Assembly (NCBI RefSeq): GCF_017743735.1
Contig: NZ_JAGHRO010000004.1
Location: forward strand, 124,001-188,000
Direction: 5' to 3'
Origin: Shimia sp. R9_2
GTDB taxonomy: Bacteria > Pseudomonadota > Alphaproteobacteria > Rhodobacterales > Rhodobacteraceae
Length of the DNA stretch: 64,000 bases
Under the pieces are notes generated by a model. It saw only the letters and a program-made list of their open reading frames with translations, was not told the DNA's origin and did not search any database. A program made the position numbers and the translations under genes. Of the stretch, positions 1-64,000 are shown piece after piece; positions within the stretch are counted from its first letter, which is position 1, and each line of letters starts with the position of its first letter.

Positions 1-1
1 C

Positions 2-1072
2 GGTTTCAATGAAAGAGTTGCGACAATTTTGGCAAGAATATGTACCTACAAAGGTTCTCTGCCCCAAGGAGCCAGTACATCTCCAAGACTCGCCAATATC
101 ATCGCCAAATCTCTGGACAAAAAGATATTGGAGATCGCGAAAAGCCATCAGTTAAAGTACACTCGCTACTCCGACGACATATCTTTATCTTCCTCCAAGA
201 AGGTGATCCCAACCTTGGTTGTGAAAAATTTTCACGATAACCCCGATGGCAGAGACGTCATACTTGGAGACGGTCTCAAAAACGCCGTTCGAAGTTCCGG
301 TTTTTTCATAAACGCGTCTAAAACACGTCTGATGATGCCCAATAACCGCCAGGAAGTAACTGGCTTAGTGGTAAACAAGCGGGTCAATGTCCGTAGAACA
401 GACATCGCAAAGCTTCGAATGAAAATACACTCCGTAAAGAAAGTCGGATTTAGCGAGGCCGCAAAAGTTTGGGTCGACGGTAATGAAGCTCAACTAAAGA
501 ACCACCTCGTCGGGTGGCTCGCGCACATTCGACAAGTTCGCGGCCCCTCTGACCCTGTATTGGCGAAGCTCTGCCTGCAAGCTCACGAGGCAGGATTAAC
601 AGAAATTAAATGGATAGAAGAATTGGCAGATATGAGCAAAGAATTTGACGTCTTTCTTTCTCACGCAAGCGAAGACAAAGAAAGAGTAAGAAGACTCCAA
701 GCCGAGTTGGAAGAACGAAAGGTGTCAGTTTTCTTCGATGAGAGCACAATCAAATGGGGCGATTCTATCGTTGAGAAAGTGAATCATGGATTGCTCAAGT
801 CCACCTTTTTCATCCCGTTTTTGACCGAAACTTTTTCAAAAAAAGGATGGACAAATAGAGAGCTAAACTCTGCTATTCAGATGAACATGACGCGCAAGCG
901 CCGAATTCTTCCAATCAAGTCGCCAGACTTTGATGTTGATAGTAAGTACCCGCTGCTCAACGACACGCTTTATAAAACGTGGCCAAGAGATCCGGCAGAT
1001 GAAGCCGCCTTTATTTCCGAAATTTCGGACGAACTTGTTGCCTTGATCGAAATGGAAAAGTCCAGCGTTTAA
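2..1072 (+). CDS. Retron-type reverse transcriptase fused to a C-terminal TIR domain (5'-truncated by window)
   Basis: The frame is open to the first base of the window, so the true start lies upstream. What remains holds the catalytic half of a bacterial reverse transcriptase: an LPQGASTSP block (about 59-85), the catalytic YSDD (167-178), an NxxKTR segment, and a QEVTG motif with V-T-G at 356-364. VTG is typical of retron RTs. From about 640 a TIR domain begins (FDVFLSHASEDK) and keeps the WTNRE block, whose glutamate (860-862) is the expected NADase residue. By family knowledge, retrons and other defence RTs make RNA-primed cDNA and hold a toxic effector inactive until phage attack; TIR effectors deplete NAD+. 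I infer an abortive-infection system. The DNA is much more AT-rich than the core (23 G/C in the first 60 bases), suggesting transfer. The N-terminal RT domains and any msr-msd RNA are outside the window, so the retron subtype is unresolved. Confidence 0.88.
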   Translation, partial: GFNERVATILARICTYKGSLPQGASTSPRLANIIAKSLDKKILEIAKSHQLKYTRYSDDISLSSSKKVIPTLVVKNFHDNPDGRDVILGDGLKNAVRSSGFFINASKTRLMMPNNRQEVTGLVVNKRVNVRRTDIAKLRMKIHSVKKVGFSEAAKVWVDGNEAQLKNHLVGWLAHIRQVRGPSDPVLAKLCLQAHEAGLTEIKWIEELADMSKEFDVFLSHASEDKERVRRLQAELEERKVSVFFDESTIKWGDSIVEKVNHGLLKSTFFIPFLTETFSKKGWTNRELNSAIQMNMTRKRRILPIKSPDFDVDSKYPLLNDTLYKTWPRDPADEAAFISEISDELVALIEMEKSSV

Positions 1073-1229
1073 AATGCTCTGCCAAAGCATAAAGCGAGGC
1101 ACAAAAGCAATGTACACAGACGAGATTTAAACGCACACAAAAGTCAGGGAATTGGAGCTCTAGCAACACTCCCTTTACCAATTCCCTACCCCACCGTCCC
1201 AAAGCAACATATTCAAGAATCGCAAACCT

Positions 1230-1272
1230 CCGCGATAACGACGCAATACAGACGCGATACCGACGTGCGATT
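1230..1272. repeat. 11-bp tandem repeat array, copy A
   Basis: Three imperfect 11-base units of consensus acgcgataccg run head to tail from 1230 and finish with acgtgcgatt. The array ends on the stop codon of the ABC-F gene. A second array at 61222-61275 has the same orientation and the same terminal segment; the last 33 bases of the two differ at only three positions. Both are intergenic. Copy A also marks the change from AT-rich RT-TIR DNA to the GC-rich core. Function unknown. Confidence 0.7.
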
Positions 1273-3083
1273 CAGGTGTTGCGTTCGGCCTTTTCCTCAA
1301 GCGTCAGCCACTCTTCCTCGGCCTCCGCAAGCGCCGTTTGACGCTCCACCAGCGCCTCTGTCGCCTTCTGGAATTTCACCGGTTCTTTGGTGAAAAGCTC
1401 CGGATCTGCCATGAATTCTTCCAGCTTCGCGATCTCCGCTTCCAGCCGTTCCATGATCCCTGGCAGCGCCTCAAGGCGGTGCTTTTCGGTAAAGCTCAGC
1501 CCTGCTGCGGGCGCTTTTTCCTGCTTCACCTTCTCCGCTTTAGCTTTTGTTTTCTCAGCCTTTTTCGGCGCATCTTCCTGCCGCTGCGCTCGGTAATCCG
1601 ACCAGCCCCCGGCATAGGTTACAGCCCGGCCATTGCCTTCCATGGCGATGGTTGTGGTGGCCACGCGGTCCAGAAAATCCCGGTCGTGGCTGACCAAAAG
1701 CACGGTGCCGTCATAGTCATCCAGCAGCTCCTGCAGAAGATCCAAGGTCTCCACATCAAGGTCATTTGTCGGCTCGTCCATGACCAGAAGATTGCTCTCT
1801 TTGGCCATCAGTTTTGCGAGTAGCAACCGCGCCTTCTCACCGCCGGAAAGAGACCGCACCGGCGCTCTGGCCTGGCGGTCATCAAACAGAAATTCTTTAA
1901 GGTATCCAACAACATGCTTGGGGTTACCGCGCACCATCACCTGATCCGCCTTTCCCGAAACCCGCATCTCAGGGTCGCCCGTGAGACTGTCCCAGAGGGT
2001 CATTTCAGGGTCCAATTTCGCGCGCGCCTGATCAAACACCGCAGGCAGCAGATTGGTGCCCAAAGTCACCGTCCCGGCATCCGGTTCCAGCTCCCCCATC
2101 AGCATCTTGATCAGCGTGGTTTTGCCCACGCCATTGGGCCCCACAAAGGCCACCCGATCCCCGCGCTGCACCGTCAGAGAGAAGTCCGACACAATGGCTT
2201 TGTCGCCAAATCCTTTGGACAAGCCCTTGGCATCAATCACCTTTTTTCCAGACTTTGGTGCCGCCGACAGCTCCATCGCCGCAGAGCCCTGCCGCGAGAT
2301 CATCGAGGCACGCTCTGCCCGCAGATCCTTCAGCGCCCGCACACGGCCCTGATTGCGTTTACGCCGCGCACTGATGCCTTCCACCGCCCAACGCGCCTCG
2401 GCTTTGATCTTGCGATCCATTTTGTGGCGCTGGATGTCTTCTTCTTCCCAAACCTTGTCGCGCCAAGCCTCAAACGCCTCAAAGCCTTTCTCCTGACGTC
2501 GCACCATTCCCCTGTCAATCCAAAGGGTTGCACGGGTCAGAGCACGCAGAAACGCGCGGTCGTGGCTGATCAGAACATAGCCCGCGCGCGTCGCCTTCAG
2601 CTCCGCCTCAAGCCAGGCAATCGCCTCGATATCAAGGTGGTTTGTCGGCTCGTCCAACAGCATCAACTCCGGGGCCTCAGCCATCAGTCGCGCCAAAGCC
2701 GCCCGCCGCCGCTCCCCGCCAGAGGCAGTTTCGACCGCGCGCGCCGGATCAAACTTGAGACCTTCACCGGCCCGCTCAACCTTGTACATCTCCCCCGGAT
2801 CAAGACTTGCCGAAGCGAAATCCCCAAGCGTCGCAAACCCTTTCATATCAGGGTCTTGCTCCATGTAGCCCACGCTGATGCCTAGCGGCACAACGATCTC
2901 TCCGCGGTCCGCTTCAACCAGCCCGGCCATCACCTTCATCAAGGTGGATTTGCCCGACCCGTTGCGCCCGACCAGTGCCACCCGATCTCCGGGCTGCACC
3001 ACAAGGCTCAGCTGATCAAAAACCGGATCTCCGCCAAAGGTCAGGGAGATATCGCTCATCTGCAAAAGAGGTATACGTGCCAT
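1272..3083 (-). CDS. uup: ABC-F family ATPase, Uup-like
   Basis: A 603-residue soluble protein with two ABC ATPase domains and no membrane segments, so not a transporter. Domain 1 has Walker A GRNGSGKST (about 39-47), signature ASGGE (about 120-124) and Walker B ending LLDEPTNHLD (about 142-151). A charged linker follows (about 205-265). Domain 2 has Walker A GPNGVGKTT (about 315-323), signature LSGGE and MDEPTNDLD. The last 65 residues are a charged coiled coil, which separates Uup-type members from EttA. Family members act on ribosomes, and Uup is linked to DNA-element excision and ribosome assembly. Transcribed alone; the start is the ATG before ARIPLLQM. The family call is firm, the Uup subtype less so. 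Confidence 0.88.
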   Translation of the reverse strand: MARIPLLQMSDISLTFGGDPVFDQLSLVVQPGDRVALVGRNGSGKSTLMKVMAGLVEADRGEIVVPLGISVGYMEQDPDMKGFATLGDFASASLDPGEMYKVERAGEGLKFDPARAVETASGGERRRAALARLMAEAPELMLLDEPTNHLDIEAIAWLEAELKATRAGYVLISHDRAFLRALTRATLWIDRGMVRRQEKGFEAFEAWRDKVWEEEDIQRHKMDRKIKAEARWAVEGISARRKRNQGRVRALKDLRAERASMISRQGSAAMELSAAPKSGKKVIDAKGLSKGFGDKAIVSDFSLTVQRGDRVAFVGPNGVGKTTLIKMLMGELEPDAGTVTLGTNLLPAVFDQARAKLDPEMTLWDSLTGDPEMRVSGKADQVMVRGNPKHVVGYLKEFLFDDRQARAPVRSLSGGEKARLLLAKLMAKESNLLVMDEPTNDLDVETLDLLQELLDDYDGTVLLVSHDRDFLDRVATTTIAMEGNGRAVTYAGGWSDYRAQRQEDAPKKAEKTKAKAEKVKQEKAPAAGLSFTEKHRLEALPGIMERLEAEIAKLEEFMADPELFTKEPVKFQKATEALVERQTALAEAEEEWLTLEEKAERNT

Positions 3084-3143
3084 GACAAAAGCGCCTAGCC
3101 CGCAAATGAAACCCCGTCAACCTTCACCAAACCGAGTTCGAAA

Positions 3144-3872
3144 TTATGCCGTCAGCGCCCGCAGCAACCGTTTGCGCGCCGGCGGAATCGCCTTGATCTC
3201 AACGCCGGTAAACACATGGAGCGTATTCATTTTTTCATCCACAACCGCATGATCGCTGACCCAGCCCCCCATCATCAGATAGCTGCGCAACATGGGTGGC
3301 ATGTGCCGCTGGGCGAGCTTGAGATTCGGCCTGTGGCGCAATCGCGCGGCAAATCGAAACACGCTGGGTGCCTTGACCTTGGGAAGCCACCTTTTGGGGG
3401 CAAGATGCCGGTCCCTGAGCATGGCGAAGCTGTCGAGGTAATTGTTGGCATCCGTACCTGAGAAAGACGCACAACCAAAGAGAAGTTCAACACTGTTTTC
3501 ATCGACATAGGCAGTCATCGCCGCCCAAGCGAGGCGCAGCACATCAGGGTCATGCACCTCAGGGTGCATACAGAACCGCCCCATTTCTACCATGCGGCCT
3601 TGATATTCTTGCAGGGCGCTCAGCTCATAATACTGCGCGGCATAACTCTGCCCGATATCGGCCCCATCGGTGAGCGGCAACATCCTGAAAACACAGACCA
3701 AACGCCTGCTCGCGCACTCCTCAATCAAGTAGTGTGTGCAGATTGGATCAAAATCGTCGCAATCCAGAGCATCGGCAGTTCCGTGAAACGCCAGATGCCT
3801 CAGCCGCTGCGCCGCCTGCAAATCCTTTTCGCCTACGGCGATCCGTACCTGATAACGGCCTTGTTGCAGCAT
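3144..3872 (-). CDS. Acyl-ACP amino-acid N-acyltransferase (OlsB/GlsB, GNAT-like fold)
   Basis: A 242-residue protein of the OlsB-type acyltransferase family. OlsB moves a 3-hydroxyacyl chain from acyl-ACP to the alpha-amino group of ornithine, giving the lyso-lipid that OlsA completes; the roseobacter paralogue GlsB uses glutamine. Visible family features are an N-terminal VRIAVGEKDLQAAQRLRHLAF, an acidic CDDFD segment (about 38-42), the central RMVEMGRFCMHPE block (about 92-104) and an FGCASFSGTD motif (about 132-141). No olsA lies next to it, so ornithine and glutamine cannot be told apart here. It is expected at the cytoplasmic face of the inner membrane. It stands alone between ABC-F and bamE, all on the minus strand. 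Confidence 0.78.
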   Translation of the reverse strand: MLQQGRYQVRIAVGEKDLQAAQRLRHLAFHGTADALDCDDFDPICTHYLIEECASRRLVCVFRMLPLTDGADIGQSYAAQYYELSALQEYQGRMVEMGRFCMHPEVHDPDVLRLAWAAMTAYVDENSVELLFGCASFSGTDANNYLDSFAMLRDRHLAPKRWLPKVKAPSVFRFAARLRHRPNLKLAQRHMPPMLRSYLMMGGWVSDHAVVDEKMNTLHVFTGVEIKAIPPARKRLLRALTA

Positions 3873-3966
3873 CTTCTTGCCTATGGGCTGGTCCCGAATG
3901 CGATGTGTTTAGCAGACCGCCGGTGACAGCCAAATGACATACGCCCGGCGGTTTTGTCTCAACGGC

Positions 3967-4440
3967 TTAGAAGTCACCCGAACCCGGAGCCGGCGCGCCA
4001 ATTGGCGAGAAGTTTCCGAGGTTTGTCCCCAGCTGTCGCAACAGACCACCGGACTGGATGTTATTGTCGGTGATCCGGCGTGACAGCGGCACGACCTGAC
4101 CGTCTTCTAAAGCGTATTGCTCTATGTTGCGCGCGATTCCGTTGCCGTCAAAACCGATGGCGACGATCTGGCGATCCACCACTTCAGGCCGGCGCGGGCC
4201 AAAGTGCTTTACACGGCTGCGCACATAGAGATAGCCGCTGTCGTTCAAAACACCGGAGGCAGAAGGCGGGCCAAAGGTCTCTGCGATGGAATCGCGGGTA
4301 TCCACACCCAGCGTGATCGAAGCCAGCTCTTCATCAGAAGGCACATAGCCGTGATTTCTGTATCGCGTCGCACAGGAGGCCAGAGACAAAATCACCGCCC
4401 CCATGACCGTCACTTTGATCATCGTCTTGCGCGTGTTCAT
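3967..4440 (-). CDS. bamE: Outer membrane protein assembly lipoprotein BamE (SmpA/OmlA family)
   Basis: A 157-residue lipoprotein. The N-terminus has a charged start, a hydrophobic core and the lipobox LASC (Cys about 23), so it should be lipidated and sorted to the outer membrane. The body carries the SmpA/OmlA fold, with the typical segment LGVDTRDSIAETFGPPSASG (about 44-63) and a following YVRSR strand. BamE is an accessory subunit of the BAM complex that folds beta-barrel proteins. The C-terminal tail (PIGAPAPGSGDF) is low in complexity. It is divergent from the YceD gene; in alphaproteobacteria bamE is commonly found beside the yceD-rpmF-plsX cluster. Confidence 0.88.
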   Translation of the reverse strand: MNTRKTMIKVTVMGAVILSLASCATRYRNHGYVPSDEELASITLGVDTRDSIAETFGPPSASGVLNDSGYLYVRSRVKHFGPRRPEVVDRQIVAIGFDGNGIARNIEQYALEDGQVVPLSRRITDNNIQSGGLLRQLGTNLGNFSPIGAPAPGSGDF

Positions 4441-4550
4441 CTTTGTCCTCTTGTGTTGGCTCGCCTTGCCTTTTATCTCGCTTATAGAAGGAATGCGCGC
4501 GGTTCAAGAATGTAAGCGCGTTGGATCACTCCAGACCAAAGTCAGAAACC

Positions 4551-5111
4551 ATGTCACAAACCGTGCCCTCTTCCACCACATTTCGTGTGGCGGACCTCCC
4601 GCAAAATCGCGCCACGCCGTTCGAGCTGCGCCCCGATCCGCAAACACTTGAGGCCATTGCCAAAGAGCTTGATCTGATAGGGCTCAAAAAGCTGGTCTTT
4701 AAAGGCGAGATCCATGCCTTTGGCGAAAACGACTGGGAGCTTGTGGCCGACCTTGGTGCAACTGTCGTTCAGCCCTGCGTAGTGTCTCTGGATCCGGTGA
4801 CTTCACGAATAGATGAAGAGATCGAACGCCGCTTCCTAGTCCAGATGCCCGAATTGGTTGCTGAAGACGAAGAAGTTGAGATGCCTGAGGACGAAGACGC
4901 CGAACCGCTTGGCAGCGCCATAGATGTCTTTGCGGTCATGCAGGAAGCCTTGGCGCTGAATGTCCCGCAATTTCCGCGCGCTGCCGGCGCAGAACTGCAA
5001 GATGCCGTCTTTACCGAAGCCGGAAAAAAGGCGATGACAGACGAAGATGCGCGCCCCTTTGCTGGCTTGGCGGCCCTGCGGGACCAACTGTCGGCAAAAG
5101 ACGACGAATAG
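4551..5111 (+). CDS. YceD family protein (DUF177)
   Basis: A 186-residue protein of the YceD/DUF177 family, found before rpmF in most Gram-negative bacteria. I chose the ATG at 4551 (MSQTVPSS); a TTG ten codons earlier is also in frame but less likely. Family features are the LDLIGLKKLVFKGEI strand pair and CVVSLDPVTSRIDEEIERRF, where the single Cys (about 82) marks the conserved core. An acidic stretch (EDEEVEMPEDEDAEPLG, about 117-133) follows. YceD proteins are linked to 23S rRNA processing in bacteria and plastids, but the biochemical function is not settled. It is first in the yceD-rpmF-plsX-fabH-ihfA-merR run. Confidence 0.85.
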   Translation: MSQTVPSSTTFRVADLPQNRATPFELRPDPQTLEAIAKELDLIGLKKLVFKGEIHAFGENDWELVADLGATVVQPCVVSLDPVTSRIDEEIERRFLVQMPELVAEDEEVEMPEDEDAEPLGSAIDVFAVMQEALALNVPQFPRAAGAELQDAVFTEAGKKAMTDEDARPFAGLAALRDQLSAKDDE

Positions 5112-5249
5112 GGCTTGCGTTGTGGGAAAATCGCAGTATTTTCGCGCGCTCATTGGAATTTAGCGTTGGACTCGGGCGCGCTTATTGCGTAGAGGCTCAG
5201 GACGCTCAGGAAAACGGGCAACTTGCCCCAGTAAATCAAAGGTTGCGAC

Positions 5250-5456
5250 ATGGCTGTCCAGCAGAACAAAGTATCTAAATCGCGCCGCAACAACCGCCGT
5301 GCACACGACGCCCTGGTTGCAGCGAACCCTAACGAATGCCCAAACTGCGGCGAGCTGAAGCGCCCTCACCACGTGTGCGCATCCTGCGGCCACTACGACG
5401 ACCGTGAAGTCGTTGCGATGGTTGAAGACGTCGATCTGGACGAAGACGCAGCATAG
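5250..5456 (+). CDS. rpmF: 50S ribosomal protein L32
   Basis: A 68-residue basic protein beginning [20 protein letters not shown], the standard L32 N-terminus. It has a zinc-ribbon pair CPNCG (about 31-35) and CASCG (about 44-48), so it is the zinc-binding (C+) form. The C-terminus is acidic (DVDLDEDAA), as usual in alphaproteobacteria. It ends 20 bp before plsX, the classic linkage of ribosome and membrane-lipid genes. Confidence 0.97.
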
Positions 5457-5476
5457 ACAACAGGATCTGCGTCCTC

Positions 5477-6565
5477 ATGGCCGGTTTGACTACATCAGCA
5501 AACCCCGTTGGCGGGCGCACGGTGATCTCAGTTGACGCCATGGGTGGCGATCGCGGGCCGGCAGCTGTTGTTGCCGGCATTTCGCTGTCTGCGAACAAAA
5601 ACCCAGATATTGCTTTCATTCTGCACGGCCCTGAAGCCGAGCTGAAACCTTTGGTTGCGCGCAAACGCAATCTCGAAGGGCGCGTGGAGATTCGCGATGT
5701 CTCCGGTGCGGTTGCAATGGAAGACAAGCCGCGCGACGTGATCCGGCGCGGGAAATCCACCTCCATGTGGTCCGCCATCGAATCGGTGCGCTCCGGCGAA
5801 GCCGATGCCGTGGTCAGCTGCGGCAACACCGGCGCACTTATGATGCTCTCCGTTGTCCGCCTGCGTAAAATTCTCGGGGTGGACCGTCCGGCCATCGCCA
5901 TACTTTGGCCGTCCCGCGCGCCCCAAGGCTTCAACATTATGCTCGACGCTGGTGCGGATATCAGCGCGGATGAACACGACCTGCTGCAATATGCCCTGAT
6001 GGGAGCTTCTTACGCGCGCAACGGCATGGAGCTGCAACGCCCCCGTGTTGGCCTGCTGAATGTCGGCACCGAAGAACACAAGGGTCGCAACGAGCTCAAG
6101 CTCGCGCACGACCTGATCGCGCGCAACGCTGAGATCGCGAACTATGATTTTGTCGGCTTTGTAGAAGGCAATGACATCCCGGCAGATAAGGCTGACGTGA
6201 TTGTCACAGATGGCTTCACAGGCAATGTGGCGCTTAAAACTGGCGAAGGCACCGCGGGGCTGATTGGCGCCCGTTTGCGTGAGGCGTTCAAGTATTCGCC
6301 CCTGTCGCGTCTCGCGGCTCTGATGGCCTACACTTCCCTGAACCGCCTCAACAAACGCATCGACCCGCGTCGCGTGAACGGAGGTGTTTTCCTTGGCCTC
6401 AACGGAACCGTCGTGAAATCACATGGCTCCTCTGATGCCACCGGTGTTTCTTCCGCGGTAAAGCTGGCGTTCAAACTTGCGCAATCAGGCTTCTCTGAAA
6501 AGCTCGCCGCGCGGGTTGCATCTGCGGTTTCCCTGCCGCAAGATGCCGAGAACTCAAGCGAATAA
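5477..6565 (+). CDS. plsX: Phosphate acyltransferase PlsX
   Basis: A 362-residue enzyme that converts acyl-ACP and phosphate into acyl-phosphate, the donor PlsY uses for the first acylation of glycerol-3-phosphate. Family signatures are SVDAMGGDRGP (about 19-29), SCGNTGALM (about 115-123), LLNVGTEEHKG and VTDGFTGNVALK (about 240-251). The first 15 residues before RTVISVDAMGG are a short variable extension. It is a peripheral cytoplasmic enzyme. It lies between rpmF and fabH (24-bp gap) and is probably cotranscribed with both. Confidence 0.96.
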   Translation: MAGLTTSANPVGGRTVISVDAMGGDRGPAAVVAGISLSANKNPDIAFILHGPEAELKPLVARKRNLEGRVEIRDVSGAVAMEDKPRDVIRRGKSTSMWSAIESVRSGEADAVVSCGNTGALMMLSVVRLRKILGVDRPAIAILWPSRAPQGFNIMLDAGADISADEHDLLQYALMGASYARNGMELQRPRVGLLNVGTEEHKGRNELKLAHDLIARNAEIANYDFVGFVEGNDIPADKADVIVTDGFTGNVALKTGEGTAGLIGARLREAFKYSPLSRLAALMAYTSLNRLNKRIDPRRVNGGVFLGLNGTVVKSHGSSDATGVSSAVKLAFKLAQSGFSEKLAARVASAVSLPQDAENSSE

Positions 6566-6588
6566 CTATAATATAGCAAGGCTCACAG

Positions 6589-7563
6589 ATGACGACACGC
6601 GCCGTGGTTTTGGGTATAGGCCACTACTTGCCCGAACGGGTCGTTCCAAACGCCGAGTTTGAAAAAACCCTCGATACGACCGACGAATGGATTCGCACGC
6701 GCTCAGGCATTGAGCGCCGCCATTTTGCCGCAGATGATCAAACCACCTCTGATCTTGGCAGCCTCGCAGCTAAAGCCGCACTGCAAAATGCCGGACTTGA
6801 GGCCGATGACCTTGACGCGATTGTTGTGGCCACCTCGACACCGGATCTGACATTTCCATCTGTTGCCACCATGGTGCAGCAGAAAATTGGCATGACCCGC
6901 GGCTTTGGGTTTGACGTTCAGGCGGTTTGCGCCGGATTTGTCTATGCGCTGACAAACGCCAATGCGCTGATCGTTTCTGGCCAGGCCAAACGTGTGATGG
7001 TGATCGGTGCCGAAACTTTCAGCCGGATCATGGATTGGACAGACCGCGCCACTTGCGTGCTTTTTGGGGACGGCGCAGGCGCACTTATTCTCGAAGCGCA
7101 AGAAGGCGAAGGCACCTCCTCTGATCGCGGCATTCTGAGCGCTGACCTAAATTCTGATGGCCGCTATCGCGATATGCTGTTTGTCGACGGCGGGGTCTCC
7201 ACCTCTGGTGACTCCGGAAAACTGCGCATGCAGGGCAACGCGCTCTTCCGTCAGGCGGTCGAGAAGCTTGCCTTTACGGCACAAACCGCGCTCGACAAGA
7301 TCAATCTGGGCCATGATGACGTCGCCTGGATCGTGCCGCATCAAGCCAATATCCGGATCATTCAAGGCACCGCAAAAAAGCTCGGCATCCCGATGGAGCG
7401 CGTGATTGTCACCGTTCAGGACCATGGCAACACGTCTGCAGCCTCCATTCCGCTTGCGCTTTCCGTTGGTGTTGCCGACGGCAAAATCAAACCCGGCGAC
7501 CTGCTCGTAACCGAAGCTATTGGCGGTGGTTTGGCTTGGGGATCGGTGGCGCTTCGTTGGTAA
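6589..7563 (+). CDS. fabH: 3-oxoacyl-ACP synthase III (FabH)
   Basis: A 324-residue ketoacyl synthase III that starts fatty-acid synthesis by condensing acetyl-CoA with malonyl-ACP. The thiolase-like fold is clear: catalytic Cys in VQAVCAGFVYAL (Cys about 113), His in PHQANIRI (about 250) and Asn in GNTSAASIPLAL (about 281). The N-terminus also has the family block DEWIRTRSGIERRH. Its length is normal for the family. It follows plsX by 24 bp and completes the lipid-precursor part of the operon. Confidence 0.96.
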   Translation: MTTRAVVLGIGHYLPERVVPNAEFEKTLDTTDEWIRTRSGIERRHFAADDQTTSDLGSLAAKAALQNAGLEADDLDAIVVATSTPDLTFPSVATMVQQKIGMTRGFGFDVQAVCAGFVYALTNANALIVSGQAKRVMVIGAETFSRIMDWTDRATCVLFGDGAGALILEAQEGEGTSSDRGILSADLNSDGRYRDMLFVDGGVSTSGDSGKLRMQGNALFRQAVEKLAFTAQTALDKINLGHDDVAWIVPHQANIRIIQGTAKKLGIPMERVIVTVQDHGNTSAASIPLALSVGVADGKIKPGDLLVTEAIGGGLAWGSVALRW

Positions 7564-7604
7564 GCATTGCCGCCTAAGCCTTTGGTGCGCATCAAAGTTA
7601 AACG

Positions 7605-7619
7605 GGGCTGGCACAGCCC
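7605..7619. other. Intergenic stem-loop between fabH and ihfA
   Basis: A 6-bp perfect stem GGGCTG/CAGCCC with a 3-base loop. No T-run follows, so it is at best a weak terminator or a pause site between fabH and the candidate ihfA promoter. Confidence 0.35.
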
Positions 7620-7625
7620 AAATCA

Positions 7626-7655
7626 TTGACTTATAAATTCCCATGCCTCTATGTT
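7626..7655 (+). promoter_or_regulatory. Candidate promoter for ihfA
   Basis: TTGACT (7626-7631) and TATGTT (7650-7655), separated by 18 bp, lie 32-61 bp before the ihfA start. The local AT-richness and position between fabH and ihfA fit an internal sigma-70-type promoter. No experimental support. Confidence 0.4.
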
Positions 7656-7686
7656 TTTTGAGAGCGTTATTCACAGGGGGGACTGC

Positions 7687-7989
7687 ATGACTGGAAAGAC
7701 ATTGACCCGGATGGACCTGAGCGAAGCCGTGTTTCGCGAAGTGGGCCTTTCCCGAAATGATTCCGCGCAACTCGTAGAGAGTGTTCTGGCACATATGTCC
7801 GATGCACTGGTCCGCGGCGAACAGGTGAAGATCTCTTCGTTCGGCACCTTCAGCGTCCGCGACAAGGCCGCCCGCGTTGGCCGCAACCCCAAAACCGGTG
7901 AGGAAGTGCCGATCAACCCGCGTCGCGTGCTGACCTTCCGCCCGTCTCACCTGATGAAAGACCGCGTCGCGGCAGGCAATAAGAAATAA
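7687..7989 (+). CDS. ihfA: Integration host factor subunit alpha
   Basis: A 100-residue DNA-bending protein of the HU/IHF family. I chose the ATG at 7687 ([20 protein letters not shown]), preceded by a GGGG-rich ribosome-binding region; the frame is open 12 codons further up, but that extension is not in the family. Typical features are [22 protein letters not shown] (about 46-67, including the DNA-intercalating arm) and the C-terminal [16 protein letters not shown]. It pairs with IhfB to bend DNA in replication, recombination and transcription. It lies 16 bp before the MerR gene. Confidence 0.95.
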
Positions 7990-8004
7990 AGCGAGTTACA
8001 TCCC

Positions 8005-9309
8005 ATGGCGAAATCCCGGGAGGCCTTTCGCACAATCAGCGAAGTGGCCGATTGGCTTGATGTCCAAACCCATGTTCTTCGGTTCTGGGAAAGCAAATTC
8101 TCGCAGGTGAAACCTGTCAAACGTGCCGGTGGTCGACGCTATTATCGACCGCAGGATATGGAGTTGCTGGGCGGTATCAAAAAGCTTTTGCACGAAGATG
8201 GCATGCCCATCAAAGACGCGCAGAAGCTCATTCGCGAAATGGGTGTCAAACACGTTTCTTCGCTGTCTCAGCCCATCGACGAGCCCAGCAAGTCCCCTGC
8301 TAAGGCAGAAATCGAAGCGACGCCGGAACCGGTGGCGACTGAGACGGAGGTCGCGCCATCTCCTGAGATGGAGTTTACCCCATCTGAAACAGCCGAAGCG
8401 CCAGCCTTTGAGCCCCAAGAAGAGCTCGAAGAAGCGCCGCTGCCAGAAGCTTCTGAAACAGAAGGCCAAGAGATTTCGCAAGATCCGATCGCTGCTCCTG
8501 TGGCTGCAGGCACCGATGATCTGGAAACCCCGCCTCTCTTTGAGCCAGAAGAGCTTCCAAACACGGTCGGAACGGACACCGCTGACGCGGAGATGAGCTT
8601 TGAGCCAATGCCAAGTGCCAGCGACGACACGTCGGCCTCAGCCCCAGCTGCCAACAACACAATAGGTGGCGCGGACACCGCCACCATTGGCGATCTCTTT
8701 GCGTCTTTGGACGCTGCATCGGCAAAACAAGAGCTCGACTCTGTCTTAGAGACCGAAACGCATGAGCCTACGACAGACTCCTCTGCGCCAACGGATGTAG
8801 AAGCGGATTTCACTGTCGAGGACACGCTTGATTCTGATTTCACTCCTGAGATCGATGAAACGCCTGCGTTGACAGAGGCGGATAGCGCTGGTGAGTTCAC
8901 GCTTGAAACAAGCCCGACCGACATGCCGGAACCGGCGTTTGAACCGGCAGTTAGCGAAGCGCCAGAAACGACTGCCCCTGCCGCCTTCTCGCCGGAAGAG
9001 GCTGCTCCGGTTGCTTCGGACACAGCTCAGGCTGTTGAAGCGTCTGTCGAGAATGAGCCTTCCGCACCTGAACAGACAGCACCTGCGACGCCTGAAGATA
9101 TGCCTTCAGTAGACGCAGTTCAGCCCGTAAGTGCCGAGGAAGGCCAGCCTGTCGAGGCAGAAACAACCGGCATGACAATAGAACAGGAGGAAAGCCAAGA
9201 TGCCTTCCTTTCCGTGATCACCAAACAGGTGCGTGTGGCTCCAGAAAATCAAAGCCGCGCCGCTGAGCTTTTAGCGCGCCTTGAGGCATTGCACGCCAAA
9301 GCAAGCTAA
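8005..9309 (+). CDS. MerR family regulator with a long acidic disordered tail
   Basis: A 434-residue protein. Residues 1-90 are a MerR-type winged helix ([19 protein letters not shown], then [12 protein letters not shown] and [15 protein letters not shown]). From about 95 to 390 the chain is a low-complexity run rich in Glu, Ala, Pro, Thr and Ser with no cysteines, so there is no metal or thiol sensor like that of classical MerR proteins. A short, more ordered and perhaps conserved end follows ([20 protein letters not shown], then [12 protein letters not shown]). A MerR protein next to ihfA is a standard alphaproteobacterial pairing. Targets unknown. The tail probably varies in length between relatives. 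Confidence 0.85.
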
Positions 9310-9381
9310 TCCGGAAGGGTGCGAAAAGTTGCAATTTTTGACTTGCTCCCGCCCGCAATTCCGTTATGAACAGCCCATCGT

Positions 9382-9458
9382 CGGGCTATGGCGCAGCCTG
9401 GTAGCGCGTCCGTCTGGGGGACGGAAGGTCGCAGGTTCGAGTCCTGCTAGCCCGACCA
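9382..9458 (+). tRNA. tRNA-Pro (anticodon GGG)
   Basis: The 77-base gene folds into a full cloverleaf: acceptor cgggcta/tagcccg, D stem gcgc/gcgc, anticodon stem tccgt/acgga around the loop ctggggg, T stem gcagg/cctgc around ttcgagt, then the encoded acca end. The loop puts GGG at positions 34-36, reading CCC proline codons. Confidence 0.96.
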
Positions 9459-9516
9459 TTCAAAACCGCCCGTGTGCCGCAAGGCCCGGGCGTTTTGTAT
9501 ATCCGGAAGGACCATT

Positions 9517-10593
9517 ATGACCGGCGTATTGCCCAGCCAAACCATTGAAACCATGCTGACAAACGGCGAAATTCGCGTGTCAGAACCGGTTGTTGAAGGC
9601 CAGGTCCAACCTGCATCGCTTGATCTGCGTCTTGGCAATGTTGCCCACCGCGTCCGCGCGTCATTCTTGGCCGGACAGGGCCGCACGGTGGCCGAACGCC
9701 TCAGCGAATTTGAGATGCACCGTATCGACCTCTCAGATGGCGCGGTGTTGGAAAAGGGCTGCGTTTATGTCGTTCCCCTGATGGAAGCACTCAACCTCCC
9801 CGAAGTTGTTCAAGCTGTTGCCAATGCCAAAAGCTCAACCGGCCGACTGGACTTGTTGACCCGCACCATCACGGATGGCGGCACAGAGTTTGACCGCATC
9901 GCTGCCGGTTACAACGGCCCGCTTTATGCAGAGATCTGCCCGCGCAGCTTTTCGGTGCTTGTCCGCCCCGGAATGCGCCTCAACCAGATCCGCTTCCGAG
10001 CTGGACAAAGCCTGCTAAGCGACGTCGATCTGCGTGTCTTGCATGAGCGCAGCCCGCTGGTGGACGGCGAGGCTGTAATTGACGACGGGCTTGGTTTTTC
10101 TGTCGATCTCAAACCCGCAGACGGCACCCTTGTTGGCTATCGTGCCAAGCCGCACACCGGCGTGATTGATCTGGAAAATATTGGGCATTACGACCCGTCC
10201 GAATATTGGGAAGAGCTGCACAGCTCTGACGGAAAGATCATTCTCGATCCCGGCGCGTTCTACATTCTGGTGAGCCGTGAAGCCGTGCATATCCCGCCCG
10301 CTTATGCCGCGGAGATGGCTCCGTTCCTGGCAATGGTGGGTGAATTCCGCGTGCACTACGCGGGCTTCTTTGATCCGGGCTTTGGCCACGCTGAAGCTGG
10401 CGGAACAGGGTCACGGGGCGTGTTGGAAGTACGCTGCCACGAGGCCCCCTTTGTGCTGGAACACGGCCAAGTGGTCGGGCGCTTGGTCTATGAGCGTATG
10501 GCGGACGTGCCAGAACAGCTATATGGCGCTGGCATTGCGTCCAACTATCAGGGTCAAGGCCTGAAACTCAGTAAACATTTTAAGGCAGCGTAA
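9517..10593 (+). CDS. dcd: dCTP deaminase (long alphaproteobacterial form)
   Basis: A 358-residue protein; I chose the ATG at 9517 (MTGVLPSQTIETM) over an in-frame start 15 codons upstream that runs back towards the tRNA. The N-terminal half has dCTP deaminase/dUTPase-like features: QPASLDLRLGNVAHRVRA (about 28-45) and AKSSTGRLDLLTRTI (about 104-118, the substrate loop). The C-terminal half (from about 190) looks like a second copy of the fold, with FYILVSREAVHIPPAYAAEM and HAEAGGTGSRGVLEVRC. Ordinary Dcd is about 190 residues and works as a homotrimer, so this form resembles an internal duplication. It converts dCTP to dUTP on the way to dTMP. Confidence 0.85.
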   Translation: MTGVLPSQTIETMLTNGEIRVSEPVVEGQVQPASLDLRLGNVAHRVRASFLAGQGRTVAERLSEFEMHRIDLSDGAVLEKGCVYVVPLMEALNLPEVVQAVANAKSSTGRLDLLTRTITDGGTEFDRIAAGYNGPLYAEICPRSFSVLVRPGMRLNQIRFRAGQSLLSDVDLRVLHERSPLVDGEAVIDDGLGFSVDLKPADGTLVGYRAKPHTGVIDLENIGHYDPSEYWEELHSSDGKIILDPGAFYILVSREAVHIPPAYAAEMAPFLAMVGEFRVHYAGFFDPGFGHAEAGGTGSRGVLEVRCHEAPFVLEHGQVVGRLVYERMADVPEQLYGAGIASNYQGQGLKLSKHFKAA

Positions 10594-10614
10594 CACAGAC
10601 GCTGCCATTGGGAC

Positions 10615-10839
10615 TTAGAAGCGGTTCAGCCGGCGCATCGCGCGCATGGCTTGTTTCGCCTGTTTGTTCCCTTGAGGGTTCACCTGTGGCCCGTGCCCTT
10701 CGTCACCATCCGCGCGCGCATGTTTCTGGGACTTGCCACGCGATTTGGACATGGCGTCAAAGCCTGCGTTGATCCCGCCATTCACCAGCCGCCGCACAAC
10801 CTGACGGATGACCATATTGATAAGTTGGTTCGCGTTCAT
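10615..10839 (-). CDS. Small basic protein of unknown function
   Basis: A 74-residue protein starting MNANQLINMVIRQVVRRLVN; an in-frame ATG 8 codons earlier is also possible. The N-terminal third looks like an amphipathic helix, the middle is polar and low in complexity (KSRGKSQKHARADGDEGHGP) and the end is basic (KQAMRAMRRLNRF). No known domain. It lies downstream of scpB on the same strand and could be the last gene of that operon. I recall similar short proteins in Rhodobacterales but cannot name the family. Confidence 0.55.
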   Translation of the reverse strand: MNANQLINMVIRQVVRRLVNGGINAGFDAMSKSRGKSQKHARADGDEGHGPQVNPQGNKQAKQAMRAMRRLNRF

Positions 10840-10926
10840 TTTGCGCGCTCCCTGCTGCCTCATGCGGAATGTATACCAAGATTGCGCCGAATTTAAGGCC
10901 CGCGCTCCCTGTTGTCGGGATTGTGT

Positions 10927-11637
10927 TTAATCCTCAAAGAGTTCGGATTGCCCTGTGACGGCCTCTTCGTCCTCATCGTCACCTGTGGATACACCCAGCG
11001 GAATGGTGCCCGGCGGCGGACGGTTCTCCAAAAGCCCCGCGGCACGCAGTTCTTTCAACCCAGGCAGATCGCGCGCACTGGAGAGGCCAAAATGATCCAG
11101 AAACTCAGGCGTCACCACAAACGTCACCGGACGTCCCGGTGTCATCTTACGACGCCCCAAACGGATCCACTCCATTTCCAGCAACTGATCGACCGTGCCC
11201 CGGCTCACGCTCACGCCCCGGATCTCTTCGATCTCGGCACGGGTCACCGGCTGATGGTAGGCGATAATGGCAAGTGTTTCGATCGCTGCGCGAGACAGTT
11301 TGCGCGTCTCAACGGTTTCTTTTTGCAGCAAAAAGCTCAGATCAGGAGCGGTCCGCATGGCCCAAGCGTCGCCCACCTTGACCACACGCACGCCGCGCCC
11401 CTCATAGCGCTTGCGCAGGTGCACCACCGCCTCCGCCGCATCACAACCATGCGGCATGCGATCGTTCATTTCCTTGACGCTCACAGGCTCTGTGCTGGCA
11501 AAGAGGATCGCTTCACACATGCGCTCCTGCTCCGCAATGGGCGGCGCCTCAAACAGGCTTTCCTCCTGCGCGGGCCGCTCTGCGTGTGCAGCCTCTGCCC
11601 CGGCATCAATATTGGCGGCGTTGTCGGTCTCAGTCAT
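10927..11637 (-). CDS. scpB: Segregation and condensation protein B
   Basis: A 236-residue ScpB with two winged-helix domains: EQERMCEAILFASTEPVSVK (about 54-73) and LSRAAIETLAIIAYHQPVTR followed by AEIEEIRGVSVS (about 133-164). ScpB dimers bind ScpA and, with SMC, form the bacterial condensin that organises and separates chromosomes. The long N-terminal tail (about 50 residues) and acidic C-terminus (DDEDEEAVTGQSELFED) are variable. Its start overlaps the end of scpA by 8 bp, so translation is probably coupled. Confidence 0.94.
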   Translation of the reverse strand: MTETDNAANIDAGAEAAHAERPAQEESLFEAPPIAEQERMCEAILFASTEPVSVKEMNDRMPHGCDAAEAVVHLRKRYEGRGVRVVKVGDAWAMRTAPDLSFLLQKETVETRKLSRAAIETLAIIAYHQPVTRAEIEEIRGVSVSRGTVDQLLEMEWIRLGRRKMTPGRPVTFVVTPEFLDHFGLSSARDLPGLKELRAAGLLENRPPPGTIPLGVSTGDDEDEEAVTGQSELFED

Positions 11638-12442
11638 CCCTGTCGTCTCTCCTGCGCACTTCTATGGGCGCAAAGGTCTCGCTTTGCCGGATAAACACCT
11701 TACCCTCCTTGGCCAGCTCCAAAGAGGCCGCAAATGTCGCTGCCGTGGCCGAACGCCGTTTCTTCGGATCGTTCTCCCACCCAGTTGGCAAGTAGCTCAG
11801 AATATCCGTCCAAGCGCCAGCAAAGCCGATCAACCCGCGCATCCGCTCCAGAGCTTCTTCCATCGTAAAGACGGATTCGCGATCCATCACAAATGGGCGG
11901 AATTCATCTTTGGTCTTAAGCCGCGCATATCCCTGCATGAGATCAAGCAGCGTGGCCGTGAATGTCACTTTGCGCACGCGCTCCACGCTCTCTGGAATGC
12001 CGCGCGCAAAGAAGTCCCGGCCCAATCTGTCACGCGCCATGAGCTTGGCCGCCGCATCACGCATCGCTTGCAGGCGTTCCAGCTGAAACGCCAGGTGCGC
12101 GGCGAGTTCTTCGCCCGAAGGGCCCTCTTCCGTGGGATCAGGGGGAAGCAGCAACCGCGACTTCAGAAAGGCGAGCCAGGCCGCCATCACCAGATAATCT
12201 GCGGCGAGCTCCAACCGCAAACGCTTGGCCCGCTCCACAAAATCAAGATATTGCTGCGCCAGCTCCAGAATAGAGATCTTGCGCAGATCCACCTTCTGCG
12301 TGCGCGACAGCGTCAACAAAAGGTCCAATGGCCCTTCAAAACCATCGACATCCACAATCAGAGCCTCAGCCGCCATACGCTCAGCGACAGTCATCTCCCC
12401 CGTGTCATCGGGTCCGGTGTCTTCGATGTCAGTGTCGGCCAT
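11630..12442 (-). CDS. scpA: Segregation and condensation protein A
   Basis: A 270-residue kleisin subunit of SMC-ScpAB. The family signature FEGPLDLLLTLSRTQKVDLR (about 34-53) is followed by ISILELAQQYLDFVE and ADYLVMAAWLAFLKSRLLLP. The N-terminal 25 residues are acidic and variable. It binds the SMC head and neck and ScpB. It starts 12 bp after nagZ and overlaps scpB, within a minus-strand run argS-SPOR-nagZ-scpA-scpB. Confidence 0.94.
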   Translation of the reverse strand: MADTDIEDTGPDDTGEMTVAERMAAEALIVDVDGFEGPLDLLLTLSRTQKVDLRKISILELAQQYLDFVERAKRLRLELAADYLVMAAWLAFLKSRLLLPPDPTEEGPSGEELAAHLAFQLERLQAMRDAAAKLMARDRLGRDFFARGIPESVERVRKVTFTATLLDLMQGYARLKTKDEFRPFVMDRESVFTMEEALERMRGLIGFAGAWTDILSYLPTGWENDPKKRRSATAATFAASLELAKEGKVFIRQSETFAPIEVRRRDDRDD

Positions 12443-12454
12443 TCACTTGCCCGT

Positions 12455-13438
12455 TCAGAACGCTTTAAGTTCCTCGGCAAGCGCTTCAATGTCAACAGGT
12501 TGTGGCACGCGCTTGATCGCCAGAACGGCCTCGGCCCGCGCCTGCGCCGCATCACTCATCTCTCCGCAAGCTTCTGCAACGGCCTGTCGATCCGCAAAGC
12601 TGCCGTTACAGTGTAGAACCGCGTCACAGCCAGCCGCCAGCGAAGCAATAGACCGCGCGGTGACCGTGCCGCTCAAGGCTTCCATGCCGATGTCATCGGT
12701 CATGATCAGACCACCAAAGCCGATGTCCTCACGGATCATCTGCATTGCCTTGGCAGAGGTGGTTGCAGGGGCATCATCAACCGCATCAAACACGATATGC
12801 GCTGTCATGCCCATCGGCAGGTCATTCAGCGCCCGAAAGGGGGCGAAATCGGCCTCAAGCTCTTTGCGCGGAGCTGTCACGCGGGGAAGGTCCAAGTGGC
12901 TGTCCACAAAGGCGCGGCCATGGCCCGGCATATGTTTGATCACCGGCAAGACACCGCCATCCAGCAAGCCATCGGCAACCGCGCGTCCGATCTCAGCAAC
13001 TTTCGCGCTGTCATCGCCATAACAGCGGTTCTGCAGGAATTTATGGGTTTCGGGGCGTGCGACATCCAACATGGGGGCGCAGTTGCTATCAATACCAAGG
13101 CCCCGCAGTTCATGCGCAATCATGCGGTAGCGCAGATACATCGCACGGGCCGCATTCTCACCGACCTGTGCCACTTGCTCCAAAGGCGGCAGCCATTCCG
13201 TTGCCATAGGCGCACGAATGCGCTGCACGCGCCCGCCCTCCTGATCAATGGTGATCGGCGCATCATGATCGACACAGGCGCGTAGATCATCACACAGCGC
13301 CCGCACTTGATCCGCAGTGTCGATATTACGCGCAAACAGAATAAAGCCAAAAGGCCGCGTCTCGCGAAAGAGCGCTTTCTCCTCCGCCGTTACGCGCAGC
13401 CCTTCACAGCCGGAAATGACCGCACCAAACCGGCTCAC
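12455..13438 (-). CDS. nagZ: Beta-N-acetylhexosaminidase NagZ
   Basis: A 327-residue glycoside hydrolase family 3 enzyme that removes GlcNAc from anhydromuropeptides in cell-wall recycling. Key motifs: ITIDQEGGRVQR (about 63-74), the KHMPGHGRAFVDSH loop with the catalytic His-Asp pair (about 164-177), and MTDDIGMEAL with the nucleophile Asp (about 245-254). No signal peptide, as expected for a cytoplasmic enzyme. Its start overlaps the stop of the SPOR gene in an ATGA arrangement (13435-13438). Confidence 0.94.
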   Translation of the reverse strand: MSRFGAVISGCEGLRVTAEEKALFRETRPFGFILFARNIDTADQVRALCDDLRACVDHDAPITIDQEGGRVQRIRAPMATEWLPPLEQVAQVGENAARAMYLRYRMIAHELRGLGIDSNCAPMLDVARPETHKFLQNRCYGDDSAKVAEIGRAVADGLLDGGVLPVIKHMPGHGRAFVDSHLDLPRVTAPRKELEADFAPFRALNDLPMGMTAHIVFDAVDDAPATTSAKAMQMIREDIGFGGLIMTDDIGMEALSGTVTARSIASLAAGCDAVLHCNGSFADRQAVAEACGEMSDAAQARAEAVLAIKRVPQPVDIEALAEELKAF

Positions 13439-14469
13439 CGGGTGGTCACCGGAATACAGTCCGCGTTCTCAGCTTTCAGAGCGGAACACAGACGACGTGC
13501 ATCACTAACGTTTTCAAAACCCATGGCGCGCAGCCGGTAAAAAACGCGGCCTCCGCTGCTGGCTTTCTGGATCACGCGGGTCTTGCCACCCAGATACGGC
13601 TCAAAACGGCTCTGAAGGCGGGCCCATTCAGCGCTCGCAATTTCTGCAGTTTCATAAGCACCAAGTTGGACCAGACGTGTCCCCGCAGGAATATCTTCCG
13701 GGTCGATAGATTTCAGCACGCTGCCCACAGCGGCATCAATCGCGGCAATCTGCTGTTGTCGCGGAGAGGCTGACAAGCCTGCTGGACGCAACACGGGCCG
13801 CAAGGAGCGCTTGATACCCCCTTGGATCTCGGGTTTGGGCGTCTCGGTTTCTGGCGCGATCTCGTTCTCGGCTTCGATCACATTCAGCGACGCAGGGATG
13901 GCCTGTGCCTCTGCCCCGGCCGCTTCAGTGCCGCTCAAAGGTGTTGCTCCGGCAGAGAGCTGTGCAGCAAGCTCTTCAACCGACAAAGGTTTGCTCACGT
14001 CCAAAGCCGCAGGGGCGACGATTGGAGTGGTATCAGTGAGCGTCAGCGTGTCCGTTTCCACCGCTGGCGGTGACACACGCGTGACCGGTTGCTCTGTGGC
14101 GGGCGCAGCCGCATTGGCAGCACCAGACACCACCCGGTCTCTTTCGGTCAATGCAATCGGCGGGGGCGCAACAATCACCTGATCGGCGGGACCAGCCGCG
14201 CCGCCATCAGCCGCAACCTCATTGACCATCAAACCCTGATGACCCGCCTGTCGTCCGCCCGGATCCTCGGGCTGAATACGCATCGGTCCTTCCAGCGCGC
14301 GCACCACAGGCACGCCGCTCACATCCCGTGAAAGAATTTGGTAGCCCCAGACGCAGGTGCCAAGCACAAGCGCTGCCGAAACAAACATACCCGCGCGGTT
14401 GACCAAAAGGGCCGCATTCGGGGAGTCGCCGTTGGGCGCGCCAGGCGCACCCATTGGAATTTCTGCCAT
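13435..14469 (-). CDS. SPOR-domain membrane-anchored protein
   Basis: A 344-residue protein; I chose the ATG at 14469 (MAEIPMGAPGAP), since the extension above it lacks family character. One transmembrane helix (about 28-45, AGMFVSAALVLGTCVWGY) places the rest in the periplasm. A proline/alanine/threonine-rich linker follows to about 250. The C-terminus is a SPOR domain (about 263-340: TRLVQLGAYETAEIASAEW, VFYRLRAMGF, RRLCSALKAENADC). SPOR domains bind denuded glycan at division septa. Sitting between argS and nagZ links it to peptidoglycan turnover. Confidence 0.85.
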   Translation of the reverse strand: MAEIPMGAPGAPNGDSPNAALLVNRAGMFVSAALVLGTCVWGYQILSRDVSGVPVVRALEGPMRIQPEDPGGRQAGHQGLMVNEVAADGGAAGPADQVIVAPPPIALTERDRVVSGAANAAAPATEQPVTRVSPPAVETDTLTLTDTTPIVAPAALDVSKPLSVEELAAQLSAGATPLSGTEAAGAEAQAIPASLNVIEAENEIAPETETPKPEIQGGIKRSLRPVLRPAGLSASPRQQQIAAIDAAVGSVLKSIDPEDIPAGTRLVQLGAYETAEIASAEWARLQSRFEPYLGGKTRVIQKASSGGRVFYRLRAMGFENVSDARRLCSALKAENADCIPVTTR

Positions 14470-14560
14470 TTTCGCCTCACTGCCCGCGCGCGCTCTCGTA
14501 AGCGATACGGTGTCGCCGGGGTCGTCTTGCCTAGTCCTCAACCCCGACGAACGTGCAGTT

Positions 14561-16306
14561 TCAGCGCATCTCTTGCGCCGGAGTTACGCCAAGAATACCA
14601 AGACCGGCGGAAATAACAACGGCCACGGCACGTGCCAGTGCAATTTTTGCTTGGCTTGTGGCCGCATCGCCCTCTTGCACGAAACGCAGCGAGGTATCCT
14701 CATTGCCTTTGTAGTAGAGCGCGTGGAGTTCTCCAGCCAATTCATAGAGATAGAAGGCAATGCGGTGCGGCTCATTTGTGCGCCCTGCAATCTCTACCAG
14801 ACGCGGCCATTCGGCAATCTTTTTGGCCACACCAATCTCTGCATCATGGCTGAGCTTGCTCAGATCTGCGCCAGCAAGCGTGGCATCGTCTGCTGTAATG
14901 CCGGCAGATGCGGCATTCTTCAGAACCGAACACACCCGTGCGTGTGCGTATTGCACATAGAACACCGGATTGTCCTTGGACTGCTCCAGCACCTTATCAA
15001 AGTCAAAGTCCAGCGGCGCATCGTTCTTGCGGGTCAGCATAACAAAACGCGTCACATCAGGCCCAACCTGATCCACAACGTCGCGCAGGGTGATGAACGT
15101 CCCTGCGCGCTTGGACATCTTGAACGGCTCACCGTTTTTGAAGAGCTTCACCAGCTGGGTCAACTTGATATCGAGAGGTACATTGCCGTCCGACAGAGCC
15201 GAAACCGCAGCCTTCATGCGCTTGACATAGCCGCCATGGTCCGCGCCAAAGACATCGATCAACGCGTCAAAGCCACGGGTGACCTTGTCATAGTGATAGG
15301 CGATATCGGGCGCGAAATAGGTCCAGCTGCCGTCCGATTTCTTCACCGGACGGTCGACATCGTCGCCATGGTCGGTGGAGCGGAACAGGGTCTGCTCACG
15401 TGGCTCCCAGTCTTCGGGTTTTTTGCCCTTTGGTGGCTCCAGCACACCTTCATAGATCAGGCCTTTGCCCTCAAGCTCCGCCAAAGCGCTCTCAATCCGG
15501 CCGGTGCCATACAGGGATTTTTCTGAGTAAAACTCATCCATGGTCACGCCCAGCGCCTTCAGGTCAGCGCGGATCAAATCCATCATGGCTTCCGTGGCAT
15601 ACTCACGGATTTCGGCAAGCCAAACGTCTTCGCCTTTGTCGAGATAGGCGTCGCCCACCCTTTCTTTCAGCGCTTCACCAACCGGGATCAGATAGTCACC
15701 GGGATAGGTTCCATCTTCAAACGCCACCTCTTGCCCGTGCGCTTCCTGATAGCGCAGGTACACAGAGCGCGCGAGCACATCGACCTGCGCGCCGCCGTCG
15801 TTGATGTAATATTCGCGCGTGACGTCAAAGCCGACAAAATCCAGAAGGCTCGCAAGTGCGTCACCAAAGACCGCGCCGCGGGTGTGCCCCACGTGCAGTG
15901 GCCCTGTCGGGTTTGCAGAGACATACTCTACGTTGACCTTCTTGCCCGCACCCATGGTGGAGCGGCCAAAGTCATTGCCGCCTTCCAGCGCGGCTTTCAC
16001 AACATTCTGCCAAAGAACTGGTGCAAGGCGCAGGTTCAAAAAGCCAGGGCCGGCAACTTCCGCCACGTCGACACGTGCATCTTCCGCCAGCTTACCCGCG
16101 AGCGTGTCGGCGATGTCGCGCGGTTTCATTTTGGCAGGTTTGGCCAGCACCATCGCTGCGTTGGTGGCCATATCGCCATGCAGCGCATCGCGCGGTGGCT
16201 CAACGGCCACGTTTTTAAAGTCCAGCCCTTCAGGCAGTGCGCCCTCGGCTTGCATCGCTTCCAGCGCGTCAATCACCAGCGCGCGGATCTCGGAAAACAG
16301 GTTCAT
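14561..16306 (-). CDS. argS: Arginyl-tRNA synthetase
   Basis: A 581-residue class I tRNA synthetase. It has the N-terminal Add-1 domain, the HIGH-type motif [12 protein letters not shown] (about 128-139), [15 protein letters not shown] and the KMSK-type motif [10 protein letters not shown] (about 399-408). The C-terminal helical anticodon-binding domain ends [11 protein letters not shown]. Length is standard. It starts the minus-strand run down to scpB; the gap to the SPOR gene is 91 bp. Confidence 0.96.
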
Positions 16307-16379
16307 CAGACCGTCCTATACATGTCTTTGGTCTTGTCAGATTGCGGTGGGTTTATCACCACAGGCTGTCACGTCAACG

Positions 16380-17519
16380 TCACTTGCCAATTAGGCGCGC
16401 GTGCTGCTGCAATGCATAGCGGTCGGTCATACCGGAAATATAGTCCGACACCATGCGCGCCACAGCGGTTTCATCACCACATCGTCGCAGATCATCATGC
16501 CAACGTGCAGGCAGCAAATCAGGTTGCTTGAGGAACAGCGGAAATAGCTCCTCCACCACAATTGTCACTTCTTTGCGCATTTTCACAACAGAAGGGGCCC
16601 GATACATGCGGCTAAACAGGAAGGCGCGGATTTCTTTGAGGTCTGCCCACAATGCGCTGGAGAATTGCACCACCGGCCTTCCGCATCCCCGCAACTCCTC
16701 CACGGATTGCGCCCCCACCTCCTCAAGCGCCGCGCGCGAGGTTGCAATCACATCGCTCACCATCACGCCAAACACACGGCGCAACGCCTCATGCCGCCGG
16801 CGGATCGCTTCAAGACCGGGATAGCTCCTGTCCACATCTGCAAAAGCATCCCCGACAATCGGCAGCGCGCAGATTTCTTCCTCGGTGAAGAGCCCAGCGC
16901 GCAGGCCATCATGCAAGTCGTGATTGTTGTACGCCACATCATCGGCCAAGGCCGCCACCTGTGCCTCTGCACTCGCATGGGTGTGAAGCTCCAGATCATG
17001 CACCGCGTTGTAATCAGCCAGAGCATAAGGCAGATCGCCAACAACAGGACCATTGTGTTTGGCAATGCCTTCAAGGGTTTCCCAAGTCAGGTTCAACCCG
17101 TCAAAATCCGCATAGTGCCGCTCAAGTGAGGTCACGATCCGCACCGCTTGGGCGTTGTGATCAAAGCCGCCGTAGGGCTGCATCAGCGCGTCCAGCGCAT
17201 CTTCACCCGTGTGACCAAAAGGGGTGTGCCCCAGATCATGGGCCAAAGCGATGGCCTCAGTGATTTCCTGATTGAGGCCCAGAGCCCCTGCGATGGTCCG
17301 CGCCACCTGCGCGACCTCAATAGAGTGGGTCAGCCGCGTGCGGAAATAATCCCCTTCATGCTCCACAAACACCTGCGTTTTGTGCTTGAGCCGCCGAAAG
17401 GCGCTGGCGTGAATGATCCTGTCCCGATCCCGCTGAAAGCATGATCGAAAGCTGCTCTCCTCCTCCGGAATGCGCCGTCCCCGCGCATGTGCCGGATCTG
17501 AGGCGTAGGGCGCATACAT
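16380..17519 (-). CDS. dgt: dGTPase-like dNTP triphosphohydrolase (HD domain)
   Basis: A 379-residue HD-superfamily protein. Metal ligands are visible in HASAFRRLKHKTQV (about 38-51), THSIEVAQVART (about 65-76) and ALAHDLGHTPFGHTGED (about 92-108, the HD pair). The C-terminal antibiotic-binding subdomain (RMYRAPSVVKMRKEV) is also present. The family removes triphosphate from dNTPs, mainly dGTP, affecting nucleotide pools. It is the short type common in alphaproteobacteria rather than the about 500-residue E. coli Dgt. It is divergent from the IscA-type gene and upstream of argS. Confidence 0.9.
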   Translation of the reverse strand: MYAPYASDPAHARGRRIPEEESSFRSCFQRDRDRIIHASAFRRLKHKTQVFVEHEGDYFRTRLTHSIEVAQVARTIAGALGLNQEITEAIALAHDLGHTPFGHTGEDALDALMQPYGGFDHNAQAVRIVTSLERHYADFDGLNLTWETLEGIAKHNGPVVGDLPYALADYNAVHDLELHTHASAEAQVAALADDVAYNNHDLHDGLRAGLFTEEEICALPIVGDAFADVDRSYPGLEAIRRRHEALRRVFGVMVSDVIATSRAALEEVGAQSVEELRGCGRPVVQFSSALWADLKEIRAFLFSRMYRAPSVVKMRKEVTIVVEELFPLFLKQPDLLPARWHDDLRRCGDETAVARMVSDYISGMTDRYALQQHARLIGK

Positions 17520-17612
17520 GTGCGTGGTCCTTGTAGCCTGTCCTTGGCTTTTCTATATTGAGTTTTGCGCCCGCTTTGAACCGGGCAAATCGCGCGAATA
17601 GGACAAAAAATC

Positions 17613-17936
17613 ATGCAGTTGCCGCCCAAAGTAACCGAAAGAGCCTTCGAACGTCTCGCAGAGATCGGTGCCGCCGGTCAGGGTCAGGCCCTGCGCGTGG
17701 CCGTTGAAGGCGGCGGATGCTCAGGCTTTCAGTATGAGATCAAGCTGGATACGCCCAAGGATGATGACCTTGTGCTTGAAGGTGCTGGGGAGAAAGTTCT
17801 GGTGGACAGCGTTTCTCTGCCATTCTTGGCAGATGCAGTCATCGACTTTTCTGAAGAGCTCATTGGCGCGCGGTTTGTGATCAACAACCCCAATGCCACC
17901 AGCTCCTGCGGCTGCGGCACCAGCTTTTCGATGTAA
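17613..17936 (+). CDS. erpA: Iron-sulfur cluster assembly A-type carrier (ErpA/IscA family)
   Basis: A 107-residue HesB/IscA protein. The three cluster-ligand cysteines are in the family positions: GGGCSGFQYEI (about 37) and SCGCGTSF (about 101 and 103). A-type carriers take a [2Fe-2S] or [4Fe-4S] cluster from the scaffold to target enzymes. The acidic DDDLVLEGAGEK loop and VDSVSLPFLADAVID fit ErpA slightly better than SufA, and it is not inside a suf operon. Divergent from dgt. Confidence 0.9.
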   Translation: MQLPPKVTERAFERLAEIGAAGQGQALRVAVEGGGCSGFQYEIKLDTPKDDDLVLEGAGEKVLVDSVSLPFLADAVIDFSEELIGARFVINNPNATSSCGCGTSFSM

Positions 17937-18014
17937 GCACGCGGCGTTTCTCATCTTGCCGCCACCGATGTTTGCTGGGTAGATACAAAGACCCAGCGGA
18001 CAAAGGACAGCCTC

Positions 18015-18794
18015 ATGAAAATCGCCACGTTCAACATCAATGGCATCAAGGCGCGCATCGAAACCCTGCCCCGCTGGCTGGATGAGGCGCAGCCCGATGT
18101 GGCGATCCTGCAGGAAATCAAATCCGTTGATGAGGCCTTTCCGCGCGAGATTTTTGAAGAGCGCGGCTATCAGGTCGAAACCCACGGCCAGAAGAGCTTC
18201 AATGGCGTGGCGATCCTATCCAAGCTTCCACTGGAAGACGTGACACGCGGTCTACCCGGTGACGACAGCGACGAACAGGCCCGCTATATCGAAGCAACGG
18301 TGATGGGCGACACGCCGATCCGCATTTGTGGCCTCTATTTGCCCAACGGCAACCCGACTCCCGGGCCTAAGTACGACTACAAACTCGCATGGATGGAGCG
18401 TCTCCACGCCCGTGCCGAAGCGCTCCTCGCAGCGGAAGAGCCTTTCCTCATGGCGGGCGACTACAACATCATCCCCCAGGATGAAGACGCCGCCAAACCC
18501 GAAGACTGGCAAGAAGACGCCCTCGCCCGCCCAGAAAGCCGCGCCGCCTATCGCCGCCTTGTGAACCTCGGCCTGACAGAGGCTTTCCGCGCCCGCAATT
18601 CTGCATCAGGCATGTATTCCTTCTGGGACTACCAAGCCGGCGCATGGAACCGCAACAACGGCATCCGCATCGACCACTTCCTGCTTAGCCCGCAATGTGC
18701 GGACCTCTTGCAGGATTGCCAAATCGACAAAGAAGAGCGCGGCCGCTCCAAGCCCTCAGATCACGTGCCGGTGTGGATCGACTTGACGGCCTAA
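18015..18794 (+). CDS. xth: Exodeoxyribonuclease III (AP endonuclease)
   Basis: A 259-residue protein of the exonuclease III/EEP family. Motifs in order: MKIATFNINGIKAR, LQEIKSVDEAFP (catalytic Glu about 35), GLYLPNGNP, MAGDYNIIPQDED (about 152-164), FWDYQAGAWNRNNGIRIDH and the terminal SDHVPVWIDL with the catalytic His. It cuts at abasic sites and degrades 3' ends in base-excision repair. Its stop overlaps the stop of the convergent SRAP gene by 4 bp; both concern abasic-site handling, which may be coincidence. Confidence 0.94.
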   Translation: MKIATFNINGIKARIETLPRWLDEAQPDVAILQEIKSVDEAFPREIFEERGYQVETHGQKSFNGVAILSKLPLEDVTRGLPGDDSDEQARYIEATVMGDTPIRICGLYLPNGNPTPGPKYDYKLAWMERLHARAEALLAAEEPFLMAGDYNIIPQDEDAAKPEDWQEDALARPESRAAYRRLVNLGLTEAFRARNSASGMYSFWDYQAGAWNRNNGIRIDHFLLSPQCADLLQDCQIDKEERGRSKPSDHVPVWIDLTA

Positions 18795-19402
18795 GGCGCG
18801 TCCCAATCCACATCCGATGCCTCTTCAATCTTTAGCCGACCATCGGGCCAAGGCACCATCAGCGGGCCCACTTCTTCCGGTGAGCCTTCCAGCCAAAGCG
18901 GCACATCCTGTTTTTCAAGCAACACGCCCATCCTGTGATGGATCGGCGCAACATCGGCGTTTGGCGCGCAAGTCACTGCCGCCACCTGACGTACCTCGCG
19001 CCCACCCGGCGCTTTCCAGACATCTGTGATCGCGGCAAAGATCAGCGGTTCGTCGCCAGAGATCAGCCAAGCCGTCTTGCGCCGCGCCTCACCCGTCCAT
19101 TCATACCAGCCATCGACAATGATCACGGCGCGCCCCGTGCCCTCAAAGGCTGACTTGTCAAACACGGTTTCAGAGCGTGCATTTATGATCGTTTCCATCA
19201 CAGGCCGCCCACGCGCATTCACGCGCCCCACAGGGATGATCCCCCAGCGCATACGCTGAAAGCCACTTGAGGTGAGACAGACAACCTCCTGCCCCGGCGC
19301 AATATTTCGGCGCGGCGGCTCATCTTCGACCGCCGATGCATCTGCGCTGACCCATTGGCCAACATCGCGCATCGTCGTGGTCAGAAAGAACCGCCCGGGC
19401 AT
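18791..19402 (-). CDS. SRAP-family protein (YedK/HMCES-like) lacking the usual Cys2
   Basis: A 203-residue SRAP-domain protein. The conserved active-site blocks are there: INARSETVFDK (Asn about 72), VDGWYEWTGE (Glu about 101) and IHHRMGVLLE (His about 155). Family members normally begin MCGR, where Cys2 (freed by removal of Met1) forms a thiazolidine crosslink with abasic sites in single-stranded DNA. Here the protein begins MPGRFFLTTT. The start is forced: the codon two before ATG is the TAG stop of the upstream gene (19406-19408), and no start codon lies between. It therefore either does not crosslink DNA in the usual way or uses another residue. Translationally coupled to the upstream esterase gene (3-bp gap). 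Confidence 0.88.
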   Translation of the reverse strand: MPGRFFLTTTMRDVGQWVSADASAVEDEPPRRNIAPGQEVVCLTSSGFQRMRWGIIPVGRVNARGRPVMETIINARSETVFDKSAFEGTGRAVIIVDGWYEWTGEARRKTAWLISGDEPLIFAAITDVWKAPGGREVRQVAAVTCAPNADVAPIHHRMGVLLEKQDVPLWLEGSPEEVGPLMVPWPDGRLKIEEASDVDWDAP

Positions 19403-19405
19403 CGC

Positions 19406-20053
19406 CTACTCCTGCATCTGCTCCAGCATCTCGACCACATAAGGCCCCAGAACAGGGACAATCGCCGCCACCCCGTCCGCATTTGGATGAATGCCATCTG
19501 GCTGCATCAGCGCCCGAAGCTGATCTTCCGGCAAATCCCGGATGGCGGCAAAGAAATCCGGCGCAAGCGTCAGGTTGTAGTCCTCCGCCAAGGCTCCATA
19601 CATGCCATCAAAGTCCTGCTTGTAGCCCGCACCAAAATTCATCGGCGCTTGCACTCCGACCAGCATCACGTCCACGTCCGCTGCCTGTCCGGCCTCCACG
19701 ATGCCCGCAAGATTGGCTTTGCTCACCGCCGGATCAATCCCGCGCAGCGCGTCATTGCCGCCCAGAGACACAATCATCGCATCCACATCCGGCCCCAGCG
19801 TCCAGCCCACACGTGACAAGCCACCCTGCGTCGTGTCACCGGACACGCCAGCATTTTGCAGCTTCACATCATGGCCTTGCGCAATCAGCCAGGCTTCAAG
19901 CTGCGGCACAAACCCGGCGCCCTGCGCAACGCCATAGCCGTGGGTCAGACTGTCCCCCAAAGCGGCAATGACAACGGTCTCCGCCTTGGCCGCAGAAACG
20001 CTTAATGGGACGCTTAAAATGCCAAATGCCAATGCCTTGCCGCAACGCGACAC
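19406..20053 (-). CDS. tesA: SGNH/GDSL arylesterase, TesA-type, exported
   Basis: An SGNH hydrolase of about 215 residues. Block I GDSLTHGYG carries the nucleophile Ser, block III is LGGNDALRGID, and block V is DGIHPNADG with the catalytic Asp/His. I favour the GTG at 20053, which gives a normal signal peptide (SRCGKALAFGILSVPLSVSAAKA, probable cleavage before ETVV); a TTG at 20083 is possible but overlaps the divergent ABC gene's upstream region. The protein should act in the periplasm as a broad thioesterase/arylesterase. It is divergent from the YbbA/YbbP pair, a pairing also seen in E. coli (tesA-ybbA-ybbP). Confidence 0.88.
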   Translation of the reverse strand: MSRCGKALAFGILSVPLSVSAAKAETVVIAALGDSLTHGYGVAQGAGFVPQLEAWLIAQGHDVKLQNAGVSGDTTQGGLSRVGWTLGPDVDAMIVSLGGNDALRGIDPAVSKANLAGIVEAGQAADVDVMLVGVQAPMNFGAGYKQDFDGMYGALAEDYNLTLAPDFFAAIRDLPEDQLRALMQPDGIHPNADGVAAIVPVLGPYVVEMLEQMQE

Positions 20054-20098
20054 GGCCCCATATAGAGAGGAATGAAGTTTCAACAGGCGACCTCCGAC

Positions 20099-20806
20099 AT
20101 GTCATCCATACTCTCTCTCAAAGATGCGACTTTAGCGCTGGATAGCAATGCCGGACGGATAGAAATTCTGCATGGGATCTCGCTTGATGTAGCCGCACGT
20201 GAAACTTTGGCGCTTGTTGGGCCTTCGGGTTCCGGCAAATCCTCACTCCTGATGCTCATGGGCGGGCTTGAGCGCGCAACCTCTGGTCAGATCATGGCGC
20301 TGGATCACGATCTTTCGGCCATGGATGAGGATGCCCTTGCGCGCTTCCGCCGAGAAAACATGGGCGTGGTGTTTCAAAATTTCCACCTGATCCCCACCAT
20401 GACCGCGCTGGAAAACGTCGCCACCCCTCTGGAGCTGGCGGGTCGCAGCGATGCCCAAGAGCGCGCCCGTGCCGAGCTTGAGGCCGTCGGCCTCGCACAC
20501 CGCGCCGATCATTACCCAAGTCAGATGTCCGGCGGGGAGCAGCAACGCGTTGCGCTGGCCCGCGCCTGCGCCCCATCACCGCGACTGCTTCTGGCAGATG
20601 AGCCTACCGGCAACCTTGATCAGGTAACCGGCGAAACCATCATGGATCTGCTCTTTGATCTGCACGCCAAACGCGACACGACCCTGATCATGGTGACCCA
20701 TTCCAACAGCCTCGCCGCTCGTTGTGAACGGGTGGTGCGCCTGCGTGACGGTCGCTTGGATGATGAAACCCATCTTGCACCTGTTGCATCCGAGGCGCTC
20801 GCATGA
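20099..20806 (+). CDS. ybbA: ABC transporter ATPase, YbbA/LolD-like
   Basis: A 235-residue ATPase of the MacB/LolD group. I chose the ATG at 20099 ([14 protein letters not shown]); an ATG nine codons earlier is in frame. Walker [10 protein letters not shown] (about 40-48), Q-loop [10 protein letters not shown], signature [14 protein letters not shown] (about 142-155) and Walker [13 protein letters not shown] are intact. Its stop overlaps the permease start in an ATGA arrangement (20803-20806). With the permease it forms a type VII mechanotransmission ABC system; the E. coli counterpart is not fully characterised. Confidence 0.92.
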
Positions 20807-23328
20807 GCCTGTCAGCCGCAACGCGCATCGCGCGCCGGGAAATCCGGGGCGGGTTGCGCGGCTTCACCGTCTTTCTCGCTTGCCTAATCCTTGGCGTCGC
20901 CACCATCGCAGCCATCGGCTCTGTACGCAGTGCCATCCAAACCGGCCTCAGCTCCGAGGGCGCGACGCTCTTGGGAGGGGATGCGGAAATGAGCTTCACC
21001 TACCGCCGCGCCACCGAGGAAGAGCGCGCATGGATGGCCACCAACACCACGGGAAGCTCCGAAATCATTGATTTCCGCTCCATGGTGGTTGTCCCGGGGG
21101 AGGCCGAGACCGAACGCGCATTGGCGCAGGTCAAATCGGTGGACACTGCCTATCCGCTGGTGGGCGCGGTCTCTTTGTCGCCAGACAGCTCCTTGGAGGA
21201 CGCGCTGAACGGCCAGAACAACTTACCCGGCGCGGTACTCCACGGGCTTTTGGCTGATCGTCTTGACCTTTCTCCCGGCGACACCTTCCAACTGGGGTCT
21301 CAAACCTTCGTCTACATGGCCCGTCTTCTACGGGAGCCCGACACCGGCGATGGTTTCTCCTTCGCCCCCCGCGCGCTTGTGCGCACAAATGATCTGTCTG
21401 AAAGCGGCCTGCTTGCCCCCGGCACGCTTTTCACCTCTCACTATCGCCTCAACCTGCCTGCGCAAGCCGACCTCGCCACGCTTGAGGCAGACGCCCGCGC
21501 CGCCTTTGAAACCACCGGCCTGCGGTGGCGCGACAGCCGCAATGGCGCGCCCGGCATCACCCGGTTTGTCGAACGCTTCGGCGCTTTCCTGATCCTCTTG
21601 GGTCTTGCCGGCCTTGCCGTGGGCGGCGTTGGCATTTCCACCGCGATCCGCGCCTATCTCGCGCGTAAGACCGAAACCATCGCCACCCTGCGCAGCCTTG
21701 GTGCCGAGCGCCGCACGATCTTTCTCAGCTATTTCCTGCAAATCGGCTTTGTGGCCCTCATCGGTGTCACCTCAGGCCTGATCCTTGGCGCGTTGCTGCC
21801 TATCCTGCTCGCTCCGCTGATCACCGCTGTACTGCCTTTTCCGGCAAGTTTTGCGATCTATCCGCTCCCGCTGATCGAAGCCGCACTCTACGGCACATTG
21901 GCCGCCGCCATCTTCACCCTCTGGCCGCTGGCGCGCGTGGAAAACGTGCGCCCAAGCGCACTCTTTCGCGACCAGCTTGGTCAAACCCGCCACTGGCCAG
22001 CCCTGCGCTATATGCTCACAGTTGTGGGCCTAATCGCTTTGCTGATCGCCCTCGCAAGCTGGCTTTCAGGCTCAGCGCGCCTCACGATCTGGTTCGCGGC
22101 GGGCGTCGCCATCGCCATGTTCGCGCTGACTGTCGCCTCGGCCGGACTGCGCGCATTGCTCAACAGCCTCTCCCAACGTCTGCGCCAATCCCCGCAAGTC
22201 CGCTGGGCGCTGCAATCCGTGGGCCGCGCCTCAGAAGCGACAACCCCGGTCGTGCTATCCCTCGGCTTGGGCCTGAGCGTGCTTGCCACCGTTGGCCAGG
22301 TGGACGGCAATCTGCGCAACGCCATTGCCAGTGATCTGCCCGAAGTCGCGCCCTCCTTCTTTTTTGTCGACATCCAGCGCGATCAGATGCCGCTTCTGGA
22401 AGCTGACTGGGCAGACACGCCAACCATCCAAGATGTCGAAAACGCCCCCATGCTGCGCGGCGTGATCACCCGGATCAACGACCGCCCCGCCAAAGACGTG
22501 GCCGGCGACCACTGGGTCATTCGCGGCGACCGTGGCGTGAGCTATGCCAGCGACATGCCCGAAGGCACCAAACTCACCGCTGGCACATGGTGGGATCCCA
22601 AGCATGCAGGCACGCCCCAGATCAGCTTTGCCGATGAAGAAGCCGAAGAGATGGGCCTCTCACTGGGCGACAGCATGACGATCAACATCCTCGGGCGAGA
22701 TATCACCGGTATAGTCACCAGCTTCCGTGAGGTGGATTTCTCCAACGCGGGCATGGGCTTTGTCATCATCATGAACGAAGCCGCCCTCGCAGGCGCGCCC
22801 CACAGCTTCATCGCAACTGTCTATGCGGAGGCTGAGAGCGAAGCGACCCTGTTGAAAGAGGTGTCTGAAACCTACCCCAATGTCACCGCGATCCATGTGC
22901 GCGACGCCGCCCAACAGGTTTCAGACCTGGTGGCGCAGCTGGCCAATGCCACAACTTACGGCGCTTCCACCATCCTGCTCACAGGTCTTCTGGTGATTTT
23001 TGGCGCCGCCGCCGCGGGCCAGTCCGCGCGCACCTATGAAGCCGCCGTTTTGAAAACCCTCGGCGCAACACGCGGCCAGATCCTCAAAAGCTTCGCTTGG
23101 CGCGCAGCCCTTCTGGGCGGTGCTGCGGGTGGTGTCGCTCTCGCGGTTGGCCTGCTTGGAGGCTGGGCCGTGATGACCTTTGTGATGGAGAGCGATTTTA
23201 TCGTCATTTGGCCCAACGCTTTATGGATCCTCAGCGCCGGCATCCTCGCCAACCTCTTGGCCGGTCTTGTCTTTGCCTGGCCTTCGCTGGCAACGCGCCC
23301 GGCCCGTATTCTGCGCGCCAGAGACTAA
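20803..23328 (+). CDS. ybbP: ABC transporter permease, YbbP-like (FtsX/MacB fold)
   Basis: An 841-residue membrane protein with two FtsX-type permease modules. An N-terminal helix (FTVFLACLILGVATIAAIGSV, about 19-39, shown in part) is followed by a periplasmic MacB-like domain, then helices at about 262-290, 310-360 and 395-450. A second periplasmic domain (about 480-710) and C-terminal helices at about 720-830 follow. The segment RKTETIATLRSLGAERRTIF (about 287-306) is the cytoplasmic coupling region. Such permeases move substrates such as lipids at the periplasmic face. Partner of the preceding ATPase. Confidence 0.9.
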   Translation: MSLSAATRIARREIRGGLRGFTVFLACLILGVATIAAIGSVRSAIQTGLSSEGATLLGGDAEMSFTYRRATEEERAWMATNTTGSSEIIDFRSMVVVPGEAETERALAQVKSVDTAYPLVGAVSLSPDSSLEDALNGQNNLPGAVLHGLLADRLDLSPGDTFQLGSQTFVYMARLLREPDTGDGFSFAPRALVRTNDLSESGLLAPGTLFTSHYRLNLPAQADLATLEADARAAFETTGLRWRDSRNGAPGITRFVERFGAFLILLGLAGLAVGGVGISTAIRAYLARKTETIATLRSLGAERRTIFLSYFLQIGFVALIGVTSGLILGALLPILLAPLITAVLPFPASFAIYPLPLIEAALYGTLAAAIFTLWPLARVENVRPSALFRDQLGQTRHWPALRYMLTVVGLIALLIALASWLSGSARLTIWFAAGVAIAMFALTVASAGLRALLNSLSQRLRQSPQVRWALQSVGRASEATTPVVLSLGLGLSVLATVGQVDGNLRNAIASDLPEVAPSFFFVDIQRDQMPLLEADWADTPTIQDVENAPMLRGVITRINDRPAKDVAGDHWVIRGDRGVSYASDMPEGTKLTAGTWWDPKHAGTPQISFADEEAEEMGLSLGDSMTINILGRDITGIVTSFREVDFSNAGMGFVIIMNEAALAGAPHSFIATVYAEAESEATLLKEVSETYPNVTAIHVRDAAQQVSDLVAQLANATTYGASTILLTGLLVIFGAAAAGQSARTYEAAVLKTLGATRGQILKSFAWRAALLGGAAGGVALAVGLLGGWAVMTFVMESDFIVIWPNALWILSAGILANLLAGLVFAWPSLATRPARILRARD

Positions 23329-23341
23329 AGAAAAAAAGCCC

Positions 23342-23418
23342 ACCCCCAAAATCTTCTCATTCAAGAAGTATCCCGGGGGTAAGCTTGTGGTCACACAAGT
23401 GAGGGGGCTGCCCCCCTC
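23342..23418. terminator. Cluster of stem-loops between convergent ybbP and gcvP
   Basis: Three hairpins lie between the two stop codons: an ACCCCC/GGGGGT stem (23342-23347 with 23375-23380) enclosing cttct/aagaag; CTTGTG/CACAAG (23384-23389 with 23394-23399); and GAGGGGG/CCCCCTC (23401-23407 with 23412-23418). No long T-run follows any of them. They probably serve both convergent transcripts as 3'-end structures. Confidence 0.45.
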
Positions 23419-23421
23419 GCC

Positions 23422-26271
23422 TTATTCCGCCGCTTCAGCGTAATCATCCATTGGAGGACAGGTGCAGACCAGATTGCGGTCGCCAAAGGCGTTGTCGACC
23501 CTGTTCACAGGTGGCCAATACTTATCGACACGGAATGCGCCCGGCGGGAAGCAGCCTTGCTCACGGCTGTAGGGGCGATCCCATTCTTTCACGAGGTCTT
23601 CCATCGTATGCGGCGCGTTTTTCAGCGGATTGTTTTCCGCATCAATCCGCCCTTCTTCGATGTCACGGATCTCCTCGCGGATGGCCAGCATCGCCTCACA
23701 GAACCGATCAATCTCGGCTTTGTTCTCGGACTCGGTCGGCTCAATCATCAGCGTGCCAGCGACCGGCCAGCTCATGGTCGGTGCGTGGAACCCAGCATCC
23801 ATCAGGCGTTTGGCAATGTCATCCACCGTGATCCCAGCGCTCTCAGCAAACGGGCGCGTGTCGATGATACATTCATGCGCCACACGTCCGGATGGACCCT
23901 TATAAAGCACATCAAACGCGCCTTCGAGCCGCTTCGCGATGTAGTTCCCGTTCAGGATCGCCACACGGGTCGCCTGTGTCAGACCTTCCCCGCCCATCAA
24001 GAGCACATAGGCCCAGCTGATCGGCAAAAGGCTGGGTGAGCCAAACGGCGCCGCCGAAACAGGCCCCTCAGAGCCACCTGTCTCCGGATGCCCCGGAAGG
24101 TGTTCCACCAGATGCGCTTTCACACCAATCGGCCCCATGCCGGGGCCACCTCCACCATGAGGAATGCAGAAGGTCTTGTGCAGGTTCAGGTGGCTTACAT
24201 CGCCACCAATATCGCCAGGACGGCTCAGCCCAACCATCGCATTGAGGTTCGCCCCATCGATATACACTTGCCCCCCATGCTGGTGCGTGATGCCACAAAC
24301 CTCATGCACCGTGTCCTCAAACACACCATGCGTGGACGGATAAGTGATCATACACCCAGCCAGCTCATCGGCATGTTTTTCAGCCTTCGCGCGGAAGTCT
24401 TCCAGATCAATGTCACCGTTTTCGGCAGATTTCACCGGAACCACTTTCCAGCCCACCATCTGCGCCGACGCCGGGTTGGTGCCATGCGCGCTCATCGGGA
24501 TCAGGCAGACGTTACGATGTGCTTCCCCGCGCGCCCGGTGATAGGCTGCAATGGTCAAGAGCCCTGCATATTCGCCTTGCGCGCCAGAATTGGGCTGCAT
24601 GGAAATCGCATCATAACCGGTGATCTGGCACAGCTTGTCGTTCAGATCATCAATCAGCTGCGTGTAGCCCTGCGCCTGATCTTTTGGCGCATAGGGGTGC
24701 ATCAGAGAAAACTCCCGCCAGCTCACCGGCATCATTTCCACGGCGGCATTGAGCTTCATGGTGCACGACCCAAGCGGGATCATCGCGCGATCAAGCGCCA
24801 AGTCCCGATCCGCCAGACGGCGCATGTAGCGCATCATTTCAGTCTCTGCCCGGTTCATGTGGAAAATCGGGTGATCCAGATAGCCCGAGCTGCGCAACAG
24901 CGCCTCTGGCAGGCGGTACTCAGGCTCAAAGTCGTCGTCATCCTGCACAATGCCAAAGGCACGCCAAACCGCTTCAATCGTCTGCGGGCGGGTCATCTCA
25001 TCGAGCGAAATGCCCACTTTGGTTTTGCCCACTTTGCGCAGGTTGATGCCCTCTTGCACCGCATGTTGCAGCACACCACGTTGCAGTAGGCCCACATCCA
25101 CCGTGATCGTGTCAAAGAAATCGGTCGGCTCCACCGTGAAGCCCGCCGCTTCAAGCCCGCGCGCCAATCGTACGGTCTTGCGATGAATGCGCTGCGCGAT
25201 GGCCTTCAGGCCCTTGGGGCCATGAAACACCGCATACATCGAGGCCATCACCGCCAACAGCGCCTGCGCCGTACAGACGTTGGAGTTGGCTTTCTCACGG
25301 CGAATGTGCTGCTCCCGTGTCTGCAAAGACAGGCGGTAGGCACGGTTGCCGTGGCTGTCGATAGACACCCCGATAATGCGGCCCGGCATCGCCCGCTTAA
25401 AGGCATCGCGGCAGCTCATGTAAGCGGCGTGCGGGCCGCCATAGCCCACCGGCACGCCAAAGCGCTGCGTGCTGCCCACGGCAATATCCGCCCCCATCGC
25501 ACCCGGTTCTTTGAGCAGGGTCAGCGCCAGAATATCGGCCGCCACAACACCAATCGCCTTGGTGGCATGCAGCGCCTCCATTTCCTTGGAGAAATCGCGC
25601 ACATGGCCATGGGTGCCCGGATATTGGAAGATCGCGCCAAAGACCTTTTCCGCGTCCAGATCATCCGGATGACCGATGATAATCTCGATATCCAAGGGCG
25701 CGGCGCGGGTTTGCATCACGGCGATGTTCTGCGGATGGCAGTTTTCATCCACAAAAAAGGCCTTGGCTTTGGATTTTGAGACCCGCTGCGCCATGGTCAT
25801 CGCTTCGGCACAGGCGGTGGCCTCATCCAGCAGCGAAGCGTTTGCAACCTCAAGCCCGGTCAGATCGCTGACCATGGTCTGATAGTTCAAAAGCGCCTCA
25901 AGGCGGCCCTGCGAAATCTCGGGCTGATAAGGCGTATAGGCTGTATACCACGCCGGGTTCTCCAAAATGTTGCGCTGGATCGCAGGTGGCGTGACCGTGC
26001 CATAATACCCTTGCCCGATCAGGCTGGTCAGCACTTTGTTCTTACCGGCGGTTTCGCGCATGTGTCGCAGCACTTCCCGCTCAGACATTGGGCGGCCAAA
26101 ATCCAGCGGCTCTTTCTGACGAATGCTGTCCGGCACGGTGTCATCAATCAGCGCATCAAGGCTGTCTGCGCCGATCACCTGCAACATCGCTGCCATCTCC
26201 TCAGGAGACGGGCCGATGTGGCGGCGGTTGGCAAAATCATAGGGTAGATATTCAGTTGGGGTGAAGGTCAT
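23422..26271 (-). CDS. gcvP: Glycine dehydrogenase (decarboxylating), P-protein
   Basis: A 949-residue fused P-protein. I chose the ATG at 26271 ([20 protein letters not shown]); the frame runs 26 codons further without family similarity. The PLP lysine lies in the C-terminal half in the [16 protein letters not shown] region (about 695-710), with [10 protein letters not shown] just before it. It decarboxylates glycine and passes the aminomethyl group to lipoyl-GcvH. Third gene of gcvT-gcvH-gcvP, separated from gcvH by 170 bp containing hairpins. Confidence 0.97.
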
Positions 26272-26380
26272 CGGTGTCTCCTCAACGATCCGCAGCCGCA
26301 GGTGCGGGAAAAAAGCTGGGCGTCGGCTCGACCACAGAGGCCGAACCAATCAAATTTCATGTGTGATCATCGGGGTATAA

Positions 26381-26429
26381 ACGGCCGGGCTCCGCCCGTT
26401 CGCACCTGAAACGGTCCTCAGGGCCGTTT
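26381..26429 (-). other. Stem-loops in the gcvH-gcvP gap
   Basis: Two hairpins lie in this 170-bp gap: AAACGG/CCGTTT (26409-26414 with 26424-26429) and CGGGC/GCCCG (26386-26390 with 26394-26398). Neither has a T-run on the minus strand. They may stabilise the upstream gcvTH transcript or reduce read-through into gcvP. Confidence 0.35.
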
Positions 26430-26441
26430 TCAAGACGGTGC

Positions 26442-26801
26442 TCACCCAATGAAATCTTTGTAAGCGGCCTCGTCCATATAGTCGTCCATCTGGCTCAGAT
26501 CGGACGGCTTGATCTTGAAGAACCAAGCGCCTTCCATTGGGTCTTCGTTCACTTTGCCCGGCTCATCCACCAGCGGTTCGTTGACCTCAACGATTTCCCC
26601 ATCCAGCGGCGCAAGGATGTCGCTGGCCGCTTTCACGGACTCAATCACACAGACTTCTTCGTCTTTGGTCACTTCGGTGCCTGCCTCTGGCAGCTCCACA
26701 AACACCACATCGCCCAGCTGCTCGCTGGCGTGCTCTGTGATGCCCACCACGATCAGGTCACTTTCTTCGCGCAGCCATTCGTGCTCTTCTGTGAATTTCA
26801 T
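26442..26801 (-). CDS. gcvH: Glycine cleavage system H protein
   Basis: A 119-residue lipoyl carrier. The lipoylated lysine is in CVIESVKAASDILAP (Lys about 56), within the family pattern starting VVFVELPEAGTEVTKDEEV. It shuttles the aminomethyl group between P-, T- and L-proteins. It starts 18 bp after gcvT and is surely in the same operon. Confidence 0.97.
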   Translation of the reverse strand: MKFTEEHEWLREESDLIVVGITEHASEQLGDVVFVELPEAGTEVTKDEEVCVIESVKAASDILAPLDGEIVEVNEPLVDEPGKVNEDPMEGAWFFKIKPSDLSQMDDYMDEAAYKDFIG

Positions 26802-26819
26802 TGCTTGCTCTCCTGTTGC

Positions 26820-27956
26820 TCAACGTTTGAAATTGGCAGGCACCAGCGGCATCTTCGCCACTGTCACCGGCATGCGCTTGCCACGCACTTCGCCAAAGAT
26901 TTCTGTGCCCGGCGACGCCTGCGCGCTGCCGACATATCCCATGGCCACAGGGCCATTCAGCGTGGGGCCAAAACCGCCAGAGGTGACCTCGCCAATCGGG
27001 TCACCGCCCTCTGCTTCGGCAAAAAGCTGTGTGCCAGCACGCATAGGAGCACGCCCCTGTGGCGCAAGCCCCACGCGCTTGCGCGCCACACCCTCGGCCA
27101 GATCTCCATAGATCCGGTCGGCACCGGGGAAGCCGCCTGCCCGTTCGCCATCTGCGCGGCGCACTTTCTGGATGGCCCAGGTCAGCGCCGCTTCAATCGG
27201 GGAGGTCGCCACATCAATGTCATTGCCATAAAGACACAGCCCGCCCTCAAGGCGCAGACTGTCACGTGCGCCTAGCCCAATCGGCTCTACCTCTTCCATC
27301 GCCAGAAGTTTGCGGCACAGGCCCTCTGCCGCGTCGGCAGGAATGGAGATCTCATAGCCGTCTTCACCGGTGTAGCCCGACCGGCTGACCCAACAGGCCA
27401 CCCCATCAAGCTCTACATCCGCAAAGTCCATAAACGCCATATCGGCCACAGCCGGGTTCAGACGTGCCAAAGCGGCCTCAGCCGCTGGCCCCTGCAGCGC
27501 CACCAATGCGCGATCGGTGATCTCCGTCACCGAAACGTCCGGCGTCAAAGCCCCGATCATCCGCGCGATGTCAGCTTCCTTACAGGCCGCATTCACCACA
27601 ACGAACAGATGATCACCCCGATTGGCAAACATCAGGTCGTCCTCGATGCCACCGGCGTCGTTGGTGAAGAACCCGTAGCGTTGCCGCCCCGCGCCCAGAC
27701 CGAGCACATCCATTGGCACCAAAGTCTCAAAAGCCTTGGCAGCGGCGCCATAATTCTCGGCTTTCAGCACCACCTGCCCCATATGGCTGACGTCAAACAG
27801 ACCTGCCGCCGCACGTGTGTGCAAGTGTTCCTTCATCACGCCCATCGGGTATTGCACCGGCATGTCATAGCCCGCAAACCCAACCATCTTGGCGCCCAGC
27901 TCAATATGCAGATCATATAGCGGCGTGCGCTTCAGCTCTGCGACCGACTCTCCCAT
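26820..27956 (-). CDS. gcvT: Glycine cleavage system T protein (aminomethyltransferase)
   Basis: A 378-residue T-protein that moves the methylene group from lipoyl-GcvH to tetrahydrofolate, releasing ammonia. Family features: TPLYDLHIELGAKMVGFAGY near the N-terminus, LFDVSHMGQ (about 54-62), SRSGYTGEDGYEI (about 192-204), the LGARDSLRLEGGLCLYGNDI block and PIGEVTSGGFGPT near the C-terminus. First gene of the operon; the upstream leader carries a tandem glycine riboswitch. Confidence 0.96.
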   Translation of the reverse strand: MGESVAELKRTPLYDLHIELGAKMVGFAGYDMPVQYPMGVMKEHLHTRAAAGLFDVSHMGQVVLKAENYGAAAKAFETLVPMDVLGLGAGRQRYGFFTNDAGGIEDDLMFANRGDHLFVVVNAACKEADIARMIGALTPDVSVTEITDRALVALQGPAAEAALARLNPAVADMAFMDFADVELDGVACWVSRSGYTGEDGYEISIPADAAEGLCRKLLAMEEVEPIGLGARDSLRLEGGLCLYGNDIDVATSPIEAALTWAIQKVRRADGERAGGFPGADRIYGDLAEGVARKRVGLAPQGRAPMRAGTQLFAEAEGGDPIGEVTSGGFGPTLNGPVAMGYVGSAQASPGTEIFGEVRGKRMPVTVAKMPLVPANFKR

Positions 27957-28043
27957 AGGCTTTGCCCTTATCTACCCGGGCGCATCCATGTTTGATGGTC
28001 ACATCCGGCATCCCATAACCGCGCAGCAAATCTGCACGTGCGA

Positions 28044-28205
28044 TGCCCCCTCTGTCCTTCAGCCTGAGATCGTTATCCCTTCGGCGGACGCCCATAGGCG
28101 CCACTCTCCAGAGTCTTTATGTCGGTGTGTCGGTCCCTGTGGCCTGAGAGTTTCCGGGGCGGTTGCTCCTTCGGCACCGGACTACTCCGGTTCTCCCGAT
28201 TCACC
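28044..28205 (-). ncRNA. Tandem glycine riboswitch upstream of gcvT
   Basis: Read on the minus strand, two glycine aptamers follow each other. The first begins with GGGAGAACCGG, then GCCGAAGGAGCAA and CTCTCAGGC; the second has GACTCTGGAGAG, then GCCGAAGGGATAA, CTCAGGC and GGACAGAGGGGG. These are the conserved cores of the gcvT riboswitch family. The element ends about 90 bases before the gcvT ATG, in the correct orientation. Family knowledge says glycine binding turns on cleavage-system genes; the expression platform here is not obvious. This element accounts for most of the 345-base gene-free stretch 27957-28301. Confidence 0.93.
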
Positions 28206-28218
28206 TTGGGTGCACGGT

Positions 28219-28246
28219 AGTATACCGAACGCAGTGAGACAAGCCA
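28219..28246 (-). promoter_or_regulatory. Candidate promoter for the gcv operon
   Basis: On the minus strand a TATACT hexamer (28219-28224) lies 16 bp after TGGCTT (28241-28246). The predicted start site falls just before the riboswitch. The -10 is good, the -35 weak. Confidence 0.45.
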
Positions 28247-28301
28247 CGTTATCGTGTTATTTATCGCGCAATCAATTTTGATTAATCTACAGGCACTTGG
28301 C

Positions 28302-28763
28302 TTACCGACGCGCCGGACCTTTGTGGCACGGCTCAGGCGTCAAGATATTGAGCAAGGCGTTGTTTTCACACATCAAAGTGTCCAGCGTGACCTGATCAAG
28401 GCGCGCATAAAAGGCCTCTGCGGCTTCGGTCAAAATGGGTTTCAGACGACAAGCGCTTACCATAGGGCAAGTGGTATCCACATCCGCAAAACACTCCGCC
28501 AAAGGCACCGGCCCTTCCATGGCCCGGAAAACATCTCCGACACAGATGTCCTTTGTGTCATGCGCCAGCCTAACCCCTCCGCTGCGTCCACGATGGGTGT
28601 CCAAAACCCCCAACAAAGCGAGCTTGTGAATCACCTGCGCGAGATGGTTTTCAGAAGCCGCACAGACCCCAGCGATCTCATGTTTGGTGACAAGACGATC
28701 AGGGTTCGCCGCGCAATACATCAGCACACGCATCGCAATATTGGTCCGTTTGGTGATGCGCAT
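28302..28763 (-). CDS. Rrf2 family regulator, NsrR-like
   Basis: A 153-residue Rrf2 winged-helix protein beginning MRITKRTNIAMRVLMYCAAN. The recognition region (HEIAGVCAASENHLAQVIHK) is followed by GVLDTHRGRSGGVRLA, the Rrf2 wing. Three cysteines at about 91, 99 and 105 (ECFADVDTTCPMVSAC) match the [Fe-S] ligand pattern of NsrR/IscR-type members. NsrR proteins sense nitric oxide through the cluster. Assignment to NsrR rather than RirA or IscR is an inference from cysteine spacing. An FNR-type box lies about 80 bp upstream of its start, which would tie it to oxygen. Confidence 0.82.
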   Translation of the reverse strand: MRITKRTNIAMRVLMYCAANPDRLVTKHEIAGVCAASENHLAQVIHKLALLGVLDTHRGRSGGVRLAHDTKDICVGDVFRAMEGPVPLAECFADVDTTCPMVSACRLKPILTEAAEAFYARLDQVTLDTLMCENNALLNILTPEPCHKGPARR

Positions 28764-28836
28764 ATGAAAGTTCCCGCTTTACCCTTGCCTTTTAACTCCC
28801 CGTTAGCCGGTGTGACAGAATGCGCATAGGAAAGCA

Positions 28837-28850
28837 TTGACATGGATCAA
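28837..28850. promoter_or_regulatory. FNR/FnrL-type box
   Basis: TTGAC-N4-ATCAA (28837-28850) matches the FNR-family consensus TTGAT-N4-ATCAA with one change in the left arm. Its centre is about 80 bp upstream of the Rrf2 ATG (minus strand) and 28 bp upstream of the GGCT-like ATG (plus strand). The spacing fits activation of the Rrf2 gene and interference with the GGCT-like promoter. An overlapping inverted repeat GGATCA/TGATCC spans 28844-28862. Confidence 0.6.
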
Positions 28851-28871
28851 GCTGCGTGATCCCTACATTTC

Positions 28872-29435
28872 ATGACCGCGTCCTACTTCTTCGGCTACGG
28901 CAGCCTCGTGAACGAAAAAACACACGATTACGAGGACTTGCACAAAGCAACCCTGCAAGGCTGGCGCCGCGCATGGCGACATACAAACCTGCGCCCGATT
29001 GCATTCTTGACCGCTGAGCCTGATGAAACCTGCGAAATCGAAGGCATCATCGCGCATGTGCCAAACGACGATTGGGCTGCGCTGGATGAACGGGAATTCG
29101 CCTACGACAGAGTGGGCGCGACCTCGGCCATCCGTCACGCAAAACCTGCCGAAATTGACATCGCAGTCTACCATGTCCCTGCAGAACAAGGCCTGTCACC
29201 GGACGTCCGCCACCCGATCTGGCTCAGCTATCTCGACGTGGTGGTCCAGGGATACCTGAGACATTTTGGCGAGGCCGGTGTCGCCCGTTTCTTTGAAACA
29301 ACGGCCGGATGGGACGCGCCAATTCTAAACGACAGAGCCGCCCCAAACTATCCGCGCAAGCAAGATCTGAGCGCAGATGAAACGGCGCTGGTGGATATGC
29401 ATCTCCGCGTAGTCGGTGCAAAGATCATCACATAG
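28872..29435 (+). CDS. Gamma-glutamylcyclotransferase-like protein
   Basis: A 187-residue protein with the GGCT/AIG2-like beta-barrel start FFGYGSLVNEKTHD (YGSL about 8-11), the substrate-binding loop of the family. An acidic residue in WAALDEREFAYDRV (about 74-80) is well placed as the catalytic Glu. The C-terminal half is helical (RHPIWLSYLDVVVQGYLRHFG). GGCT-fold enzymes release 5-oxoproline from gamma-glutamyl compounds, but many family members have other substrates. Divergent from the Rrf2 gene. Confidence 0.7.
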   Translation: MTASYFFGYGSLVNEKTHDYEDLHKATLQGWRRAWRHTNLRPIAFLTAEPDETCEIEGIIAHVPNDDWAALDEREFAYDRVGATSAIRHAKPAEIDIAVYHVPAEQGLSPDVRHPIWLSYLDVVVQGYLRHFGEAGVARFFETTAGWDAPILNDRAAPNYPRKQDLSADETALVDMHLRVVGAKIIT

Positions 29436-29449
29436 ACCTTTGTAAACAC

Positions 29450-29476
29450 AAAAAAAGGCGGCCATGCCTGACCGCC
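29450..29476 (-). terminator. Rho-independent terminator of the MBL-fold gene
   Basis: On the minus strand AGGCGGT and ACCGCCT arms form a hairpin across a short loop, followed by a run of seven T. It lies directly after the stop of the minus-strand metallo-hydrolase gene and also separates it from the convergent GGCT-like gene. Confidence 0.75.
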
Positions 29477-29501
29477 TCTCGCAAGCTCTCTATCCGGATT
29501 T

Positions 29502-30434
29502 TCAGAGCATCAACTGATAGCTTGCCGGCGCATATTTATAGGCGCCGTCGTGGCTTTCGACATAGCCCACAGCAGGCCATGGCATGTGATAGCCGACAAA
29601 CGGCACCTTATCCGCCGCCAGCATATCAAGCACTTTGCGACGGGTCGCGGCGGCTGCGGCTTTATCCATGTCAAATTTCACTTCCCAGTCCGGATAGGCC
29701 AGCGACCAGACGTAGTGGTTGGCAAAATCCGCACAAAGCATGATCTGTTTGCCATCGCTTTCGATCATATAGGCCATATGACCGGGCGTGTGGCCAAAGG
29801 TGCCAACGGCGGTGATGCCACTTGCCACCGAGGCACCATCCTCAATCATATCAAAACGCTCTGCATTTGGGCGTATCTTGCCCTCAAACGCTTTGTTGCC
29901 ATCGGTTTTCGCCCAAGCGTCAAACTCCACGCGGCCGGTCAAATGCTGCGCATTGCCAAAGGTCACACCGCCCTCGCCCGCAACACCGCCGATGTGGTCG
30001 CCATGCATATGCGTGATCACAACCTTATCCACCTGATCCGGTGTGTAACCCGCCGCAGCCAGTGCCCCAGTGATTGCCTCGGGGCTCAAGCCCGCATCAA
30101 ACAGCACAAGCTCGTCGCCGGTGTTCACAATGGTGGGCGTAAAGAAAAACTGTGCCGCATTGGTCGGGATGTTGGCTGCCTCGGAGGCTTTGGCAAACTC
30201 TTCGGCGCTCACATTCATACCAAAGATGTTCTGTGGACCTTCAACAGTACGTGTCCCCACCAAAAGCGTGGTCACTTCAAACTGGCCCAGTTTCATCCGG
30301 TTAAACCGCGTGGTGCCCACGCCCTTCATCTCAGCCTTTGCTAAACTCTGGCTTGGCAGCAAAGTTGCCGCAACCGGGGCAGCGGCTGCGCCTGCCAACA
30401 TACTGCGGCGGGTCAATTTGGCTCGTTTGGTCAT
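29502..30434 (-). CDS. Tat-exported metallo-beta-lactamase-fold hydrolase
   Basis: A 310-residue protein with a twin-arginine signal (LTRRSMLAGAAAAPVAATLL, about 8-27) ending near SLAKA. The metal-binding motif THMHGDHIGG (about 141-150, HxHxDH) and a later GHTPGHMAYMIES and CADFAN give the zinc ligands. Closest in type to AHL-lactonase/alkyl-sulfatase-like or general hydrolase members; the substrate cannot be read from sequence. Expected to fold with metal before export to the periplasm. Divergent from gltX. Confidence 0.82.
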   Translation of the reverse strand: MTKRAKLTRRSMLAGAAAAPVAATLLPSQSLAKAEMKGVGTTRFNRMKLGQFEVTTLLVGTRTVEGPQNIFGMNVSAEEFAKASEAANIPTNAAQFFFTPTIVNTGDELVLFDAGLSPEAITGALAAAGYTPDQVDKVVITHMHGDHIGGVAGEGGVTFGNAQHLTGRVEFDAWAKTDGNKAFEGKIRPNAERFDMIEDGASVASGITAVGTFGHTPGHMAYMIESDGKQIMLCADFANHYVWSLAYPDWEVKFDMDKAAAAATRRKVLDMLAADKVPFVGYHMPWPAVGYVESHDGAYKYAPASYQLML

Positions 30435-30663
30435 GGTCCAATCCTCCTGCGGAAAAATATCTATTTTTTGATATTGTTGGGGCTACGATAGATTTATGCG
30501 TTTGGATTGCAATTCACGGTCCCTTGAGGAGGAGGAACCAGCCCACTTTCCTTACGTGAATATTAAGAAATCGGGCTCAACCGCCCTTGTTGCGCGGATC
30601 TAAGCCGGATTTCTGGACAAAATGACATTCATGTGGGAAGGGAGGCCCCAACAGGAGATTCCC

Positions 30664-31989
30664 ATGACGACGACCCGTTTCGCCCCTTCGCCAACCGGCT
30701 ATATCCACGTTGGCAACCTGCGCACCGCGCTGATGAACTACCTGATCGCTCGCAAATCGGGCGGCACCTTCATCCTGCGCATTGACGACACCGACCCTGA
30801 GCGGTCCAAACAGGAATATGTGGATGCCATCCAGGAAGATCTGGAATGGCTCGGCCTGACCTGGGACCGAATGGAGCGTCAATCCACCCGTCTGGAGCGC
30901 TATGAAGACGCCGCGCAGCAACTACGCGATATGGGCCGCTTCTATGAATGCTTTGAAACGCCAACCGAGTTGGACCTCAAGCGCAAGAAACAGCTCAACA
31001 TGGGCAAACCGCCGGTTTATGACCGCGCCGCGCTTGCACTGTCGGAAGACGAGAAAGCCGCTCTGCGCGCGGAGCGTGGCAATGGTCACTGGCGCTTTAA
31101 GCTCGACCACGCCCGCATCGAATGGACCGATGGCATCCTGGGCGATCGCTCGATTGACGCCGCTTCTGTCTCTGATCCGGTCCTGATCCGTGCGGATGGT
31201 CAGTTCCTCTACACGCTGGCCTCTGTCTGTGATGACATCGATTTTGGCATCACCGATGTTGTGCGCGGCTCGGATCACGTGACCAACACCGCAACCCAAA
31301 TTCAGATCATCGAGGCTCTGGGCGGCGGCGTGCCAAACTTCGCGCACCACTCCCTGCTGACCGGCCCGCAGGGCGAAGCGCTCTCCAAACGCCTCGGCAC
31401 CTTGGCCTTGCGCGATCTGCGCGAAGCGGGCGTGGAGCCGATGGCGCTCCTGAGTTTGATGGCGCGCCTTGGCAGCTCAGACCCGGTTGAGCTGCGCGGC
31501 TCCATCGAGGAGATCGCCGAAGGCTTTGACGTCAACAAATTCGGCGCAGCGCCCACCAAATTTGACGAGCAGGATCTCTACCCGCTCACCGCCAAAGTGC
31601 TGCACGACAAACCGCTCTCCGAAATGGCCGACGACATCGCCGCCGCGGGCGTGCCTGCTGATCTGGCCGAGCGTTTCTGGAATGTGACCCGCGAAAACAT
31701 CACCACCCGCAAAGACATCGCGCCATGGTGGGATCTCTTCGCCAACGGTGCTGAGCCTGCGATTGAAGACGAAGATCAGGACTTCATCAAAGAAGCCATG
31801 GCGCTCCTGCCCGAAGGCCCGTTTGACGACAGCACCTGGGGCAACTGGACCTCAGCCGTGAAAGAAGCCACCGGCCGCAAAGGCCGCGGCCTGTTCATGC
31901 CTCTACGCAAAGCCCTCACCGGCCAAAGCCACGGCCCGGACATGTCATCCGTGATGCCGCTTTTGCAAGTGATCAAAGCCCGCGGCTGA
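30664..31989 (+). CDS. gltX: Glutamyl-tRNA synthetase
   Basis: A 441-residue class I synthetase. I chose the ATG at 30664 (MTTTRFAPSPTGYIHVGNLR), preceded by CAGGAG; the in-frame start 14 codons earlier is unlikely. HIGH-type motif GYIHVGNLRTAL (about 12-23) and KMSKS-type motif EALSKRLGTLAL (about 238-249). No zinc-binding cysteines were seen. Many alphaproteobacteria carry two GltX-type enzymes, so it may be one of a pair. Confidence 0.94.
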   Translation: MTTTRFAPSPTGYIHVGNLRTALMNYLIARKSGGTFILRIDDTDPERSKQEYVDAIQEDLEWLGLTWDRMERQSTRLERYEDAAQQLRDMGRFYECFETPTELDLKRKKQLNMGKPPVYDRAALALSEDEKAALRAERGNGHWRFKLDHARIEWTDGILGDRSIDAASVSDPVLIRADGQFLYTLASVCDDIDFGITDVVRGSDHVTNTATQIQIIEALGGGVPNFAHHSLLTGPQGEALSKRLGTLALRDLREAGVEPMALLSLMARLGSSDPVELRGSIEEIAEGFDVNKFGAAPTKFDEQDLYPLTAKVLHDKPLSEMADDIAAAGVPADLAERFWNVTRENITTRKDIAPWWDLFANGAEPAIEDEDQDFIKEAMALLPEGPFDDSTWGNWTSAVKEATGRKGRGLFMPLRKALTGQSHGPDMSSVMPLLQVIKARG

Positions 31990-31994
31990 TCAAT

Positions 31995-32041
31995 CGACAA
32001 GAAAAACGGCGCGTCTTAAAGAGGCGCGCCGAAAATTGTCG
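31995..32041 (+). terminator. Stem-loop downstream of gltX
   Basis: An outer CGACAA/TTGTCG stem (31995-32000 with 32036-32041) encloses a strong CGGCGCG/CGCGCCG stem (32007-32013 with 32025-32031). There is only a short U-poor tail, so termination may need help. Confidence 0.5.
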
Positions 32042-32105
32042 GGTTGGGATAACACGGCACCTTGAGAATAAATGTCAGCTCTAAATACAAAGTCTATGTT
32101 GTAGG

Positions 32106-32624
32106 TCACATTTGCTCAGGAAGTAGCTTTTCGCTTTGGGTCGTAAACCGATTGAACTGCAATGCGTCTTCTGCACCATCCGCTTCAAAAAATAGTCCGA
32201 TAAAACACAAATCAGCATAGTAACGTGAAGGCTTGCAAGTCTCTTGCGCGAAACTGGTAGCTTTAGTCGCTTTATTTCTGGGAACTCGAGTACACAAGTT
32301 CGAATAGCCTGACAATATCTTAGGAGGATCGAACTGGAAAACCACGCATCCTCCTTGTCCTTCATTCAAAACGTAAATGTCAGACTTGTAGTGGTATAGA
32401 CTTGAACCTCTCCACCAGCCAGTGTCGGACAAAAGCTCAACCTGAATACTGTTTTCTCCATCCAAAATCGTCAGGTAGCGATCCCAGTCCGATTGCAAGC
32501 TGAACAATCCAACCAAAGAAATCTCGACCCTACGTCCTTCTTCGATGGTAGCTGTTTCATTGTGTTCGTCATTGCAGGCCGTAAAAACGAAAAAGAACAG
32601 CACCGAGCGAAAAAATGCAGGCAT
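32106..32624 (-). CDS. Putative lipoprotein of unknown function (AT-rich islet)
   Basis: A 172-residue protein starting at the ATG at 32624 (MPAFFRSVLFFFVFTACNDE); an in-frame ATG lies nine codons upstream. The N-terminus is a lipoprotein signal with lipobox FTAC. The mature part has several cysteines (GQGGCVVF, SNLCTRV, ETCKPS, LCFIG), which could form disulfides in the periplasm, and aromatic strands (WWRGSSLYHYKSDIYV). I recognise no domain. Base composition (24 G/C in 60 at 32161-32220) is far below the neighbours, pointing to recent transfer. Confidence 0.6.
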   Translation of the reverse strand: MPAFFRSVLFFFVFTACNDEHNETATIEEGRRVEISLVGLFSLQSDWDRYLTILDGENSIQVELLSDTGWWRGSSLYHYKSDIYVLNEGQGGCVVFQFDPPKILSGYSNLCTRVPRNKATKATSFAQETCKPSRYYADLCFIGLFFEADGAEDALQFNRFTTQSEKLLPEQM

Positions 32625-32746
32625 AAATGACCTCGACGAGCGTTTCGACAACGAAAGAGTAGTATAGTCAATGTGGGCTCGCCCTAACCACTACCGGCTA
32701 GGACAGACAAGCACCACGCTAATCCGCCCTACCCAACTATGTTCCC

Positions 32747-33094
32747 TCAACCACTCTTTACCGCAGCCGTCACAATCACCTCAACCTTGAGCACATCCCG
32801 CGCCAGCTTCGCCTCGCCGCAGGCCCGCGCCGGGGCATGGCCCTCAGGCACCCAGGTGTCCCAGACCGCGTTCATCTCGGAAAAATCACTCATATCAGAC
32901 AGCCAGACAATGGCCTGCAAAATGTGCTCACGATCAGAGCCCGCCTCTTCCAGCAGAGCATCCACGCGCGATAGACAATCACGGGTTTGCTCCGCCACGG
33001 TCTCTCCCGCGCCAACCTGACCACACAGTTAGGCCACCTGATTGTGGATCACGATTTTGGACATGCGGGTGCCGGTATGGATGCGCTCTATCAT
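32747..33094 (-). pseudogene. RidA-family gene with an in-frame stop codon
   Basis: The minus-strand frame from the ATG at 33092-33094 reads MIERIHTGTRMSKIVIHNQVA, then a TAA (33029-33031), then [18 protein letters not shown] and onward to the end of a complete RidA domain ([13 protein letters not shown]). RidA family members usually have Tyr or Phe at the stopped position, so a single substitution such as TAC or TAT to TAA explains it. Both halves are otherwise intact, so the mutation looks recent, or is a sequencing error. RidA deaminates reactive enamines/imines. A short re-initiated product from GTG at 32996-32998 would lack the N-terminal strands. Confidence 0.8.
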
Positions 33095-33133
33095 GGTTCA
33101 AGCCTCTGTTGTTTTGTACTTTGACGATATCAT

Positions 33134-34792
33134 TCAGCTCGGATCGCGGAACCGGTTCACAATCGGATAGCGCCGATCGAGCCAAAACGCTTTCTTGCTC
33201 AATCTCGCACCGGGGGCGGACTGAAACCGCTTGTATTCGCTGATGTAAACCAGATGCTCCACACGTTTGACCGTCTCTCGATCATAGCCCGCAGCCACAC
33301 ACTCCGCGACGGATTTGTCTTCATCCACCAACATGTAGAGGATCGCGTCCAACACATCATAAGGCGGCAGGCTGTCCTCGTCTTTCTGATCCGGACGCAG
33401 CTCCGCTGAGGGCGGTTTGTCGATGATCGCAGGTGGGATAACCTCGCCTTCCGGCCCCATCATCCAGTCCCGATGTACCTCATTGCGCCAGCGCGAGGTC
33501 TCAAACACGCGGGTCTTATACATGTCTTTGATCGGGTTATAGCCGCCCGCCATATCGCCATAGATCGTGGCATAGCCCACCGCGACCTCAGATTTATTGC
33601 CTGTGGTCAGCAGCATTTCCCCAAACTTGTTGGACATCGCCATGAGCAGCAGCCCGCGAAGACGGCTCTGAATGTTCTCTTCGGCAAGCCCGGTCTCAAG
33701 CCCCTCAAACAGCGGCGCCAAAGTATTGGTGATTGCATCCCGCCCCTCTGAGATGGGCACATAGTCATAGCGCACGCCAAGCCGTTCAGCGATGTCTTTC
33801 GCGTCATCCAGTGAGCCTTGCGACGTATATTCACTTGGCAGCATCACACAGCGCACATTCTCCGCGCCTAGCGCATCCACGGCAATAGTCGCCACCAGCG
33901 CGCTGTCAATGCCGCCTGACAAGCCCAGCAAAACTTTGGAAAATCCACTCTTGCCCATGTAATCGCGCAGAGCTTCTACGCAGACGCGGTAATCCTGTTC
34001 CTCGCCCGCAGGCAAAACGGCTTTTGGCCCCTCTTTGCAGTGCCAGCCCTCAGCGGTGCGCTCAAAATCCACATGGGCCACAACCTCGTCAAACACCGGC
34101 AGCTGCACCGCCAATTGCCCGCCCGGGTTCAGCACAAAGGAGCCGCCATCAAACATCTGATCGTCTTGGCCACCCACCATGTTGAGGTAGACCAACGGCA
34201 ATCCGGTCTCGATCACCCGCGCCACCATATGGTTCATGCGACGATCAAACTTGTCACGATAATAAGGCGATCCATTGGGCACCACGAGGAACTCCGCACC
34301 GGTTTCCTCCAGCGTCTCCGGCACATCCTCAAACCACGCATCCTCACAGACGGGCGAGCCAACCCGAACGCCGTTCACACTGTAAGGCCCTCCCATCGGC
34401 CCGCTTGTGAAGAGGCGCTCTTCGTCAAACACGGTGTAGTTCGGCAAATTGTGTTTGCGTTGAATATGCGCAATCTTGCCATCCCGCAGAATGAAGTAAG
34501 CGTTGTAAAGCGCGTCGCCCTCTTTCAACGGTCCGCCAACGGCCACCACCGGCCCGTCGGCGCAGTCTTTGGCCAGTTGCCCAATCTCTGCCAGCGCGGC
34601 CGCCTGCAGCGCAGGTTTCAGGATCAAATCCTGCGCGTTGTAGCCGACGATGAACATCTCCGGGAAAGCCACCATATCCGCACCCGCCGCTTTGGCTTCC
34701 TGCCAAACAGCGCGCACTTTGTCCGCATTCCCAGACAAATCCCCCATGACCGGATTGGCCTGTGCCAATGTCAAACGGAATGTATCGGCCAT
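33134..34792 (-). CDS. nadE: Glutamine-dependent NAD+ synthetase
   Basis: A 552-residue fusion; I chose the ATG at 34792 (MADTFRLTLAQANPVMGDLS). The N-terminal nitrilase-type glutaminase domain has PEMFIVGYN (catalytic Glu), a lysine in RKHNLPNYTVFDE and the nucleophile Cys in VGSPVCEDAW (about 149). The C-terminal NAD synthetase domain has the P-loop LGLSGGIDSALVA (about 298-310). It makes NAD+ from deamido-NAD+ using ammonia channelled from glutamine. Transcribed alone, divergent from the MORN gene. Confidence 0.95.
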   Translation of the reverse strand: MADTFRLTLAQANPVMGDLSGNADKVRAVWQEAKAAGADMVAFPEMFIVGYNAQDLILKPALQAAALAEIGQLAKDCADGPVVAVGGPLKEGDALYNAYFILRDGKIAHIQRKHNLPNYTVFDEERLFTSGPMGGPYSVNGVRVGSPVCEDAWFEDVPETLEETGAEFLVVPNGSPYYRDKFDRRMNHMVARVIETGLPLVYLNMVGGQDDQMFDGGSFVLNPGGQLAVQLPVFDEVVAHVDFERTAEGWHCKEGPKAVLPAGEEQDYRVCVEALRDYMGKSGFSKVLLGLSGGIDSALVATIAVDALGAENVRCVMLPSEYTSQGSLDDAKDIAERLGVRYDYVPISEGRDAITNTLAPLFEGLETGLAEENIQSRLRGLLLMAMSNKFGEMLLTTGNKSEVAVGYATIYGDMAGGYNPIKDMYKTRVFETSRWRNEVHRDWMMGPEGEVIPPAIIDKPPSAELRPDQKDEDSLPPYDVLDAILYMLVDEDKSVAECVAAGYDRETVKRVEHLVYISEYKRFQSAPGARLSKKAFWLDRRYPIVNRFRDPS

Positions 34793-35028
34793 GGGTGTTC
34801 TCCTATGCTGCAGGTCTTGTTCTGCGGGTCTTGCCAGAGATGTAGCAGACACAGCGCCAAGGAAAAGCGCAAAGCACAGCAATTTAACCCCTGTCTCCTC
34901 ACTCTGCTCAGGACTTACACGCGAAAAAGCGCAAAACAGTTTGCCCCGCCGAACCCCATGTCCTAAAATCAGGTTAATGCTTCTCGCGTCCATGAGGAGC
35001 GATTTGGGGAAAAGTCGAGGCCAAAAAT

Positions 35029-36438
35029 ATGCGCGGAACTCAGGCACTTACATTAGCCATCCTGCTCGCGGGCACAGCAGCCTTTGCACAGGACAGCCAG
35101 GTTCTGACAAAACAATATGACGACGGCGGTGTGTATGAAGGCACCTTTAAGGGCGGTTTGCAGCACGGAACCGGCAGTTATCGCTTGCCCAACGGCTATG
35201 AATATGAGGGCGAATGGGCTGACGGAGAGATCCGCGGTCAGGGCATTGCCCGCTTCCCCAACGGCTCTGTTTATGAGGGGGCTTTTGCCAAAGGCAAACC
35301 GCATGGGTTTGGCAAAATCACCTTCACCGACGGCGGCACATATGAAGGCGAATGGGTCGACGGCAAAATCACCGGTACAGGTGTCGCCAGCTACGCCAAT
35401 GGCGTGCGCTACGAAGGCAGCTTCCAGAATGCCAACCACCACGGCAAAGGCGTGATGATAAGCCCCGCAGGCTATCGCTATGAAGGCGATTGGATCAATG
35501 GCGTCAAAGAAGGCCTTGGTAAAATCACCTATAATGACGGCACCATCTATGACGGTGAAATCAAAGGCGGCGAACGCGCAGGCCAAGGCCGCCTCACCAT
35601 GCCCGGTGGGTTGGTCTATGAAGGCAATTGGGTTGCAGGCCAGATCGAAGGCGACGGCACCCTGACCCAACCCAACGGCGACGTCTATGTGGGGCAACTC
35701 GTTGGCGGCAAACGCCAAGGCAAAGGCTTTGTCACCTACGCCAATGGAGACACTTACGAAGGAGACTTCAGCGCCGATCAACGCGATGGTCAGGGCACAT
35801 TCACCGGCACCGATGGCTATGTCTATATCGGCGCATGGGTCGAAGGCCACATCGCAGGCCAAGGTCAGGTCACCTACCCGGATGGGTCTGTCTATGTGGG
35901 TCAATTTCAGGATGATCTTGCCGACGGTCAGGGCAAAATCACCTACACCGACGGATCAACCTATGAAGGCGATTGGAAGGCTGGCGTGATCGACGGCGCG
36001 GGCAAGGCAACCTATGCCAACGGTCTGGTCTATGAGGGTGAATTCAAAAGCGCGCGCAATCACGGCCGTGGCGTGATGACATATGCGGATGGCTACCGCT
36101 ATGAAGGCGAATGGCAAAACGGTCAGCGCCACGGCACCGGTACTGCAACCTACGCTGACGGCACCGTCTACACCGGACAATTCGCCAATGGTCAGCGCGA
36201 AGGCAGCGGCGAAATTATCATGCCCGACGGCTTCAAATATTCCGGCCAATGGCAAGCTGGCGAGATCAACGGCATTGGCGTAGCGACCTACGCAAATGGC
36301 GACATCTACGAAGGCACATTCAAGGCTGGCAAACGTCAGGGCGAAGGCACGATGCGCTATGCCTCAGGCGAGGAACGCAGCGGCAACTGGAACAATGGCT
36401 CGCTCGCCGAAAACGCTGCCGCTCAGACCGACGGCTGA
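35029..36438 (+). CDS. Exported MORN-repeat protein
   Basis: A 469-residue protein with a signal peptide (TLAILLAGTAAFAQ, cleavage near residue 20), then almost nothing but MORN repeats. I count 18 units with the Y-x-G-x-(F/W/L/I) core, each about 23 residues, plus a degenerate nineteenth (RSGNW). The end ENAAAQTDG is a short tail. MORN repeats form elongated beta-hairpin arrays that bind lipids or proteins in eukaryotes; bacterial exported ones have no established function. It should be periplasmic or outer-surface. Divergent from nadE. Confidence 0.85.
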   Translation: MRGTQALTLAILLAGTAAFAQDSQVLTKQYDDGGVYEGTFKGGLQHGTGSYRLPNGYEYEGEWADGEIRGQGIARFPNGSVYEGAFAKGKPHGFGKITFTDGGTYEGEWVDGKITGTGVASYANGVRYEGSFQNANHHGKGVMISPAGYRYEGDWINGVKEGLGKITYNDGTIYDGEIKGGERAGQGRLTMPGGLVYEGNWVAGQIEGDGTLTQPNGDVYVGQLVGGKRQGKGFVTYANGDTYEGDFSADQRDGQGTFTGTDGYVYIGAWVEGHIAGQGQVTYPDGSVYVGQFQDDLADGQGKITYTDGSTYEGDWKAGVIDGAGKATYANGLVYEGEFKSARNHGRGVMTYADGYRYEGEWQNGQRHGTGTATYADGTVYTGQFANGQREGSGEIIMPDGFKYSGQWQAGEINGIGVATYANGDIYEGTFKAGKRQGEGTMRYASGEERSGNWNNGSLAENAAAQTDG

Positions 36439-36458
36439 GATACCGAATCAAACATCTA

Positions 36459-36490
36459 CAAAGCCGCGCCCTGAGCACGGCTTTTCTGTT
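36459..36490 (+). terminator. Terminator after the MORN gene
   Basis: AAGCCG (36461-36466) pairs with CGGCTT (36478-36483) and is followed by ttctgtttt. Placed 20 bp after the MORN stop. Confidence 0.6.
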
Positions 36491-36512
36491 TTGTGGGAGA
36501 AGGTCTCCTCCG

Positions 36513-37172
36513 CTACCAGGGCACAGGCGCGCCCGCATAGTCATAAAAGCTCCCGCTTTCCTTGGGTGACAAACCGTCCAACACATCCAGCAAAGCCTGC
36601 GCAGCCACCGTCGCGCTGTGCTTCTTATGGGCCGGGTAATTGGCAGTAAAAGATGTCTCCACAGTGCCCGGATGCAGCGCCACACAAATGGACTGTTTGT
36701 GGCTACGGCCCAACTCAATCGCACCGGTTCGGATCACCTGATTGAGTGCCGCTTTGGAGGCGCGATAAGAGTACCACCCCCCTGCGCGATTGTCGCCGAT
36801 TGCCCCGACCCGCGCCGACAAGGCCGCAAAAATGCTTCGCTCTTTGCGCGGCAATAACCGCGCGGCGTGGCGCATCACCAAAGCCGGCCCAATTGTATTG
36901 ACCGCGAATTGAGCGGCCATCTCCTCAGCAGTCACCTCCCGCAGCGTTTTCTCTGGCCCCTGTCGGGTCACCACCAAGGCACCCGTCGCCACAAAGGCAA
37001 GCTGAAACACACCCTCAACTGCATTCAATGACGCCTCAACAGTCTCAGGGTCTGTTATGTCAAACCCGTTACGCGCGCGGGAAAGCCCCACCACCTCGGC
37101 GCCACGCTCTCTCAAGCTATCCGCTATCGCCGCACCAATGCCGCCGCTGTCGCCAATCACCAAGGCCCGCAC
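36513..37172 (-). CDS. Short-chain dehydrogenase/reductase (SDR)
   Basis: A 219-residue SDR. I chose the GTG at 37172 (MRALVIGDSGGIG): AAGGA lies 8 bases before it, and SDR enzymes begin at this Rossmann strand. An in-frame ATG at 37199 adds nine residues. The NAD(P) motif GDSGGIGAAIA (about 7-17), the FNAG-like INTIG region and the catalytic YxxxK in WYSYRASKAALNQ (Tyr about 138, Lys about 142) are all present. Substrate unknown. It faces the MORN gene convergently. Confidence 0.85.
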   Translation of the reverse strand: MRALVIGDSGGIGAAIADSLRERGAEVVGLSRARNGFDITDPETVEASLNAVEGVFQLAFVATGALVVTRQGPEKTLREVTAEEMAAQFAVNTIGPALVMRHAARLLPRKERSIFAALSARVGAIGDNRAGGWYSYRASKAALNQVIRTGAIELGRSHKQSICVALHPGTVETSFTANYPAHKKHSATVAAQALLDVLDGLSPKESGSFYDYAGAPVPW

Positions 37173-37348
37173 ATTCAATTTCCTTCTTTTCAAGAGCATA
37201 CGGCGCAGCCCCGCCCATAGCTTCATTTTGGTCAAAAGCGCTTTAGATGTTCCCGCTTTGCTGTGAGACCGGCACCGTCCCGACGTCCCGCGCCATCCTC
37301 GCTTACAAAGCAGGCCACTTTTGCTCTTTTCATTTACCCTTCGGCATG

Positions 37349-37354
37349 TATAAC
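37349..37354 (+). promoter_or_regulatory. Candidate -10 of the leuA promoter
   Basis: TATAAC sits 8 bp before the leader-peptide ATG at 37363. If it is the -10, transcription would begin almost at the ATG, giving a leaderless leader peptide as reported for rhizobial trpL. Upstream, TTTTCA (37327-37332) is a weak -35 at 16 bp. No Shine-Dalgarno precedes the ATG, in keeping with this. Confidence 0.4.
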
Positions 37355-37362
37355 TCTGCGTC

Positions 37363-37449
37363 ATGACACGTTTGGCCCATATCGCAACATCCGCACGCCT
37401 TCCGGCGCCGTTTGCGCGTGGCCTAGACCTACTCCTAGTCCGCCTCTGA
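37363..37449 (+). CDS. leuL: Leucine attenuator leader peptide
   Basis: A 28-residue ORF, MTRLAHIATSARLPAPFARG then LDLLLVRL. Seven of 28 residues are leucine, five of them in the last eight codons, and three of those are CTA, a codon avoided in GC-rich genes. The stop overlaps strand A of the downstream RNA structure. This is the classic layout of an amino-acid attenuator and the downstream gene is 2-isopropylmalate synthase. Ribosome stalling at CTA codons under leucine shortage should leave strand A free. Confidence 0.85.
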   Translation: MTRLAHIATSARLPAPFARGLDLLLVRL

Positions 37450-37521
37450 GCGTGACCGTGTCGGCGCGCGTGCTCAGAGGAGAGATGTCCGCGCCGAATG
37501 TATAAAGCACCTCGCGTTTTT
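37443..37521 (+). promoter_or_regulatory. Transcription attenuator of leuA
   Basis: Strand A CCTCTGAGC (37443-37451, overlapping the leader stop) pairs perfectly with strand B GCTCAGAGG (37472-37480): antiterminator. Alternatively CGCG...GTGCT (37465-37474) pairs with AGCAC..CGCG (37506-37516), followed by five T (37517-37521): terminator. A further GGCGCG/CGCGCC pair (37463-37468 with 37490-37495) also competes. A ribosome that finishes the leader masks A and lets the terminator form. Logic is inferred from pairing; no energies were computed. The rest of the 627-base gene-free region 37173-37799 holds the promoter region, this element, and a possible 43-codon ORF. Confidence 0.8.
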
Positions 37522-37652
37522 ATAAGTTCAAACAGAATCGACTTTTGCGTTTCCCCTATGGAATAAGCCGCAAGCAAGAGATTCAAACCAAACGCAAAGT
37601 GCCCTGAACCGCCCAACGGCACCCCGACACTGACAGGCCTCTAGGGAACCCT

Positions 37653-37784
37653 ATGCAAACATCCAGTTTCTTTGAAAAACAGCCATATTTTTCAAATTCT
37701 TGGGGCCCAAGCACTGTTGCGCCGCAAGGCATTCCCAATTTCGGAGACCGCACCAATACCGCGATCTTCCCCCCGCATATCTAA
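37653..37784 (+). CDS. Possible small ORF in the leuA 5' region
   Basis: A 43-codon ORF with AGGGA five bases before its ATG, ending 15 bp before the leuA start. Its product begins MQTSSFFEKQPYFSNSWGPS and is rich in aromatic residues and Pro. The codon choice is unremarkable. No domain is recognised; it could be a chance ORF or a second regulatory uORF. Confidence 0.3.
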   Translation: MQTSSFFEKQPYFSNSWGPSTVAPQGIPNFGDRTNTAIFPPHI

Positions 37785-37799
37785 ACAGGAACCAAACCC

Positions 37800-39368
37800 A
37801 TGTCCGACAACCGCGTTGTTATTTTTGACACCACCCTGCGCGACGGCGAGCAAAGCCCCGGCGCCACCATGACCCATGACGAAAAGCTCGAAATCGCTGA
37901 GATGCTGGATGACATGGGGGTGGACATCATCGAAGCCGGTTTCCCGATCGCTTCTGAAGGCGATTTCGCCGCTGTTTCCGAGATCGCCAAGCGCGCCAAA
38001 AACTCCCGCATCTGCGGTCTTGCACGCGCCAACATCGCAGACATCGACCGCTGCTGGGAAGCGGTGAAACATGCGGAGAAAAACCGCATCCACACCTTTA
38101 TCGGCACCTCGCCTCTGCACCGCGCCATTCCAAACCTCACCATGGATGAGATGGCCGACAAGATCCACGAGACTGTCAGCCACGCCCGCAATCTCTGTGA
38201 GAACGTGCAGTGGTCCCCGATGGATGCTACCCGGACCGAGTGGGACTATCTCTGCCGCGTGATCGAAATTGCCATCAAAGCCGGTGCCACCACCATCAAT
38301 ATCCCAGATACCGTGGGCTACACCGCCCCAATGGAAAGCGCTGATCTGATCAAGAAACTGATCGAAACCGTGCCCGGCGCAGATGATGTGATCTTCGCAA
38401 CCCACTGCCACAACGACCTCGGCATGGCGACCGCCAACTCGCTGGCCGCTGTGGCCGGTGGTGCGCGTCAGATCGAATGCACCATCAACGGTCTGGGCGA
38501 GCGCGCGGGCAACACCGCGCTTGAAGAAGTCGTGATGGCGCTGAAGGTGCGCAATGACATCATGCCTTGGACCACAGGCATCGACACCACCAAGCTCATG
38601 AACATCTCTCGCCGCGTGGCGACCGTTTCCGGTTTCCCGGTGCAGTTCAACAAAGCCATCGTCGGGAAAAACGCCTTCGCACATGAGTCTGGCATTCACC
38701 AGGATGGCATGCTGAAGAACAAAGAGACCTTCGAAATCATGCGCCCGGAAGACGTGGGCCTCTCCGGCACCTCCCTGCCTCTGGGCAAACACTCCGGCCG
38801 CGCCGCACTGCGCGACAAGCTGGAACAGCTCGGCTTTGAAGTGGGCGACAACCAGCTCAAAGACATCTTTGTGCGTTTCAAAGAGCTGGCCGACCGCAAG
38901 AAAGAAGTGTTTGACGACGACATCGTGGCCCTCGTCCGGGCGGGTGGCGGCGAAGATGCCGAAAACGATCATCTACAGCTCGTCTCCATGAAAGTGGTCT
39001 GCGGCACCGGCGGCCCGGCAGAATCCACTGTCGAGATGGAAGTGGACGGCGAAGACGTGACCGCGACCTGCGAAGGCGACGGCCCGGTGGATGCGACCTT
39101 CAAAGCGATCCGCAAAATCCACCCCAACACCGCCCGCCTGCAGCTTTATCAAGTAAGCGCCGTGACAGAAGGCACCGACGCGCAGGCCACGGTCTCTGTG
39201 CGTCTGGAAGAAGACGGCGTGATCGCAACCGGCCAGTCAGCCAATACCGACACGGTTGTGGCCTCCGCCAAAGCCTACATCCATGCGCTGAACCGCCTGC
39301 TCGTGCGCCGCGACAAAGTCGGCGAAGGTGTGGACGCCAAAGAGGTGTCTTACAAAGATCTGGCGTAA
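37800..39368 (+). CDS. leuA: 2-Isopropylmalate synthase
   Basis: A 522-residue enzyme that condenses acetyl-CoA with 2-ketoisovalerate in the first step of leucine synthesis. DTTLRDGEQSPGA (about 10-22) and HCHNDLGMA (metal ligands, about 202-210) lie in the TIM barrel; GKHSGRAALRDKL marks the linker domain, and the C-terminal LeuA-dimer allosteric domain (from about 395) binds leucine. Citramalate and homocitrate synthases share the fold, but the leucine-rich leader strongly supports LeuA. Expression is controlled by the attenuator upstream. Confidence 0.95.
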   Translation: MSDNRVVIFDTTLRDGEQSPGATMTHDEKLEIAEMLDDMGVDIIEAGFPIASEGDFAAVSEIAKRAKNSRICGLARANIADIDRCWEAVKHAEKNRIHTFIGTSPLHRAIPNLTMDEMADKIHETVSHARNLCENVQWSPMDATRTEWDYLCRVIEIAIKAGATTINIPDTVGYTAPMESADLIKKLIETVPGADDVIFATHCHNDLGMATANSLAAVAGGARQIECTINGLGERAGNTALEEVVMALKVRNDIMPWTTGIDTTKLMNISRRVATVSGFPVQFNKAIVGKNAFAHESGIHQDGMLKNKETFEIMRPEDVGLSGTSLPLGKHSGRAALRDKLEQLGFEVGDNQLKDIFVRFKELADRKKEVFDDDIVALVRAGGGEDAENDHLQLVSMKVVCGTGGPAESTVEMEVDGEDVTATCEGDGPVDATFKAIRKIHPNTARLQLYQVSAVTEGTDAQATVSVRLEEDGVIATGQSANTDTVVASAKAYIHALNRLLVRRDKVGEGVDAKEVSYKDLA

Positions 39369-39390
39369 GCACTCATCTTATTATCAATAA

Positions 39391-39422
39391 AAAAGGCCGC
39401 CAAACAGGGCGGCCTTATTTCC
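39391..39422. terminator. Bidirectional terminator between leuA and cueR
   Basis: AAGGCCGCC (39393-39401) pairs with GGCGGCCTT (39408-39416). A-rich DNA precedes it and T-rich DNA follows it, so it can end both the leuA transcript and the convergent copA-cueR transcript. Confidence 0.8.
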
Positions 39423-39430
39423 GGGGTGAT

Positions 39431-39817
39431 CTAAGATCTCCCCAAATCTTCCAGGATCGGGCAATCCGGTCGTGCATCCCCTGCACAGCTCTCCACCAGA
39501 TGGCTCAACGTCGCCCGCATCGCCTGCAAATCGGCGATCTTCGCGTCAATTTCCATCAAATTCCGCTCCGCAACACGCTTCACATCGGCACTCGCCCGCC
39601 CTTGATCTTCATAGAGCGCCAAAAGCGTCCGGCAGTCTTCAATAGAAAACCCAAGCCCCCGCGCCCGGCCCAGAAACGCCAGTTTATGCAGGTCCGTTTC
39701 TGAAAAGCTGCGGTATCCATTCTCTCCGCGCGCGGGCGTCACAAAGCCGATGTCCTCATAATAACGGATCGTCTTCGCGGGCAGCCCGGAGCGTTTGGAA
39801 ACTTCTCCGATGTTCAT
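39431..39817 (-). CDS. cueR: Cu(I)-responsive MerR regulator CueR
   Basis: A 128-residue MerR-family regulator; the ATG at 39817 ([20 protein letters not shown]) is the family start, and the longer open frame runs into copA. The diagnostic copper-binding pair C-x7-C is CAGDARPDC (about 112 and 120). CueR bends the operator to activate copA when Cu(I) rises. Its ATG overlaps the copA stop (ATGA), so it is the second gene of copA-cueR and autoregulated from the copA promoter. Confidence 0.93.
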
Positions 39818-42264
39818 GCGCCCTCCTCCCGCAAAACCGGCGCAACACGGCGCAAGCGCAGCGCATTTGACAGTACAAACACACTGGACAGCGCCATGGC
39901 CCCTGCCCCCAGCATAGGCGACAAAGCAGGCCCACCAAAGGGCACCAGAATGCCTGCGGCCACCGGGATCAGCGCAACGTTGTAGCCAAAGGCCCAAAAC
40001 AGGTTCTGCCCGATATTGCGGATCACGCGACGGCTCACTTCAAAGGCGTTGATCACACCGCCCACGTCGCCGGACATCAGCACCACATCTGCCGCCTCTA
40101 TTGCCACGTCCGTGCCCGTGCCAATCGCCAGTCCGACATCCGCGCTGGCCAATGCAGGTGCATCATTGATGCCATCCCCAACAAAGGCCAGGCTGCCAAA
40201 GCGCGCGCGCAGCTCTTCCAGCGCGGCCACTTTCCCATCCGGAAGAACTTCGGCCACCACATGATCAATCCCCAAGTGCGCGGCCAAAGCCTCCGCTGTG
40301 CCACGCGCGTCGCCGCTGATCATCGCCACCTTCAAGCCCATGTCATGCAGCGCATGAACAGCTGCTGCCGAGCCGGGTTTGATCGGATCAGACACAGCCA
40401 GCACCGCCGCAGCCCGCCCGTCGATCGCCACACAGATCGGTGTTTTCCCACCTGATGCAAGATCCTCAATCTGCGTCTCAAACGCCGCACAGGAAACCGC
40501 TTCCTGCGCCATGTACCGCGCCGCACCGACCAACACAGACCGTCCAGACACCTCAGCAGAAATCCCCATGCCAACCTGCGCTTCAAATCGCGTGGCACGT
40601 GGCACATCCAGCCCGCGCGTCTCTGCCGCACGCACCAAAGCCTGCGCCAAAGGATGTTCCGAGGAGGCCTCTGCCGCCGCAACAAGTGCCAGCACATCTG
40701 CTTCTTCAAACCCTTCAGCCAGCGCCACATCCGTCAGTTCCGGCTGGCCCATCGTCAGCGTGCCAGTTTTGTCAAAGGCCACCACATTGCAATCACGAAG
40801 GCTCTGCAACGCATCCCCTTTGCGAAACAGCACGCCCAGCTGTGCTGCGCGGCCCGTGCCCACCATGATCGAGGTCGGCGTCGCCAGCCCCATGGCGCAA
40901 GGACAAGCAATGATCAGCACCGCCACAGCCGCCACAATCGCATGGCCGAACGCCGGGCTCGGCCCCAACACCATCCAGATCCCAAAGGTCAGTGCCGCCA
41001 CAGCCATCACAGCCGGCACAAACACCGCTGTCACGCGATCCACCCGCGCCTGAATCGGCAACTTCGCACCCTGCGCCTCGCGCACCATCGCAACGATCCG
41101 CGACAGCATGGTGTCCCGCCCGACCTTCTCGGCCTCATAGCGCAACGCGCCCTGCCCGTTGATCGTGCCACCAATCACCGCATCCCCTGCAGCTTTCGCC
41201 ACCGGGACCGGCTCACCTGACAACATGCTCTCATCCACAAAGGATTGCCCGTCAATCACGCGCCCATCCACGGCCACACGCTCGCCGGGCCGCAAATGCA
41301 AAACGTCCCCCACAGCCACGGCATCAATGGAAATCTCCTGCACCGCGCCCTTGCGCTCCACTCGCGCCACCCGCGGCTGAAGCCCCATCAACTGCCGGAT
41401 CGCCTCCCCCGTTCGCCCCTTGGCGCGTGCTTCCATCCAGCGCCCAGTAAGGATTAGCACCACAATCACCGCTGCCGCCTCATAATAGACATGCGCGGTG
41501 CCCGCAGGCAGCAAGCCGGGGGCAAAGGTTGAGACCACAGAAAAAAAATAGGCCGCGCTGGTGCCCAAAGCGACCAGCGAATTCATCTCTGGCGCACCTT
41601 TGATCAGCGCCGGAAACCCTTTGGCGTAGAACTGTCGCCCCGGCCCGATCAGCAAAGCCGACGTCAGCGCAAACTGCATCAGATAGAGCGCCTGCATCCC
41701 CACTTGGGCCATCAACCAATGATGCAGCGCCGGAACCAAATGCCCGCCCATTTCGGTCACAAACACCGGTAACGCCAGCGCCGCAGCGATCAGCACATCG
41801 CGCTTCAGTTTCGCCGCCTCGTCAGCCTTGTGATCGACCTCCTCGGCACCCTCTTCCTGCAGCCGCGCAGGGTAGCCCGCCTTGGTGCTGCGTGCCGCAA
41901 TCTCGCTCGGCGTGGCCTCACCTTCGAGATATTCAACGGTCGCAGTTTCGCTGGCAAAGTTCACGTTGGCCGCCACCACGCCCGGCGTTTCGGACAGAGC
42001 CGCCTCAGCCCGGCGCACACAGCCTGCGCAGCTCATACCCGCCACATCATAGGTCACCGACCGAACACGCGCTGGATATCCCGCGTCCTTCAAGGCCCCC
42101 AAAACCGCTTCGGTGCCGCCTTCCATCACCACCACACGTGCGCTCTCATTGGCCAAATTGACCTCTGCAGATTGCACCCCTTCAGTCTTCGCCAAGGCTT
42201 TTTCAGCACGTGAAACGCATGCGGCACAGTTCAGGCCGTCAAGATGAAAGGTCAGTGTTTGCAT
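39814..42264 (-). CDS. copA: Copper-exporting P1B-type ATPase
   Basis: An 816-residue Cu(I) ATPase. It has two N-terminal HMA domains with [15 protein letters not shown] (about 9-23) and [15 protein letters not shown] (about 76-90). The CPC membrane motif [14 protein letters not shown] (about 449-462), phosphorylation site [20 protein letters not shown] and [11 protein letters not shown] follow. Eight transmembrane helices are expected. It exports Cu+ from cytoplasm to periplasm. Under control of a recognisable CueR promoter upstream. Confidence 0.96.
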
Positions 42265-42304
42265 GGATCTGTCTTTTCTGAGTCGGCGTCACCCGCCACT
42301 AAGG

Positions 42305-42335
42305 GATATAAAGGTTCCAGTAAGTGGAAGGTCAA
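42305..42335 (-). promoter_or_regulatory. CueR-type copA promoter with 19-bp spacer
   Basis: On the minus strand TTGACC (42330-42335) and TATATC (42305-42310) are 19 bp apart, the long spacer typical of MerR-family promoters. The spacer contains the dyad TTCCA-CTTAC-TGGAA, flanked by cc/cc, matching CueR operators. It lies 41 bp upstream of the copA start. Confidence 0.88.
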
Positions 42336-42490
42336 GGCCACTTAGCAGAGCATGTCGTTTGCCCACGAATTGCGCCTAAGAGCCCCCAACACATTGATAT
42401 TGATCAACAACCCGTTGATTTTTGGCACTCCCTGCGAACCTACACGCAATGAAAACTGCGCCGACCGCAATTTTCTGTTTGATCTCCAAT

Positions 42491-42511
42491 TTAATTTGAC
42501 GCAAAAATTAA
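42491..42511. promoter_or_regulatory. Putative ROK (XylR-like) operator upstream of xylB
   Basis: A 21-bp palindrome with arms TTAATTT and AAATTAA, starting TTAATTTGA, 27 bp before the xylB ATG. A similar palindrome lies upstream of xylF (49530-49550); they agree at 16 of 21 positions. TTGAC inside it may serve as a -35. Confidence 0.6.
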
Positions 42512-42537
42512 GTCGAGGAGACTTAGGGAGGACCCCC

Positions 42538-43992
42538 ATGTTTGTGGGATTGGATCTGGGCACGTCTGGCTTGCGTGCGCTGTTGGTTGACGCGAGCCAA
42601 AATGTGATCGCCGCGCGTGAGGCGCATTATGACACCGCCCGCCCCCATGCTGGCTGGAGCGAACAGGCGCAATCTGACTGGACCCGCGCCGCCAAAGAGG
42701 TCTTCGCCCAACTGGCTGCCGATTTCCCTGATGAGGTTGCCGCGATCAAAGGCATCGGCGTCTCAGGCCACATGCACGGCGCCAACCTGCTGGACGAAAC
42801 CGGTAGGCCTCTGCGCCCCTGCATGATGTGGAACGACACCCGCTCTGTCGATCAGGCCGCCCGTCTGGACACCACCGATCATGTACGCATGCTCTCAGGT
42901 AACATGGTTTTTCCGGGCTTCACCGCCCCCAAAGTTGCTTGGGTCGCCGACAATGAGCCTGAGACATTTGCCAAAACCGCCAAAGTCCTGCTGCCAAAGG
43001 ACTATCTGAATTTCTGGCTCACCGGCATCTATGCCTCGGACATGTCTGACAGCGCGGGCACCAGCTGGCTCGACGTTGGCGCACGCGATTGGTCAGACAC
43101 GCTGCTATCAACTTCCGGCATGCGCGCCGATCGGATGCCCAAACTTTTTGAAGGCTCAGAGGCCATCGGCGTGGTGCGCGACGACATCGCCGCAGAACTT
43201 GGCCTGCCCAAGGGCGTGATCGTCGCCGCAGGGGCCGGAGACAACGCCGCCGCCGCATGTGGCATTGGCGCGCTGAACGAAGGGGACGGTTTTGTCTCCC
43301 TTGGCACCTCCGGCGTGCTGCTCACCGGGCGCGGCGCTTATGCGCCAAAACCCGAAAGCGCTGTGCACACCTTCTGCCACGCCATTCCGGGCCGCTGGTA
43401 TCAGATGGGAGTGATCCTTGCGGCCACCGACAGCCTCAACTGGCTGGCCCACAATCTGGGCCAAAGCCCAGCCGACCTCACCAGCGCCTTGGGCAACAGC
43501 ATCACAGGCCCCGGCCAAATCCGTTTCCTGCCCTACCTGTCTGGCGAGCGCACCCCGCACAATGACGCCGAAATCCGCGGCGGCTTCCTCAACATCGACA
43601 TAAATTCCGGCCCCGAAGCGCTTACACAAGCGGTGCTCGAAGGCGTGGCCTTTGCCCTGCGTGACAACTACGAGGCCCTCCAATCCACGGGCGCAGAGCT
43701 CGACAGCCTAATCGCCATCGGCGGCGGCGCACAATCGCCTTATTGGGTCGAACTCATCGCCACGCTTCTGAACCTGCCGATTTCCCTGCCCGCAGCGGGC
43801 GAATTTGGCGCAGCCTTGGGGGCCGCCCGCCTTGCCATCTGCGCCACCACCGGCGCCGCACCCGAAGAGATCATGACCAAACCCGACATCGCAACCACGA
43901 TCGCCCCGCGCACTGAGCTGCGCGACGCTTACGAGGCGGCCTACGCTGCCTTCGTCAAAACTTACCCCGGCATAAAGGCCCTGACACAATGA
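42538..43992 (+). CDS. xylB: Xylulokinase
   Basis: A 484-residue FGGY kinase. I chose the ATG at 42538 ([20 protein letters not shown]), with GGGAGG upstream; the open frame runs far above it. The phosphate loops [10 protein letters not shown] (about 4-13) and [11 protein letters not shown] (about 76-86) and the C-terminal [10 protein letters not shown] are intact. It phosphorylates D-xylulose for the pentose-phosphate pathway. Its stop overlaps the xylA start (43989-43992, ATGA). Confidence 0.94.
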
Positions 43993-45293
43993 CCGACTTC
44001 TTCAAAGACATCGCCCCCATCCAGTTTGAGGGCGCCGACAGCACCAATCCAATGGCTTTCCACCACTACAACCCCGATGAAGTTGTTATGGGCAAACGCA
44101 TGGAGGATCACCTGCGCTTTGCCATCGCCTATTGGCACTCCTTTGCATGGGAGGGCGGCGACCCGTTTGGCGGCCAGACCTTTGAGCGCCCCTGGCATCC
44201 GCAAACCCGCATGGACATGGCCAAAGTCAAAGCAGATGCCGCCTTTGAGATGTTTGACATTCTCGGCCAGCCTTACTTCTGCTGGCACGACGCAGACGTG
44301 CGCCCCGAAGGCGACAGCTTTGCCGAAAGCCTGAAGAACTTCGAAGAGATCATTGATTACTTTGAAGAAAAGATGAGCACACGCAAAATCAAACTGCTCT
44401 GGGGCACCGCCAATATGTTCAGCCACCGCCGCTGGATGTCAGGCGCATCGACCAACCCCGATCCGGAAGTGTTTGCCTATTCTGCCGCCACCGTGAAAAC
44501 CTGCATGGACGCGACCAAACGTCTGGGCGGTGAAAACTACGTGCTCTGGGGCGGCCGCGAAGGTTATGAAACCCTGCTCAACACCGACATGGGGCGCGAG
44601 CTTGATCACATGGGCCGCTTCCTCAACATGGTGGTGGATTACAAGCACAAGATCGGCTTTGAGGGCGCCATTCTGGTGGAACCCAAACCTCAGGAACCGT
44701 CCAAGCACCAATATGATTTTGACGCCGCCACCTGCTATGGTTTCCTGCAGAAATACGGTCTTGAAAACGAGGTGAAGCTGAACCTAGAACAAGGTCACGC
44801 GATCCTCGCCGGTCACAGCTTTGAACACGAAATCGCCACCGCCGCCGCCCTTGGCGTGCTGGGCTCAATCGACATGAACCGCAACGACTACCAGTCCGGC
44901 TGGGACACCGACCAATTCCCCAACAACGTGCCCGAGGTGGCTCTGTCCTACTATCACATCCTGAAAGTGGGCGGTTTCTCCACAGGCGGCACCAACTTTG
45001 ACGCCAAGCTACGCCGCCAGTCGCTTGATGCCGAAGACCTCATCGCAGCCCATGTGGGCGGCATGGATATCTGCGCCCGTGGCATGAAAGCGGCGGCAGC
45101 GATGATTGAGGACGGCGGCTTGGAACAAGCGCTCAACGAACGCTACGCCGGTTGGGAAAGCGATGCAGCCAAAGCCATGCTCGCCGGTGATCTGGACAGC
45201 ACATTCGCCGATGTGATGAGCGGTAAAATCAACCCTGCGCCCAAATCAGGCCGTCAGGAAATCCTTGAAAACTACGTGAACCGCTTCGTCTAA
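43989..45293 (+). CDS. xylA: Xylose isomerase
   Basis: A 434-residue enzyme of the larger (class II) type. Motifs include [13 protein letters not shown] near the N-terminus, [11 protein letters not shown] (catalytic His about 99, and Asp), [11 protein letters not shown] (metal ligand Glu nearby), [16 protein letters not shown] (Lys of the active site) and [19 protein letters not shown] with the metal-binding Asp residues. It turns D-xylose into D-xylulose. Directly coupled to xylB. Confidence 0.96.
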
Positions 45294-45319
45294 GATGCTG
45301 TTTAAATAAAATTTAACCA

Positions 45320-45352
45320 CTCTCCTCACCTTGCCCTACGAGGTGGGGAGAG
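45320..45352 (+). other. Strong intergenic stem-loop after xylA
   Basis: CTCTCCTCACCT (45320-45331) pairs with AGGTGGGGAGAG (45341-45352) over 12 bp with one G-T wobble, loop of nine. No T-run follows. It sits 22 bp before the peroxidase ATG, so it may end xylA or act in the peroxidase leader. Confidence 0.5.
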
Positions 45353-45374
45353 ACACAGCCAAGGAAGATCAGCC

Positions 45375-46676
45375 ATGCGCCATCTCCTGTTCTGCACCGT
45401 CGCCATCTTGCCCGCTTTGGCAAACGCTTCACCGCTGCCCAAAGCAGATGCGACCTTCCCGGAACAGGACATGGCGGAGGTCAAACTTGGCCAACTTCTT
45501 TTCTATGATCCCATTCTGTCGGGAAACAAATCTGTCTCCTGCGCCTCCTGCCACCATCCAGATCTCGGCACCTCTGATGGGGTCTCATTGGGGCTCGGCG
45601 ACGGCGCAACCGGCCTTGGGCTCAACCGCAAAATCAATCCGGACAATCCTCCAGAGCAACGCATCCCACGCAACGCCCCCGCACTGTGGAATCTCGGCGC
45701 TACGGAATTTAACGTCTTCTTCCATGACGGGCGCTTGGAAGACGACCCAACCCGCCCCTCTGGCATCCGCACCCCGCTGGGCGCCGAAATGGAAATGGGC
45801 TTTGACAATGCGCTCGCCGCCCAAGCCATGTTCCCTGTGCTATCAGGCGACGAAATGGCCGGGCACTACTCCGAAAACGATGTTTCTCAAGCTGTCCGCC
45901 TCGGTCGCCTCACCGGCCCCGGAGGTGCCTGGGACATACTGGCCAAACGCGTAGAGGCCATCCCCGCTTATCGCACGGCATTTGACGACGTCATTGGCGC
46001 GCAACCAATCAAGTTCCACGACATCGCCAATGTCATGGCGGCCTTCATCGCCTTTGAATGGCGCGCAGATGCCTCCGCCTTCGACGCCTATCTGCGCGAT
46101 GGCACGCCTCTCCCCGAGGATGCCACCGCCGGCATGGAGCTTTTTTACGGCAAGGCACAGTGCAGCACCTGTCACAGCGGCCAATTCCAGACCGATCACG
46201 GCTTCCACGCCATCGCCCTGCCGCAGATCGGCCCGGGCAAGGCTGCCCGCTTTGAACGTCACAATCGCGACGTCGGTCGCGGTCGCGTGACCGGTGCAGC
46301 CGAGGATTTCTATCGCTTCCGCACACCATCGCTGCGCAACATCACGCAAACTGCCCCCTATGGGCACAACGGGGCTTTCACAAGCCTCGAAGGCATCGTG
46401 CGCCACCACCTGAGCCCGGAAGCTTCGCTCAGCGCCTACACCCTTGCGGCGGCCACCTTCTCTGACGGAACATTTTCAAATGATTTCAAATTGATGAACG
46501 ACGCTCCTGAAGTCAGCCAAATCGCCCAGGCCAGCGATCTGCCTTCGGTGTCGCTTTCAGATGCAGAGGTCGCCCAAATCCTCGCATTCCTGGAAAGTCT
46601 TACGGACTATGACGCGATCAAAGGTCGCCTCGGCGTGCCCACATCAGTTCCCTCAGGTCTGCCGCTCGACAACTGA
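45375..46676 (+). CDS. Di-haem cytochrome c peroxidase (CcpA/MauG family)
   Basis: A 433-residue exported protein with a signal peptide (HLLFCTVAILPALANASP). Two haem c sites are visible: CASCHHPDLGTSDG (about 56-60) and CSTCHSGQFQTDHGF (about 262-266). The family motif FRTPSLRNITQTAPYGHNGAF (given in part: TPSLRNITQ, then PYGHNG) is present near the C-terminus. These enzymes reduce H2O2 or oxidise protein residues in the periplasm. It faces a CRTAC1-type gene convergently; its RBS AGGAAG is normal. Confidence 0.88.
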   Translation: MRHLLFCTVAILPALANASPLPKADATFPEQDMAEVKLGQLLFYDPILSGNKSVSCASCHHPDLGTSDGVSLGLGDGATGLGLNRKINPDNPPEQRIPRNAPALWNLGATEFNVFFHDGRLEDDPTRPSGIRTPLGAEMEMGFDNALAAQAMFPVLSGDEMAGHYSENDVSQAVRLGRLTGPGGAWDILAKRVEAIPAYRTAFDDVIGAQPIKFHDIANVMAAFIAFEWRADASAFDAYLRDGTPLPEDATAGMELFYGKAQCSTCHSGQFQTDHGFHAIALPQIGPGKAARFERHNRDVGRGRVTGAAEDFYRFRTPSLRNITQTAPYGHNGAFTSLEGIVRHHLSPEASLSAYTLAAATFSDGTFSNDFKLMNDAPEVSQIAQASDLPSVSLSDAEVAQILAFLESLTDYDAIKGRLGVPTSVPSGLPLDN

Positions 46677-46694
46677 TCGAGAAAGCCGCCCCGC

Positions 46695-48236
46695 TCAGCT
46701 CTTTGGCCAGACAACTAGTCCGGCACCGCGCTCAATCCGCCAGTGCCCATTTAGGGGCACCTCTTGCCAAGCCCCCACCGCGCCATCAGGCCAAATCACC
46801 CGTACCTTCGCGGCCTCAGATTCTCCAAGCCCAAAGTGCGCCGCGCCAGACACGCCGCCTGCATGGCCACCGCCCAGTGTGATCTCACGGGTGTAGACCC
46901 GCTCTCCGGCCTGCAACTCGATCACCGCGCCAACCGCATCGCGATTTGGCCCGTCATCCTGCAGACTCAGCGACAGCCAGTTGCCCGCCGCTTCGCTGAC
47001 GTTCTGATACACCTCCAGCGGCGCACGTCGGTTGACCACCGCCAGATCCAATAAGCCATCACCGTTCAGATCCACCAAGGCCGCCCCACGACTGCGCGCC
47101 AATGTGGCAATCCCAGCAGTGCTCCCCTGCTCGGCAAAACTGCCATCTGCCTGCTGGATCAACAGGTTGTTGGGATCTTCCATCGCCGCATCCGGCATCT
47201 GTTCCACATTGCCTTTGGCAATAAACACATCATCCAACCCATCGTTGGTCACATCCCCAAAGGCGATATGCCAACCGGTTGAGGGCCGCCCGTCATCGCC
47301 CACATAGGGCCGATGCGCCGAGGTGCCCAGCGCATAGGGCACATCTTCATAGGTCGGCAGCGCCCCATCCGTGCGCCGCATCAGGCGCTGATCTCCCATG
47401 GACGAGAGAAACACTTCGCTCACGCCATCAAAATCCAGATCACGTTCGGCAATCCCCATGCCCCAAAGCATATGGGTCGCCCAGCCGTCCGCCTCGCCAT
47501 AGAGCCGCGGTGTGGCCTCCATCGCCCAAAGCTGCTCCGCCCCGCCGCGCACGTAATAGTGCCGGTCATTGCTCATCCGCAGATCAGCACGCCCGTTGCG
47601 CCCCCAATCTGAGAACAGGATCGACAGAGGGCAAAAACCCGGCTCCAACGCGCTGTGTGCGTAGCCTTCGCCATCAGGTCGGAACAGATCGTTTGTATCA
47701 CAGGCCTCAAACGGCCCATCCGGATTTTCCCGATCCACATAATTGCCAAAGGCCAGCGTGGGCAGTGCGTTCTCGCCCTCCCAAGTGGCCGAAAACGCCG
47801 TGGTCCAGGCATCGCCGCCCTCAAAGCCCGGCACATCCATAGGTGTGAAACTGCATTTAGGGCCGCCTTTGAACAGCTTGTTCTCTCCGACGCGCAGCGC
47901 CACAAGATCCTGCCACCCGTCGCCATTGATATCGAGCGCATAAAACCCGGTGATCTCCGTGATATTCAGTGCCTCAGGCAAGGTCGCTTCAAGCACCACA
48001 GCGCCACCAAGGTCACTGCGATTGCGCAGCAACACAGGTGGGTTTACCCCGCCTGCCGCCACCAGTTCCGACAGCCCGTCGCCATCACAATCAAAGGCGG
48101 CCACGCCCCCGCCGACAAAAAACTCCCAGCCGCCATCATAGCTGTGCGGCGCCACATCCACCGGCGCAAATTTCACCTCTGCCCCAGCACCACTTGCCGC
48201 CAACACAGCCAAGCCTGTCACAAGCTTATCCAACAT
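46695..48236 (-). CDS. CRTAC1-type FG-GAP/VCBS repeat protein with UnbV/ASPIC domain
   Basis: A 513-residue exported protein; signal peptide about 1-19 (GLAVLAASGAGA). Several Ca-binding FG-GAP motifs occur: FDCDGDGLSELV, LDINGDGWQDLV, FGDVTNDGLDDVF and DLNGDGLLDLAV, which build a beta-propeller. The C-terminus resembles an ASPIC/UnbV domain (GGGHAGGVSGAAHFGLGESE, then VRVIWPDG). Function of this family in bacteria is not clear. It starts 11 bp inside the ROK regulator's end, so translation is coupled to the regulator. It is convergent to the di-haem peroxidase. Confidence 0.84.
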   Translation of the reverse strand: MLDKLVTGLAVLAASGAGAEVKFAPVDVAPHSYDGGWEFFVGGGVAAFDCDGDGLSELVAAGGVNPPVLLRNRSDLGGAVVLEATLPEALNITEITGFYALDINGDGWQDLVALRVGENKLFKGGPKCSFTPMDVPGFEGGDAWTTAFSATWEGENALPTLAFGNYVDRENPDGPFEACDTNDLFRPDGEGYAHSALEPGFCPLSILFSDWGRNGRADLRMSNDRHYYVRGGAEQLWAMEATPRLYGEADGWATHMLWGMGIAERDLDFDGVSEVFLSSMGDQRLMRRTDGALPTYEDVPYALGTSAHRPYVGDDGRPSTGWHIAFGDVTNDGLDDVFIAKGNVEQMPDAAMEDPNNLLIQQADGSFAEQGSTAGIATLARSRGAALVDLNGDGLLDLAVVNRRAPLEVYQNVSEAAGNWLSLSLQDDGPNRDAVGAVIELQAGERVYTREITLGGGHAGGVSGAAHFGLGESEAAKVRVIWPDGAVGAWQEVPLNGHWRIERGAGLVVWPKS

Positions 48237-49419
48237 GATCTACCATCCCCTGCAGCGCGGTTTCCGAAACATTTTCAAGCGCATAGGCCGCCGCACCTCG
48301 CGCCCACATCAGGTTGCCCCATTTGTGGATCACCACCTCCGGTGGGGCCTTGTCGATTTGCACAATCGACTTGCGCATCGCATCAATCACCTCTTCGGCG
48401 TAAAGGTGGCTGGATTGCATCTGCTCTCCGGCAAGGATGATCAGTTCCGGATCAAAGATGTTCACCAGATTGGCCAGCCCCATTGCAAACATCCGCCCGG
48501 CGCGCTCCACAATGGAGGCCGCCACCTCATCGCCCTGCTTGGCGGAGGCCAGAATATCCACCACCTGCCGCTCGGCCATTTCACCGGTCGCAATCATCGC
48601 CTCACGCATCAGCGCGTAATCCGCAACATAAGCCTCAAGGCACCCCCGCTGCCCACAGCGGCACAAAGCGCCCTCAAGCTGCACCTTGGTGTGGCCAAAT
48701 TCCGCACCGCAGCCGCGCGTCCCTCGGTAGATCTCATCATTGATGACGATCCCCATCCCCACACCGCTCTCGATGGTGACCACAATAAAATCGCGATGCC
48801 CCTGCCCCAGGCCAAAACTCTTCTCCGCCATCGCCACAAGGTTGGCATCGTTGTCCAGAAATACGGGAATGCCCAGCGCTGCTTCCAGAACCGAACCAAA
48901 CTGCACATTGCGCGTGCTCAAAGACGGCGACCAATGCACGAAGCCCTGTGGCGCATCAACAATGCCCGCAATGCCAAGCCCAAGCCCCGCGACATCTGTC
49001 AGCGACTTGTCGATCTTCTGCGCCAGAGCCTCGACCAGTTCAGCCAGAATGTCCGCCAAGTCTTTGGCGGGTTGCACCGCATGTTCAAGTTCCGCCTCAT
49101 GGGAAGCCAGCTGATTGCCCTCAAAATCCAGCAGCACCAAAGACACCGTCCGGTTTGAGATCTTCGCCCCGGCAATCAATCGCGCCGCACCGCGAATCTT
49201 AAGGTCCACTTTGGGCCGTCCCCGGCGCGCATCCTTGTCAGGAGATTCGCTGGTGACCTCCTCAATCAATCCTTCCCGCAACAACTCTGCAGTGATCGTG
49301 GTCACGGTCGCTCTGCTAATGCCGGTAATCTCACTGAGGTTGATCCGCGGGATGCGCTGATGTCTGCGGATTTCTCCCAGCAGCACACGGCGACCAATTT
49401 CCCTCTGATTAACAGACAT
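48226..49419 (-). CDS. xylR: ROK family transcriptional regulator (XylR-like)
   Basis: A 397-residue ROK repressor. The N-terminal winged helix (about 16-70: HQRIPRINLSEITGISRATV) binds DNA. The ROK sugar-binding domain has GLGIAGIVDAPQG (about 147-159), DNDANLVAMAEKSFG and the zinc-binding cysteines in GALCRCGQRGCLEAY (about 248-262). Placed divergently to xylF and near xylAB, it most likely senses D-xylose. Not experimentally named here. Confidence 0.85.
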   Translation of the reverse strand: MSVNQREIGRRVLLGEIRRHQRIPRINLSEITGISRATVTTITAELLREGLIEEVTSESPDKDARRGRPKVDLKIRGAARLIAGAKISNRTVSLVLLDFEGNQLASHEAELEHAVQPAKDLADILAELVEALAQKIDKSLTDVAGLGLGIAGIVDAPQGFVHWSPSLSTRNVQFGSVLEAALGIPVFLDNDANLVAMAEKSFGLGQGHRDFIVVTIESGVGMGIVINDEIYRGTRGCGAEFGHTKVQLEGALCRCGQRGCLEAYVADYALMREAMIATGEMAERQVVDILASAKQGDEVAASIVERAGRMFAMGLANLVNIFDPELIILAGEQMQSSHLYAEEVIDAMRKSIVQIDKAPPEVVIHKWGNLMWARGAAAYALENVSETALQGMVDHVG

Positions 49420-49529
49420 TTACGGACCTCCCTCCCATCAGGCATTGCGTCATTCCGGTCGTGGAATACAGCGCTGAACTGGCCCACCACCATGGCGGCG
49501 TTCTGTGCCTTCATGCAAGCTTAGCTGAA

Positions 49530-49550
49530 TTAATTTGATTTACAAATTTA
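49530..49550. promoter_or_regulatory. Putative ROK operator between xylR and xylF
   Basis: A 21-bp palindromic element beginning TTAATTTGA and ending AAATTTA. It lies 111 bp upstream of the ROK ATG and 79 bp before xylF. Sixteen of 21 bases match the element before xylB. TTGATT (49535-49540) and TAACAA (49557-49562) at 16 bp would form the xylF promoter, with the operator over its -35. Confidence 0.6.
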
Positions 49551-49628
49551 TTTTGCTAACAATGGGTCAACCCGGAGCAAAACCGATTCACATCGGCCAC
49601 CGCCGGGGAAAACCTTTGGGAGGAAACC

Positions 49629-50642
49629 ATGAAACTATTCGCTTCTGCGACGGCCATCATCGCCGGCGCCTTTATGAGCACAGCGGCGTTTGCCGAAGAT
49701 CTGGTAATCGGCGTGAGCTGGTCCAACTTTCAGGAAGAGCGCTGGAAAACCGACGAAGCCGCCATCAAAAGCGCATTGGACGCAGCTGGCGCCAAATATA
49801 TTTCCGCCGACGCGCAGAGCTCCTCTGCCAAGCAGCTGTCTGACATCGAAAGCCTGATTGCTCAGGGCGCAGACGCGCTGATCATCCTTGCACAGGACGC
49901 CTCCTCTGTTGGCCCAGCCGTGCAGGCCGCAGCTGACGAAGAGATCCCTGTCGTTGCCTATGACCGCCTGATCGAAGACAGTCGCGCCTTCTACCTGACC
50001 TTTGACAACGTTGAAGTTGGCCGCATGCAGGCCCGCGCCGTGCTCGAAGCGATGCCAAAGGGCAACTACGTGATGATCAAAGGCTCCCCAACCGATCCAA
50101 ACGCAGACTTCCTGCGCGGCGGTCAGCAGGAAGTGCTGCAGGCAGCAATTGACTCCGGCGACATCAAGATCGTTGGCGAAGCCTACACCGACGGCTGGGT
50201 TCCAGCCAACGCACAGCGCAACATGGAGCAGATCCTGACCTCCGTGGACAACAAAGTGGACGCGGTTGTGGCTTCTAACGACGGCACCGCTGGTGGCGTT
50301 GTGGCTGCTCTGACCGCTCAAGGCATGGAAGGCATTCCGGTTTCCGGCCAGGACGGTGACCATGCCGCTCTGAACCGCGTTGCCACCGGCACCCAGACCG
50401 TGTCTGTCTGGAAAGACGCACGCGCACTTGGCGCAGCGGCTGGCGAGATCGCTGTGTCTCTGGCCAAAGGCGAAGCGGTTGACGGTGCTTCCGACTGGAC
50501 ATCCCCGGGCGGCACCACAATGACCTCCATGTTCCTGGCACCGGTGCCTGTCACCGCCGACAACCTGAACGTTGTTCTGGACGCTGGCTGGATTGCCAAA
50601 GACGTGCTCTGCGTAGGCTCTTCCAACGCCGCCTGCAACTGA
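49629..50642 (+). CDS. xylF: Xylose ABC transporter substrate-binding protein
   Basis: A 337-residue periplasmic binding protein with a cleavable signal peptide (ATAIIAGAFMSTAAFA, cleavage near residue 22). Family blocks: VIGVSWSNFQEERWKTDEA (about 26-44), LIILAQDASSVGPAVQAA, VVAYDRLIED and GSPTDPNADFLRGGQ. The pattern fits XylF. It has a GGGAGGA RBS. A strong stem-loop follows the gene, as is common after binding-protein genes that need more product than the membrane parts. Confidence 0.92.
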   Translation: MKLFASATAIIAGAFMSTAAFAEDLVIGVSWSNFQEERWKTDEAAIKSALDAAGAKYISADAQSSSAKQLSDIESLIAQGADALIILAQDASSVGPAVQAAADEEIPVVAYDRLIEDSRAFYLTFDNVEVGRMQARAVLEAMPKGNYVMIKGSPTDPNADFLRGGQQEVLQAAIDSGDIKIVGEAYTDGWVPANAQRNMEQILTSVDNKVDAVVASNDGTAGGVVAALTAQGMEGIPVSGQDGDHAALNRVATGTQTVSVWKDARALGAAAGEIAVSLAKGEAVDGASDWTSPGGTTMTSMFLAPVPVTADNLNVVLDAGWIAKDVLCVGSSNAACN

Positions 50643-50653
50643 TCTGACACTCT

Positions 50654-50677
50654 GCCCTCCTGACCCGTCAGGGGGGC
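50654..50677 (+). other. Stem-loop between xylF and xylH
   Basis: GCCCTCCTGAC pairs with GTCAGGGGGGC over 11 bp (one wobble) around a 2-base loop. It has no T-run. It probably shields the 3' end of the xylF message. Confidence 0.55.
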
Positions 50678-50787
50678 ACACCTCACTCCCCCCCCCACAC
50701 AACTGCAAAAGACTTTGCTGTCGCGGCCCGGGTCGCACAGGCTGGTCCTGTACACCCAAATTCCGGCGCTCAAAAAGGTAACGCACA

Positions 50788-52053
50788 ATGCAAAAACAAG
50801 CCAAAAACCTGATCGACAAGCTTGGGCTGGATGTCCGCCTGCTTGGCATGATCGGCGCGCTTGTGGTGATCTGGGTTGTTTTCGGCATCTTCACCGATGG
50901 CCGCTTCCTGTCTCCACGTAACTTCTTCAACGTCTCGGTCCAAACCGCCTCTGTCGCCGTTATGGCCACCGGCATGGTCTTTGTGATCGTGACCCGCAAC
51001 ATCGACCTGTCCGTCGGCTCGATGCTGGGCTTCATCGGCATGACCGTCGCCGCGCTTCAGGTGCAATGGCTGCCACAGATTGTTGGCCTCGGCCATTGGT
51101 CGATCTGGATCATCGCTGTGTTTGCCGCGGTGTTCATGGGGGCGCTGCTGGGCGCGTTTCAAGGCTGGATCATCGGCTATCTCACCGTGCCAGCCTTCAT
51201 CGTGACCCTGGGTGGCTTCCTCGTCTATCGCGGTGCCATGTGGTGGGTCACCAAAGGCCAGACCCAAGCACCGCTTGATCCGACCTTCCGCCTCCTTGGC
51301 GGCGGCGCAGAAGGCACTTTGGGCGAAACGCTCAGCTGGGGTTTTGGCATCTTTGCATCCGTTGTGGCCGTCGCCCTCATGCTGATGAGCCGCCGCAACA
51401 AGGCGAGCCACGGTTTTACCGTAAAGCCGGTCTGGGCCGAAGGCGTCCTGATCGCGATCGCGGCCGGTCTGATCATGTGCTTTGTCTGGATCATGAACAG
51501 CTACCCAATCCCCAAAGGCGCCATGCGCCGCATGACCGAAGCACAGGGCATCGAATACACCGACGGTCTGGTCTGGAACCACGGTGTTGCCATCCCTGTT
51601 GTGATCCTTCTGGGTGTCGCGATTGTAATGACCATCGTCGCCACCCGCACCCGCTTTGGCCGTTATGTCTACGCCACCGGCGGCAACCCTGAAGCGGCAG
51701 AGCTCTCCGGCATCAACACGCGCCTGCTGACCGTGAAGATCTTTGCACTCATGGGCGCACTGACCGGCATCGCCTCCATCATCGCCTCAGCCCGCCTGAA
51801 CGCGGTAGACGTGGGCCTCGGCACACTGGACGAGCTGCGCGTGATCGCAGCAGCCGTGATCGGCGGCACAGCTCTGGCAGGCGGAGCAGGCACCATCTAC
51901 GGTGCGGTCATCGGCGCCCTGATCATGCAATCCCTGCAATCGGGTATGGCTTCTGTGGGTGTGGACGCCCCGCTGCAAAACATCGTTGTGGGCATCGTTC
52001 TGGTCTTCGCCGTCTATGTCGACATCGTCTACCGCCGCCGTACTGGCGCGTAA
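50788..52053 (+). CDS. xylH: Xylose ABC transporter permease
   Basis: A 421-residue membrane permease of the BPD_transp_2 sugar type with about ten hydrophobic segments (first at about 24-42). Conserved blocks: [20 protein letters not shown] (about 68-87) and [17 protein letters not shown] (about 295-311), and the C-terminal [24 protein letters not shown] large loop between about 160 and 265 is usual in XylH. It forms the channel for sugar imported with XylF and XylG. Confidence 0.93.
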
Positions 52054-52075
52054 CCGGCGCATAAGGAGTTCTATT

Positions 52076-52840
52076 ATGGACAAGCAAACCCCTCTCGTAG
52101 ACATGCGCGACATCCACATCTCCTTTGGTGGAATCAAAGCGGTCGACCATGTCTCTGTTGATCTGCACCCCGGCGAAGTGGTTGGCCTTCTGGGCCACAA
52201 CGGCGCAGGCAAATCTACGCTGATCAAGATCCTGTCTGGCGCCTACCAGGCTGACGGCGGCGAGATCTACATCAACGGTGAAAAGGCAGAGATCCACAAC
52301 CCGCGTGATGCGCGTAAATACAACATCGAGACCATCTACCAGACCCTTGCGCTGGCCGATAACCTCGATGCGGCCTCCAACCTCTTCTTGGGGCGCGAGC
52401 TCACCACCGCCTTTGGCACTGTGGATGACGACGCGATGGAGGCCGAGACCCGCAAGATCATGGGCAAGCTCAACCCGAACTTCCAGAAGTTCTCCGAGCC
52501 TGTCTCTGCCCTTTCGGGTGGTCAGCGCCAATCGGTTGCCATTGCGCGCGCGGTCTATTTTGACGCCAAGATCCTTATCATGGACGAACCGACCGCCGCC
52601 CTTGGCCCGCATGAGACCCAGATGGTGTCTGAGCTGATCCAGCAGCTTAAGGCCGAAGGCATCGGCATCTTCCTGATCAGCCACGACATCCACGATGTCA
52701 TGGAGCTTTGTGACCGCGCCTCGGTGATGAAAAACGGCCAGCTTGTGGGCACGGTGGACGTGAAAGACGTCACCGATGACGACCTGCTGGGCATGATCAT
52801 CCTGGGCAAACGTCCAGAGGGCGTCCCTGTTCAGGGCTGA
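52076..52840 (+). CDS. xylG: Xylose/sugar ABC transporter ATPase, single-domain form
   Basis: A 254-residue ATPase. I chose the ATG at 52076 ([19 protein letters not shown]), with AAGGAG before it. Walker [10 protein letters not shown] (about 41-49), signature [15 protein letters not shown] (about 142-156) and Walker [12 protein letters not shown] are intact. Unlike E. coli XylG (about 510 residues with two ATPase halves), it carries one half only, so it must work as a homodimer. Confidence 0.9.
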
Positions 52841-52867
52841 ATAAATTCGCTAAACGAACCAAAACAG

Positions 52868-53818
52868 ATGAACCAAGAAAGTTGCGGGCGCATGACCTAC
52901 CTTGTCGGCGATATCGGAGGCACCAACACCCGTCTGGCACTGGCCGGACCGGAAGGCGTGCACCAGGAAACGATACTGCGCGCCCGCAATGACGACTTTG
53001 ACAGCTTTGACGCTGTCCTCGCGCATTTCCTCACGACCCAGAAAACCGGTCACCTTGATGGCATCTGCATCGCCATCGCTGGCCCCGTGCAGGCGGGCGA
53101 AGGCCGCCTCACCAACCGCAATTGGGCGCTCTCTGCCGCAGGCTTTGGCGTACAAGCCGGCGCGGCGCGTGCCGAGCTGATCAATGATCTTGCCGCCCTT
53201 GGCTATGCCCTGCCCCGCATCACGCCTGAACATATCTTTGGCACCCGCGTCGCCCCCACCAATGGTCAATCTCTGGTCACGGGTCTGGGCACGGGCTTTA
53301 ACGTCAGCCTCACCAAACAGACCCGCCACGGCGATACTCTGGTGATTGAGGCCGAGCTCGGTCACGCCGAAGTGCCCCACAGCATTGGCCAGCTGATGCA
53401 AGACGCCCTCGGTGAAGGGGCCGCCCCCCTCAAAACCGTCGAAGACCTCTTTTGCGGCCCCGGCCTTGAACGTCTGCACAGTCTTCTGAGCGGCGCAGCG
53501 CTGGACGGTGGCAGCATCATCGCCGCCTATGAGGCAAAGGACGCTGCCGCGACAGTCACGGTAGAGCTCTTCACTAAAGCGCTGGCCTACCTCACCCGCG
53601 CCCTGATCCACCAATACTTGCCACGTGACGGCATCGTCTTCGCCGGCAGCGCCGCCCGAGGCGTTCTCGGCAGCCGCGCCCTACCGCTGTTTGTAGAGAC
53701 ACTGGAATCCGATGGCCCCGGCATCGTCGCCCCAGCCACCATTCCGCTCAGCGTCATCACCGACGACGCCGCAGCCCTGCAAGGCTGCCTGCAGCATTTG
53801 GTGCAAACCGCGCGCTGA
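52868..53818 (+). CDS. glk: Glucokinase
   Basis: A 316-residue glucokinase of the bacterial Glk type. The ATP motif VGDIGGTNTRLAL (about 13-25) and glucose-site elements FTNRNWALS-like (LTNRNWALS) and ELIND are visible. An ATG at 52892 (MTYLVGDIGG) is the alternative start; neither has a strong RBS. It makes glucose-6-phosphate. It is last in xylF-xylH-xylG-glk (27-bp gap), which suggests the importer also handles glucose. Confidence 0.9.
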   Translation: MNQESCGRMTYLVGDIGGTNTRLALAGPEGVHQETILRARNDDFDSFDAVLAHFLTTQKTGHLDGICIAIAGPVQAGEGRLTNRNWALSAAGFGVQAGAARAELINDLAALGYALPRITPEHIFGTRVAPTNGQSLVTGLGTGFNVSLTKQTRHGDTLVIEAELGHAEVPHSIGQLMQDALGEGAAPLKTVEDLFCGPGLERLHSLLSGAALDGGSIIAAYEAKDAAATVTVELFTKALAYLTRALIHQYLPRDGIVFAGSAARGVLGSRALPLFVETLESDGPGIVAPATIPLSVITDDAAALQGCLQHLVQTAR

Positions 53819-53875
53819 AGCTTTGTCAGATTGTAAGGGTTACCCACGGCTTTATGTGTTTGACACCACCAATAT

Positions 53876-55345
53876 CTAACTGACCGTGAACTGCCCCATC
53901 ATTCCGCAGTCCTCATGTTCAAGGATGTGGCAATGATACATATAAGGCGCGTCCTTCGTGGCCTCATAGTCAAACCGGACCAGAACCTCCGACCACCCTT
54001 CTTCCACGTGAACCATGTCCTTCCAACCAGCGGCATATGCTGGCGGCGGGGCACCGTTTTGACTGAGGATGCGGAAAGAACACCCATGTATGTGAAATGG
54101 ATGTAATTGGTCATCCACCGAGATACGCCAAATCTCGGTATCGCCTTTGCGCACCTCTTCGTCGATCCGATCCATTTTCATTGGCTGGCCGTTGATTGCC
54201 ATTGCCCCAGCATCGCCGCAAAAATTGTCCCACGCCAGAGCGAGCGCCGCCAAGTCGGCTCCCACATCCATTTCTAACTGGAAAGAGCGCGTAACAGTGG
54301 CATCCTCCGGCTTTGGTGGTTCAAGGTTGGCCAATTGCGTCGGCATCGCCCCATCAAACCCTTTGTCTGCGGTGCGGGTAAGCGACAGAGCTGGAACGGT
54401 TTGACCTCCGCCAAAGAGGTTTTCAAAGAAACCACCGCCGTCCCCATTCAGGTTCACGTTCAAGGTGTTCGTTTCAAAGGTCTTCATATCGACCAACACT
54501 TCATAACGTTCGCCCGGCGACATCAAAATGCTCTCAACAGCAACCGGAGCCGCAAGAAACCCGCCATCTGATGCAATCACGGTGATTGGCCCGGCTTCCA
54601 TCGAAAGCCCGAGAAACCGCGCATTGCAGGCGTTCAGAATGCGCAGCCGGACAAGACCCGTAGGTACATTCTGACCAACAGGGGCGATGGCTCCGTTTAT
54701 CACCAACGTGTCCCCTTCAAACCCGTCCTCAAAGACGGCTGCGGACAGCTCATATGTCATGCGCCCATTTGCGTCGAACATCTTGTCCTGCAGGACCAGC
54801 GTGAAATCATCCACCCCGTAGGTCTTGGGGAGGTCGGCCGACAAGCTGGCGTCATCTTCGACCAGCAGAACACCCGCCAGACCATTGTAGGTCTGACGTG
54901 CCGTCTTGCCGTGCATGTGCGAATGCAACCAGTTCATTGAGGCGTGCTGGACAATCGGGACATCCGGCGACCAAACGGCATCGGGCGCGATCTCTTGATG
55001 AGGTCCGCCATCGACATCTCCGGGAATGTGCAGCCCATGCCAGTGAATTGTCGAGGTATCACCAATATTATTGGCGACATCAAAAGGAAGCGTCTGCCCC
55101 TGCTTCACCCTCAGAACGGGACCGAGGTAGGCGTTATTGATCCCAAAGGTGTCACTCGCAGTCCCGGTTCCAAAATCATGACGACCTAAGCCCAGGGAGA
55201 GAGAAACTCGATCTTCGATCCCACCCGTTAAGTCAGTCAAAGGGATGAGTGGAAGTGGACGCATCGCAGGCTGTGCCCAGCCGAGACCACCACCGGTAAG
55301 AAGCATTCCTGCTCCAGTGGACTTCAAGAAAGTTCTACGATCCAT
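53876..55345 (-). CDS. Tat-exported multicopper oxidase (CueO/SufI-like)
   Basis: A 489-residue protein. I chose the ATG at 55345 (MDRRTFLKSTGAGM); it begins a twin-arginine signal with RRTFLK. Copper sites are clear: HWHGLHIPGD (about 100-109), NWLHSHMHGKTARQ (about 138-151), LHPFHIHGCSF (near the end) and YHCHILEHEDCGMM with the type-1 Cys and the following Met. It looks like a cuprous oxidase/laccase, in keeping with copper handling elsewhere in the window. It is divergent from a MarR regulator across two palindromes. Confidence 0.9.
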   Translation of the reverse strand: MDRRTFLKSTGAGMLLTGGGLGWAQPAMRPLPLIPLTDLTGGIEDRVSLSLGLGRHDFGTGTASDTFGINNAYLGPVLRVKQGQTLPFDVANNIGDTSTIHWHGLHIPGDVDGGPHQEIAPDAVWSPDVPIVQHASMNWLHSHMHGKTARQTYNGLAGVLLVEDDASLSADLPKTYGVDDFTLVLQDKMFDANGRMTYELSAAVFEDGFEGDTLVINGAIAPVGQNVPTGLVRLRILNACNARFLGLSMEAGPITVIASDGGFLAAPVAVESILMSPGERYEVLVDMKTFETNTLNVNLNGDGGGFFENLFGGGQTVPALSLTRTADKGFDGAMPTQLANLEPPKPEDATVTRSFQLEMDVGADLAALALAWDNFCGDAGAMAINGQPMKMDRIDEEVRKGDTEIWRISVDDQLHPFHIHGCSFRILSQNGAPPPAYAAGWKDMVHVEEGWSEVLVRFDYEATKDAPYMYHCHILEHEDCGMMGQFTVS

Positions 55346-55363
55346 TGAAACCCCCAAAGAACG

Positions 55364-55377
55364 TCAACTATGGTTGA
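55364..55377. promoter_or_regulatory. Palindrome 1, likely MarR operator
   Basis: TCAAC-TATG-GTTGA, perfect arms. It overlaps the -10 region (gatata, 55376-55381) of a candidate multicopper-oxidase promoter and the annotated MarR ATG at 55370. A near-identical copy is 39 bp away. Confidence 0.6.
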
Positions 55378-55852
55378 TATAGAGGTAGCAAGAAGTGATT
55401 TGTCAACCGTGATTGATAAAAAAGACGACGCCTTTCTCGGGCAAAACATCAAAGGCATGATGATGACGCTGATCGCGCGCTGGAATGCTGAAATGGATGA
55501 GGCACGCGCAGAGACAGAGTTTGCAGATGTGCGCCCGGCAGACATTCGGGTTTTTGCACAACTGCGGGGGCGCACCGTAAAACTGTCGACAATACACCGC
55601 GAGATGGGCTTTTCGCGGCAGGCAGCGCAGCAGGCCGTAGAGCGTCTGATTGGTCACGGTATGATCACAGTGCAGCCTGATCCTCATAGCAAACGCGACA
55701 AGCTCGTTTCCATCACGCCCAAGGGCCACCGGTGGCGCACGATCGCAGCAGAGCAAATTCGAAGAATAGAAACCGAGATAGGTGAGGCTATCGGTTCAGA
55801 TGGCAAGGAAAGCCTGCGTCGGCACCTGATCACACTCGCCAGCGATAAGTGA
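55370..55852 (+). CDS. MarR family transcriptional regulator
   Basis: A 160-residue MarR-type winged-helix protein. The DNA-binding segment is LSTIHREMGFSRQAAQQAVE, then RLIGHGMITVQPDPHSKRDK (wing) and LVSITPKGHRW. The start is uncertain: the ATG at 55370 lies inside a palindrome that looks like an operator, so the true start may be the GTG at 55409 or one of the three ATGs at about residues 30-32. Divergent from the multicopper oxidase, its probable target. Ligand unknown. Confidence 0.8.
   Translation: MVDIEVARSDLSTVIDKKDDAFLGQNIKGMMMTLIARWNAEMDEARAETEFADVRPADIRVFAQLRGRTVKLSTIHREMGFSRQAAQQAVERLIGHGMITVQPDPHSKRDKLVSITPKGHRWRTIAAEQIRRIETEIGEAIGSDGKESLRRHLITLASDK
55403..55416. promoter_or_regulatory. 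Palindrome 2, likely MarR operator
   Basis: TCAAC-CGTG-ATTGA, one arm mismatch. Same core as palindrome 1 (tcaacyrtgrttgata). It overlaps TTGACA (minus strand, 55401-55406), the candidate -35 of the multicopper oxidase promoter, whose -10 is 18-19 bp further on. Confidence 0.6.
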
Positions 55853-55864
55853 TCCCCACCCCAA

Positions 55865-55893
55865 ACAAAAAAGGCGCAGCCTAAGCTGCGCCT
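55865..55893 (-). terminator. Rho-independent terminator of katG
   Basis: AGGCGCAGC (55872-55880) pairs perfectly with GCTGCGCCT (55885-55893), loop of four. On the minus strand it is followed by a T-run, so it ends katG. It also lies after the convergent MarR gene. Confidence 0.85.
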
Positions 55894-55916
55894 CTCTCAT
55901 GTTTTATCCGCTCAGA

Positions 55917-58148
<2,232 letters not shown>

Positions 58149-58210
58149 CTACGCCCAGGGCGGGTATTTAAAGAAGTTGCATTTTCCAATCGGTTTAATA
58201 AGTAAAACAA

Positions 58211-59110
58211 ATGACAAACCTCACGCTCCGCCAATTGCGCTACTTCGAAGCCCTTGCACTGCACCGCCACTTCGGACGGGCCGCTGACGCCTGCGCCATC
58301 TCCCAACCGGCTTTGTCCCTGCAAATCAAAGAGTTGGAGGAAGATCTTGGCCTCCCCCTGTTTGAGCGCTCCAGCCGCCAAATCCGCCTCACGCCTTTTG
58401 GCGAAGACATGGCAGAACGTGCCCGGAACGTGCTGCGCAGCGTGGAGGAAATCGGCGAAATGGCGCGGATGGCGCAATCGGGTCTCGTAGGGCGTTTGCG
58501 GCTTGGGGTGATCCCCACCATCGCGCCCTATTTGCTGCCCAATCTGCTGCGTCGGCTGAAGACCGATTTCCCCGATCTCACACTGCACGTGCGCGAAACC
58601 ATGACAGCCACGCTGATTGAAGAGCTGCGTCAAGGCCGCATCGACACCGCCATTGTCGCCCTGCCCGTTTCAGAACCGACCTTTGAGGAAATGCCGCTTC
58701 TGTCGGAAAACTTCGTCTTGGTTCGCCCCAAGTCCGAGGCCGATGCCCCCGTACCAGCACCGGAAAATCTGGAGCGCGAACGTCTGCTTCTTTTGGAAGA
58801 AGGCCATTGCTTTCGCGATCAGGCACTCTCGTTCTGCGGCATGCCCACCGCCCGCGCCCATGAAGGGCTGGACGGCTCCTCACTCTCGACCTTGGTGCAA
58901 ATGGTCGGCGCAGGTTTGGGCGTGACCCTGATCCCGGAAATGGCGGTCCCGGTCGAAACCCCTTCCGCAGAGGTCACCGTCGCGCGCTTCAAAGGCGTCG
59001 AGCCCAACCGCAAAATCGGCATGATCTGGCGCAAAAGCAGCCCGCTTGGGCCGCAGCTGCAAAGGATTGGGTACTCGGTTCAGACAAGTGCGGCGCTTAA
59101 GACAAGCTAA
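58211..59110 (+). CDS. oxyR: Hydrogen-peroxide sensor OxyR (LysR family)
   Basis: A 299-residue LysR-type regulator. The winged helix is at about 1-60 (LTLRQLRYFEALALHRHFGR near the start). The redox cysteines are present in EGHCFRDQALSFCGMP, C-x8-C as in E. coli OxyR (GHC...C), about 200 and 209. It activates antioxidant genes on peroxide oxidation. Placement opposite katG supports the assignment. Confidence 0.93.
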   Translation: MTNLTLRQLRYFEALALHRHFGRAADACAISQPALSLQIKELEEDLGLPLFERSSRQIRLTPFGEDMAERARNVLRSVEEIGEMARMAQSGLVGRLRLGVIPTIAPYLLPNLLRRLKTDFPDLTLHVRETMTATLIEELRQGRIDTAIVALPVSEPTFEEMPLLSENFVLVRPKSEADAPVPAPENLERERLLLLEEGHCFRDQALSFCGMPTARAHEGLDGSSLSTLVQMVGAGLGVTLIPEMAVPVETPSAEVTVARFKGVEPNRKIGMIWRKSSPLGPQLQRIGYSVQTSAALKTS

Positions 59111-59228
59111 TCTCATACCGCCGAATTTTGCATGACCAATGAGCTAAATATTAATTGGTACACTTATGGATCAATAGATAGAGGAAATGCACCAATGAAT
59201 GCAGCTAAGCAGAGTTAATTGCTTAGAG

Positions 59229-59792
59229 CTACTCGGGAGGAAGAAATCTCTTCAACTTAATTTTCCCGCGTGTTTTGCCTTGTCGAACACTCCGACTAAC
59301 TTCCAACCCGTTTTTATCAAACTTGAAACGAACGTCGGAAAAAGGCGCATACTTCGCGCCCCTCAAAATCTCTGTAACTTGCCGGTAGGTTGCACCAGAC
59401 CAACTTCCTGAAGACCGATACTCTCCCGGAACACCCTTTCTGTCATAAAAGACATAACTGCACTCGCCCACCACGTATCTACAGTCATGAGGTTCGTATC
59501 TCACCTGTTTGCCATTCGGCCATTCTATACGAACCGTTTGACCTCTGGAGTTTCTAAAAATAGTTCGTTCATAAGTTGACTTATCGCCATCGACTAGATG
59601 TGCCTGAAACTCGTGCAGCCCGTTTTTGATACGCTCAAAGCGCAACAAAAAATCTCCCTTATCACTTCGTTCGTATAAGAAAATTGTTCCCTTTTTCAGA
59701 TCGGTATACCCCTGATCCGGGTGCATTTGGGATACCGCTGAGACGGGGCAAAGCAGCAATGCGGCTAAAAGTAGGTAGATACGGCGCTTCAT
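59229..59792 (-). CDS. Exported protein of unknown function (AT-rich islet)
   Basis: A 187-residue protein starting at the ATG at 59792 (MKRRIYLLLAALLLCPVSAV), an ordinary signal peptide with cleavage near SAVSQ. The rest looks beta-rich, with a repeated FLLRFERI/GEYRSSGSWSG texture, two cysteines (HDCRYVVGECSY) that could form a disulfide, and a basic C-terminus (RQGKTRGKIKLKRFLP). I recognise no domain. Base composition is low (26 G/C in 60 at 59281-59340). It stands between oxyR and the MFS gene with no operon partner. Confidence 0.6.
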   Translation of the reverse strand: MKRRIYLLLAALLLCPVSAVSQMHPDQGYTDLKKGTIFLYERSDKGDFLLRFERIKNGLHEFQAHLVDGDKSTYERTIFRNSRGQTVRIEWPNGKQVRYEPHDCRYVVGECSYVFYDRKGVPGEYRSSGSWSGATYRQVTEILRGAKYAPFSDVRFKFDKNGLEVSRSVRQGKTRGKIKLKRFLPPE

Positions 59793-59933
59793 TGATCTCA
59801 CTTCGAAGTGTTACCTTTCTTGAAACTACTTTAACGGGCATTCACCATCAAGCAACCACGCTAAATTTAAAACAGAGTGGGCCAGCGTCTACTTTCCCCT
59901 AGCATTCCCAACGCTTTGCGGCATTCTGCCCTC

Positions 59934-61181
59934 ATGCGTATGATCCTGACCTTCTCGGCCCTCTTCCTCTCCGTCATCCTCCTGCAGCTCAGCTCTGGCG
60001 GCGTGGGGCCATTGGATGCACTCTCAGGCATTGCGCTTGGCTTTTCCACCGAACAAATCGGCCTTTTGGGTTCCGCCCACTTCCTCGGCTTTTTTATCGG
60101 TTGCTGGTGGTCGCCGCGCCTCATGGGCAGCGTCGGCCATTCCCGCGCTTTTGCCACCTTCACCGCGCTTGGGGCCATGGGCCTTCTGGGCCATTTCATC
60201 ATTGTTGACCCCACCGCTTGGGCGATCATGCGGATCGCATCCGGTCTCTGTGTCGCAGGCTGTTTCACCGTGGTGGAGGCTTGGCTGCAATCCAAAGTCA
60301 CCAATGAAACCCGCGGCCGCGCCATGGGCACCTACCGCGTGGTGGATATGGTCGCCTCCCTCGCCGCGCAGCTGGTGATCAGCGTTTTGGAGCCTGCCTC
60401 ATATGTCTCCTACAATCTGCTGGCCTTGCTATGCTGTGTCGCCCTGCTGCCGATCACCCTCACAACCTCACCACAACCCAAAACCCCTGCGGCCCCGCGC
60501 CTGCGCCCCAAGCTCGCCTATGAGCGCTCACCGCTCGCCGTGGCCGGTGTGATTGTCGCCGCACTCAGCTCCGCCTCCTTCCGCATGGTCGGCCCGGTCT
60601 ATGGCACCGAGGTCGGCCTTCAGGTCAGCCAGATCGCATGGTTTCTGGCCGCCTTTGTGCTGGGTGGCGCCATCGCGCAATACCCCGTGGGCTGGCTTGC
60701 AGACAAATATGACCGCCGCTGGGTGCTGATCTGGCTCTCTGCCGCTGCCGTGCTCAGCTGCGCCACCACCGTGACCCTGGGCGGGGGCAGCACCGCCATG
60801 GTGATGCTGAACGCAGGCTTCTTTGGCTTTACCTCCTTCCCGATCTATTCGGTGGCCGCCGCCCACGCCAATGACTTTGCCACGTCTGAGGAACGGGTCG
60901 AGCTTTCCGCCGCGCTGATGTTCTTCTTTGCCGTTGGCGCCATTGGCACCCCGCTCTTTGCCTCTGGCCTGATTGAGCGCTTCGGCCCCTCCGCGCTCTT
61001 CATCATGATCGCCGCAGGCCATCTGCTTCTGATCGTCTTTGGCCTCGCCCGGATGCTCGCCCGCCCAACCGTCGCCGACCGCACACGCTACGTCTATGCC
61101 CCCCGCACATCGTTCACCGTGGGGCGCATTACCAAACGACAGCGCGAACAGCCAACCAAGACTGACGAAACAGGAAATTGA
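59934..61181 (+). CDS. MFS transporter
   Basis: A 415-residue major facilitator with about 12 hydrophobic segments. I chose the ATG at 59934 (MRMILTFSALFLS) over an upstream frame extension without membrane character. The loop 2-3 signature region (GCWWSPRLMGSVGHSRAF) and the half-way signature WLADKYDRRWVLIW (about 263-276) are typical. It resembles YcaD-like sugar/drug families; the substrate cannot be given. Transcribed alone; metG follows after 158 bp. Confidence 0.85.
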   Translation: MRMILTFSALFLSVILLQLSSGGVGPLDALSGIALGFSTEQIGLLGSAHFLGFFIGCWWSPRLMGSVGHSRAFATFTALGAMGLLGHFIIVDPTAWAIMRIASGLCVAGCFTVVEAWLQSKVTNETRGRAMGTYRVVDMVASLAAQLVISVLEPASYVSYNLLALLCCVALLPITLTTSPQPKTPAAPRLRPKLAYERSPLAVAGVIVAALSSASFRMVGPVYGTEVGLQVSQIAWFLAAFVLGGAIAQYPVGWLADKYDRRWVLIWLSAAAVLSCATTVTLGGGSTAMVMLNAGFFGFTSFPIYSVAAAHANDFATSEERVELSAALMFFFAVGAIGTPLFASGLIERFGPSALFIMIAAGHLLLIVFGLARMLARPTVADRTRYVYAPRTSFTVGRITKRQREQPTKTDETGN

Positions 61182-61221
61182 GGCGCAAAAACCCGCGCCA
61201 AAATCCACCGACAATGCACTC

Positions 61222-61275
61222 CCGCGATACCACCGCGATACAGATGCAATACCGACGCGTTACCGACGTGCGATT
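61222..61275. repeat. 11-bp tandem repeat array, copy B
   Basis: Four 11-base units (consensus acgcgataccg) and the terminal acgtgcgatt, in the gap between the MFS stop and the metG start. It ends 65 bp before the metG ATG. It shares its last 33 bases, with three differences, with copy A at 1230-1272. Confidence 0.7.
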
Positions 61276-61339
61276 TCCCCTGTGGAATTGCTCCGCCCTT
61301 TGAGCTAATTGGGGTCGAAACAGTTAAGGGACACCCAAA

Positions 61340-63055
61340 ATGGCGCGCCATCTGATCACCTCGGCCTTGCCGTATATCAACGGCATCAAACACCTCGGCA
61401 ACCTCGTTGGCAGCCAGCTGCCCGCCGATCTGTTTGCCCGCTACATGCGCGCGCGCGGCCATGAAGTTCTGTTCCTTTGCGCCACCGACGAGCACGGCAC
61501 CCCGGCTGAACTCGCGGCTGCCAAGACGGGCAAAGACGTCGCAGATTACTGCGCCGAAATGCATAAGGTTCAAACCAAAATCGCCGAAGGGTTCCGCCTC
61601 AGCTTTGACCACTACGGCCGCTCGTCCAGCCCGCAGAACCATGCGCTGACCCAGCACTTCGCAGGCCGCCTTGCCGACATGGGCTTAATCCGCGAAGTCA
61701 CTGAAAAGATGGTCTATTCCAACGCAGACGGGCGCTTCCTGCCAGACCGCTACATCGAGGGCACCTGCCCCAACTGCGGCTTTGAAAGCGCGCGTGGCGA
61801 TCAATGTGACAACTGCACAAAGCAGCTCGATCCAACCGATCTGATCAACCCTTATTCCACCATCTCCGGCTCCACCGATCTCGAGGAGCGGGAGACCAAA
61901 CACCTCTTCCTCTGTCAGTCGCAAATGCGCGACAAGCTGCAGGCCTGGATTGATAGCAAAACCGACTGGCCGGTTCTGACCACCTCGATTGCCAACAAAT
62001 GGCTGAACGACGGCGATGGCCTGCAAGACCGCGGCATCACCCGTGATCTGGACTGGGGTGTGCCCGTTAAGAAAGGCGGCGAAGACTGGCCCGGCATGGA
62101 AGGCAAAGTCTTCTACGTCTGGTTCGACGCACCCATCGAATACATCGCCTGCGCCCAGGAATGGGTCGACGCCGGTAAGGGCGACGATTGGGAACGCTGG
62201 TGGCGCACCGACAAAGGCGCGGAGGATGTGACCTACACCCAGTTCATGGGCAAGGATAACGTGCCTTTCCACACGCTGTCCTTCCCCGCCACCATTCTCG
62301 GTTCTGAGGAGCCATGGAAAGCCGTGGATTACATCAAATCTTTCAACTACTTGAACTATGACGGCGGCCAGTTCTCCACCTCGCGCGGGCGCGGCGTATT
62401 CATGGATCAGGCGTTGGAAATCCTGCCGTCCGACTACTGGCGCTGGTGGCTGCTGAGCCATGCGCCGGAAAGCTCTGACAGCGAATTCACCTGGGAGAAT
62501 TTCCAGCAATCGGTGAACAAAGACCTCGCAGACGTACTCGGAAACTTCGTCAGCCGCGTCACCAAATTCTGCCGCTCCAAATTTGGCGAAGAGATCCCTG
62601 CAGGTGGCGAACTCGGCGAAACCGAGACCGCGCTGATCAACGAACTCACAACCCGTCTGCGCGCTTACGAAGGCCATATGGCGGACATGGAAGTGCGCAA
62701 ATCCGCTCAGGAGCTGCGCGCCATCTGGGTTGCGGGCAACGAGTACCTGCAGACGGCAGCACCTTGGTCCACCTTCAAGGAAGATCCTGAGAAAGCCGCA
62801 GCGCAAATTCGCCTCGCGCTCAATCTGATCCGTCTCTACGCTATTGTGTCTGCGCCCTTCATCCCAGATGCCTCAGCCCAACTGATGGCGGCGATGCAGA
62901 CTGAGGACACAAGCTGGCCAGAAGATGTGGCTGCAGCGCTGGACACCCTCGCCCCCGGTCACGCCTTCACAGTGCCCGACGTCACCTTCCGCAAAGTCTC
63001 TGATGAAGAGCGCGAAGAGTGGCAGGAAAAGTTCGCGGGCAAACGCGAGAGCTAA
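61340..63055 (+). CDS. metG: Methionyl-tRNA synthetase
   Basis: A 571-residue class I synthetase. HIGH-type motif [10 protein letters not shown] (about 17-26), a zinc knuckle [17 protein letters not shown] (about 141-157), [11 protein letters not shown] and, in place of the usual [20 protein letters not shown] (about 341-355). That S-T-S-R form is seen in many alphaproteobacterial MetRS. The C-terminal tRNA-binding extension is absent. A strong terminator follows. Confidence 0.93.
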
Positions 63056-63078
63056 ACCGCACTTGCACTGAAATCCTT

Positions 63079-63121
63079 GGGGCTGCACCTTCTTAAACGT
63101 TGGTGCGGCCCCTTTCTTTTT
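63079..63121 (+). terminator. Rho-independent terminator of metG
   Basis: GGGGCTGCACC (63079-63089) pairs with GGTGCGGCCCC (63102-63112) with one wobble and is followed by TTTCTTTTTG. Confidence 0.85.
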
Positions 63122-63280
63122 GCGCTCTTACCCTCAAGCGTCGTGGGCCCTCATCCATTGCCCTGCGAATCTGACCAAGATCAAAGCGCGACCTTGCGGT
63201 ATTTCATAGTAAGCTGATGTCAACCGCGCGCGATGCGTGCTCTGACGTGATGTTTGACCGACGCAAAAGGAGACCAAGAA

Positions 63281-63439
63281 ATGGAAGCCATCCTGAACGT
63301 GATCTGGAATATCATTGAGATCATCCCACCCGTCATCACGGCATCCATCATGATGCTGGGCATCAGCGCGTTTGCAGGTGCACTCCTTTGCCTCTTCGTG
63401 GCTGTGCTGGCCATGCGCCGCGAAAACAAAGCGAACTGA
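63281..63439 (+). CDS. Small membrane protein of unknown function
   Basis: A 52-residue protein starting at the ATG at 63281 (MEAILNVIWNIIEIIPPVIT), with AAAAGGAGA before it. It is almost wholly hydrophobic (about 8-44) and ends in basic residues (RRENKAN), as for a single- or double-pass membrane peptide. No known family recognised. Good RBS and membrane character favour a real gene. Confidence 0.55.
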   Translation: MEAILNVIWNIIEIIPPVITASIMMLGISAFAGALLCLFVAVLAMRRENKAN

Positions 63440-63507
63440 CATCGCCTCTCATCAGCTGCGCGTTCAGAAAAACCGCCTGCAAAACTTCGAATTATCAGAG
63501 ATTTATC

Positions 63508-63594
63508 TGGTACCCGCGGCCGGACTCGAACCGGCACGGCCTATACGGCCTAGAGATTTTAAGTCTCCTGTGTCTACCATTCCACCACGCGGGC
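63508..63594 (-). tRNA. tRNA-Leu (anticodon TAA)
   Basis: An 87-base class II tRNA on the minus strand. Acceptor GCCCGCG/CGCGGGT, a long variable arm, T loop ggttcgagtcc and encoded CCA. The anticodon loop cttaaaa carries TAA, reading TTA/TTG leucine codons. Confidence 0.95.
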
Positions 63595-63726
63595 ACGCAG
63601 CGCGAACATAACGTCAGCGGCGCGACAATAGCGTGTTGGCCGTCAGTGTGAAGAGGGTTTGCCCGTCAAAATGCAAAGTTTTTTGCACATCACCAAAGCC
63701 GCTAGATCCCAATCGCCGCGCACAGG

Positions 63727-64000
63727 TTACAGGTCTTCTCCCGGCTTGTCTGACACGCCCGGCGCCCGATAAAGTGAGCGTTCCGGCAGCCAGGGATTAA
63801 GCTCCAAAGCCGCAGCCAAAGCATCCTGCGCCTCAGCCTCCCGTCCCAGACCAATCAGCGTCAACGCCAGCCCGGACTGCGCCGCCACATGACGCGGCGA
63901 CAGATCAAGCGCCCGCTCCAGATCGGGCAATGCCGCCTCAAAATTCTGGCTCAGAAAATTCACAAACGCCCGCTGATTGTACCCTTCCGCGTAATCTGGA
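63727..64000 (-). CDS. TPR-repeat protein, N-terminus outside window
   Basis: The frame is open through the window end, so the start is missing. The visible C-terminal part contains tetratricopeptide repeats: AFVNFLSQNFEAALPDLERA then LDLSPRHVAAQSG, and LALTLIGLGREAEAQDALAA then ALELNPWLPERS. TPR helices mediate protein-protein contacts. The final SLYRAPGVSDKPGEDL is a short polar tail. Partner unknown. Confidence 0.8.
   Translation of the reverse strand, partial: PDYAEGYNQRAFVNFLSQNFEAALPDLERALDLSPRHVAAQSGLALTLIGLGREAEAQDALAAALELNPWLPERSLYRAPGVSDKPGEDL

Follow-up and report, generated by a model that had tools for sequence, protein, structure and literature searches.

The classification of retrons into types is reportedly due to Mestre et al. 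2020. The kind closest to the locus analysed here is the type XII retron RT-TIR ('Retron-TIR', Gao et al. 2020; NCBIfam NF042941; PADLOC family RT-TIR_XII), in which a reverse transcriptase (RT) and a TIR domain form a single chain, and a passage of a commentary on Gao et al. (PMC7699616) lists Retron-TIR among the defence retrons. The nearest solved relative by sequence is the type I-C retron Eco2 (Ec67, RT-Toprim), whose fused effector is a Toprim domain, described as an RNase in passages of PMC12405507. According to the same passages, the Eco2 msr is one short stem-loop, the proteins assemble into a self-inhibited trimer in which every msr RNA connects two of them, and release of the effector is ascribed, as a proposal, to a phage nuclease; approximately 32.8% of 3395 retron or retron-like RTs are given there as fused to effector domains, TIR included. 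No paper on a type XII retron with TIR, or on a retron RT-TIR under those names, was found in the openly licensed literature.

The window, i.e. the whole stretch of 64,000 nucleotides that was analysed (G000:C20:124001-188000), opens inside an RT-TIR gene. Positions in the extended locus (L002) equal the window position + 10000. On the plus strand the frame is open from the first window bases to the stop at 1072 (356 aa). Extended upstream, where the N-terminus of the RT was found, the ORF is complete (window -448 to 1072); it starts 449 bases 5' of the window, encodes 506 aa from an ATG and has 0 internal stops, the window edge being the sole truncation of the gene. Initiation at a GTG (L002:9582) instead would yield a 496-aa form, nearer in length to several relatives, and either start is possible. 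A direct fusion of RT to TIR, as proposed in the first-pass annotation, is borne out by this single intact ORF, in which both RVT_1 and TIR_2 were detected with Pfam (36.3 bits, cut-off 29.6, and 72.7 bits, cut-off 28, on the 356-aa window fragment). The frameshifted remnant considered there as a possibility did not appear, as the frame is unbroken over the 506 aa. Feature coordinates are collected in Table 1.

Table 1. Coordinates of the RT-TIR gene, its RNA, its surroundings and comparable elements; plain numbers are window positions, others are locus positions
Feature	Position	Strand	Details
RT-TIR fusion gene, 3' part	2..1072	+	in-window share of ORF L002:9552-11072
RT domain (RVT_1), C-terminal part	2..367	+	whole domain L002:9741-10367; Pfam residues 54-262 of the 496-aa form, 63.9 bits
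TIR domain (TIR_2)	650..994	+	Pfam residues 357-471, 71.7 bits; aligned to AbTIR
msr-msd RNA (putative), 121 nt	L002:9458-9578, 5' of the window		a1 arm 9458-9469, msr hairpin 9476-9494, a2 arm 9567-9578
Stretch differing from the closest genus genome	1..1171 in the window (whole stretch L002:9336-11171)		blastn flanks; ptuA/ptuB there instead
prs (presumed), left flank	L002:8263-9279, outside the window		ORF; DNA match in 25/25 genus genomes; terminator-like hairpin L002:9299-9340
ABC-F type ATPase gene (presumed), right flank	1272..3083	-	ORF; DNA match in 25/25 genus genomes
12-nt inverted arms bounding a 140-142-nt stretch	L018:2607-2747, L020:2615-2754, L021:2613-2754, L022:2610-2749		5' of RT-TIR genes

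The full chain matched NF042941 ('TIR domain-containing anti-phage reverse transcriptase') with 652.6 bits against a cut-off of 600, over positions 1-460 of the 464 in the profile. With 461.1 bits the window fragment alone stayed under this cut-off because it is truncated by the window edge. Among 75 PADLOC families the best was RT-TIR_XII (517 bits), which is modelled as a 'single gene'. Since the curated NF042941 cut-off is exceeded and the best PADLOC family is RT-TIR_XII, the gene is classed from its sequence as an intact retron RT-TIR of type XII, a known and named kind. Profile searches of the RT and TIR parts thus matched throughout (RVT_1, TIR_2, NF042941, RT-TIR_XII), and these family matches, together with the intact ORF, the predicted fold and an msr-msd upstream, support the earlier reading of a probable retron-type defence gene. 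That reading had also presented the fused TIR as an unusual arrangement; the fusion is real, but its exceptional status does not stand, given the existing NCBIfam equivalog and PADLOC RT-TIR_XII model. We hold with high confidence that the locus comprises all parts of a type XII retron, RNA included, and that the TIR is its effector. It resembles the described members in the single chain over a near-full profile, the upstream msr-msd and the predicted anti-phage role.

The motifs NAxxH, YxDD and VTG mark retron RTs. The hallmarks named in the first-pass annotation, YSDD and VTG, are present at window positions 167-178 and 356-364. In an alignment of 31 sequences, made of the RT-TIR protein and 30 homologues picked from 120 listed, N104, A105 and H108 (NAxxH), Y196, D198 and D199 (YxDD) and V259, T260 and G261 (VTG) were invariant (31/31). 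The same alignment bears on the proposal that the TIR domain keeps its catalytic glutamate: the candidate residue E427 (WTNRE, codon at 860-862) was invariant in all 31 sequences and aligned, in a TIR alignment of approximately 95 residues, with a Glu of the NAD(+) hydrolase AbTIR (PDB 8g83; motif WTNYEL) that we take to be catalytic. AbTIR and bacterial TIR NADases are thus alignable with the TIR part including the candidate catalytic Glu, whereas the aligned AbTIR chain, 184 residues long, has no RT. The AlphaFold model reached a mean pLDDT of 85.3 and a pTM of 0.64; in the block around the Glu (residues 421-430) the mean pLDDT was only 53, and the model is less reliable in its TIR part. The top Foldseek match of the predicted model was retron Eco2 (E 4.1e-30), with a loose superposition (TM 0.57, rmsd 10.3).

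An msr-msd RNA, if there was one, had been expected upstream of the window, and a candidate element was found there (Table 1), ending 3 nt before the possible GTG start of RT-TIR. An element of approximately 120-130 nt lies directly 5' of the gene start, or overlaps it, in eight related RT-TIR loci (L002, L003, L005, L012-L016), the proteins of the other seven being 54-71% identical to that of L002; L015 and L016 are nearly identical, and the 8-row alignment amounts to about seven independent sequences. RNAalifold predicted 25 pairs on this alignment, 12 of them with compensatory changes. Across the 19 pairs of the a1/a2 stem and msr hairpin, 97.4% of 151 cells were paired in the eight loci, and at most 50.0% when the partners were slid by 1-3 columns. 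Changes on both sides were seen in 10 of these 19 pairs (matched by 1 of 500 shuffles) and the covariation score was 0.521 (reached by 0 of 500 shuffles), a comparison that overstates the strength of the covariation because the rows are related sequences and two of them (L015, L016) hardly differ.

In L002 itself, 11 of 13 pairs of the a1/a2 stem are formed; the two outermost, standard in most relatives, are non-standard. The 12-nt arms of L002 alone scored 27, with a best of 21 in 10 shuffles. The same single-sequence search gave no arm pair above 10 shuffles in L006 and L008, and in L014 the best pair was a different one from a1/a2. Directly behind CTCTA there is no G in three loci, namely L002 and L012 (both C) and L005 (A); further on, five bases past the last A of this motif, an invariant G is a candidate for the priming guanosine. 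Four loci (L005, L014-L016) have as their first in-frame start codon a TTG overlapping a2, so that folding of the RNA could compete with translation if these putative starts are used; later starts are possible. An Rfam search of L002:6000-12500 gave no match at the gathering score (best Thr_leader, E 0.012, 30.3 bits versus 55, on the prs terminator), and a tRNA scan of L002 returned 0.

A covariance model (R1) was built from the eight loci and searched against 46 sources, comprising 45 of 91 loci and the window (343,207 bases). Besides the eight training loci, it matched only 5' of three distant RT-TIR genes, which is a more independent test of the RNA than the shuffles; there was no further non-training match at E<=1 in the 343,207 bases. 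Two matches were in L007 (26.4 and 25.3 bits, E 7.2e-5 and 1.5e-4), ending approximately 30 and 330 nt before the ORF, and weak ones were in L006 (16.9 bits, E 0.034, 8 nt before the ORF) and L008 (16.6 bits, E 0.041, approximately 150 nt before the ORF). Over 120 family genomes with strict filters R1 found its own locus only; under these settings it also missed G032 and G041, whose elements it matches otherwise.

The two L007 matches belong to tandem msr-msd copies (L007:960-1112 and 1258-1410, G032:C322), a 153-nt repeat that is 86% identical and 298 nt from start to start. Both contain an msd hairpin of 18 perfectly matched bp, in which the differences between the copies are paired (compensatory). 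One RT-TIR protein may here use two msDNAs. Searches of the openly licensed literature for tandem or duplicate msr-msd gave no papers for most phrasings.

R1 had no match at the RT-TIR loci L017-L022, whose proteins are only approximately 34-37% identical to that of L002 and whose upstream arms have other letters. The branch of L002 differs from these other type XII members also in its named members, which are mostly Alphaproteobacteria among the homologues listed. The single-sequence arm search covered four of these loci (L018, L020-L022), and all four have 12-nt arm pairs of their own, with scores of 30.5-32; the highest score among 10 shuffles per locus was 23.0-25.5. The arm letters covary among the four loci, and the stretches bounded by the arms (Table 1) are probably their msr-msd.

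The low GC content described in the first-pass annotation holds: the islet L002:9345-11171 has 45.1% GC versus a mean of 58.3% (sd 2.7) over 74 kb, and of 722 sliding windows over the 74 kb only one, located on the retron, was as low or lower. Its left neighbour, named from its protein sequence, is presumably prs, and its right neighbour is a gene that we take from its sequence to encode an ABC-F type ATPase. The related strains differ at this place. In G012, the genome with the closest prs (90% identical), blastn flanks extended at 88% on the left to L002 9335 and at 93% on the right from L002 11172; the retron is absent, and the opposite strand of the interval (L148:257-2256, G012:C32:116700-119400) encodes the Septu proteins PtuA (378.8 bits) and PtuB (241.2 bits). 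Two defence systems thus alternate at one prs/ABC-F junction in these two genomes. Septu consists of an AAA ATPase and an HNH protein and has only the site in common with the retron. Because Septu takes the place of the retron at this junction in the closest relative, the cassette behaves, to judge by these sequences, as a replaceable module, and the exchange beside prs is a clean example of defence-module turnover in the genus.

A repeat at the border of the islet had been read as a sign of transfer. Such a repeat exists, a 10-bp perfect inverted repeat (1146-1155/1178-1187) in the gap that separates the RT-TIR stop from the convergent ABC-F gene, with short direct repeats besides; repeats do not, however, show transfer here, because no direct repeat of at least 14 nt was found in L002:9270-11300, and it is the swap of defence systems at the same site that speaks for transfer. 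Of the two arms of the inverted repeat, the left belongs to the DNA that is not shared with G012 and the right to the DNA that is. The repeat may be a terminator, although it lacks a T run behind it.

In seven further genus genomes (L149-L156) the prs-to-ABC-F interval ranges from approximately 1.7 to 31 kb and contains, by eye, transporters and metabolic genes. The interval is a variable region and not solely a defence slot. Five ORFs from L149 and L156 gave only weak PADLOC matches in family searches (PD-T4-6, 7.6e-5; CARF3, 1.5e-4) and have ordinary sensor-kinase, LuxR-type and oxidoreductase domains.

The mechanism that we infer for the retron draws on the analogy with Eco2 and on the listing of Retron-TIR among defence retrons. 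One transcript would carry both the msr-msd RNA and the message for the RT-TIR protein. The RT would bind the folded RNA, prime from a guanosine just 3' of a1, copy the msd part into msDNA and stay on the RNA-DNA hybrid. In this complex, which is probably oligomeric as in the RT-Toprim retron Eco2, the TIR would be held inactive until a phage product frees it by cutting or altering the msDNA. The freed TIR would hydrolyse NAD+, and the infected cell would stop before phage are made. From its sequence, the TIR probably destroys NAD+; for the Eco2-like release step alone, which is argued by analogy, our confidence is moderate and leans in its favour.

Alternatively, instead of depleting NAD+ itself, the TIR might work as in Thoeris and produce a messenger of the cyclic ADP-ribose type that acts on a separate effector. 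Both NAD+ depletion and messenger signalling are known for TIR domains in bacterial defence, and the chain has a weak match to the Thoeris type III protein ThcB4 (NF058526, 33.1 bits). This is far under the cut-off of 220, at which Thoeris was rejected; furthermore, RT-TIR is the sole sizeable ORF of the 1.8-kb cassette, with both flanking genes matched in 25/25 genus genomes, and the PADLOC model for the family holds a single gene, all of which argues against this reading and leaves it improbable.

We consider it very improbable that the retron is dead or decaying, a relic with an RNA that no longer works, although it is the only RT-TIR copy among the 25 genus genomes (E<=1e-60), has a foreign base composition and lacks the two outermost pairs of the a1/a2 stem. 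A decaying gene was rejected for want of any internal stop (0 in the unbroken 506-aa ORF), YxDD, NAxxH, VTG and the TIR Glu are all kept, and the inner eleven a1/a2 pairs are intact. That a group II intron RT, or an RT of another class such as DRT, merely carries a TIR has a negligible probability, the matches to group_II_RT_mat (TIGR04416, 41.3 bits) and Drt2 (31.9 bits) being far below the cut-offs of 300 and 390, at which both classes were rejected, while the retron-TIR equivalog passes and the NAxxH and VTG motifs and the msr-msd are present; the group II intron RT that the first-pass annotation had allowed for was thus not encountered.

The type XII retron, with a TIR that probably destroys NAD+, can further be compared with RT-Toprim retrons: Eco2 is the nearest solved relative of L002 by sequence and fold, and both have a fused effector and one short msr stem-loop, with Toprim in Eco2 and TIR in L002. 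A hairpin with a GAATC loop was sought 5' of 88 RT loci; this pattern, chosen after it had been noticed in the RT-TIR clade, was present in 17/88 loci, comprising 8/8 of the close RT-TIR clade and 9/80 of the others. In 50 plain letter shuffles of the upstream sequences the mean was 1.4 and the maximum 4 of 88. The nine outside loci were L025, L027, L028, L033-L036, L038 and L081, of which all except L028, L034, L035 and L081 were typed with PADLOC, and RT-Toprim_I-C was the best family in 5/5 of the typed ones. Those with an 11-pair stem (L027, L028, L033-L035, L081) have nearly one sequence and are non-independent. No GAATC hairpin as defined was present in 71/88 loci, L006-L008 included, which have GATCC in the corresponding loop. 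Tentatively, and with the odds against it, RT-TIR and RT-Toprim retrons might be one RNA-gated chassis with swappable effectors, in which a common msr hairpin with a GAAUC loop would assemble the self-inhibited oligomer and the TIR would be set free by the same sort of trigger as the Toprim of Eco2 (loss of msDNA integrity); some RT-TIR systems (L007) would moreover watch two triggers via two different msDNAs. A hairpin common to some RT-Toprim loci and the L002 clade in any case leads to a testable idea on the gating of fused effectors.

The kind of retron described here is already known and named, and the general picture of retrons is unchanged by this member. What is added is the member itself, its RNA, the exchange site and the shared hairpin; a complete and well-bounded type XII retron with its RNA located is what experiments need. 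The RNA family is possibly already in print; according to passages of PMC9252829, the PADLOC web server includes msr-msd covariance models of its own.

NF042941 was matched in 8/394 family genomes at E<=1e-90; L009-L011 match with the RT part only (within 2-313 of 464) and were left out of the RT-TIR set. At E<=1e-110 no match beyond the own genome was obtained in class and phylum genomes (1/385 and 1/398), and a search of genome contigs returned 1 relative. With tblastn, one record was found among plasmids (limit 1e-60; E. coli, 36.8% identical) and one among phages (limit 1e-40), the latter with the RT part only. Two listed proteins of 310 and 334 aa (P0091 and P0092) are 69 and 66% identical over approximately 60% of the RT-TIR protein and have only an RT domain listed; their effectors may be split off, truncated or separately encoded.
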